Program-made: the position numbers and the translations under genes
Origin: a virus
DNA length: 35,134 nt
Virus record (IMG/VR): IMGVR_UViG_3300045135_001414
Coordinates: 1-35,134 of that record
Strand: one strand, 5' to 3'
Notes under the pieces: generated by a model
Told to the model about the DNA's origin: nothing
The model's input: the letters and a program-made list of their open reading frames with translations, nothing else
Database searches by the model: none
Shown here: one piece after another, positions 1-35,134 of the stretch
Layout: the number at the start of each line of letters is the position of its first letter
Position numbering within the stretch: the first letter of the stretch is position 1

Positions 1-81
1 GTTTTAAACTGTGGGGGCATCTGTGACAAGCGAGTGCAAGAGGCTCTTAAAAATCATAAAAATCTAATCTGTGAGGATTGA
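1..81 (+). CDS. C-terminal end of a Cys-containing protein (partial)
   Basis: The frame is open from base 1 to a TGA at 79-81 and gives 26 residues of an otherwise unseen protein. It contains a C-x3-C pair (CGGIC) and another Cys near the end, which could be the remains of a small metal-binding knuckle. The stop codon sits just upstream of the next gene's ATG at 83, as expected in a tightly packed phage operon. No function can be assigned, and a short open frame by chance is possible. Confidence 0.4.
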   Translation, partial: VLNCGGICDKRVQEALKNHKNLICED

Positions 82-82
82 T

Positions 83-529
83 ATGATTACACCCATCAGC
101 CTGCTGTTTTTTTTTACCTCGCTATTACCTGCTAACATACCTGCAAACATGATCTACATGGGGCCAAGTATTGACCCTATACCTGCAATAAAGATCAAGC
201 GAGGCTATGTAAGTGATAACACATACATGCTCATGACTCCTTATCATTTCATCAGAGTTAAATCTGCTATTGAAAACTCACCGGACCTGTGCACCCTGGC
301 AATAGATGAAAGCATCAAAAAGTGCATGGAGGGAATGGAGAGAGAGCAGGAAATCATGCAGATTAGAGAGAATGATGATAAGGCTCTGATCAAAGCTTAT
401 GAGACTAGACTAGTTAAAATCGAGCGTGAGCTTGAGACTACTCTAGAAAAAAATGCTGTGTTACTATGGACTACAGTGGGATTATCATTAATAACCACTG
501 CTAGCATTACTATAACAGCATTGAGGTAA
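83..529 (+). CDS. Exported protein with coiled coil and C-terminal membrane anchor
   Basis: The 148-residue protein is not recognised. Residues 1-20 form a hydrophobic signal-like segment (SLLFFFTSLLPANIPA). The middle has two Cys and a charged helical stretch rich in Glu, Lys and Arg, probably a coiled coil, at about residues 85-125. Residues 127-146 (LLWTTVGLSLITTASITITA) are a clear transmembrane helix ending at the C-terminus. I prefer ATG at 83 to GTG at 71 because AGGA lies 5 nt before it. An export signal, periplasmic coil and C-terminal anchor match the topology of unimolecular spanins, but no lipobox Cys is present, so a spanin role is only a possibility. Confidence 0.65.
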   Translation: MITPISLLFFFTSLLPANIPANMIYMGPSIDPIPAIKIKRGYVSDNTYMLMTPYHFIRVKSAIENSPDLCTLAIDESIKKCMEGMEREQEIMQIRENDDKALIKAYETRLVKIERELETTLEKNAVLLWTTVGLSLITTASITITALR

Positions 530-534
530 TTAAA

Positions 535-807
535 ATGGAAAGCATGAGCGTTATTGACTTGGGCCAAGTGCTTGCAGTATTGGGCTTGTTTTATAAGCTG
601 TCAGCAGACAGGGCACAGCATGCAGAGGAGATGGGGCGCATTAAGTCTCAGATTGAATATCTGCAGGATAAGCAGAACACTGTTGATACTCGCCTCGATA
701 ACATTGACTCTAAGCTGGAAAAGTTAATAGCCAGTGTGGTGAGGCTCGAGGCGTTAATCAGCCATAAGAACACAGTTAAATACCTAGAAACGCCTAGCCC
801 TAAATGA
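535..807 (+). CDS. Small coiled-coil protein with hydrophobic N-terminus
   Basis: The protein has 90 residues. Residues 6-23 are hydrophobic (VIDLGQVLAVLGLFYKLS) and could be a short membrane segment or amphipathic helix. Residues 25-75 have the heptad pattern of a coiled coil. The layout loosely resembles small XhlA-like phage membrane proteins in mirror order, but I do not recognise a family. It starts 5 nt after the upstream exported protein, and its TGA overlaps the ATG of the dCMP deaminase gene (ATGA), so the three genes are probably cotranscribed and translationally coupled. Confidence 0.6.
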   Translation: MESMSVIDLGQVLAVLGLFYKLSADRAQHAEEMGRIKSQIEYLQDKQNTVDTRLDNIDSKLEKLIASVVRLEALISHKNTVKYLETPSPK

Positions 808-1256
808 AAGCTAAGCATCTTGCAGTAAGAGTGGCTCAGTGTGATCTGATAGCCAGTAACTCACCATGCCCAAGGCGCAAGGTGGGTGCTTTAATAGTTG
901 ACCCAGTATCTAACAGCATAGTGAGCGAGGGATATAATGGCACGCCTCGAGGCTCAAGGGTTAATCTATGTGGGGGCCTAACCTGTAAAAGATCTGTTTT
1001 AGGCATAGAGAGTGGCACACAAAATGATATAGGCTGCCATCATGCTGAGGGTAATGCCTTAGCCAATGCTTTGAGGGTAGGCACATCCACATTAAACAAG
1101 TGGATGATAACTAACTGTGACCCCTGCCTGATGTGTGCTAAAGCTATCCATCATGCAGGCATAACTACTGTTTACTGCCCGAGGGATAATGAGGGTGCAG
1201 GCGTGAGTTATCTATTAGAGCATGGTGTATCTGTTATGCAGATTGATCATCAGTAA
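804..1256 (+). CDS. dCMP deaminase (ComEB/T4 Cd-like zinc enzyme)
   Basis: The enzyme converts dCMP to dUMP, the substrate of thymidylate synthase. The 150-residue protein has the zinc-dependent cytidine/deoxycytidylate deaminase signature: HAE at residues 80-82, where His is a zinc ligand and Glu the proton shuttle, and PCLMC at 107-111, with two Cys zinc ligands. The N-terminal SxDPSxKVG-like region is replaced by NSPCPRRKVGA, as in phage and ComEB relatives, and extra Cys residues (56, 61) may bind a second zinc. Length fits the family. The start overlaps the previous stop (ATGA). With the ThyX gene at 7364 it gives the phage its own dCMP to dTMP route. Its 3' end overlaps the convergent RecT-like gene by 23 nt. 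Confidence 0.93.
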   Translation: MKAKHLAVRVAQCDLIASNSPCPRRKVGALIVDPVSNSIVSEGYNGTPRGSRVNLCGGLTCKRSVLGIESGTQNDIGCHHAEGNALANALRVGTSTLNKWMITNCDPCLMCAKAIHHAGITTVYCPRDNEGAGVSYLLEHGVSVMQIDHQ

Positions 1257-2346
1257 AGCTCTGTACATAATCATAAGCTGACCAGTCATTTGGGTTCATC
1301 TGTCTTAGTACCTCAATACCCTTTACCATGTGCTCATCATCAGTAAATGTGCATACTGTTCTTAGCGTCTCGACAAAAGCAGGCACTTTAATGCGTGGGC
1401 CATACCAGGCAGGCTCAAACATAGTAAGCGCTTTATACTGGCTCTTAAATACACTGTGTGCCTTGCCTGCATCATTAGTGTTATACCAATCATCAGCAAG
1501 CTTAGGCATCAGGCGAGTGGCAGAGTGCATTACATGAGAGTATAAGAAATCAAGCATCTGATCACCAGTAAGCTCAGAGAGCTTGATGCCCTTAGTCTTG
1601 ATTAGGTTTTTAACCTCAGCCTCTACCAAGTTATAAGACTCACACACTGCATAGAAATCATCTGTGTTATCCACTGTGTGCATGTGTCTATCTTGCTGAG
1701 GTGCAGGCTGTGGCTGTGGCTGTGGTGCAGGTGGCTTGCTTGGCTGAGGTGCAGGCTGTGGTGCAGGTTGATTAGATGGCATGTATTTAACATCATCCTC
1801 ACCAAGTGAGCGCGTAGTAATCTCAAAGCGCTCTTGATCAGATAGAGGCATATTATCTGCAATCTCATCAGATGAGTAGATGCCAGACACTGCATCAGGC
1901 CACACTGCTCTACATGCTGCTGTAATGCATCTAGCTCTCAGCATCTGCAGTGGCATGCGTTTCCAATTTGAATTACCTGTAAGACCCATCTGATGCGCTT
2001 GCTGTATTGTAAAGACTTGCTTATGCACAGACTTATTAGGATCATCTGAGCGCACGCACTCGATAACACAAGCCTCTGCATCATGGTGTGTAATCTGCAT
2101 GCGCTCTACAAGCCCAGAGTTATAAGTAATGCCTGCAATAGCATCAGCACGCATAGTGGGCTTACCCTTGATAGATGTAGTGTTAACCATCACTTGACCC
2201 ATATCATAGCCCCAATGGTGACCGAATGAAGCATGACATTTAACAAGGTCGAGCGCATCACGCTGATTATTATTAGAAAGCATCAGTGCCATATCCCATG
2301 CATCTGCTCTGTTCTCAGGTACCCAAATTGATTTAAGTGTGTTCAT
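1234..2346 (-). CDS. RecT-like single-strand annealing protein with Pro/Gln linker
   Basis: The protein has 370 residues, starting at 2346, where GGAG lies 6 nt upstream. The longer ATG at 2358 overlaps that ribosome site. Residues 60-165 carry a pattern common in phage RecT-like recombinases: KGKPTMRADA, then an Asp/Glu-rich strand, QMGLTGNSNWKRMP, QMLRARC and AVSGIYSSDEIAD. These proteins anneal complementary single strands in phage recombination and replication. A Pro/Gln-rich linker (about 192-218) joins this to an unrecognised C-terminal domain (225-370). No partner exonuclease was found; SSB is encoded at 5507. It is the last gene of the leftward unit and has its own TTGACA promoter near 2421. 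The assignment rests on motif memory and should be tested by profile search. Confidence 0.6.
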   Translation of the reverse strand: MNTLKSIWVPENRADAWDMALMLSNNNQRDALDLVKCHASFGHHWGYDMGQVMVNTTSIKGKPTMRADAIAGITYNSGLVERMQITHHDAEACVIECVRSDDPNKSVHKQVFTIQQAHQMGLTGNSNWKRMPLQMLRARCITAACRAVWPDAVSGIYSSDEIADNMPLSDQERFEITTRSLGEDDVKYMPSNQPAPQPAPQPSKPPAPQPQPQPAPQQDRHMHTVDNTDDFYAVCESYNLVEAEVKNLIKTKGIKLSELTGDQMLDFLYSHVMHSATRLMPKLADDWYNTNDAGKAHSVFKSQYKALTMFEPAWYGPRIKVPAFVETLRTVCTFTDDEHMVKGIEVLRQMNPNDWSAYDYVQSFTDDQSA

Positions 2347-2397
2347 GACTGACTCCATAATGTTTTACTCTGTGAGCAATAGTTAAAAGGTGGTTTA

Positions 2398-2426
2398 TAA
2401 ATAAGTTAAGTTTTACAATTTGTCAA
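2398..2426 (-). promoter_or_regulatory. Leftward promoter of the RecT-like gene with operator-like spacer
   Basis: Read on the - strand: TTGACA (2426-2421), 17 nt spacer, TATTTA (2403-2398). The spacer contains GTAAAACTTAACTTA (2416-2402), a 12/15 match to the operator-like motif in the two promoters of the 3006-3149 control region, placed 4 nt after the -35 box as in those promoters. The predicted leader before the start at 2346 is about 45 nt. Confidence 0.55.
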
Positions 2427-2441
2427 ACAAAAGTTAAACAA

Positions 2442-2777
2442 TTATTGATAATAGCTGTTAATGATATCTAGATACATATCTTGTCTGGGGTGCTCTTCAA
2501 TAGTGTTAGCAGTCTCAATGATAAGCTCAGAGTAATTATCAAGATGGCTCTCACACCATTGGCGTACATGCCCATAGCTAGCAGGCAGCCTATCTGCTTT
2601 AGTAAGCTTTAATACTCGCCATGGACTTAATGAGTTACGCACATCATTAGCACACTCATCAGCAGGGGCCATGCCCCAAGGTACGCAGTAGATAGTTACA
2701 GCTATCAAGATGGTAGCTACAAGATAAGTTAAAAAGCTCATGTCTGTTTTTATTTGATTGTCTGGGTGCATGTTCAT
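2442..2777 (-). CDS. Small single-pass membrane or exported protein
   Basis: The protein has 111 residues and no recognised family. Residues 13-33 are hydrophobic (MSFLTYLVATILIAVTIYCV), giving a signal anchor or signal peptide preceded by a polar N-terminus. The remaining roughly 75 residues are polar with two Cys (CANDV and QWCESH), which could form a disulfide outside the cytoplasm. AGGAG lies 3 nt before the first ATG and 9 nt before a second in-frame ATG at 2771, so either may be used. It sits 18 nt after the Cro-like gene in the leftward unit, a position where lambdoid phages often keep exclusion or accessory membrane proteins. That comparison is positional only. Confidence 0.65.
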   Translation of the reverse strand: MNMHPDNQIKTDMSFLTYLVATILIAVTIYCVPWGMAPADECANDVRNSLSPWRVLKLTKADRLPASYGHVRQWCESHLDNYSELIIETANTIEEHPRQDMYLDIINSYYQ

Positions 2778-2795
2778 TTGCTCCTTAGTTTTAGT

Positions 2796-3005
2796 TTAGT
2801 TATTGCGCATAAAGTCAAGTGGTGAAAAGGTAGTCTCTTGCTGTAACATGTTTGCTTTCTCAGCTAGCTTCTCAGCTAACTCAAGGCTACATGATCTGTT
2901 ATTGTTAATGATGAGTGATAGATAATTGATAGTGGTGCCTGACAAGTGAGCCAGTGCTTTTAGTTTAACCGAGCGCTTAAGCGCCTCTCTCTTTTCTGCT
3001 GTCAT
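2796..3005 (-). CDS. Cro/CI-like helix-turn-helix regulator
   Basis: The 69-residue protein has a lambda-repressor-type HTH pattern: helix 2/turn/helix 3 around ALAHLSGTTINYLSLIINN followed by SLELAEKLAEKAN (about residues 17-52). Small size and lack of a C-terminal cleavage or dimerisation domain favour a Cro-like role. GGAG lies 7 nt before the ATG. It is the first gene leftward from the divergent control region, the usual place for a switch regulator. The repeated 15-bp motif in the three nearby promoters is its most likely binding site (inference). Confidence 0.7.
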   Translation of the reverse strand: MTAEKREALKRSVKLKALAHLSGTTINYLSLIINNNRSCSLELAEKLAEKANMLQQETTFSPLDFMRNN

Positions 3006-3040
3006 CTGATGACTCCTATAAAGTTAATGAGGATGCATAA

Positions 3041-3069
3041 GAGTTAACTTAGCTTTTACGTCTTGTCAA
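3041..3069 (-). promoter_or_regulatory. Leftward promoter of the Cro-like regulator
   Basis: On the - strand: TTGACA (3069-3064), 17 nt, TAACTC (3046-3041; a poor -10). The spacer holds GTAAAAGCTAAGTTA (3059-3045), which forms a near-perfect inverted repeat with the motif in the rightward promoter. The -35 is perfect and the -10 weak, so an activator or alternative -10 is possible. Confidence 0.55.
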
Positions 3070-3125
3070 ATAAAAGTTTAACAAAAAGATAAAAAAAGTT
3101 TTGACCACCTGTAAAAGCTAGGTTA
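3045..3125. promoter_or_regulatory. Divergent operator pair (15-bp inverted copies)
   Basis: TAACTTAGCTTTTAC at 3045-3059 and GTAAAAGCTAGGTTA at 3111-3125 match as inverted copies at 14 of 15 positions. Each lies inside the spacer of one of two divergent promoters, 4 nt from its -35 box. A third, 12/15 copy lies at 2402-2416 in the same register. This is what one expects of operators for a small repressor controlling both directions; a shared phage-specific promoter element is the alternative. Confidence 0.6.
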
Positions 3126-3129
3126 TGTA
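3101..3129 (+). promoter_or_regulatory. Rightward promoter of the replication operon
   Basis: TTGACC (3101-3106), a 17-nt spacer and TATGTA (3124-3129) give a good sigma70-like promoter. An excellent ribosome site AGGAGGT (3137-3143) follows, 6 nt before the initiator ATG at 3150, so the leader is very short. The operator-like motif 3111-3125 overlaps spacer and -10, suggesting repression by occlusion. Confidence 0.7.
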
Positions 3130-3149
3130 TAAGCACAGGAGGTAATCAA

Positions 3150-3800
3150 ATGAATAAACTAAATGAGTGTGATCTAAGACGCTCGATAATGAAAAGCACA
3201 GACTTTACACCTGCCACTAAACTCACTCTACTGGCTATCTTGCTTAAGGTAGATTGGAATACATGGCGAGGCCCTTGCACTATTACAGAGCTTGAGAGCC
3301 TAGCAGGCTTGAGCAGGAGAGCAGTGCAAACTGCTGTTAAGAGTCTAACTGATGCAGGCTTAGTGGCTAGATCATGGGCTAGCATTAATGATAGGCGCTT
3401 GCCTGTGATTGCATTAAATGCTCATAAGATTATGGGGGTGCAAAATCTGCAGGGTGCAAAATCTGCACAGTGCAAATCTAGCACCTTAGGGGGTGCAAAT
3501 CCTGCGTTTAAGGGTGCAAATCCTGCGTTTCACAGTGCAGAATCTGCGCCCTTACAATATAACAATAATAACAATACTATTATACAACCTAAAGAACAGA
3601 CTCAGGCTTTAGCTTATGAAGCTATTAATGAGACTACTCTAAACTCATCACTGCCTAAGACTCAGCACAAGCTTACACCTGCAATGATTAACACCATTGA
3701 GAGCCATGCTAAATACTCTGGGCATGATGAGAGAGTAAAAGTAGCTCGAGAGCATTTAAACATTAAACTACTTAAAGGCGGTTATTATGAACAAATCTAA
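3150..3800 (+). CDS. Replication initiator, winged-helix (lambda O-like role)
   Basis: The 216-residue protein has an N-terminal winged-helix domain (about residues 22-75). It includes TITELESLAGLSRRAVQTAVKS, with recognition-helix character, followed by LTDAGLVARSW and INDRRLPVI as the wing, as in many phage initiators. The central part (about 95-130) is low complexity because the DNA encodes six iterons there. The C-terminal part (175-216) is helical. It is the first gene of the rightward operon and overlaps the DnaC-like loader by 14 nt, the O-P arrangement of lambdoid phages. Known biology: such initiators bind iterons within their own gene and recruit the loader. The exact family is not certain. 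Confidence 0.75.
   Translation: MNKLNECDLRRSIMKSTDFTPATKLTLLAILLKVDWNTWRGPCTITELESLAGLSRRAVQTAVKSLTDAGLVARSWASINDRRLPVIALNAHKIMGVQNLQGAKSAQCKSSTLGGANPAFKGANPAFHSAESAPLQYNNNNNTIIQPKEQTQALAYEAINETTLNSSLPKTQHKLTPAMINTIESHAKYSGHDERVKVAREHLNIKLLKGGYYEQI
3436..3548 (+). repeat. Six iterons inside the initiator gene (candidate replication origin)
   Basis: Six copies of a 16-bp unit, consensus near GGGTGCAAATCCTGCG, occur at 3436-3451, 3452-3467, 3468-3483, 3491-3506, 3512-3527 and 3533-3548. Start-to-start spacing is 16, 16, 23, 21 and 21 bp. Copies 1 and 2 are identical (GGGTGCAAAATCTGCA), as are copies 4 and 5 (GGGTGCAAATCCTGCG). The 21-bp spacing puts copies on one helix face. An AT-rich stretch follows directly. 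Confidence 0.75.
3551..3602. other. AT-rich stretch next to the iterons (candidate unwinding element)
   Basis: The bases after the last iteron are strongly AT-rich, with AACAATAATAACAATACTAT-type sequence, and encode a run of Asn. The order of iterons then AT-rich DNA within the initiator gene is the layout of lambda ori. This is inferred from layout. Confidence 0.55.
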
Positions 3801-4710
3801 CACCCATGGCATGCAACCCCTAATCACTCCACAGCTTCTAAATCAAATCAAAGCACTTAAGAGCTTGCGAGCTCAACAGCCTGCTAAACCTGCCAAGCCT
3901 AAGCTATCATTTAAACATCTAAACGCATCTAACCTAGAGGCTGAGGGTTTTGTGCATCTAACCTCGTCAAGATTTAGCACTAAACCGGTGCCCTATTGTG
4001 GGCAGTGTAATGATGGCTGGGCTGATGCAGGTATTGAGAGAACAGTAAAGCTCTGCACAGATTGTGAGATACCAAGGCGCAAGCTTAAACGCCTTAATGA
4101 TCTAAACCTACCCTCAGATGCTAATGGTGCTCATCTTGGCATGTATGAATGGGATAGCTCACAGCAAAGAGAGAGAATACAAAACCTCATGGGATGGATG
4201 ATGTACGGGCGTGCTCACTCGCCTCAATCTCCATCTGTTTTAATGTATGGCTCTCCTGGGAATGGCAAGACCACTTTACACTATGCTCTAGCTAAAGAGG
4301 CTGTGTTTAATGATCACAGAGTTTTATTTACTACTCACACTGCTCTACTCGAGAGAGTTAAAAATACATTTGGAAGCTCAGAGAAAAACCCTTTATCAGA
4401 TGGCAAGTGGCTTAAGGGTGTTGACCTGCTTTTATTTGATGAGCTTGGTGGCATTGGTGGCAAGAGTGAGATGAGTAACTGGGCTTATACTCAAAGTGTA
4501 GATATCATAGGCCATATTTATGAGCGGTGGGCTAGTGGCTCTCTCTCTGTGCTTATGACTAGTAATCTCACTCCGAAGCAGATTGCTAAGTATTTCCAAC
4601 ATAACCGAGCGGTGGGCAGTAGATTAATAGATATGTTTGGTGAGCCAATACACATGCAAGGCCCAGACAGACGCACTAATCATCACCTTAGCAATGTATA
4701 TGGGTTTTAA
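3787..4710 (+). CDS. DnaC-like AAA+ helicase loader with zinc knuckle
   Basis: The 307-residue protein loads the replicative helicase at the origin. Residues 71-93 hold four Cys (C71, C74, C90, C93), a zinc-binding module typical of DnaC/DnaI-type loaders. The ATPase core has Walker A GSPGNGKT (155-162), Walker B LLLFDE (214-219), a sensor-1-like TSN (258-260) and NRAVGSRL (273-280) with the Arg residues expected for the DnaC/IstB family. The first 50 residues (Pro/Lys-rich) probably contact helicase or initiator. The ATG overlaps the initiator's 3' end by 14 nt, implying coupled translation. No helicase gene is seen, so the host helicase is probably recruited. Confidence 0.88.
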   Translation: MNKSNTHGMQPLITPQLLNQIKALKSLRAQQPAKPAKPKLSFKHLNASNLEAEGFVHLTSSRFSTKPVPYCGQCNDGWADAGIERTVKLCTDCEIPRRKLKRLNDLNLPSDANGAHLGMYEWDSSQQRERIQNLMGWMMYGRAHSPQSPSVLMYGSPGNGKTTLHYALAKEAVFNDHRVLFTTHTALLERVKNTFGSSEKNPLSDGKWLKGVDLLLFDELGGIGGKSEMSNWAYTQSVDIIGHIYERWASGSLSVLMTSNLTPKQIAKYFQHNRAVGSRLIDMFGEPIHMQGPDRRTNHHLSNVYGF

Positions 4711-4711
4711 T

Positions 4712-5014
4712 ATGTTTTACATCGAGCCAGATAATGATAACAGAGCAAGATACCTAACACCTCGAGAGCAGTATGACAGAGCTATTGTAAATGATGCAGG
4801 TGACCGGTGCATATATGATGAGAAACAAGTGCTAAGCATACTCACAGCAGACTATAAGCGAGGTGTAGATCAGCAGTTAAAGAGAGCTTCTGATGAGGCT
4901 AGGCAGTATGTGGCACGCAGGCAAGCCCTGCAGTTTATGCGCTTCTTACAGATAGGCTGCTACTATTACCATGGGCCACTAATTAAAAACCTCTCGACAC
5001 ACATAGAGATTTAG
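4712..5014 (+). CDS. Small protein of unknown function in the replication operon
   Basis: About 100 residues from ATG 4712, one base after the loader's stop. An upstream frame extension exists back to 4637 but lies inside the loader gene. The sequence has an acidic start (FYIEPDNDNRARYLTPREQYD), a helical centre with many Arg/Gln residues, and a C-terminal Cys-Tyr-rich segment (FLQIGCYYYHGP). No family is recognised. Its ribosome site is weak, consistent with reinitiation after the loader. It is the last gene before a 200-bp intergenic region. Confidence 0.55.
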   Translation: MFYIEPDNDNRARYLTPREQYDRAIVNDAGDRCIYDEKQVLSILTADYKRGVDQQLKRASDEARQYVARRQALQFMRFLQIGCYYYHGPLIKNLSTHIEI

Positions 5015-5160
5015 TTTATAACAGCCATCCTTTTTGAGTCAGGTCTGCACCTCTTTTTTACTTTTTACTATTAACCTTTTTTTAAAAGAATTGATTAGTA
5101 TTGACTAATAGATGAGCTCAGATGTCTACCGCAGGCCTGACATTTAATTTGTTTTTTATT

Positions 5161-5175
5161 GTTAACAGTGTTAAC
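5161..5175. promoter_or_regulatory. 15-bp palindrome GTTAACAGTGTTAAC upstream of the RHH gene
   Basis: This is a perfect odd-length palindrome 39 nt upstream of the ribbon-helix-helix gene. The exact reverse complement occurs at 11994-12008, upstream of the structural operon, and no third full copy was seen. It overlaps the -35 region of the candidate promoter 5171-5199, so binding would be expected to repress. Confidence 0.6.
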
Positions 5176-5199
5176 CTGCTTTAACTAAAACGTTATATA
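5171..5199 (+). promoter_or_regulatory. Candidate promoter of the RHH/SSB/terminase operon
   Basis: TTAACC (5171-5176), 17 nt and TATATA (5194-5199) form a moderate promoter whose -35 lies in the palindrome. GAGGTGG (5203-5209) is the ribosome site, 4 nt before ATG 5214. The rest of the 5015-5213 gap contains T-rich runs and a separated inverted pair (5038-5048 with 5131-5141), but no clear terminator. Confidence 0.45.
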
Positions 5200-5213
5200 G
5201 TTGAGGTGGCACC

Positions 5214-5459
5214 ATGGCAGATAAGAAAACTACAGTTATAGGCATTAGGTTAACTGATGATGAATTAGCCCAGCTAGATGATTTATCTAGAGTCTATGAC
5301 CAAAGTAAGTCTAGGATAGCTCAGATATTCTTTAGAGCAGGGGCTACGCAGTATGTTAACAGAAAGAGAAAAGCTAGAGATGAGCTTAATGCAGTGCCAA
5401 ATCTATTACAAGTTTTGGGACTCACAGAGGCATCTACCAAGGGCAGCCGAAAGTGCTAA
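5214..5459 (+). CDS. Ribbon-helix-helix (CopG/Arc-like) regulator
   Basis: The 81-residue protein has the ribbon-helix-helix pattern in residues 5-45: a beta strand KTTVIGIRL, then TDDELAQLDDLSRVYDQSKSR as helix A and turn, and IAQIFFRAGATQYV as helix B. Such proteins bind DNA as dimers, inserting the strand into the major groove of palindromic operators. The tail (50-81) overlaps a second open frame and may be less constrained. GTTAACAGTGTTAAC just upstream is a natural autoregulatory site, and the same palindrome precedes the portal operon. The link to late control is inferred. Confidence 0.75.
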   Translation: MADKKTTVIGIRLTDDELAQLDDLSRVYDQSKSRIAQIFFRAGATQYVNRKRKARDELNAVPNLLQVLGLTEASTKGSRKC

Positions 5460-5580
5460 CCACTTTGCAAATCAAATACTCGATATTAAAAGGCGTTTAA
5501 AAGAGCATGACAGTAAACAGAATAACACTAGTGGGCAATGTGGGCAAGGATGCAGAGCTAAAGAAGACTCAGGGCAGTAG
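5353..5580 (+). CDS. Small helical protein overlapping both neighbours
   Basis: The 75-residue frame begins 107 nt before the RHH gene ends and finishes 74 nt after SSB starts. Residues 5-52 read like a real helical protein (KLEMSLMQCQIYYKFWDSQR, then RAAESANHFANQILDIKRRL). The last 20 residues coincide with the SSB start in another frame and look unselected. Internal ATGs at 5380 and 5389 are alternative starts. No family is recognised. Without this gene there would be a 47-nt gap between RHH and SSB, so it could also be a shadow. Confidence 0.45.
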   Translation: MLTEREKLEMSLMQCQIYYKFWDSQRHLPRAAESANHFANQILDIKRRLKEHDSKQNNTSGQCGQGCRAKEDSGQ

Positions 5581-5935
5581 CTATGCGAGATTTACCCTAG
5601 CCACCAATACCAACTATAAAAATAATGCAGGTGAGTGGGTTACTGAAACAGAGTGGCATAATGTAAAGGTGTGGGGCCTCACAGCAGAGAGAGCAGTAAG
5701 CCAGTGCAGAAAAGGTAAGCTAGTTTATGTTGAGGGTAAACTTGTGAGCTATGAGCATGAGGGGCGCAGGCTGTGGGATGTAAAAGCAGATCTATTTAGA
5801 GTGCTTGATAAATCAAACTCATCTACAGAGCACCCATCATCTGAGCTTATTGGCCCGGAGTCACAGGCTACAGTAGAGCCAAGTGGTAACCCTTGGAGTT
5901 ATCCAATACCGAATAATGATTCATGGCGTAAGTAA
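5507..5935 (+). CDS. ssb: Single-stranded DNA-binding protein
   Basis: The 142-residue protein has the OB-fold SSB pattern from its first residues: NRITLVGNVGKDAELKKTQG, then YARFTLATNTNYK, TEWHNVKVWGLTAERA and GKLVYVEGKLVSYEH. It coats single-stranded DNA during replication and supports annealing by the RecT-like protein. The C-terminal third is a polar flexible tail, but its tip is PNNDSWRK rather than the acidic DDDIPF-type peptide that host SSBs use to bind partners. ATG 5507 puts the OB fold at the N-terminus as in the family; its ribosome site is weak and embedded in the overlapping frame. Confidence 0.93.
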   Translation: MTVNRITLVGNVGKDAELKKTQGSSYARFTLATNTNYKNNAGEWVTETEWHNVKVWGLTAERAVSQCRKGKLVYVEGKLVSYEHEGRRLWDVKADLFRVLDKSNSSTEHPSSELIGPESQATVEPSGNPWSYPIPNNDSWRK

Positions 5936-6004
5936 GCCATAAACTAAAACTACTAGAGGCCTGCCTATGCACACCTCTACATAAACAGACCTCTTAGGAG
6001 TCAA

Positions 6005-6742
6005 ATGAACATGAGTAAAGTAACACGTAAACCTTTGGATATCAATACCCTAAAAGGGCACCATGGCATCCATGTGAAAAATATACCTAATCTGAGTGAG
6101 TGGCTTTTATCATATAAGCCCGAGTATAAAACAGGTGAGCTAGTGGCCTTTTTAAAAGAGCATGGTGTGCAGTTTGCCTCTAAGCATGAGTCTACAGAGC
6201 TCAGCTATTATTTACCACCTCGTAAAAGTATAGGCCTCTCACTCGAGCCATACACTAAGCGCTTATATACTCTCTATCTTGAGAATTATAGAAAGCTTCA
6301 GCCAAGCAAGCCCAGTGCAGAGGCTACCTCTACTCTCGACTATCAAGTGCTTTCTCAATGGACTCAAAACATACATGCCTTAGATGGGCTGAAACGCACA
6401 GCACTCAGAGCGCTTGTCTTATATCATCCTGATAAACACTTAATCTATGAGGTAAGAGAGCAAGCATGGTATGCATACATTGCAGAGATGCAACTAGGCA
6501 CTAAATATGATCAAAGCTCTTTATTCACCGGCATAGAAACTAAGCCACAAGATGAGCCTCAAGATGAGCCTGTAGCTACTGCAGATCAAGACAGCACTCA
6601 GCTTTTATTAGATGTGATTAAGTCACAGGCCCAGGCTATCGAGGCTAACTATGAGCAAATTAAAAAGCTACAAGATGAGCTTGAGCAAATTAAAAACCTA
6701 CTCAATATCCGAGTGCAAGACTTATTAAGGGCAGTAAAGTAA
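6005..6742 (+). CDS. Orphan protein with HPDK (J-domain-like) motif and coiled coil
   Basis: The 245-residue protein is not recognised overall. AGGAG lies 4 nt before ATG. Around residues 126-165 the sequence LKRTALRALVLYHPDKHLIY and the following helix EVREQAWYAYIAEMQL resemble helix II, HPD loop and helix III of a J domain, whose HPD tripeptide stimulates DnaK ATPase. A short acidic repeat (PQDEPQDEP) follows, then a coiled coil (about 195-245) with repeated EQIKKLQDELEQIKNLL. N-terminal residues 18-70 may form another small domain. Its position between SSB and ThyX suggests a role in DNA metabolism. The J-domain idea depends on one short motif. Confidence 0.6.
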   Translation: MNMSKVTRKPLDINTLKGHHGIHVKNIPNLSEWLLSYKPEYKTGELVAFLKEHGVQFASKHESTELSYYLPPRKSIGLSLEPYTKRLYTLYLENYRKLQPSKPSAEATSTLDYQVLSQWTQNIHALDGLKRTALRALVLYHPDKHLIYEVREQAWYAYIAEMQLGTKYDQSSLFTGIETKPQDEPQDEPVATADQDSTQLLLDVIKSQAQAIEANYEQIKKLQDELEQIKNLLNIRVQDLLRAVK

Positions 6743-7374
6743 TGAGTAACTTTTATGGGTACTTTTTGTTTGATATAAAAAATGAGCCATTGGCTCTAGA
6801 TTGTAATGATATAAGTGATATTCATCCTAATGAGGACATGACTTATATAGTTATGAAAGATGGCACTATACATTTAGTTGCAATTGAAACTGAGTGCTTA
6901 GGGCCTGTTTGGAATAATTATCTAAACTCTACTAGTAAGCCTGTCGAAAGCAGACTTCTTAAGCTAGGAGGGCCACGCATTAAATTAATCAATAAAAATA
7001 CAGGTAAGCATGAGCTTGTATACTTTACTGATATACAAAGTGCAGGATGTGAAAACCATAATGAGGAAGATGGTGCACTGTATCTTTATGAGAGAACAAT
7101 CATAAAATTATTTAATGGGGCTGAATACTATATTGATATTCATGCTCACTGGGTTATTCAAGTGTGGCAACATTTAACTAACCCTAGAGTTTATGCAGGT
7201 ATAAGTATTATAGATCCGTTTAGTAAGCCATTAAAAATAATTCATCATAATGATTTAGAAACTATGGCCTATTCGGACTTTATAGAGTTTGCTAAAGAGA
7301 TATCTGATGATGAGGGGCCTGCATGTAGATACAGAATACTTATGAGTGATGAGGATATGATAAATGTTTACTAA
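6742..7374 (+). CDS. Orphan protein, beta-rich, AT-rich codons
   Basis: The 210-residue protein has no recognised family. It alternates short hydrophobic strands (YGYFLFDI, TYIVMKDGTIHLVAI) with acidic loops and ends in an acidic helix (AYSDFIEFAKEISDDEGPAC). Its start shares one base with the upstream stop (TAATG), so translation is probably coupled, and its end overlaps ThyX by 11 nt. Codon use is visibly more AT-rich than in the structural genes, as in the adjoining ThyX gene, which may mean these two genes arrived together. Confidence 0.65.
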   Translation: MSNFYGYFLFDIKNEPLALDCNDISDIHPNEDMTYIVMKDGTIHLVAIETECLGPVWNNYLNSTSKPVESRLLKLGGPRIKLINKNTGKHELVYFTDIQSAGCENHNEEDGALYLYERTIIKLFNGAEYYIDIHAHWVIQVWQHLTNPRVYAGISIIDPFSKPLKIIHHNDLETMAYSDFIEFAKEISDDEGPACRYRILMSDEDMINVY

Positions 7375-8047
7375 TTATGAATGTGAATTAATTGATTCTA
7401 TGGGCTCTGATTTAACAGTGGTTAACGCTGCAAGAGTGTCCTTTTCTGCTCATAAAAAACCTAATGAGGGTAAATATACTGTTAAGCCAGCGCTTATAGA
7501 AAAAGATGTTAAGCTGCTAAAGTTTTTAGCTGATCATAAACACACAAGCCCCTTTGAGCACTGCACTATTACATTTAGAATTAAGTGCCCTCTGTTTATT
7601 GCTCGTCAAATTATGAGGCACAGAACATTTAGCTATAATGAGATCAGCAGGCGCTATACTTCAAAAGATATTGAGTTTTGGTCACCTGCTCACATGAGAT
7701 CACAAGCTATTAATAATTTGCAGTGCTCTGGTGAAAGATTAGAAGAAGATAAAAGCAAAGAGATAATAGAAACTTATCAAACATTTATTAAAGATGCTTT
7801 TTCACTTTATGAGCAATTCTTAGAGGCAGGTGTATCTAGAGAGCAGGCTAGGGCAATCTTACCACAAAGCATGCATACTACTTTTTACATGACAGGCAAC
7901 TTACTTAACTGGTTTAAGTTTATCAAATTAAGACGAACTACAGAGGCGCAACCTGAGGTTAAGGTTATTGCTGTTGATATAGCTAGAGAGCTTGTAAAAT
8001 TATATCCTGAGTCTTGTAGTGCTTGGGCAGTAGGATATTGGGATTAA
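7364..8047 (+). CDS. thyX: Flavin-dependent thymidylate synthase ThyX
   Basis: The 227-residue enzyme makes dTMP from dUMP using methylene-tetrahydrofolate, FAD and NADPH. The ThyX signature RHR-x2-S-x-NE-x-S appears as RHRTFSYNEISRRYT from residue 85, with R85/R87 and S90 in the FAD/dUMP site. The downstream segment QARAILPQSMHTTFYMTGNL carries the second substrate-binding region, followed by LNWFKFIKLRRTTEAQPEV, a typical ThyX C-terminal helix. Length is normal. It pairs functionally with the dCMP deaminase at 804. Start and end overlap both neighbours. Confidence 0.96.
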   Translation: MFTNYECELIDSMGSDLTVVNAARVSFSAHKKPNEGKYTVKPALIEKDVKLLKFLADHKHTSPFEHCTITFRIKCPLFIARQIMRHRTFSYNEISRRYTSKDIEFWSPAHMRSQAINNLQCSGERLEEDKSKEIIETYQTFIKDAFSLYEQFLEAGVSREQARAILPQSMHTTFYMTGNLLNWFKFIKLRRTTEAQPEVKVIAVDIARELVKLYPESCSAWAVGYWD

Positions 8048-8547
8048 TGAACACTAATAAACAAGATGCTATCTCAATGGCTATTAAACTAAAGCGCAAG
8101 GGCCTGCTTAATAGGCAGATAGTTAGAGAGCTTGATGCCTTGGGTTATCGTAACCCTAAAACATTAAAGCCATGGACTAAGGGCTTAGTGCAAAAAAAAG
8201 TAGAGGGCATTTATCCTGATAAAGATAGTGAGGCTTTAGCTCAAGCCCGAGCCTTAAAAATTAGAGAGCAGGGTTTAACTATTGTGCAAATTGTAAAGCA
8301 ATTAGAGCAAGAGGGATTTATTAGTTATTGGACACAGCGCCCTTTTGGGCTCTCTGCTGTAACTAGATGGGTAAACAATATAGAGCCTAGTTATAAATCA
8401 CGAGCTAAGAAAAGAGCTTTAGAGCTATTTGATGAGGGTGTTTATTTAGCAGAGATAGTGAGAGTTTTAGCTAAAGAGGGCTTGATTAATAAACTTACAG
8501 GCAAGCCTTATAGCAAAAGCTCATTATATAATTGGATATACTTATGA
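8047..8547 (+). CDS. Protein of three tandem HTH-like repeats
   Basis: About 166 residues from ATG 8047, which shares one base with the ThyX stop (TAATG); an in-frame ATG at 8023 lies inside thyX. Three units of about 50 residues follow one another. Each has a helix ending in Gly (LKRKGLLN, LKIREQGLT, LELFDEGVY), then QIVRELDALGYRN / QIVKQLEQEGFIS / EIVRVLAKEGLIN, then T-x-[KR]-P-[WFY] and a final hydrophobic helix. The pattern resembles the DNA-binding module of serine recombinases (LNxxGxxTxxGKxWTxxxV), but no catalytic domain is present. It lies just upstream of the terminase genes, so a DNA-binding role is plausible but unproven. Confidence 0.7.
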   Translation: MNTNKQDAISMAIKLKRKGLLNRQIVRELDALGYRNPKTLKPWTKGLVQKKVEGIYPDKDSEALAQARALKIREQGLTIVQIVKQLEQEGFISYWTQRPFGLSAVTRWVNNIEPSYKSRAKKRALELFDEGVYLAEIVRVLAKEGLINKLTGKPYSKSSLYNWIYL

Positions 8548-8741
8548 ATAAAGAAATTAAAGCACCAAGCAACGCGCACGCAATAGAGATACTGGCTAAG
8601 CTAAGGCGCAAGCTTATAGATAACCATGGCCCAGACCTAGCCAAAGAGTCAGCAGAGCTTTATAATCATATAGAGAAAACACTTTTATCAGCATTGAGAG
8701 AGCATTATGAGCACAAAGAGCAAAGCAGGGCGCAAGTCTAA
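8544..8741 (+). CDS. Small helical protein before the terminase genes
   Basis: About 65 residues from ATG 8544, overlapping the previous stop (ATGA); its end overlaps the small terminase start by 35 nt. The sequence is almost wholly helical and charged (AHAIEILAKLRRKLIDNHGP, AELYNHIEKTLLSALREHYE). No family is recognised. It may be an accessory to terminase or the preceding repeat protein, judged on position only. Confidence 0.55.
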   Translation: MNKEIKAPSNAHAIEILAKLRRKLIDNHGPDLAKESAELYNHIEKTLLSALREHYEHKEQSRAQV

Positions 8742-9108
8742 GAAAACACCTGAGAGAGTAGAGAGGCTACTAGATAATCTGAGACAAGGCATGAGCCAAG
8801 CAAGTGCCATCACTCAAGCAGGTATTGCTAAAACCACATTCTACACATGGCTTAAAGAGGATGAGCAATTTAAGACTGAGGTAGAAACTGCAGAGGACTT
8901 TGCAGAGGCTGTGCAGATAGCTCAGATAAAAGCACTTGGTGAGGCTAAGATGGATTGGCGTGCTTATGCATGGCTTTTAGAAAGGCGTTTTCCAGATAGG
9001 TGGTCTGCTAAACGAGAAACCGAGGTAACTATCAATCAATCTAATGGGCAGGCTGAGGTGCTGAGCATGATACAGCAGGCCATGAGTAATACTGATGATG
9101 AGGACTAA
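8707..9108 (+). CDS. terS: Terminase small subunit
   Basis: The 133-residue protein has a basic N-terminus followed by an HTH: VERLLDNLRQGMSQASAITQ, then AGIAKTTFYTWLKEDEQF, a layout common to phage small terminases (compare Terminase_5/HTH types). Residues 55-100 are helical with KALGEAKMDWRAYAWLLERRFPDRW, a motif frequent in this group. The acidic C-terminus (NTDDED) ends one base before the large subunit. It recognises the packaging site and presents DNA to the motor. Adjacent position to terL supports the call. Confidence 0.88.
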   Translation: MSTKSKAGRKSKKTPERVERLLDNLRQGMSQASAITQAGIAKTTFYTWLKEDEQFKTEVETAEDFAEAVQIAQIKALGEAKMDWRAYAWLLERRFPDRWSAKRETEVTINQSNGQAEVLSMIQQAMSNTDDED

Positions 9109-10491
9109 ATGCAGATTCAACTCAATAAGCTGCAAAGGTCGATTATCAACAGGATAATAAATCAAGATGAGGTTATCTCTGCTAGATGTGGGTGGGGCTC
9201 AGGCAAAACATCTGCCTTAGTGTTTAGCCTGCTCACTGTTAGCAAGTGGCGTGCAGGGTGTAGCTCTCTGCTCATCACAGATACAACGCCTAGATATAAC
9301 TCTGTGCTTATGCCCGAGATTGCCAAATGGTTAGAGCCTCTCGGGTGGGTATATAATCACACTCTTAGGCTGTGGACTGATACACATACAGGCTCTACTG
9401 TGTGGTGCAGATCGTATTTTAGACCTGGCACTCGAGAGGCTACCCATAACCCATTAGAGGGTTTAAATATAACTAGTGGTGTGTGCCTCATCGATGAGTG
9501 CCAAACATTAACAGCAGAGGTAGCACATAAAGCCTTAGGGCGTTTAAGAGCAGGCCCAAGCCCTATAATGATCTTAGTGGGCTTACCTGTGGCAGATGCT
9601 TGGTGGTGCAATATGGCAGAGGAGGCAGGCTATCAGCCCTTGCTTTTTACTAGCTATGTTAATCAAGCCAATCTCTCAGAGGCATGGTTTGAGGCTACCA
9701 AGATGCTGCCCGAGGCAGAGCGTGAGGCCATGGTGATGAACAAGCCTGCACCTCCCACAGGTCTTATCTATAATGAGTTTACTCATAACCACATTATCGA
9801 GGGCTGGCAGTATAAGGAAAGCATGACAGGGCGCATAGCCATAGACTGGGGATTTAGGAAACCATCAGTATTAATTATGGCTTATGATGATGAGTTACAA
9901 GCATCTGTTATCTGCCATGAGATTAACCCTGCAGAGGTCACCACAGCACAGCTAGCTGAGATGATACTTAAGGTGGCATGGCCTAGATCACTCAAAGCCC
10001 AAGCTAATGGGCCTAAGATCTGGTTAGATGATGGAGTAGCTGACAAGGCAGGCAAGGCACGCAATGATCAGACAGGGCAAAGTGCTTTTAGAGCAATGCG
10101 CAAACCACCTGCTCAAGGTGGGCTAGGTATGCATCTTAGAAATACATCAGACCCTATAAGAGTGGATATACTTAATGGCATACAACGCCTCAAGCGTGCT
10201 TTTGATTCTAAAAAATATCTCATCACTAAGGAGGTATGGGATTTAGGAGAGAGGGCCCGAGGCAATAGCTTGAGAAAAGCCCTGCTTAGTTACTCATGGG
10301 ATAATAAAGAGCAGCCTAAAAAAGATGGGCGTGAAGACCCTTTAGACGCGCTTAGATATGATTGCATTATGTTTAACTGGCATGATTCAATAGTAGACTC
10401 AAGACAATATACATCTAGAGCTAGAGGCGCAGGTAATATAAATAATAAGCGTAAGGTGAGGATAGGTAGAGCAAGCAAGCAAAGTTTTTAA
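9109..10491 (+). CDS. terL: Terminase large subunit
   Basis: The 460-residue packaging motor has an N-terminal ATPase with Walker A GWGSGKT (28-34) and Walker B VCLIDECQ (125-132; D129, E130). A C-terminal RNase H-like nuclease follows, with first acidic motif AIDWGFRKP (D246), a middle Asp pair in KIWLDDGVADKAG and final acidic motif REDPLDALRYD near 415. Walker A lies unusually close to the N-terminus, so the adenine-binding N-terminal motif must be the LNKLQRSIIN region. The protein cuts concatemers and drives DNA into proheads. The start follows the small subunit's stop directly. Confidence 0.95.
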   Translation: MQIQLNKLQRSIINRIINQDEVISARCGWGSGKTSALVFSLLTVSKWRAGCSSLLITDTTPRYNSVLMPEIAKWLEPLGWVYNHTLRLWTDTHTGSTVWCRSYFRPGTREATHNPLEGLNITSGVCLIDECQTLTAEVAHKALGRLRAGPSPIMILVGLPVADAWWCNMAEEAGYQPLLFTSYVNQANLSEAWFEATKMLPEAEREAMVMNKPAPPTGLIYNEFTHNHIIEGWQYKESMTGRIAIDWGFRKPSVLIMAYDDELQASVICHEINPAEVTTAQLAEMILKVAWPRSLKAQANGPKIWLDDGVADKAGKARNDQTGQSAFRAMRKPPAQGGLGMHLRNTSDPIRVDILNGIQRLKRAFDSKKYLITKEVWDLGERARGNSLRKALLSYSWDNKEQPKKDGREDPLDALRYDCIMFNWHDSIVDSRQYTSRARGAGNINNKRKVRIGRASKQSF

Positions 10492-10501
10492 GGGGCGTGA
10501 T

Positions 10502-11329
10502 GTGGAATACACAGAGAGATACTTAGCCATAGTTTTACTTGATCTTATTGGCTCTACTGCATTTATCCAAAGGGTAGGAGCTATGCAGGGTGCGAGGTGG
10601 TTACAGTACCATGATAAGCTAGCTAGATCTTTAGTGTATAAGTTTGATGGCAGAGAGATTGATAGGAGTGATGGCTTTTTACTTAGCTTCGAGAGGCCCA
10701 TAGATGCAGTTAACTTTGCTCTACATTATCAGCAAAGCATCCCAGCTAAGACAAAGTTAGGCGCTCGAATTGGTGTGCATTGGGGAAAAGTAGTAGAGGT
10801 TAAGCAAGATGAGTTACACACTTTAGTAGGTGCTAAGAGTATAGAGCTCGAGGGCATTGCTAAAAATATTTGTGCACGCACCATGAGCCTATGCCAAGCA
10901 GGGCAGGTGCTGTTAACTGTAGAGGCTATGCTTGCAGTTAAGAGGCGTACCAATACCTTTACACCTAAAAACACACGCTATGCATTAGCAGGCGAGTATA
11001 GATTTAAAGGTGTTAGAAAGCCTCAGCTTATTTACACAGTAGGTGCTACCATTGAAAGCTTACAGCCTCCACCATCATCTGAGAAAGCAAAAAAGGTGGC
11101 AGGCCCTAGGAAGATCAAGAGCAGGATGAGAGATAGAAAGCTTAAAGAGTGGCTTGCATGGGTTATGTATCGTTTAGCCTTTGGCCTCTGCCTGTGGTTT
11201 TGCTTGGTGGCGTTTCCCATATTGAGTAATAAACACTCACGCCTTATGATGGGCTTAGATGATTACTTTTACTGGCTAGATACTTTAATGCTATGGATAA
11301 CTAGATTAATGAGGGTGCTAAATGGCTGA
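10502..11329 (+). CDS. Class III nucleotidyl cyclase with C-terminal membrane helices
   Basis: The 275-residue protein starts at GTG 10502, with AAGGGG 6 nt upstream. Residues 6-181 are a complete class III cyclase domain: LLDLIGST with metal Asp D14, RSDGFLLSF with metal Asp D57, GARIGVHWGKVVE (87-99), NICAR with the transition-state Asn/Arg pair (N122, R126), and the closing strand YRFKGVRKPQLIYTVG. By hand alignment the base-specifying Lys/Asp pair of adenylate cyclases is I53/E115, so the nucleotide made cannot be predicted. A basic linker (190-215) leads to a transmembrane helix (218-241) and an amphipathic or second helix (256-272). It overlaps the next membrane protein by 8 nt. Pycsar pyrimidine cyclases share this fold, but function here is inferred. 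Confidence 0.88.
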   Translation: MEYTERYLAIVLLDLIGSTAFIQRVGAMQGARWLQYHDKLARSLVYKFDGREIDRSDGFLLSFERPIDAVNFALHYQQSIPAKTKLGARIGVHWGKVVEVKQDELHTLVGAKSIELEGIAKNICARTMSLCQAGQVLLTVEAMLAVKRRTNTFTPKNTRYALAGEYRFKGVRKPQLIYTVGATIESLQPPPSSEKAKKVAGPRKIKSRMRDRKLKEWLAWVMYRLAFGLCLWFCLVAFPILSNKHSRLMMGLDDYFYWLDTLMLWITRLMRVLNG

Positions 11330-11777
11330 GCAAAAAAAGCAAAGTGCTAAAGAGATTACTAGGGATGAGAAAGCCCGTAGAGGATGGTGGTTTAGCGTGG
11401 TGTTCTTACTAATAGTGGTAGGCCTTATCCTGTTCTTAACTTATGTAAAGATAGTAGACGAGAACAGAGATGTATTAGTAGGCATCTTGGGTATGGTCAC
11501 AGGCTCAATAAGCAGTATGATGGCTATAGCTAGTGGGCGTGACCCATCAGAGGTAGAGGAGCTTAAGGATAAGCTTGCCTCTGCTAATGCAGATAGAGAG
11601 GCGCTTATAGCTCGGTTAAGGGATGCACAGATACAGATGCAAATTAAGCATGATCAACTATTCGAGTTACAGACAGCCATCATTAATAAGTTGAGCATGT
11701 TTAGTGATAAGCCACCCATCACACAGCACACAGAGGAAGATGTAGTTTTACACCCTGATGTTAAGCGGTGGACTTAA
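11322..11777 (+). CDS. Two-helix membrane protein with coiled coil, coupled to the cyclase
   Basis: The 151-residue protein has a basic N-terminus, two membrane helices (about 22-44, WWFSVVFLLIVVGLILFLTY; and 50-69, VLVGILGMVTGSISSMMAIA) and a long coiled coil (74-122). The ATG overlaps the end of the cyclase gene, with GAGGG 6 nt before it. No cyclic-nucleotide-binding domain is evident, unlike known Pycsar membrane effectors. It could be the effector or membrane partner of the cyclase, or a holin-like protein. It is the last gene before a terminator, so it closes the terminase/cyclase unit. Confidence 0.75.
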   Translation: MAEQKKQSAKEITRDEKARRGWWFSVVFLLIVVGLILFLTYVKIVDENRDVLVGILGMVTGSISSMMAIASGRDPSEVEELKDKLASANADREALIARLRDAQIQMQIKHDQLFELQTAIINKLSMFSDKPPITQHTEEDVVLHPDVKRWT

Positions 11778-11784
11778 AGCAAAA

Positions 11785-11828
11785 AGCCCCACACCTCAAA
11801 AATCACAAAAAGGTGTAGGGCTGTTTGT
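11785..11828 (+). terminator. Hairpin terminator after the cyclase/membrane-protein unit
   Basis: AGCCCC-ACACCT (11785-11796) pairs with AGGTGT-AGGGCT (11811-11822), 11 of 12 pairs with one C/A mismatch and a 14-nt loop, then GTTTGTT. It lies 8 nt after the stop codon at 11777. Confidence 0.65.
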
Positions 11829-11864
11829 TCAACGCTGGCACACTAAACTATTTAGCGAGTAAAT

Positions 11865-11903
11865 AAAAGCTTAACCACCTTGCCTAGTCTTAAGCTTTTT
11901 TTA
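11865..11903 (+). terminator. Second intrinsic terminator
   Basis: AAAAGCTTAA (11865-11874) and TTAAGCTTTT (11890-11899) are a perfect 10-bp stem with a 15-nt loop, running into T-rich sequence (seven Ts from 11896-11902). The A-rich 5' side makes it potentially active in both directions. It overlaps the larger inverted repeat 11871-11935. Confidence 0.6.
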
Positions 11904-11935
11904 AGCTCGGACCAAATACTAGACAAGATGGTTAA
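11871..11935. repeat. Long inverted repeat in the late control region
   Basis: TTAACCACCTTGCCTAGT (11871-11888) and ACTAGACAAGATGGTTAA (11918-11935) match as inverted arms at 16 of 18 positions with a 29-nt centre. Both mismatches become G-U pairs in an RNA read from the - strand, so only that transcript would form a full stem. The fold competes with the 11865-11903 hairpin. Function is unknown. Confidence 0.55.
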
Positions 11936-11993
11936 ACAAGGCTCAGTATACAACAACAAAAATACTAAGCCTGTCAGTCAGACAGTTGACTAT

Positions 11994-12008
11994 GTTAACA
12001 CTGTTAAC
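11994..12008. promoter_or_regulatory. 15-bp palindrome GTTAACACTGTTAAC upstream of the structural operon
   Basis: This is the exact reverse complement of the palindrome at 5161-5175 upstream of the ribbon-helix-helix gene. It lies 29 nt upstream of the -35 box of the promoter at 12038, an activator-like position. It also exactly fills the end of a 17-nt spacer behind a TTGACT (11986-11991), whose matching -10 (AAGGTA) is poor. Confidence 0.6.
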
Positions 12009-12037
12009 AAGGTAAAGCAAGCAAAAAAATAGATATA

Positions 12038-12066
12038 TTGCTAAATAATTAAATTGTGCTTATAAT
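12038..12066 (+). promoter_or_regulatory. Promoter of the structural operon
   Basis: TTGCTA (12038-12043), a 17-nt spacer and a perfect TATAAT (12061-12066). Transcription would start near 12073, after the GTG at 12056, so that GTG cannot be the portal start on this transcript. The ribosome site AGGGG (12092-12096) precedes ATG 12101. Of the 323-base gene-free stretch 11778-12100, this promoter, the two terminators, the inverted repeat and the palindrome are what I can identify. Confidence 0.7.
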
Positions 12067-12100
12067 GCATCTAGAGCCCATTAATCTACATAGGGGTACT

Positions 12101-13498
12101 ATGAGCACAGCAGATAGAAACCCAAAGCATATGAGAGCCTTAGCCCCACAGTTTAGGACTAAAGGCATAACAGGCACTCAGCTTAATGGTGGTGCCATAG
12201 CAGGTAAAGAGCAAAACCCTAGACTCACTGGCCTAAATTGGGTGCAGGAAGCAGAGGAAATGCTTAGGACGGACCCTATAGTTAGGCGGTCTTGGCACAT
12301 GCTGAGGCAAACTTTGCTTAGTGCCTCATGGCGCTTCGAGTCTGGCCTTGAGGGTGACCCTGTAGCAGATGAGCTAGCACGTTTTGCAAATGAGGCCTAT
12401 GGCTTTGATGGCTACTCAGGGCAGATGAGCTTAAGCTTTGAGGATCAGCTTGCCTATCTATTTGAGTTTGTGCCATTGGGCTACAGGTATGCTGAGGAAA
12501 TCTATAAAGTAGGCCCAGACAGCAAAGGGCGTATTAAGGTCTGGCTAGATCAGTATGCAGATCGTGAGCCATCAGCGCATAATAAATGGCTCTCTCGTGA
12601 CTCACAGCAGTTAGATGGTGTTATACAGAATATAGTAGGCACCACATACACACCCGAGCCCATACCTGCTAACAAGCTTTTACTGCTTACACTTAATAAA
12701 ACAGGCTCTAACTTTGAGGGTGTTGGTATGCTTAGGCCTGTATGGTGGTGGTGGCGTACCAAGCAGAGAACATCTAATCTAATGTGTGTGGGGCTTGATC
12801 GGTGGGCTGTGCCTACTCCTAAAGTGGTAGTAGATAGATCACAAGCAGAAATGCAAGGCCTCACTGATGCAGATGTTAATGCTATGATAGATGAGGCAGA
12901 GGGCCAAGCCCAAGCCTTTTTAGCTACTGATCAAAGCTATCTGGTAGAAAATAGCGTAGTCAAGTTTGAGAGCTATGAGACTAGTCCTTACCTATATTCG
13001 CAGGGGCCACTTGATATAATTAAGCTCTGTGATAGTCAGATAGCCTCAAGCTTCCTCACTCAGTTTGCAGACTTGGGTAATACCGAGACGGGCGCAAGAT
13101 CAGTGGGTGAGATACATCTAAGCATGTTTAGACGTGCTGCTATAAACCTTTGTGATATTGTGGCCTCTGCTATCAGTGGAATTGATAGGCGAGGTGGGGG
13201 CACCATTGGCAGATTGATCAGATGGAATTATGGCGCAGTAGACCCATCTAAACTGCCTAGGCTTACGCATACAGGGCTTGATACTGATGATCTAGCAGAG
13301 AGTATGGGCATGCTTCCACAGCTAGTACAAGCAGGTATCTTAACACCTGATGATGAGCTCGAGCGTGCTATCAGAGAGAGACTAGGCGCAGGAGACCTGC
13401 CAGAGGAGGCAAGCAGATCAGCCATTGAGCGTACCTCTACAAGTAAGGGCCTAAGTGCTTTTACTGAGCAGTTAATGAGGAGTAAACGCAATGGCTAG
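12101..13498 (+). CDS. Portal protein (Mu gp29 / DUF935-like)
   Basis: The 465-residue portal forms the dodecameric DNA-entry ring of the head. It shows the Mu gp29-like pattern: an N-terminal helix with LRTDPIVRRSWHMLRQTLLS and SWRFE, a middle strand region (YRYAEEIYKV), the stem-side segment (TGSNFEGVGMLRPVWWWWRT), and SQIASSFLTQFADLGNTETG with ARSVGEIHLSMF downstream. I chose ATG 12101 because AGGGG lies 4 nt before it and it falls after the predicted transcription start; an open GTG lies at 12056. The protease gene overlaps its end by 8 nt. It is the first gene of the structural operon. Confidence 0.88.
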   Translation: MSTADRNPKHMRALAPQFRTKGITGTQLNGGAIAGKEQNPRLTGLNWVQEAEEMLRTDPIVRRSWHMLRQTLLSASWRFESGLEGDPVADELARFANEAYGFDGYSGQMSLSFEDQLAYLFEFVPLGYRYAEEIYKVGPDSKGRIKVWLDQYADREPSAHNKWLSRDSQQLDGVIQNIVGTTYTPEPIPANKLLLLTLNKTGSNFEGVGMLRPVWWWWRTKQRTSNLMCVGLDRWAVPTPKVVVDRSQAEMQGLTDADVNAMIDEAEGQAQAFLATDQSYLVENSVVKFESYETSPYLYSQGPLDIIKLCDSQIASSFLTQFADLGNTETGARSVGEIHLSMFRRAAINLCDIVASAISGIDRRGGGTIGRLIRWNYGAVDPSKLPRLTHTGLDTDDLAESMGMLPQLVQAGILTPDDELERAIRERLGAGDLPEEASRSAIERTSTSKGLSAFTEQLMRSKRNG

Positions 13499-15077
13499 AA
13501 TTAAGGTCAAATTAGCCATCCCTGCTAAATACTCGCATATAGACTTTAAACCTCCAAAGGGTGCACAGCAAGCTGCTAAGCGTGCCCTTGAGGTGAGAGC
13601 CACTAAGCCACCATCACAAAGAGGCATGACAGCCACAGGCCTTGCTAGGGCACGTGATTTAGCCAATGGCAAAACATTAAGCCCAGACACTGTTAAGCGT
13701 ATGCTTGCATATTTCACTCGCCATGAGATTGATAAAAAAGGTTCCACGTGGAACATGCAGGGCAAAGGGTGGCAAGCTTGGCAAGGGTGGGGCGGTGATG
13801 CTGGTTACTCATGGTCTAAGAAAGTAGTTAAACAGATGAAAACAGCAGATGATAAAACCACTGCACTTAGAGCTTATGGTGAGGCTGTGCAGTTAGCAGA
13901 GCCTGCACCCACTTATGAGGTGCCCGAGGGTTTAATCATTGGTAAGCCCTTTAAGACTTTGGCCCTAGGTCAAGTGAGCTCTAGACTTAATGGCTCTGCC
14001 ATTGGTCAAGAGATTGATACAGAGATGCTCTCCGAGATGGTGAGAGTATTTAAATCGAGGCGAGAAGCAGACCCAGTTATTATTGATTGGCAACATGCGA
14101 CAAGCCCATTTAATGGAGGCACGCCTGCGCCTCCTGAGTCAGGTAATGCCCTAGGTCTGATAGTAGATGTAGAGCTTAGATCTGATGGCCTCTATGCTGT
14201 GCCTGCTTATAATGAGCGTGGCCTCGAGGTAGTTAAAAATGCAGGTGGTGTGCTGTGGTCAAGCCCAGAGTTTATCTGTGGCGAGGTCTTTACTAGAGAT
14301 GGTGGGGAGCCTATTGGCACAGCACAATTATTAGCAATCACACTAACCCCACGCCCTGCGCAATCTAATGACAAGATTAGTAGGGTTACACTTTCAGAGA
14401 GGATATCTATGATTGATAATCTAGAGTCTATGTCTGCTGATGAGTTGCGCTCTATGCTTGTCGCTAAAGATGAGATGGTGCGTGAGCTTGAGGACAAAAT
14501 CAAAGAGATGAAAGCTGACTCTGAGGCTAAGCTTACTGAAGAAAAGCCAGAGGATGAAGCTGAGAAGATGGCTGAGTCTAAAGATGAGGATGAAGCTGAG
14601 AAGATGGCAGAGTCTAAAGAGGATGAGCCTAAGAAGATGGCTGAGTCTAAAGATGATGAGAAAAAGAGCTATGCTATGAATGAGGGCAATGCTTTACTGC
14701 TCTCAGAAATCACTGCTCTACGTGAAACAGTTAACGCCCTTAAGGCTGAGAAAGAAGCTGTTGAAATGCGTGAGGCTGTTAGCACTTTGTTACGTGAGGG
14801 ACGCATTAGCCCTAATGAGCAAAATGTTGCTAATGATGCTTGGAAGCTCCGAGAAACACAGCCATCTTTTTGGAAGATGTTTAATGAGCGCCCAGCTAAC
14901 AGTGCTGTACCTCTTAATCAAGTGGGCCATGGTGCAAGTGGTGAGGAAATCACTAAAGGCACTTTAGATGCAGAGATTAAAAAACTGCAATCTGAGAAAA
15001 GCATCAGCTACTCAGAGGCATTAAATCTATTTAGAACACAAAACCCAGACTATTATAAGCAAGCTTACGGAGTATAA
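13491..15077 (+). CDS. Prohead protease fused to scaffold (Mu I-like)
   Basis: The 528-residue protein is modular. Residues 18-115 are a domain seen at the N-terminus of several phage head proteases (AKRALEVR, ARARDLANGKTLS, RMLAYFTRHEIDK, WQGWGGDAGYSW). Residues 145-300 resemble the Mu I protease: PVIIDWQHATSP with H202, ALGLIVDVELRSDGLYAVPAY, and GGVLWSSPEF with S257/S258 as likely nucleophile. The rest is a coiled-coil scaffold (310-528), including acidic repeats at about 350-395. The protein should template capsid assembly and then cleave itself away. Start overlaps the portal gene. Confidence 0.85.
   Translation: MARIKVKLAIPAKYSHIDFKPPKGAQQAAKRALEVRATKPPSQRGMTATGLARARDLANGKTLSPDTVKRMLAYFTRHEIDKKGSTWNMQGKGWQAWQGWGGDAGYSWSKKVVKQMKTADDKTTALRAYGEAVQLAEPAPTYEVPEGLIIGKPFKTLALGQVSSRLNGSAIGQEIDTEMLSEMVRVFKSRREADPVIIDWQHATSPFNGGTPAPPESGNALGLIVDVELRSDGLYAVPAYNERGLEVVKNAGGVLWSSPEFICGEVFTRDGGEPIGTAQLLAITLTPRPAQSNDKISRVTLSERISMIDNLESMSADELRSMLVAKDEMVRELEDKIKEMKADSEAKLTEEKPEDEAEKMAESKDEDEAEKMAESKEDEPKKMAESKDDEKKSYAMNEGNALLLSEITALRETVNALKAEKEAVEMREAVSTLLREGRISPNEQNVANDAWKLRETQPSFWKMFNERPANSAVPLNQVGHGASGEEITKGTLDAEIKKLQSEKSISYSEALNLFRTQNPDYYKQAYGV
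14544..14665 (+). repeat. Acidic tandem repeats in the scaffold region
   Basis: Three units with core EDEAEKMAESKDE, DEAEKMAESKEDE and EPKKMAESKDDE follow each other with a period of about 39-45 bp. The DNA is nearly repeated as well (GCTGAGAAGATGGC), so the number of units can change by slippage. Confidence 0.7.
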
Positions 15078-15079
15078 CG

Positions 15080-15466
15080 ATGAGCAATCCTAACATTATG
15101 AGCTTTGTTGCTGATGGCGCTATTACTGAATACGCTATTGTTTCTATGACAGATGCAGGCAAAGTGTCTGTAACTACTCTTGCCACTGATAACAAAGTGG
15201 TCGGTATTGCCCAACGTGCCTGCGCTGATGGCGAGGCTGTTGAGGTATTAGTGCATGGTATCTCTCGAGTTATTGCAGGTGAGGCACTTAATGAGACTAA
15301 ATGCATCCTAAGTGCTACCACTGCTGGTAAGGTTCAACCTTGCGAAGCAGCAGATGTTACTTTTTATCCTATCGCTCGTTTACTGCCTAACATTAATCAG
15401 ATTGATGTATCAGCTAATGAGCAATGTTTTGTTTATTTCTTTGGCCCATCTAGCCTAAACGCATAA
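15080..15466 (+). CDS. Head decoration (capsid cement) protein, DUF2190-like
   Basis: The 128-residue protein sits between protease/scaffold and major capsid protein, the standard place for a decoration protein. The pattern is AITEYAIVSMTDAGKVSVTT, VVGIAQRACADGEAVEVLVH, GISRVIAGEAL, TTAGKVQP, like the DUF2190 family of small beta-rich proteins that stabilise expanded capsids. No signal or membrane segment is seen. It starts 2 nt after the scaffold stop. The fragment at the right edge of the window has a similar beta pattern. Confidence 0.75.
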   Translation: MSNPNIMSFVADGAITEYAIVSMTDAGKVSVTTLATDNKVVGIAQRACADGEAVEVLVHGISRVIAGEALNETKCILSATTAGKVQPCEAADVTFYPIARLLPNINQIDVSANEQCFVYFFGPSSLNA

Positions 15467-15478
15467 GGGAGTTAATCA

Positions 15479-16471
15479 ATGGCTTCATCATATTCTAATT
15501 TACATCCTGTAGATCAAATCCTAACAGGCCTTGTAGCTGAGGCTATCCCTAGTGATGCTCAGCTTATTGCAGACAAAGCTTTAGAAGCTATCAAAATCCC
15601 TGAGCGCAGTGGTACTCTATTAGTAGAAGAAACACGTAACTTTATGGGTGCAGGTACAGGCCTTGATTTAGAGCGTGCTCCTGGGGCATCTCGTGCTATG
15701 ATTGGTGGCTTTGATCGCTCTAGCCAAACATTTAAAGCTAAGATCTACTCAGCATCTGATAGCATTGCCATGGAGGATATCTTTGACTCTCAATATGCAG
15801 GCTCCGAAGAAGCACGCATTGCACGCAAGGTAAGCCGAGTGCTTAAGCTTGATCGTGAGAAGCGTCTAGCAGATGTATTGTTTAACACCTCTACATTTAA
15901 TAACTCAGCAGCATCATCTGCATTTAACGCAGCAGGTGCAGAGCCTTTAAGTGAGCTATTTGATCTTAAAGACACTGTATTTGAGGCATCACATGGCATT
16001 AACCCAGATACTCTTATTCTAGGTCGTCAATGCTTTAGAGCACTTGCTAAAAACCCTGAGGTGCGTGGTTATGTAGGTGATAGCACTCTTGGTGTAGCAA
16101 GTGGTAATAACCTCCTCAATGATGAGGCTGTACTTGCTGTGCTTCGTGATGTCCTAGGCATCCCTAACATTTATGTAGGTCAAGCTCGTAGAGATACTGC
16201 TATCGCAGGTGCTACTAGCTCTGAGTCTTATATCTGGGATGGCGCTAAATTGTTTATGGGTATCTTGCGTGGCTCTGATGCAGTAGTGCAAAAGAGTGGC
16301 AACGTTAAGGGCATGCCTGTTGCTGCGCTTAATCTCCAATACTCAGACATGGTAGCAGGTCAATATGACAGCTTAGACAAGACTCGCCGTTATGTATGGG
16401 GTGAGGAAGTTAACACTTTCCATGCTGTAGATGGTACTCTAGGCCACGTACTCACAGGCTGTTTTGCTTAA
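15479..16471 (+). CDS. Major capsid protein
   Basis: The 330-residue protein has the traits of a HK97-fold capsid subunit of the Mu/E type: N-terminal helix with PSDAQLIADKALEAIKIPER, an E-loop-like region around GAGTGLDLERAPGASRAMIG, the long spine helix EEARIARKVSRVLKLDREKR, and a C-terminal A-domain ending in VWGEEVNTFHAVDGTLGHVL. Position after decoration protein and the good ribosome site (GGGAG, 7 nt) agree. It is full length and lacks an N-terminal delta domain, consistent with the separate scaffold. Confidence 0.9.
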   Translation: MASSYSNLHPVDQILTGLVAEAIPSDAQLIADKALEAIKIPERSGTLLVEETRNFMGAGTGLDLERAPGASRAMIGGFDRSSQTFKAKIYSASDSIAMEDIFDSQYAGSEEARIARKVSRVLKLDREKRLADVLFNTSTFNNSAASSAFNAAGAEPLSELFDLKDTVFEASHGINPDTLILGRQCFRALAKNPEVRGYVGDSTLGVASGNNLLNDEAVLAVLRDVLGIPNIYVGQARRDTAIAGATSSESYIWDGAKLFMGILRGSDAVVQKSGNVKGMPVAALNLQYSDMVAGQYDSLDKTRRYVWGEEVNTFHAVDGTLGHVLTGCFA

Positions 16472-16482
16472 GGTTTTGATCT

Positions 16483-17400
16483 GTGCTTTATTGCTCATGT
16501 GGATTGCAACAAACTACCCTTTTGAGTGAAGATGCTGATAAGCGTGCAGTAGATGATTTATCTAAGCAGGCTAAGGAAGCATCATCTGCTACTATGGCTA
16601 CTCTCATTAGAGCGAGGCGTGATCAGATCAGAGCAGAGATAACAGCAGAGAGAGAGATAGAGAAAGCTCTAAATAAATCTTTAGCTTCTCTACTCGACAC
16701 TATAGAGCAGGCTGTGCAGGCCACAGGCCCTGCCTCTATTATTAATGCCTCTGATGATGAGCTTTTAAATCTGCTGATAGCAGGTGGCTTAGGTGAGGCA
16801 GTTTTAGATTTATCTACCCAGCAGAGTAAGATAAATAAAACAGTAGATAAGGTGCTAACAGCTATTGAGCCAAGTTTGAGCTTAGATAGTTTAGCACCAC
16901 AGGTGGATGCATTAAGCTCTCAGAATATATCTGATATAGTTGAGGGTGTTATACTGCCATCTATTAAACAAAACATAAGAGACAGCCTGAGAGACTTAGA
17001 GGTTAATGTGCCTCTTAATACTGTAATGAGTAATCTACAAGTTAAGATGGCTCGAGCGCAGGGCAGGCAGTTAACAGAGATTAAAACTAAAATTAGTCAG
17101 TATGGGCGAGGCCTAACAGCTATGGCATCTGCTGTGGCTGAGCTTGATCATTATTTATACACTGGCCCACGTGATGGAATTACAAGAGACTTTTGCAGGG
17201 CTTTAGTAAATAAGGTGGTAGATGAACAGCAAATGAGTAAGCTTAATAATGGGCAGGGCTTGGCTGTTAAAACCTCGGGCGGTGGGTATAATTGCAGACA
17301 CTCATGGAGTCCTGTGACAGAATCATTTATTGAGGCAGCTAAACTAACTAGAGCCACAGCCTCAGATATATCAGATGCTAATAAAGGTGGTAAGAAATGA
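16483..17400 (+). CDS. Minor head protein (Mu F / SPP1 gp7-like C-terminus)
   Basis: The 305-residue protein begins at GTG 16483, 11 nt after the capsid gene; TAAGG lies 9 nt upstream. The N-terminus carries CSCG. The centre is helical with long Ala/Leu/Ser runs. The C-terminus has the signature of phage minor head proteins: YTGPRDGITRDFCRALVNK, then NNGQGLAVKTSGGGYNCRHS and WSPVT. These proteins bind the portal or the ejected DNA. Its position after the capsid rather than after the portal is unusual compared with Mu. The last 4 nt overlap the next gene. Confidence 0.75.
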   Translation: MLYCSCGLQQTTLLSEDADKRAVDDLSKQAKEASSATMATLIRARRDQIRAEITAEREIEKALNKSLASLLDTIEQAVQATGPASIINASDDELLNLLIAGGLGEAVLDLSTQQSKINKTVDKVLTAIEPSLSLDSLAPQVDALSSQNISDIVEGVILPSIKQNIRDSLRDLEVNVPLNTVMSNLQVKMARAQGRQLTEIKTKISQYGRGLTAMASAVAELDHYLYTGPRDGITRDFCRALVNKVVDEQQMSKLNNGQGLAVKTSGGGYNCRHSWSPVTESFIEAAKLTRATASDISDANKGGKK

Positions 17401-18356
17401 TTAAAGTAGCTCGTAACTCTGACTACATGTTTAAATGGACTGCCCCACACCCAGTAACAGGCACAGTTACATTTAACTTATTCAATGGCCCATCAGGTAA
17501 TATCTCTGAGGACATGACGCAAGGTCGCACAGATGTAACTATTACAGCTATTGCTAGTGATAGGCGTACACTTACCTTAAGTGAGTCTGCATCTTCTTTG
17601 GTAGCTGATCAGCAGAGAGCTTTTATACTCACTGCAGGTGATACTTATTTCTCAGTTACTCTCTCTCGTATTGTGGGCACCACAGCTATCTTAGCTGAGC
17701 CCTTGCCTCGTGAGATTGATCTAAGCACATCAGCTACTCTGCATGTGCCCATGTATTACTATAATGTCACCTCTGCTAATCTTAGCAGTGCAGATGGCTA
17801 TTATAGTTACTCAGTAGTTTACACAGCAGACTTAGGCTCTCAGAATCAAGAGCTAACAGAAAAGGGCACAATCAAAGTAACTCTAAGGCCCTTTGATACT
17901 GGGCTTGATCATGCTTCATTATTGCGCATCTTTGCACAGCTTGCAGGCATGGTGCCAAGACGACAGGCAGACTTTACACCTCAGATTACCTCTGCATTAG
18001 ATGAGCTATCTATGCATATTAGATCACATCTATTAGCAGATAATCTAACTGAGGATGAGGTATTTAATGCTGAGAGCTTTAAGCTTGCTCATGCTTACTG
18101 CACCGGTGCCTTGATTTATGAGCAATCTGCTCAGCTTGATATGGCTGATGCATTTAGAGCAAGATGCACCGAGCTACTTAATAAGGCCCTTGAGAGTGTG
18201 GCCTTAGATGTAGATGGTGATGGCATTATAGATGATGGTGAGGAAAGCTTAAGCAAATCAGGTGGCTCACCTACTGACTTTAGAGCCTCATGGCGTGGCT
18301 ATAATAAAAAAGATAATGATCTGACATTTACACCTGCTCGAGGCATGAGGCACTAA
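17397..18356 (+). CDS. Head-tail adaptor-like protein with EF-hand loop
   Basis: The 319-residue protein is beta-rich in its first 170 residues, including a strand pair typical of a small sandwich domain (VTFNLFNGPS, RRTLTLSESA). Residues 170-270 are helical (LDHASLLRIFAQLAGMVPRR, LDELSMHIRSHLLADNLTED), like head-tail connector proteins of the gp6 type. Residues 271-282, DVDGDGIIDDGE, form a textbook EF-hand/dockerin-type calcium loop. Its place directly after the minor head protein suggests a neck or head-completion role. The N-terminal domain is not recognised. Confidence 0.6.
   Translation: MIKVARNSDYMFKWTAPHPVTGTVTFNLFNGPSGNISEDMTQGRTDVTITAIASDRRTLTLSESASSLVADQQRAFILTAGDTYFSVTLSRIVGTTAILAEPLPREIDLSTSATLHVPMYYYNVTSANLSSADGYYSYSVVYTADLGSQNQELTEKGTIKVTLRPFDTGLDHASLLRIFAQLAGMVPRRQADFTPQITSALDELSMHIRSHLLADNLTEDEVFNAESFKLAHAYCTGALIYEQSAQLDMADAFRARCTELLNKALESVALDVDGDGIIDDGEESLSKSGGSPTDFRASWRGYNKKDNDLTFTPARGMRH
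18207..18242 (+). other. EF-hand calcium-binding loop in the adaptor protein
   Basis: Codons 271-282 read D-V-D-G-D-G-I-I-D-D-G-E. Ligand positions 1, 3, 5, 9 and 12 and the Gly at 6 and Ile at 8 all fit the canonical loop, so calcium binding is likely. Confidence 0.7.
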
Positions 18357-18357
18357 T

Positions 18358-18879
18358 ATGCCAGCTAAGATTAATATAAAGGTGCCTCGTACCTTGTGGA
18401 CAGCACAGGACAGCATGAGACTTGCACAAAACACCTTAGCATCTATCAAGCTGAGAACATCTGAGGGAATAGATGCCAATGGTGTGCCCTTTGATGATTA
18501 CTCTCAAGAGCCGATCTATGTGGCTAAGCAAGGTGCAAGGCTTGCGCCCAAGGGTGGCAGGCCATCACGCACAGGCCAGAGTGTTTATTATGCAGGTGGC
18601 TATGAGCAATATAAAGAGGATAGCAGGCGTAGAGGGCGCAAGGGTAATAATGACTCTGCTCAGGTGGACTTGGTGCTTAGCGGTCAGTTGATGAATAACT
18701 TGATAGTTAAAGAGGCCACAGCCACAGGCTTTACCATTGGCTTAACTAAACATGTGCAGAGCTATGGTTATCATGTTAATAGTAAGAGAGAGTTTTTAGG
18801 CCTTACTGATGATGAGATAGATATACTTAGTGAGGCTGTGGGTATCGAGGTTAGGAAAAAATTAGGAGTAGCTAAATGA
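18358..18879 (+). CDS. Virion morphogenesis / neck protein (HK97 gp10 or Mu G-like)
   Basis: The 173-residue protein matches the pattern of phage tail-completion or virion morphogenesis proteins: helical N-terminus, TSEGIDANGVPFDDYSQEPI, YVAKQGARLAPKGG, then VDLVLSGQLMNNLIVKEAT and a final helix. Such proteins sit between connector and tail. It starts 1 nt after the preceding stop and overlaps the next gene by 4 nt. Confidence 0.7.
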   Translation: MPAKINIKVPRTLWTAQDSMRLAQNTLASIKLRTSEGIDANGVPFDDYSQEPIYVAKQGARLAPKGGRPSRTGQSVYYAGGYEQYKEDSRRRGRKGNNDSAQVDLVLSGQLMNNLIVKEATATGFTIGLTKHVQSYGYHVNSKREFLGLTDDEIDILSEAVGIEVRKKLGVAK

Positions 18880-19340
18880 GTAAAGGTATTTTTTCTGCTC
18901 TTGAATATATAGAGAATCTAATCGAGCTCACTACACCTAAATCAGATGTGCATCATGGTTTTGTAGCTGTTAATCGTGGTGATGGGCTCACAGCTTCTTT
19001 AGAGAATAGACCACACTCAAATAGATACTTTGAGCTTGAGCTTGAGGGCCTGGCTCAAGATGATGGGCAGGCAGGCATCAGTGGGCGCAAGCGCTCAAGA
19101 GTAAATCTTAGAGTGCGGTATGATATCCCATCTGATCAAGGCTATCTGATGAGGCTGATAAATGAAGATGTATCTTATTTAATTGATACACTCAAGGGCC
19201 CAAATTATGACACTATTAATACAGGTATTGTCTCGATAATACCATTAACCCCTTTGCTAGAGCCTGTGCTAGATGCGCAGGGTGATGCATTAGCATTTAT
19301 GTTAACTCTGGCTTTTGATCTTTTATACTTGGAGGCATAA
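18876..19340 (+). CDS. Tail terminator-like protein
   Basis: The 154-residue protein shows alternating strands and helices with RYFELELEGLAQDDG, RSRVNLRVRYDIPSDQGY and DVSYLIDTLKGPNYDT, consistent with the lambda U / HK97 tail terminator fold that caps the tail tube. Its order, immediately before the tail tube and after the gp10-like protein, is the standard one. Identity is mainly inferred from order and fold pattern. Confidence 0.6.
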   Translation: MSKGIFSALEYIENLIELTTPKSDVHHGFVAVNRGDGLTASLENRPHSNRYFELELEGLAQDDGQAGISGRKRSRVNLRVRYDIPSDQGYLMRLINEDVSYLIDTLKGPNYDTINTGIVSIIPLTPLLEPVLDAQGDALAFMLTLAFDLLYLEA

Positions 19341-19342
19341 GC

Positions 19343-20671
19343 ATGGCATCTACAGTGCGTAGTTTAAGCGTGGCCCTTGAGGGCTCTGGTCAGTTTGGCT
19401 CATTAGGTTCTGATGGCATCCCATCAGCATCAGGGCTAACTTTTGTTTCAATCCCCTGTGAGCGTGACCCTATTATTATTAGTGGTGAGCCTGTCATCAG
19501 TGAGCGCAATGATGCTAAAGATGGTCCTTACTTTGTGCCTCCTGAGATTGACACTGTGTTTAATAGCTCAGGTAACAAAGTGCATAGGCGTACAGGTCAA
19601 GTAGTTGTTAGAGTAGATTTAACTACTATTGGCAGTACACCTGCAGACTACTCAGCTAATTATCTTGGTTACTTGTTAGGCGCAGGCTTTTTAACTCAAG
19701 TGCCATCTGCCAATGCTAAGGCTGATACAGTAACATCAGTAACAGATGTAAATACATTTACACCATCAGCAGCCTTTAATGAGGCTGATATAGGCACCCT
19801 GCTTAGCACCACCATTGGAGGGCGTGCAGAATACAGTGCTATTACTGACCATGACTTTGGTGGCGCTACTGATATTGTAAAGATGAGCCCAGCATTAAGC
19901 TCTACCTCATTTACTGCTGTGCGTGGCCTGCAGACTTGGTATGTGCCAAGTAGAACAGCCACAGGCACCTACTCTAGATCAGTAGCCTTTAGAGTGGATG
20001 GCAATAACTTTAGAATGTTTGCTTTTGGCTGTGTACTTGAGAGCCTATCAATCACTCTTGATAATGGGCGCTTAATGGGCGAGTTTACCTATCAATCTGC
20101 ATATATTACAGATGATCATGATAATGCAGTAGGGCCTATTGAGCCTGCTTATAATGGTGGTCAAGCACCTTTCTTTAGAGGTGCCTATGCTGTTATTAGC
20201 TCGGGCTCACCTGCAAGCTTAACCAATGGCACAGCACCCGAGGCTCAAGGGCGTATTGCTCTAGATGCTGAGGACTTTAGCCTAACAGTAACTAACACTC
20301 TCACACCATTGGGCCACAGTAACAGCATCTTAGCTATGAGTGGCATGGAAATTAGTGATGTAACAGTAGAGCTTAGCTTAACTCTAAGCAGTGTTAATAC
20401 CACTATTGCTAATGATCACCTTAACCGAGTAGTAAGACAGGTGCTAGTAGGCACAGGCCCCGTAGGTGATGGCCTTGGCTGTGCAATCATGTTGCCAGCA
20501 GGCATGCTCACTGCAGACCCTAATGTCTATGATGTAAGTGGTAATGATATTGTTAGACAGACTCTGACTTATCAGCAATCACGCTATGCAGGTGATTACT
20601 CAGGAGAGAATACTGAGACTTATGAGAGTAATGCTGGGTGTTCACCATTTAGATTAGGCTTAGGAGTATAA
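19343..20671 (+). CDS. Major tail (tube) protein
   Basis: The 442-residue protein lies between tail terminator and the frameshifting chaperone, exactly where the tube protein belongs. It is beta-rich, Ser/Thr/Gly-rich and lacks long coiled coils. Segments such as FRMFAFGCVLESLSITLDNG and RLMGEFTYQSAYI are like the tube-protein strand that precedes the stacking loop. At 442 residues it is longer than simple tube proteins (about 150-250), so it probably carries an added surface domain. GGAGGC lies about 7 nt before ATG. Confidence 0.75.
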   Translation: MASTVRSLSVALEGSGQFGSLGSDGIPSASGLTFVSIPCERDPIIISGEPVISERNDAKDGPYFVPPEIDTVFNSSGNKVHRRTGQVVVRVDLTTIGSTPADYSANYLGYLLGAGFLTQVPSANAKADTVTSVTDVNTFTPSAAFNEADIGTLLSTTIGGRAEYSAITDHDFGGATDIVKMSPALSSTSFTAVRGLQTWYVPSRTATGTYSRSVAFRVDGNNFRMFAFGCVLESLSITLDNGRLMGEFTYQSAYITDDHDNAVGPIEPAYNGGQAPFFRGAYAVISSGSPASLTNGTAPEAQGRIALDAEDFSLTVTNTLTPLGHSNSILAMSGMEISDVTVELSLTLSSVNTTIANDHLNRVVRQVLVGTGPVGDGLGCAIMLPAGMLTADPNVYDVSGNDIVRQTLTYQQSRYAGDYSGENTETYESNAGCSPFRLGLGV

Positions 20672-20675
20672 GACC

Positions 20676-21185
20676 ATGGCTTTACGTTTTCTTACTAATG
20701 CTCACCACACTATAGATGTAGTAGTCACCTGTGATGATGCAGTGCAGTGTACTGATGAGCAGAGAGCACTATACCTATCTGATGCTAACAGAGAGCATTT
20801 AACAGTAGGAAACGAGGCCACAGTTTTTACACTAAAAGCCCTTAGCCCATCAGATAGAGAAGATGCAGAGCAGAGAGCAGGTGCTTTCTCTCGATCTGAA
20901 TTAGGGCGCTTGCTATGGGTAGAGGCACCATCTGAAAAAGTCGAGCGTGCTAAGTGGCACCATGCTCTCAGTGTAGATGAGCGTGAGGCCATGGCTGATT
21001 ATCAATCTTATATTAGTAGAGTCTATATTGAGATGGTTAGAGCTTCACTCACTCACATAGATGGTGAGCCTGCATCTATTGATCAGGTGCAATTAATTAG
21101 GCCTGATGATGTAAGATCATCTACCATCAGTGAGCTTGTTATACATATACAGAGGATAAGCTTATTAGGTGATGAGGGAAAATAG
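20676..21185 (+). CDS. Tail assembly chaperone, short form (G-like)
   Basis: The 169-residue zero-frame product lies between tube and tape measure, the position of lambda G. The sequence is mostly helical and acidic (FTLKALSPSDREDAEQRAGA, RPDDVRSSTISELVIHIQRI). Its last codons are GAG GGA AAA followed by TAG, so the slippery heptamer GGGAAAA is the final sense sequence. Only a fraction of ribosomes are expected to shift; this short form is expected to be in excess, as in lambda where G greatly exceeds GT. The chaperones bind the tape measure and recruit tube subunits. Confidence 0.85.
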   Translation: MALRFLTNAHHTIDVVVTCDDAVQCTDEQRALYLSDANREHLTVGNEATVFTLKALSPSDREDAEQRAGAFSRSELGRLLWVEAPSEKVERAKWHHALSVDEREAMADYQSYISRVYIEMVRASLTHIDGEPASIDQVQLIRPDDVRSSTISELVIHIQRISLLGDEGK

Positions 21186-21610
21186 CACTTGCCTCTGCTA
21201 TCTGGCTAAACCACAGCAGGGGCAGGGCTTGGGATTGCTCGCAATGTAAAGCAAGTGCAGGCCTGCGCTCTAAGCGTGGTAACTGTGGAGGCCCATTTAA
21301 ACAGGGATTACCTCAAGCTCAATCTGATGATCATGGGCTTTACATTATGGGTTATCGAGTAGCCCCAGATTGTGGTGAGGATTATGCAGACCTAAAAATA
21401 AGGTCATGCCCAGTTGCCTCAGCTAATCAGCTTGCCTCTGTTATACAAGCCTACCAACGCCACAAAACAGGCCTATTACCTCTTAATCAGAGTTATCCTC
21501 ATCCCACCTGCGCAATCATTGAGGCTGTGGAGGTTTTACACTATAATGCAAATGATGCAGAGCACAGAGCCCATGAGAGGGCTATGAGAGAGGCTAAACA
21601 AAATGGCTAA
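20676..21610 (+). CDS. Tail assembly chaperone, -1 frameshifted long form (GT-like), join at 21182
   Basis: Slipping back one base at 21176-21182 joins 20676-21182 to 21182-21610, about 311 residues. The -1 frame is open for the whole 142 codons and covers the otherwise unexplained 160 bases after the short form's stop. The T-like extension starts IALASAIWLNHSRGRAW and carries Cys pairs: CSQC and a later Cys in GNCGG, then PDCG and RSCP. These may bind zinc. It ends 8 nt into the tape measure gene. Its initial codons are shared with the short form. An internal ATG at 21347 exists but has no ribosome site. Confidence 0.85.
21176..21226 (+). promoter_or_regulatory. Programmed -1 frameshift signal with downstream hairpin
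   Basis: Slippery heptamer G-GGA-AAA at 21176-21182 is in the correct frame. After a 5-nt spacer, CTTGCCTCTGCT (21188-21199) pairs with AGCAGGGGCAGG (21215-21226) as a 12-bp stem (10 Watson-Crick, 2 G-U) around a 15-nt loop. Heptamer, spacing and stem strength fit a classical stimulated -1 shift. Confidence 0.85.
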
Positions 21611-23720
21611 TCAAGTAGAGATAGATGTAGTTTTAACAGGGGCTGAGGAAGCAAGTAGAGGCCTTAATGGTGTGGGTGAAACTGCAGGCAAGATGGCTGA
21701 TAGGTTTAATGATGAGAATAGCAAACTAGGTGAGGGCCTAAGCTCACTCACTGGCAATGTAGAGGAATTAGTAGGCTCTGTTAAAGAGTTTGGCTCAGTA
21801 GCTACTACAGTGAGTAAGTCTAATAAGATGAGCTTTCTTGCATTAGTGCCTGCAGTAGGTGCAGTGGCAGGTGCTCTCTATGGGCTATATGAGGCTTACT
21901 TAAACATCAGTGGTGCTGCTGAGGAAGCTGAGAAGAATACCGAGGCCATGGCTGCTGCTGCCTCTGATTTAGAGAGTAAACTTGAGAGCCTAGCCGAAAA
22001 GGGCGTTATACCTACCTCAGATGCTCTAGATAAGTTTATTAGAACTAACATTAAAGCACAACTGGCTAAAGAGGCACTACAAACTAAAGTTGAAAAGCTT
22101 AAAAATGAGTTTGAAAACTTAAAAGAGGCTCAGGATAACGTAGGAGAAGCTCAAAAAGGTGATGCAGGTTATTTGCTCACATTAGAGGCAAATATAAGAG
22201 GCGTGAGTGCTTTAAGATTAGCACAAAAAAAATATGTAGCTGTACTTGACGAATACAGAGAAAAAGTAGACCTAGTAACTAAGGCCCATGCAGATAATCT
22301 GCCAAAGCTAAAAGATGCTGCTAAAGAAGAGAAAGCTTTAGAAGAACAATCTGCAGAGGCTACACTTGCTAGAGTAAGAGAAAATATAGCCCTGCTTAAT
22401 ACTCTCAAATTGAGAGAGGCAGAAATAGAGACTACAGGCACTCAGCTTAAGGTTAAGCAGATTGAGATAAGCGCCCTTAAAGAGTCTGCATTACTCAGAG
22501 CTAAAGAAAATGAGGAGGATGCTAAAAAACTCTCTCAGATGGAGGAAGATCTTAAAGCCCAGATAGCTAGATTTAATAAGCTAGATCAGCTTGAGAAGCT
22601 TAAGCAGGTGCAAATAGATCGTACAGAGGCAGAGGCAAACAAAACTACTAATAAAGCAATCAAGCGCATAGATACTAGGCGTATTAAAGAGCTTGCGATA
22701 GAGAGACAAAAGCAGGCAGACCTTAAGGCGCTTAGACAGTTAGAGCTTGAGGAGATGCGCCAGAATGGTGCAAGCGCTTTAAGGCTTTTAACTGAGCGCT
22801 ATAATGATGAGTTTGCTTTAGCAGGTAATAATCAAAATCAACAGTTAATAGCTCAGAAACGCTATCAATTAGGGCTCACCCAAATACTCAAAGATGAGCA
22901 AGCTAAGCGAGAGGCAAGCAAGGCAGAGCAGGATAAGCGAGATAAAGAGAGAATTAAACAAGCTCAGATGATGGCCCTTGAGAGCCTAGAGTTTGATTTA
23001 CAGATGCAGACTCAGCGCCAAGGCTTTACAAGTCAGCTACCAGTTATCTCTGATTTTCAAACTATGCAATTTGAGACAGAGAGAGAGCTTGAGCTTTTAA
23101 AGGTGCGTTATGATAAAGAGATAGCTTTAGCAGAGGGCTCACAAAGTCAAATAACAGAGATAAATAGAAGAGCTGTTGCAGAACGAAATAAAATAAATGT
23201 AGGAAGCTCTGAGAAATTAATAGAGCTAGTAGGTGAAATTACTAGGCAATATGGGGCAGGCCTTGCAGAGGCTGTTTATACATCTGCGCTAATGGGTGAA
23301 TCAATGAGTAAGTCTATTGGTGAGATACTTTTTGCACTTGGTAAACAGGCCTCTGTAGAGTCTTTAGTGCAAACCGCAAAAGGTGTAGCATCTCTGTTTA
23401 TAGCACCACAGTTAGCAAGTAATCACTTTGCTGCAGCCGGTTTATTTGCAGGTGCAGCAGCAGCCGCAGGCATAGCAGGCAAATCATTAGGAGGCGGTGG
23501 CGGTGGAGGCGGTGGCAGTGCCTCAGCTACTCCCACAGGTGCACCCACAACAGCACCCACACCACAGAGAGAGCAAGCAGAGCAGGCCCCAATGGTGTTT
23601 AATATAAACTTTGGTGGTGCTGTGATATATGATACTAAGCGCTCAGCAGAGCAAGCTTTAGCAGATAGAATTACCAGCTTGCAGAATACTCGCAGGCGTG
23701 GTGCCCCTAGGAGGTTTTAA
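21603..23720 (+). CDS. Tape measure protein
   Basis: The 705-residue protein sets tail length and is ejected during infection. It begins in the usual way for small tape measures (VEIDVVLTGAEEASRGLNGV). Residues 75-100 are hydrophobic (SFLALVPAVGAVAGALYGLY), a likely membrane-active segment. A long coiled-coil region with Glu/Lys/Arg runs follows (about 110-530). Near the end come an Ala-rich segment (580-630), a run of nine Gly and a Pro/Thr linker, then a small folded C-terminus. By the rule of thumb of about 0.15 nm per residue the tail would be near 100 nm. Overlaps the chaperone by 8 nt. Confidence 0.9.
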   Translation: MANQVEIDVVLTGAEEASRGLNGVGETAGKMADRFNDENSKLGEGLSSLTGNVEELVGSVKEFGSVATTVSKSNKMSFLALVPAVGAVAGALYGLYEAYLNISGAAEEAEKNTEAMAAAASDLESKLESLAEKGVIPTSDALDKFIRTNIKAQLAKEALQTKVEKLKNEFENLKEAQDNVGEAQKGDAGYLLTLEANIRGVSALRLAQKKYVAVLDEYREKVDLVTKAHADNLPKLKDAAKEEKALEEQSAEATLARVRENIALLNTLKLREAEIETTGTQLKVKQIEISALKESALLRAKENEEDAKKLSQMEEDLKAQIARFNKLDQLEKLKQVQIDRTEAEANKTTNKAIKRIDTRRIKELAIERQKQADLKALRQLELEEMRQNGASALRLLTERYNDEFALAGNNQNQQLIAQKRYQLGLTQILKDEQAKREASKAEQDKRDKERIKQAQMMALESLEFDLQMQTQRQGFTSQLPVISDFQTMQFETERELELLKVRYDKEIALAEGSQSQITEINRRAVAERNKINVGSSEKLIELVGEITRQYGAGLAEAVYTSALMGESMSKSIGEILFALGKQASVESLVQTAKGVASLFIAPQLASNHFAAAGLFAGAAAAAGIAGKSLGGGGGGGGGSASATPTGAPTTAPTPQREQAEQAPMVFNINFGGAVIYDTKRSAEQALADRITSLQNTRRRGAPRRF

Positions 23721-24919
23721 TGCCATTGAATAACCCTGCACCTAACTTTGCACTACTCACCTCTTTTGATATGAGGGGCCAGGCATCACAAACTGTATTT
23801 ACTCGCAATGGTAATGCAGTGACCTTGCCTGCCTATGCATCAGATGAGGGCCACTTTGAGGATGTGCTTTTCTTTCTAAATGGGCGTATTAGCTCAGCCA
23901 CTGTTAATGCCACAGATAACACAGACACTATCTCTAGCTTTGGTGCTGACTGGGTAGTATCTATTAACTCATCTGATAAAGTGCAGATAAGCTCTGATAC
24001 TGAGTTTGAGGTAACACACACAGGCACCACAGATGCGCTAGGTTTTGGCTCATCTACTGTAAGCTCTGTGTTAGTGGGCAGTGAATACATAGCCACAGCC
24101 CCTAATGATTGGTTAAGAGGTGTGGTTACTCTTGATGATCTAAGTTATAGGATAGATGAGGTATTAGGCTCAGGCACATTTAACACACCTGCAGTTAAGG
24201 CAGATGTACAGGATGTGCCCACATGGTTAAGAAGCTCTAGCACATCAGACGCTGATACCTTTGGGCTTACCTCTCTACAAGCTCTCGATAATTCAGCTAA
24301 CAGTGTTACAGATATAACATGGCTCATTAATGATGATGGCTTTACCCAGTGTTATTATCGTACCTCATTAGGTAATATCACTTGGAATAGCACAGCCATT
24401 AGAGATGCATTAGGCTTTACAGGTGATGAGGTGCCTGTGATAGATGGCACAGTGAGCAGGCTAACATCTACTTATAAATCTCACTCTGTTTTATTGCCTA
24501 GTAGGCCCTATCAATCACACCATCTGCGAGTAGAAAACCTTAGCCAAAGCAGGCGCAAGATAGGTGGGGGCTATGTAAGTAATTACATTGGCACTTATAT
24601 AACCTCAGTGCTGCGCTTTGATTTAGATGCTTTGCTTGATAGCCAAGATGATTACAGACACTTTGCTAACAAGTGGCTTAAGCTTTGTTCAGAGGGTGAG
24701 CGAGTAAACTTTTATCAATCATGGGGGGATAGTCGCAGGGCTTTGATTACTGCTGATGTTAATGCAGATCAACCTGCCTATGATGATCTATACACCTCAG
24801 AGGATAATGGCGAGTTAGGCAGAGTGAGAGGCACACTATTAACTGCTCAGTTTGATCTAACTTATCCATCTAGGCTTAAGCGCAGGGTGCCTGTTAATAT
24901 GGAGATTGAACATCTATGA
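23720..24919 (+). CDS. Tail tip / distal tail protein candidate
   Basis: The 399-residue protein shares one base with the tape measure stop and is the first of four genes between tape measure and endolysin. The first 290 residues are beta-rich with repeated Ser/Thr/Asp loops (SISSATVNATD-type sequence). The C-terminal part (RFDLDALLDSQDDYRHFANK, then LCSEGERVNFYQSWGD and FDLTYPSRLKRRV) resembles domains that build the tip. The order suggests a distal tail protein (Dit-like), but no signature is diagnostic. No membrane segment is present. Confidence 0.55.
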   Translation: MPLNNPAPNFALLTSFDMRGQASQTVFTRNGNAVTLPAYASDEGHFEDVLFFLNGRISSATVNATDNTDTISSFGADWVVSINSSDKVQISSDTEFEVTHTGTTDALGFGSSTVSSVLVGSEYIATAPNDWLRGVVTLDDLSYRIDEVLGSGTFNTPAVKADVQDVPTWLRSSSTSDADTFGLTSLQALDNSANSVTDITWLINDDGFTQCYYRTSLGNITWNSTAIRDALGFTGDEVPVIDGTVSRLTSTYKSHSVLLPSRPYQSHHLRVENLSQSRRKIGGGYVSNYIGTYITSVLRFDLDALLDSQDDYRHFANKWLKLCSEGERVNFYQSWGDSRRALITADVNADQPAYDDLYTSEDNGELGRVRGTLLTAQFDLTYPSRLKRRVPVNMEIEHL

Positions 24920-25992
24920 GTAATAGTTTTACATCACCACCTACATTAGTAGACCCAGGCAGGCTTACAGCCTCTCAAACGATACGCAGTACAGAGATAG
25001 CTAGATTAAGTGATCTGGCAAATTATTGTTTTGCCACAGGTGGCACTTATAACTGCCTCTCTCAGATGTATGATGATTTATGCTTTGTAACAGATAGCAC
25101 TAGTTATACAGTCATGGCTGAGTGGATAATACCTAGGATTAGTAATGAGCATAATACACTAATAGTAAACGTGCAGGGCTACTGCCCCACAGCAGCTAAT
25201 GCTAGTGTAGAGCTAAGTCTATATGTAGGTTCAACTAAATACACTACTTATGTAAACATCACTGATCAGGGTAGATATAACTCATCATTTAACACAGCTA
25301 CTATTAATGTTACAGGCTCTCATACAGAAGCTGAGGCGAGTTTAACACTATCTCTAAAAGCACCAAGTGGGCAGGAGGCAGTTTTATTAGGTGTGCAAGC
25401 TAATTGGCAGGCCTTAACCTCACCATTGACCACAGGTGAGCTAGGGCAGGCGAGTGATATATTTACACCACAGGGCCAAACTAGACAGAGTGCAGATAAA
25501 CCTCTTGCTAGTAGGTGGGGTGTGGAGATGCTTGAGAATATAAACACTCTAAGGCGCAGGCCTCGAGTGCTGTTTAATTGGTCAGGTGTTAGAAATACAT
25601 CATCCTCATCAGCTATATCTGTAGCAGGCGCAGGGCCTAAAGGTATAGGGCGTGGTGATCTTAGCTCTTTCTATGCAGAGGTGGCATTATTCGCTGGCAT
25701 GGTCGAAGATGAAAACCTTAATTTGAGAGTGTGGACTAAGCTAAGAAACTATTCATCGGGTGATATTTATCTAGATGTGATGGGCAATACACTCACTCTA
25801 AACTCATCTAATTGGCAGAGCCATGATATTGAGTTTGTCTTAGATGAGGTGGCCCGTTCTAATCAGTTTGGGCTTAGTATGTATCAGGCAGGTGTAGATG
25901 ATACACGAAACCAAATAAATGCAGTAAGTAGCACTCTAAGGCCTCCATCTGCTTTCCCTTATATCTCTGGCCTCTGCATCTTAGGAGTGTAA
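24916..25992 (+). CDS. Minor tail protein, beta-rich
   Basis: The 358-residue protein overlaps its neighbour by 4 nt (ATGA). After a short Pro-rich N-terminus (SPPTLVDPGRLTASQT) it consists of beta strands typical of jelly-roll or galactose-binding-like domains: TLIVNVQGYCPTAANASVEL, SLTLSLKAPSGQEAVLLGV, and LRVWTKLRNYSSGDIYLDVM. These look like tail-tip domains that touch the cell envelope, but the assignment rests on style and position. Fold cannot be proven by eye. Confidence 0.5.
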   Translation: MSNSFTSPPTLVDPGRLTASQTIRSTEIARLSDLANYCFATGGTYNCLSQMYDDLCFVTDSTSYTVMAEWIIPRISNEHNTLIVNVQGYCPTAANASVELSLYVGSTKYTTYVNITDQGRYNSSFNTATINVTGSHTEAEASLTLSLKAPSGQEAVLLGVQANWQALTSPLTTGELGQASDIFTPQGQTRQSADKPLASRWGVEMLENINTLRRRPRVLFNWSGVRNTSSSSAISVAGAGPKGIGRGDLSSFYAEVALFAGMVEDENLNLRVWTKLRNYSSGDIYLDVMGNTLTLNSSNWQSHDIEFVLDEVARSNQFGLSMYQAGVDDTRNQINAVSSTLRPPSAFPYISGLCILGV

Positions 25993-25995
25993 TCC

Positions 25996-26649
25996 ATGCT
26001 CATACCATCAGCATTTAGAAAGCTACCCAATGAAAAGGGCTGTTATAATGGGCAGGTAGTTATGGGCTCTAATGTAGCTCAGATGGCCTCTGCACTTGCG
26101 CAGTTATCTCACTGCAAGTTTTTAGGTGAGGCTCATTATCAGATCAGCCATAGCACTTACTCCACAGATTGGGGCGCTGAGCAGTATGGCGCTCGATTGC
26201 ATACAGCTACCAGAGTGCTAAAGGGCTACAGTGGGCAAGATTATCATTTCTTATATCAGAGCACTGCACTTAGTGAGAGATTAGCTATTATTCTTGTTTA
26301 TGGTGCTGATTACTTAGCAAGCACACCAAGTATAACTATAGAGCTAAGAGACACAGCATCTAATAGCTATAGCGGTACAGTGTTAGATTATGGGATTAGA
26401 TTTACTGCACCACAGCATTTAGAGTCTGTGAATGTGCCTTTTGGTGATGCCATGCCACCAGACTCATGGGCGTTTAGTGGCACACGCAGGATAGATGCAC
26501 CGAGTAACACCACACCCGAGGGCCCACGCCCTTTATATGTGCCATCAGCTAACAGAGGTGACCTATTGAATATAAAGATTACTGTTAGCAGTGTAAGCTT
26601 AACTGCTGTGCATATTTATGATTTATATGAGCTAGAGGTAACACCATGA
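25996..26649 (+). CDS. Minor tail protein, beta-rich
   Basis: The 217-residue protein has the same Ser/Thr/Gly-rich beta style as the preceding protein (SERLAIILVYGADYLASTPS, ITIELRDTASNSYSGTVLDY, LLNIKITVSSVSLTAVHIYD). The N-terminus is basic and polar without a signal peptide. It starts 3 nt after the previous gene and overlaps the large tail protein by 4 nt, so it belongs to the tail tip operon. A paralogue relationship with the upstream gene is possible. Confidence 0.5.
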   Translation: MLIPSAFRKLPNEKGCYNGQVVMGSNVAQMASALAQLSHCKFLGEAHYQISHSTYSTDWGAEQYGARLHTATRVLKGYSGQDYHFLYQSTALSERLAIILVYGADYLASTPSITIELRDTASNSYSGTVLDYGIRFTAPQHLESVNVPFGDAMPPDSWAFSGTRRIDAPSNTTPEGPRPLYVPSANRGDLLNIKITVSSVSLTAVHIYDLYELEVTP

Positions 26650-29600
26650 GTTTTACATCAGATCAAGGGCGCAGGGTTTTTGCTTTAGAGATAGGTGGCC
26701 TCATCTATCGGTATCATAGTGGCGCAGGATGCCAAGGGCTAGTAAGTATTATAGCTAGTGGTATTGATTATATAGATGTTGAGGCCATTAGCTCAGTAAG
26801 TGCATTTAGTGCCTCTATTGACCCATCAGGGGGAATAGGTGAATATGAGCCAATTACTGTAACTCTCAATGTTAATAAGCGTGGGGGTGCATCAGATGCA
26901 GGTGTGATCTTTGGCAGGTGTGGCGCAAGGTCAGCAGGCACAAGAGCTAGAATAACTGCCAATGTAGATAGAACAGATACCTCTGTTAATGTAGATACTG
27001 ATCTAACTAGTTTAAGCTATCCAAGACTTTTGCATATTGGTGCAGAGTCCTTAAGAGTAAGCAGTGCTACAAGCACAGTGCTAACTGTAAATGGCAGAGG
27101 TGCAGGCAATACTGCAAATCAGAATCACTCGATAGATTTAGAGGGTGTATCTGTGCCAGAGGTTACCACTGAGATTACCACATTTAGAGGCAGACGAGCT
27201 AAGCTATATTGTGCTCATCAATATCCTGATGGCACATTAAGCGCATGGCTTGAGGTCATTAATGGCTTTATAGAGAGCACACCCATCATAGAACAAGGTG
27301 ACTCTGTTAGCTTGTCTATTGTGCCCATGGTGGCCTTAGTTGATACAGTGGTGACTGATAAAGGGCTTAATCAAACTGAGCTTTTGCATGGCTTCCATCA
27401 CTTTGGCAATCGAGGCAATCTGCTAGAGTATGGGATGAGAACAGTGCCAGAGGGTGGCTATGGCTATCATAGATATGATTTAGACCATGGCTCTACTGTC
27501 ACAGCTAACACTATTACAGTATTTCAAAACAGCACCACAGTTAACTTAGATTATGATGTGAGTTTACCCAGTGGCTTAGATAGTAATGATGAGTGGATAT
27601 TACCAAGGCCACACCCACGCTATCCATTTATTCAACTAAACCAAGGCAATGGGCCTGCTGTATTTCCTACAGCCATTACAGATACAGCTAACACTGATGG
27701 GCGTGCTGTTTATCAAATTGCTCTTAACTCTTTTGCATCCTCTGCCAATGCCACAGAGCTTGCTTATTCTGTTAATGTAGCCCTGCATGCTAATGTAGAG
27801 CTTAAACAGCATGAGCTAAGTGGTCTGCAAGAGTGGCCTGCTGTGATTAATGAAACGCTAGAGAATGATGGCCCATCTATCACCACTGGCACAGATGGGG
27901 GCGTGCTATCTTGGAGGCTCACAGAGGATAACCAAGTTATAGCAAGCAAGCTCTCTGCATCAGGCACAGCCTGTGAGCTTTTGCTCTGGACTAATCTAGA
28001 GGCGTTTAAAAACAATAATGACCCATGGCCATTTGCTAGGGCTTTTGATGGTGATCAATCAAGCTTAGCATCATCTACTCAAAATAGAGTGTGGTACCCT
28101 ATTGATCTAAGCCAAGAAGATCAAGCACCCTTTGAAGATTACAGAGGCACAGCTAATAGAGAATCTGGCTATTATGTGAGAGTTAAAGTAGATGGTGTGC
28201 AAACTACTAGCACACATCAGCTTAGAGATGTGGCCTTAGCTTATTATCAAATTGATGAGGATAGGATTTTAACTAAAGGTAGCTTAGGTTTACCAAGCAC
28301 AGCAAGCTCTGAGCTATTTGATATAGTAGTTAGTTATTATCATCGAGAAACGCAGGAGATTAGAGAGCAAACCTTTAAAGCTACTCATGAAACAGTGGCT
28401 AGCTTTGGTGGCTCTAATGTGGGTTATTACATCCATTTAAACAGATCTTATCTAAATGACTGTGTGAGCTTTGGAGATTGGGCCACAGGTGAGAGAGCCT
28501 TGATTACTCGGGGTGGTATGTTTAATAATGAGCGTATTGGTACTGCTCTTTTACAGCTTCTTAGCAGTGGAGGTGGGGGCACAGTTAACAGCACTTATGA
28601 TGTGTTTAGCGTGGGCTGTAATTTAAACCTATCCCATATAGATGAGGACAGCTTTTTAGCCATGGACTCAGCAAGCCCTTTTACAGTAAGTGGGCAATTC
28701 TCAGGAGTGGGGGCCAATGTCAGAGAGATTATCAATAGTCTGCTAAAGCTTATTGGTGCTGTAATGATAATGAAAAGGTCAGCCACAGGTGCCAGCCAAA
28801 TTGCACTTGTGCCCATTGGTGCAGAGAGGTCTGCAGATGTAGCCCTAGAGATTACTGCAGGTGATTGGCTTACAGAGCCTGCACCCACTTGGGATAACTA
28901 TGAAGATATAGTTACACAAATTAAGTACCTGTATGATTATGATGTAGCAGAGGATAAGTATAAGTCAGAGGTGTTTTTTAATAATCAAGAGGCTATTACT
29001 CGCTATGGTGGCGAGCGCTCACAGATTACCCTTGAGCTTCCTGGCATTAGCTCTGATCAGTTTGGCAGAGGTGCAGGCAATGTCTATGCTGAGTTTTTAC
29101 CTACCTCTGCAAGAATCTTTAACCTGCTCTCTAATCCTCTGAGACTTTGGAGAGGCGCAATAGGCACAGGCCATAGCTCACTGTTAGACTTAGGCGCTTA
29201 TGTTAAATGCTCATCACCACACTTAAGAGATTACTCTGATAACTATGGTGTAACTGATGGTGTGGGCATGGTGCGCTCTATTAGACAGGAGCTTATGAAT
29301 GAGGGATGTGAGCTTGAGCTAATTACTACAGGCCTTACTGCTGTGGCTTGGAATAGCACAGCCACAGTAGCCACAGTGCCAGATACCACATCAGTTACAG
29401 TTAACACAGATGATTACAGCACTAGTGATGTAGATGATGTGAGCTTTTTTGCAGAGGGTGATGTAGTTGATTATGTGCCAAAGGGTGCACAAGATACAGC
29501 CATCACAGGCCTAACCATTAGCAATATATCATCTAATACTATTACCTTTTCATCTGCTCATGGTATAACATCAGCAGGGGGCACACTTGAGCCCACTAGC

Positions 29601-29696
29601 TATGCAGATGCAAGCGACACACATAAGGCTGATGCTTATTTAGCTGATAGCTCTAATCAATTAAACTCTACAGATAATGCTCAGGAGTATAACTAA
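26646..29696 (+). CDS. Large baseplate/tail hub protein
   Basis: The 1016-residue protein is the largest in the window. It starts VFALEIGGLIYRYHSGAGC and includes a strand pattern found in tail proteins of many siphoviruses (TDTSVNVDTDLTSLSYPRLL, HIGAESLRVSSATSTVLTVN). The position after the smaller tip proteins suggests the tail hub (Tal-like) protein. Residues 690-760 carry VREIINSLLKLIGAVMIMKR, and the C-terminal 120 residues are Thr/Ser-rich strands. No enzymatic motif was seen. Confidence 0.6.
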   Translation: MSFTSDQGRRVFALEIGGLIYRYHSGAGCQGLVSIIASGIDYIDVEAISSVSAFSASIDPSGGIGEYEPITVTLNVNKRGGASDAGVIFGRCGARSAGTRARITANVDRTDTSVNVDTDLTSLSYPRLLHIGAESLRVSSATSTVLTVNGRGAGNTANQNHSIDLEGVSVPEVTTEITTFRGRRAKLYCAHQYPDGTLSAWLEVINGFIESTPIIEQGDSVSLSIVPMVALVDTVVTDKGLNQTELLHGFHHFGNRGNLLEYGMRTVPEGGYGYHRYDLDHGSTVTANTITVFQNSTTVNLDYDVSLPSGLDSNDEWILPRPHPRYPFIQLNQGNGPAVFPTAITDTANTDGRAVYQIALNSFASSANATELAYSVNVALHANVELKQHELSGLQEWPAVINETLENDGPSITTGTDGGVLSWRLTEDNQVIASKLSASGTACELLLWTNLEAFKNNNDPWPFARAFDGDQSSLASSTQNRVWYPIDLSQEDQAPFEDYRGTANRESGYYVRVKVDGVQTTSTHQLRDVALAYYQIDEDRILTKGSLGLPSTASSELFDIVVSYYHRETQEIREQTFKATHETVASFGGSNVGYYIHLNRSYLNDCVSFGDWATGERALITRGGMFNNERIGTALLQLLSSGGGGTVNSTYDVFSVGCNLNLSHIDEDSFLAMDSASPFTVSGQFSGVGANVREIINSLLKLIGAVMIMKRSATGASQIALVPIGAERSADVALEITAGDWLTEPAPTWDNYEDIVTQIKYLYDYDVAEDKYKSEVFFNNQEAITRYGGERSQITLELPGISSDQFGRGAGNVYAEFLPTSARIFNLLSNPLRLWRGAIGTGHSSLLDLGAYVKCSSPHLRDYSDNYGVTDGVGMVRSIRQELMNEGCELELITTGLTAVAWNSTATVATVPDTTSVTVNTDDYSTSDVDDVSFFAEGDVVDYVPKGAQDTAITGLTISNISSNTITFSSAHGITSAGGTLEPTSYADASDTHKADAYLADSSNQLNSTDNAQEYN

Positions 29697-30377
29697 ATGC
29701 CTACTAAAGCAGAATTAGAAGCAAGAATCCAAGATTTAGAGCTAAAAGCAGAAAGCTTAGAGAGTGATATTAGACGCACTAAGCGTGCTCTAGGCCAAGC
29801 CCATTTAGATCTAAATGTAACAGTAAAAGAGGGCCATAATCATTTAACGCCTCATCTTACCGAGCATGCACGCAAGGCCTTAGCCCGAGCTAAAGCAGAG
29901 CTTGATTTAGTCGTTAAAGACCCATGCTCTAGAATTGATAAATATATTAAATCATCTGAGGGCCTTGGGTGGTCTTGGGTAGAGCCATATACTAAGAATG
30001 GGCAGTTTGCATGGTGCGGTGCTTTTGCTGCCTTTTGCTATCCTGATGTTAATGCACAGATTAGAAAAAAGATCTTTCCTAGCTGTTATCGGCTTTACTC
30101 TAACTGGGCCCAAACATCTCGCAAAATCTCAGTAGAGAACATCCAAGCAGGTGATGTAGTAGTAGTGTATACATCTAAGCGCAGTGTGCAGGGTGATCAC
30201 ATCACATTATGCACAGATGCATCCACTGCTAAAGATGGCTATATTACCACCATTGAGGGCAATGCACATGGCACTTTAGGTGATGGCACTAAAGGTGAGG
30301 GTGTAATCACTCGACAGCGTGAGCTACATGAGGTGGCCCATGTCTATAGATTGCTTGGAGTAGACTTTAATGAGTAA
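29697..30377 (+). CDS. CHAP-domain endolysin with N-terminal coiled coil
   Basis: The 226-residue protein has a CHAP-type cysteine amidase/peptidase domain (about 85-220). The catalytic Cys is C107 in FAWCGAFAAFC, His is H168 in QGDHITLC, and the third residue is probably E187 or N189 in TIEGNAHG. The first 75 residues are a coiled coil (KAELEARIQDLELKAESLES) instead of a cell-wall-binding domain. It should cut peptidoglycan at the end of infection. A virion-linked lysin is an alternative, because it follows directly on the hub gene. The holin overlaps its last 8 nt. Confidence 0.85.
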   Translation: MPTKAELEARIQDLELKAESLESDIRRTKRALGQAHLDLNVTVKEGHNHLTPHLTEHARKALARAKAELDLVVKDPCSRIDKYIKSSEGLGWSWVEPYTKNGQFAWCGAFAAFCYPDVNAQIRKKIFPSCYRLYSNWAQTSRKISVENIQAGDVVVVYTSKRSVQGDHITLCTDASTAKDGYITTIEGNAHGTLGDGTKGEGVITRQRELHEVAHVYRLLGVDFNE

Positions 30378-30585
30378 TCCTACACTTACAGAGAAAGCAG
30401 GAGGGCGCAAGGCCCTTGGCTTTTACAGTGCCCTAGCTTGCTGTTTTGTGCTTGCTATCATGGATAAAGCTCATGCAGAGGTACTAGGTTTAATTGATAC
30501 ACTCTTTTTCATTTATGCAGGCGCTAATGTGATGGCTAAGCGAGTGCCTACCAATTCAAAGCCAGAGGATAAAACTAATGAGTAA
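30370..30585 (+). CDS. Holin-like membrane protein
   Basis: The 71-residue protein has two predicted membrane helices (LGFYSALACCFVLAIM and VLGLIDTLFFIYAGANVMA) separated by a short polar turn (DKAHAE). N-terminus and C-terminus are polar. Such small two-helix proteins next to an endolysin are typical class II holins that open the membrane. It overlaps the endolysin and the next tail gene by 8 nt each. Confidence 0.75.
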   Translation: MSNPTLTEKAGGRKALGFYSALACCFVLAIMDKAHAEVLGLIDTLFFIYAGANVMAKRVPTNSKPEDKTNE

Positions 30586-30967
30586 ATACGGAGTACAAAA
30601 CCCTATTACTGCTGGGCAGTTTACTGCATCTTATAATGCATCTGCTGTGGCTGATACAGATTGGCACACACTCACATCAGGTGATTTCTATGATTGGATT
30701 ACAGGTCAGCAGGTACCTAATGGATATAAGTTTGCTTATCTAGGTATGGCTAGTGGTTCAAGCTCATCTATCAGTTATGTAAAGGGTAGAGCAGCAGATG
30801 CTGGCTCAGATGGCAAGGGTAATACTGATGGTGTAATACCTGTTTTAGGTGTTTGGTCTAATGATATTCAAGCGCTAAATAATGGCTCACAAGTTACCTC
30901 TATTGCGTATGCAAAAGGTGGTGCAGGTGACTCAGTAATTATCTATGCAGGGTTTAATAAGGTGTAA
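30578..30967 (+). CDS. Small beta-rich appendage protein
   Basis: The 129-residue protein is Gly/Ser/Asp-rich, with strands KFAYLGMASGSSSSISYVKG and DSVIIYAGFNKV, and no Cys or signal. It lies between holin and the tail fibre, so it may be a fibre chaperone or a small fibre-tip subunit. No family is recognised. It ends 2 nt before the fibre gene. Confidence 0.5.
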   Translation: MSKYGVQNPITAGQFTASYNASAVADTDWHTLTSGDFYDWITGQQVPNGYKFAYLGMASGSSSSISYVKGRAADAGSDGKGNTDGVIPVLGVWSNDIQALNNGSQVTSIAYAKGGAGDSVIIYAGFNKV

Positions 30968-30969
30968 AC

Positions 30970-33498
30970 ATGGCGATTAAGTTTGATACATTTAAAACAG
31001 GTGGCGCAGGTTCATCAGATGTAACCTCTGTTAATGGTGAGCAGGGTGATGTAATTGTCACTCTCGACAGTGCTACTGATCAAGGGGCTACTACTACCAA
31101 CAGCATTACAGTGGGTGGCCTTAGTGTGGGCACAGCTTACAGCTTGCCTACTGCTGATGGTACAGCTAATCAAAGCTTAATTACTGATGGCTCAGGTAAC
31201 CTATCATTTACCACATTAGACTTTACAGGTGGCCTCGAATATAAAGGCACCTTTAATGCTACTGCAGGCACACCTAGCTTAGCCAATGCTGAGCAAGGTG
31301 ATTACTATAAGATTGATACTGCTGGCACCATCTATGGGCAGACTTGGGCAGTAGGTGACTCACTGCTTATAAATGCTGATATGGGTGGCACAATCACTAA
31401 CAGCAAGATTGATAAACTTGACAATACCGAGTCAGTAACATCAGTAAACTCACAGACAGGCGCTGTTAATTTAGGCGCAGGTGATTTATCAGATGTAACT
31501 ATTACAGGTGCTGTAAATGGAGAGGTGCTTAAATACAATGGCGCTGCTTGGGTAGATGCTAATGTAGATTATACTGAGGTAACTAACACGCCCACTAATG
31601 TTAGCACATTTACCAATGATGCAAATTATGTGGCATCAGGTGATAATGTAAGCACTTTAACTAATGATGCAGGCTATCTAACAGATATTACTGCAGAGGG
31701 CCTTAATGATTTATCTGATGTATCATTTACAGCAGGCGTAGGAATAGATGGGCATGTGCTGACCTATGATAACACTGCAGGTGAGTGGCAAGCAGTAGCA
31801 CCTGCAAGCGGTGGCCTTACTGCTGTGGTTCAAGACTCCGCACCACAATTAGGAGGCCCTTTAGATGTGAATGGGCAGGAGATTACATCTGCGTCTAATG
31901 GCAATGTAGTGATTAATCCTAATGGTACAGGTGAGATTACAATAGGCGCAGATGTGGTGCCTGATGCAGATGCTACTCATACCATTGGCTCAGAAGATAA
32001 TAGATACATCACTACTTTCTCTGATCTTAATGGGGCCATCAGATTTAAAGCTAAAAATGATGAGGGTGCACAGATCACTAAGGGCCAGGCAGTTTACATT
32101 AAAGGCCTTGCAGGTGATGGCACCACACCCACCGTAGGCTTAGCTGATGCAAATGATGCATCTAAAATGCCTGCCTTTGGTTTAGCGTTTAATACTGCTA
32201 ATGATCAGGCAGAGGTGCAGATAGTGCAGGTAGGTAACCTCACAGGCCTTAATACATCTGGCTTTAGTGTTGGTGATACTCTGTATATCGACACAACAGC
32301 AGGCGCATTAGTGAACACTAAGCCCACAGGTGAAACATCACAGCTACAGAATATCGGGCGCGTGATTAGAGCAGATAATGCAAATGGTGTAATCATGGTA
32401 GGTGGTGCAGGGCGCTCTGCTGCCACACCTAATCTAGATCAGAATAAAATCTTTTTAGGCAATGCATCTAATCAGAGTGTAAGTACTGCTCTTAGCTCGA
32501 TTGCACTTAGCTCTTTTAATGATGATCTAAGCTATCTATCAAGTGGTGATAATATCAGCCTCTTAACTAATAACTCTGGCTATATTACAGATATTACAGG
32601 TGAGAGCCTTGGAGATTTGTCAGATGTAACAGTAACCACGCCATCTAATGGGCAGGTGCTTAGTTATAATGGCACTAACTGGGTAAACAGTGCATCATCA
32701 GCAGGCTCATTAAGTGGCTTGTCTGATACCACCATTGGCACGCCTGTAAATGGAGAGGTGTTAAAGTATAATGGCACAGCATGGGTAGATGCACAGCTTG
32801 CTTACTCAGAGTTAAGTGGCACGCCTACTAATGTCAGCACATTTACCAATGATGCAAATTATGTGGCATCAGGTGATAATGTAAGCACCTTAACTAATGA
32901 TGCAGGCTATCTAACAGGCATCACAGGTGAGAGTATTGGTAGCCTATCTGATGTAACAGTAACAAGCGCTACAAGTGGCGAGGTATTAAAGTATAATGGC
33001 TCGGCTTGGGTAGATGCTTCTGTTGACTATACAGAGATAACTAACACGCCCACTAATGTCAGCACATTTACTAATGACTCTGGCTATCTCACAGGCATCA
33101 CAGGTGAGAGCCTTGGAGATTTGTCAGATGTAACAGTAACAAGCGCAGCTAATGGTGAGGTGCTTAAATATAATGGCACTGCTTGGGTTAATGATACTAT
33201 TAGCGCAGGAGGTGGTTATACTTTCTCAGCTATCTCATCAGCTACTACTGCTCAGATTAGCTATCACTACTCTTGTGATACATCAGGTGGGGCATTTACT
33301 TTAACCCTGCCTGCTTTATCAGGAGTCACAGCAGGCCAAGAAATTAGAGTTAAACTAGCCACAGCAGGCAATGATTTGACTATAGCACGCACAGGCTCTG
33401 ATACTATTGATGGCCTCACAAGCTTTACTCTAAGCACTGCTAAATCATCTATTACACTTGTAGCTAATACAAGTGGCACAGACTGGGAGATTGTCTAA
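30970..33498 (+). CDS. Repeat-rich tail fibre
   Basis: The 842-residue protein is a typical tail fibre: a short N-terminal part with KFDTFKTGGAGSSDVTSVNG, then repeats of the form DLSDVTVTSxxxGEVLKYNG-TAWV and TNVSTFTNDANYV. The repeats occur at about residues 175-250, 540-610, 650-700 and 715-740. A beta-rich domain (350-490, KNDEGAQITKGQAVYIKGLA) sits between repeat blocks, and the C-terminal part (760-842) has DSTIDG-like strands. The fibre should bind host surface receptors. Two 90-bp stretches of its gene match at 88 positions, so recombination within it is plausible. Confidence 0.8.
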   Translation: MAIKFDTFKTGGAGSSDVTSVNGEQGDVIVTLDSATDQGATTTNSITVGGLSVGTAYSLPTADGTANQSLITDGSGNLSFTTLDFTGGLEYKGTFNATAGTPSLANAEQGDYYKIDTAGTIYGQTWAVGDSLLINADMGGTITNSKIDKLDNTESVTSVNSQTGAVNLGAGDLSDVTITGAVNGEVLKYNGAAWVDANVDYTEVTNTPTNVSTFTNDANYVASGDNVSTLTNDAGYLTDITAEGLNDLSDVSFTAGVGIDGHVLTYDNTAGEWQAVAPASGGLTAVVQDSAPQLGGPLDVNGQEITSASNGNVVINPNGTGEITIGADVVPDADATHTIGSEDNRYITTFSDLNGAIRFKAKNDEGAQITKGQAVYIKGLAGDGTTPTVGLADANDASKMPAFGLAFNTANDQAEVQIVQVGNLTGLNTSGFSVGDTLYIDTTAGALVNTKPTGETSQLQNIGRVIRADNANGVIMVGGAGRSAATPNLDQNKIFLGNASNQSVSTALSSIALSSFNDDLSYLSSGDNISLLTNNSGYITDITGESLGDLSDVTVTTPSNGQVLSYNGTNWVNSASSAGSLSGLSDTTIGTPVNGEVLKYNGTAWVDAQLAYSELSGTPTNVSTFTNDANYVASGDNVSTLTNDAGYLTGITGESIGSLSDVTVTSATSGEVLKYNGSAWVDASVDYTEITNTPTNVSTFTNDSGYLTGITGESLGDLSDVTVTSAANGEVLKYNGTAWVNDTISAGGGYTFSAISSATTAQISYHYSCDTSGGAFTLTLPALSGVTAGQEIRVKLATAGNDLTIARTGSDTIDGLTSFTLSTAKSSITLVANTSGTDWEIV
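31594..31683 (+). repeat. 90-bp direct repeat in the fibre gene, copy 1
   Basis: This stretch matches 32827-32916 at 88 of 90 bases. It encodes TNVSTFTNDANYVASGDNVS and the following TLTNDAGYL. The two differences (GTTAGC/GTCAGC and CACTTT/CACCTT) are both silent, so the copies are identical as protein. Confidence 0.85.
32827..32916 (+). repeat. 90-bp direct repeat in the fibre gene, copy 2
   Basis: Second copy of the repeat at 31594-31683, 1,233 bases downstream in the same frame. The intervening DNA encodes a full fibre domain, so recombination between copies would delete 411 codons in frame. Confidence 0.85.
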
Positions 33499-34133
33499 TG
33501 AGTCACAATAAGATAACTGTTGCAGGGCAACAGCCTGATGTAAATGGCAGTATAACTGTGCCCTTTGTCAGCACAGATGAGATTACAGGCACACCTGCAA
33601 CAGATGATTATTTAAAATGGAATGGTACTTTTTGGGAGCCCACTGCTAATGCATCATTAACCACAGGTGTAGGGCATATATTTATAGGCCAAGGAGAGAG
33701 TGATAATTACTCTAATTCACCACATGGTACAGGCTCATTTAGTGCTTTAGATCAAATCTATTTCTATGATTCAAGCCCTGTTAATACAATCACAGGCGCG
33801 ACAATCACAAGCTCTAGCAGTTGGATAAGCTCAATCACTTTGCCTGCAGGTGATTACTTTATAAATGCTAAAACTCTTTTTGAGTTTTCAGCCACGGGTT
33901 ACTGCACTTACTCAGCTTATAATGGTTCTACAAAACTTACTCCTAGTGGTGTAGTTGGAGAAAGTCGAAGCTTATATTCTGGTAGCTCTGATATAGCAAT
34001 GGGAATCATACAGCTTGCAAGCTCAACAGCTATTACTTTTAAAATAGATGCTTTGAGCAATGTTGACACTGGCACAGCACAAAGCTCAACACCCAGTCAA
34101 CACAATCTAATTTATATAGAAAAATTAAGTTAG
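33498..34133 (+). CDS. Tail fibre-associated or receptor-binding protein
   Basis: The 211-residue protein begins with SHNKITVAGQQPDVNGSITV, a short modular N-terminus like that of fibre-attached proteins, followed by a beta-rich C-terminal domain (WISSITLPAGDYFINAKTLF, YCTYSAYNGSTKLTPSG), similar in style to C1q-like or phage head-fibre tips. It shares a base with the fibre stop (TAATG). The N-terminal 40 residues match in style the next gene, so they probably dock onto the same fibre. Confidence 0.6.
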   Translation: MSHNKITVAGQQPDVNGSITVPFVSTDEITGTPATDDYLKWNGTFWEPTANASLTTGVGHIFIGQGESDNYSNSPHGTGSFSALDQIYFYDSSPVNTITGATITSSSSWISSITLPAGDYFINAKTLFEFSATGYCTYSAYNGSTKLTPSGVVGESRSLYSGSSDIAMGIIQLASSTAITFKIDALSNVDTGTAQSSTPSQHNLIYIEKLS

Positions 34134-34144
34134 GGGAATAACTA

Positions 34145-34810
34145 ATGAGTTATAAAACTTTAAAAGTAAACTCAACAGCTCCTGATTCAAGTAATAATAT
34201 ATCTATTGATTCTACTAATTTATTAGATGCAGGGCGCTCTGCTGTTAATTGTGTATTGAGAAAAACTGCTACAGGGTGGGGCTCTAATAGCTGTTTAAAA
34301 GCTTATAGTGGGCATTTAAACTTTAATGAGGATTCTCATGCAGGTAATACTGCTTATCGTTATGATGTAGGAGATAATTATATCTCTCGATATGCAGGCG
34401 GAGAGTATAATCTTCAAGACTCAATCACTTTTATAAATAGCTCAGGCTCATATGTGCCAATAGGGTCTTCATCTTGGGTTATGGGATATACTTTTTCTGG
34501 CTCTGCTTTTAGCGGTAAAACTGTTATTTTAAGAGCAGTAATTGCAGGTAAACACATGACCACTCCTGTTGATTATGACTTTCAGTGGAGACTTGGCAGC
34601 CCTTCCAATGCTTTAAATACAACTACTGCACTCGGCCCATTGGCCAAATGTTTAACTGAATATAGCAGTGTTGCTTATGGAATTTTTACAGGCTCTGGCA
34701 GTGATCAAACTGTTTCAATAAGATTTATCAATAAGACTAGCGGAAGCATTGCAATTACAAGCGGAGCTATTGCTTCAATACAATCAATCACAGCCAAAAT
34801 TATAGAATAA
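34145..34810 (+). CDS. Tail fibre-associated protein, second copy of module
   Basis: The 221-residue protein starts SYKTLKVNSTAPDSSNNISI, parallel to the start of its upstream neighbour, then continues as a beta-rich domain (SSWVMGYTFSGSAFSGKTVI, SDQTVSIRFINKTSGSIAIT). The two probably arose from a common N-terminal adaptor with different receptor domains (inference). TAGGGG lies about 7 nt before ATG. Ser/Thr/Asn-rich composition fits an exposed adhesin. Confidence 0.6.
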   Translation: MSYKTLKVNSTAPDSSNNISIDSTNLLDAGRSAVNCVLRKTATGWGSNSCLKAYSGHLNFNEDSHAGNTAYRYDVGDNYISRYAGGEYNLQDSITFINSSGSYVPIGSSSWVMGYTFSGSAFSGKTVILRAVIAGKHMTTPVDYDFQWRLGSPSNALNTTTALGPLAKCLTEYSSVAYGIFTGSGSDQTVSIRFINKTSGSIAITSGAIASIQSITAKIIE

Positions 34811-34819
34811 GGAGATAAA

Positions 34820-35134
34820 ATGTTTTGTGTAGTTAAATTAAGTGGTAATTTACAGATAGGCACTGTGGTGCAGTTTGACACTGTTAATAATGTGTGGACT
34901 ACTGCCACAGCCCATAATGATTTAATTGGCGTGATTAGCCAAGCACCTCAGCAAAATGAGGATGATCTTACTTGGTGGGGTCATGTGGTTTTTGCAGGTG
35001 TAACTCAAGCATTAGCCCATGAGGCTATCCCTGATCAAGGTGGTGAGCTCTCTATCAATAATGGCAAGGTGTTAGTAGATAATACTGCTGATGGCTGTGG
35101 CATTATTGCACCTCTTGCTAGAGGTCAAGTCTCT
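34820..35134 (+). CDS. Small beta-rich protein, runs off the window (partial)
   Basis: ATG at 34820 follows AAGGAGA (34808-34814) by 5 nt, and 105 codons are open to the window end. The sequence reads FCVVKLSGNLQIGTVVQFDT, then DLIGVISQAPQ and WWGHVVFAGVTQAL, ending within a strand after GIIAPLARGQVS. The pattern of a short strand repeat with 'GVISQ' resembles the decoration protein at 15080 (VVGIAQRA) and the middle domain of the fibre. It may be a fibre-tip or cement-like protein; its true C-terminus is unknown. Confidence 0.65.
   Translation, partial: MFCVVKLSGNLQIGTVVQFDTVNNVWTTATAHNDLIGVISQAPQQNEDDLTWWGHVVFAGVTQALAHEAIPDQGGELSINNGKVLVDNTADGCGIIAPLARGQVS

Follow-up and report, generated by a model that had tools for sequence, protein, structure and literature searches.

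Replication origins whose iterons lie inside a gene are already known from lambdoid phages, and it remains a matter of debate how initiators open the origin DNA and afterwards direct the helicase to the correct strand. The lambda origin has inverted-repeat iterons within O, to which O dimers bind, and the adjacent AT-rich DNA melts (PMC5043065, PMC7466680). In PICI origins, an AT-rich region located 3′ of rep has a set of iterons on either side (PMC6092414), and in Bacillus subtilis the DnaD Recognition Element is made of paired 5′-TnnT-3′ motifs that lie on a single strand where the origin unwinds (PMC10201434). Here, we analyze a viral contig of 35,134 bases, referred to in its entirety as the window, in which the segment 3436-3596 is very probably a phage replication origin working like ori-lambda. 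The sequence supports a candidate origin of the lambda-type intragenic kind, with an iteron distinct from the lambda one and, in place of lambda P, a loader of the AAA+ DnaC type. Judged by the open-access literature that we searched, three features are new: the iteron family, its combination with an AAA+ loader in these uncultured phages, and the tract with phased CAAY described below.

The replication region of the window contains the following genes:

3150-3800, + strand: initiator gene, 216 aa (winged helix aa 1-100, linker aa 100-169, C-terminal domain aa 170-216)
3787-4710, + strand: DnaC-like AAA+ helicase-loader gene, with N-terminal CxxC pairs
5507-5935, + strand: single-strand DNA-binding protein (SSB) gene (Pfam SSB, 3.9e-26)

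The initiator matches Pfam MarR_2 (1.1e-6), the PHROG "replication initiation O-like" profile phrog_678 (2.5e-7), and, also significantly, the winged-helix domain profile phrog_391 (1.1e-4). AlphaFold2, using a 14-sequence alignment, places a confident winged helix at aa 1-100 and a further domain at the C terminus (aa 170-216), which is conserved; pLDDT is below 50 across aa 100-169, and this linker, encoded by the repeat array, is predicted to be disordered. The best fold matches of the model are MarR-type regulators, none with E below 0.001. Direct comparison with lambda O by hhalign gives a weak probability of 5%, and both proteins match phrog_678 (2.5e-7 for the initiator, 1.7e-35 for lambda O). 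There was no Pfam match to a Rep_3/TrfA/RepA-type initiator, so this feature of a Rep_3-type iteron plasmid origin is absent, and no initiator matches were found in annotated phages. The recognition helix of the winged helix reads S-x-R-[ST]-[VI]-Q-N and might bear on iteron specificity. The loader matches PHROG_50 (2.1e-26), its family matches in the Pfam and PHROG profiles are AAA+ IstB/DnaC, and the start of its gene overlaps the 3′ end of the initiator gene by 14 nt. The preliminary description, made from the sequence alone, had proposed a winged-helix host gene overlapped by a DnaC-like loader, and both parts of that proposal are confirmed by these matches. An alignment of the loader against bacterial genomes returned no match. 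Because no DNA polymerase, primase, or helicase was recognized among the genes searched in the window (part of the ORFs were scanned), the phage presumably uses host DnaB and the host replisome. A promoter and terminator scan gave counts no higher than in shuffles. Near the replication genes are also genes for a RecT-like annealing protein on the opposite strand (1234-2358, - strand), a ThyX-type thymidylate synthase (7364-8047, + strand), and a dCMP deaminase (804-1256, + strand).

Within the initiator coding sequence, at 3436-3550, are six iterons, each of which is a version of the inverted repeat GGTGCA-N5-TGCACC, the unit obtained by aligning the window copies with those of relatives:

3436-3453, + strand: iteron 1, GGGTGCAAAATCTGCAGG, GTG codon frame 0, peptide GVQNLQ
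3452-3469, + strand: iteron 2, GGGTGCAAAATCTGCACA, frame 1, peptide GAKSA
3468-3485, + strand: iteron 3, CAGTGCAAATCTAGCACC, frame 2, peptide QCKSST, the most divergent copy
3491-3508, + strand: iteron 4, GGGTGCAAATCCTGCGTT, frame 1, peptide GANPA
3512-3529, + strand: iteron 5, GGGTGCAAATCCTGCGTT, frame 1, peptide GANPA
3533-3550, + strand: iteron 6, CAGTGCAGAATCTGCGCC, frame 1, peptide SAESA

The GTGCA starts fall at 3438, 3454, 3470, 3493, 3514, and 3535 (spacings 16, 16, 23, 21, and 21), in agreement with the six units, three abutting and three at 21-23 bp, that had been noted earlier. The window copies are imperfect palindromes, with 3-5 of 6 arm pairs complementary; nevertheless, each ranks in the top 5-8 of about 70,000 window positions when scored with a leave-one-out matrix built from the other five. 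The array exceeds both chance and the coding constraint. In 2000 synonymous recodings, which keep the protein and redraw the codons from the codon usage of the phage, self-repeat pairs in the gene averaged 6.9 ± 4.6 with a maximum of 27, against 62 seen, and the pattern GTGCA-N5-TGCR with at most one mismatch, expected 1.3 times, reached the observed six in 1 of 3000 recodings.

These properties bear on whether the repeats are simply a by-product of a repetitive functional protein linker, such as a loader-binding region, rather than DNA sites. Every relative translates the segment, and the same residues (G, A, N, S, and Q) keep recurring in it, which favors such a linker. Against this, the iterons are read in codon frames 0, 1, 2, 1, 1, and 1, yielding peptides as unrelated as GVQNL, GAKSA/GANPA, and QCKSS, much as the four annotated lambda iterons, taken as a positive control, occupy frames 0, 2, 2, and 1; the array is lost in synonymous recodings; the linker is predicted to be disordered; and the arms, that is, the iteron half-sites, are more conserved as DNA than the protein is. 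Compared with two relatives that are 71-75% identical, the arms are conserved at 44/48 positions (92%, L005) and 46/48 (96%, L004), the DNA between iterons at 19/33 (58%) and 20/33 (61%), and the rest of the gene at 428/531 (81%) and 381/489 (78%). The arms thus differ from inter-iteron DNA in both comparisons (Fisher, p = 7e-4 for L005 and 8e-5 for L004) and from the rest of the gene at p = 0.08 and p = 0.002, respectively. Protein identity in the linker is 25/39 (64%) with both relatives, compared with 137/177 (77%, L005) and 118/163 (72%, L004) outside it, a drop in the linker that does not reach significance on its own (p = 0.10 and 0.33). From the use of three frames, the destruction of the array by recoding, the conservation of the arms beyond their surroundings, and the predicted disorder of the linker, we infer that selection in the array segment acts on DNA rather than protein, as had been suspected from the low complexity of the encoded peptide, and we regard a protein-linker origin of the repeats as highly improbable.

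Directly adjoining the last iteron, on the loader-gene side, is an AT-rich tract that the preliminary description had placed right after the repeats, with a phased motif inside it:

3552-3596, + strand: AT-rich tract, the probable unwinding element; 82% AT, a higher content than in any other 45-nt stretch of the gene
3555-3588, + strand: phased CAAY array, with CAAY at 3555, 3563, 3572, and 3585; complement RTTG

The tract is confirmed at this position, and it is also asymmetric between strands. Among all runs of the contig that lack G or C, the 45-nt G-free one at 3549-3593 ranks second in length; a 57-nt C-free run on the + strand at 34796-34852, the longest of its kind in the contig, spans a two-gene junction near the right end. 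In the 40 nt past the last iteron, the coding strands of 16 members together contain 14 G versus 115 C. The CAAY motifs are spaced about 10 nt apart, and four of them occur near offsets 3, 11, 21, and 33 in 16/16 members checked, with offsets 1, 11, 22, and 32 in the divergent group. They are encoded variously between members (as Q, NN, or TT) in all three frames. CAAY occurs 383 times in the window, counting both strands, and there is a single chain of four or more at 7- to 13-nt steps, which is the one in the AT-rich tract. No more than 0.5% of dinucleotide-shuffled tracts contain a chain of four, as do 1-10% of synonymous recodings; these figures concern a motif that was spotted post hoc, after viewing the tracts. 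Since recodings reach the chain this often, the peptide partly explains CAAY in a single genome, and the argument is its recurrence across divergent members. On the complement, the tract reads RTTG, mostly TTGT, and all four ACAAY sites of the window read TTGT; in some relatives, a T precedes CAA, which breaks the TnnT fit on the complement. Searching for the GCACCC/CAAY boundary recovered the known family and one further member (L285), and the exact junction seems family-specific. We tentatively suggest that the CAAY/RTTG motifs might be a strand-specific single-strand site, bound by the C-terminal domain of the initiator or by the DnaC-like loader, that directs the helicase onto one strand. 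If true, this phage would encode its own equivalent of the DnaD Recognition Element or DnaA-trios, a conserved origin part without a visible counterpart in ori-lambda.

Searches with the loader and the initiator identified about 20 distinct relatives in viral contigs. Conservation in related phages was a test set beforehand, and every relative with a readable segment keeps the repeat array followed by an AT-rich tract; the tract is at or above the 98th percentile of its gene in 17/17 members, a set that includes near-identical contigs and partial genes and does not represent 17 independent cases. In L017, L019, and L020, the palindromes are exact over 15 nt, and GTGCAAAATATGCAC or close variants occur four times; L017 and L020, whose initiators are 50% identical, carry exact GTGCA-N5-TGCAC palindromes that alternate between two frames. 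Variant iteron units occur in L010, L012, and L023. The divergent group, with 22-24% protein identity, has GTGTCA/TGACAC half-sites at the corresponding position, which in L035 and L039 pair up as GTGTCA-N4-TGACAC palindromes:

L035, 3001-3636: divergent initiator with GTGTCA/TGACAC
L037, 1438-2082: divergent initiator with GTGTCA/TGACAC
L039, 1449-2090: divergent initiator with GTGTCA/TGACAC

That the layout is kept while the iteron sequence changes is as expected for the sites of a replicon-specific initiator, and these three loci provide a natural comparison for iteron specificity.

The TGCA palindrome itself extends beyond this family. At least 119 viral stretches contain two GTGCAAA-N3-TGCR units within 30 nt, compared with 2 for a base-scrambled control. 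Among 61 ORFs scanned, a set that includes the gene of the window and several near relatives, 30 match phrog_270 and 29 match phrog_678, and about half have a match to replication-initiator PHROGs. Initiator PHROGs are also matched by 18/20 hand-picked ORFs from viral contigs and bacterial genomes, a selection made mainly for units that fall in two or more frames, so that no frequency follows from it; those from genomes lie in Bacillota, Bacteroidota, Campylobacterota, and Pseudomonadota contigs. We rejected the palindrome as an origin-specific mark by itself, as collagen-like and tail-fiber repeats, XRE regulators, and Fic genes match too. In L208 (3168-4292), a gene with a Fic domain and a winged helix, two GTGCAAA-N3-TGCAC palindromes lie in two frames of the coding sequence just before the winged-helix part, with similar loci in L165, L182, L244, L253, L260, and L274 (Bacteroidales/Prevotella); in genes of this type, they look like an intragenic operator. 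In L217, L228, L236, and L252 (Lachnospiraceae, Butyrivibrio), two TGCA palindromes immediately precede the probable start of genes for HTH regulators, that of L252 encoding HTH_3 with a nucleotidyltransferase domain, and they are probably the operator of a regulator or toxin-antitoxin-like pair.

The occurrence of paired TGCA palindromes, operator-like, beside XRE-type and Fic genes in bacteria, together with the resemblance of the initiator fold to MarR regulators, which bind palindromes, raises the question of whether the array is instead an operator within the gene, by which the initiator itself or a different winged-helix regulator governs the initiator-loader operon, with no origin present. 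We consider this unlikely. Simple operators seldom need six copies or an unwinding element, whereas here six copies lie about 290 nt into the gene, an AT-rich tract always comes next, and the loader gene adjoins, which is the layout of ori-lambda. The array could nevertheless act as both operator and origin. Iteron-like arrays are used in partition systems as well, and from this general knowledge, the array might serve another DNA transaction, such as partition (a centromere) or packaging (pac). This too has very little probability, because no partition gene was recognized nearby with Pfam and PHROG profiles, the gene for the small terminase subunit lies at 8707, a distance of 5 kb, and divergent phages all keep the array within an O-like initiator gene. 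Just 5′ of the terminase genes is a TTG-start ORF (8023-8547) with a weak Recombinase (PF07508) match, which may be no real gene. A skew switch elsewhere in the genome had been named beforehand as a result that would count against the origin; GC skew is uninformative on this point. At 4-fold-degenerate sites it has no significant extreme at the array (p = 0.13), nearly all genes are on one strand, and raw GC skew is confounded by gene orientation.

The reading that the segment is a lambda-style origin, already put forward in the preliminary description, is supported by the conserved array and AT-rich tract, selection on DNA, and the overlapping loader gene. At such an origin, the winged helix of the initiator would bind the six imperfect palindromes, probably as dimers, and wrap them, and wrapping would strain and melt the AT-rich tract beside the last iteron. 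The C-terminal domain, together with the exposed strand and its phased CAAY/RTTG, may then recruit the DnaC-like loader, which would place host DnaB helicase so that the host replisome takes over. Iterons, melting tract, and strand-asymmetric motif appear to lie within 165 nt beside the AAA+ loader gene, so that each part is alterable by synonymous mutation. The frame test further suggests that the low-complexity linkers of many O-like initiators (GANPA, VQNLH, CKICT) are simply the translation of origin DNA, and it would offer a way to locate origins in many uncharacterized phages.

Like PICI origins, the locus combines iterons and an AT-rich region near a replication initiator gene, but its iterons lie within the gene and to a single side of that region. 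As in the DnaD Recognition Element, a short motif is repeated on one strand of the unwinding region, and TTGT in the window fits TnnT; this likeness is an analogy. The spacing is about 10 nt, and in some relatives the TnnT fit is lost. The PHROG O-like initiators (phrog_678, 391, and 270; e.g., SfV orf39 and Aggregatibacter phage S1249) have the same winged-helix domain, and many carry TGCA palindromes in the linker, as the window does, whereas their AT-rich tract is less uniform, and 23 members checked have no G-poor bias (148 G, 157 C). The window departs from ori-lambda in its iteron, GGTGCA-N5-TGCACC rather than the lambda 18-mer, in the tight abutment of its first three copies, in a G-poor tract with phased CAAY, which is not evident in the lambda sequence, and in a loader that is AAA+ DnaC/IstB-type, with no lambda P homologue. 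With this loader, the module is not lambda O/P in the strict sense; direct similarity to O is weak, though both proteins match phrog_678. It shares with ori-lambda the dyad-symmetric iterons within the initiator gene, read in all three frames, the AT-rich tract on the loader-gene side, the winged-helix initiator, and the adjacent loader gene, and with the lambda-type origins of Stx phages P27 and 933W, the number of six iterons.
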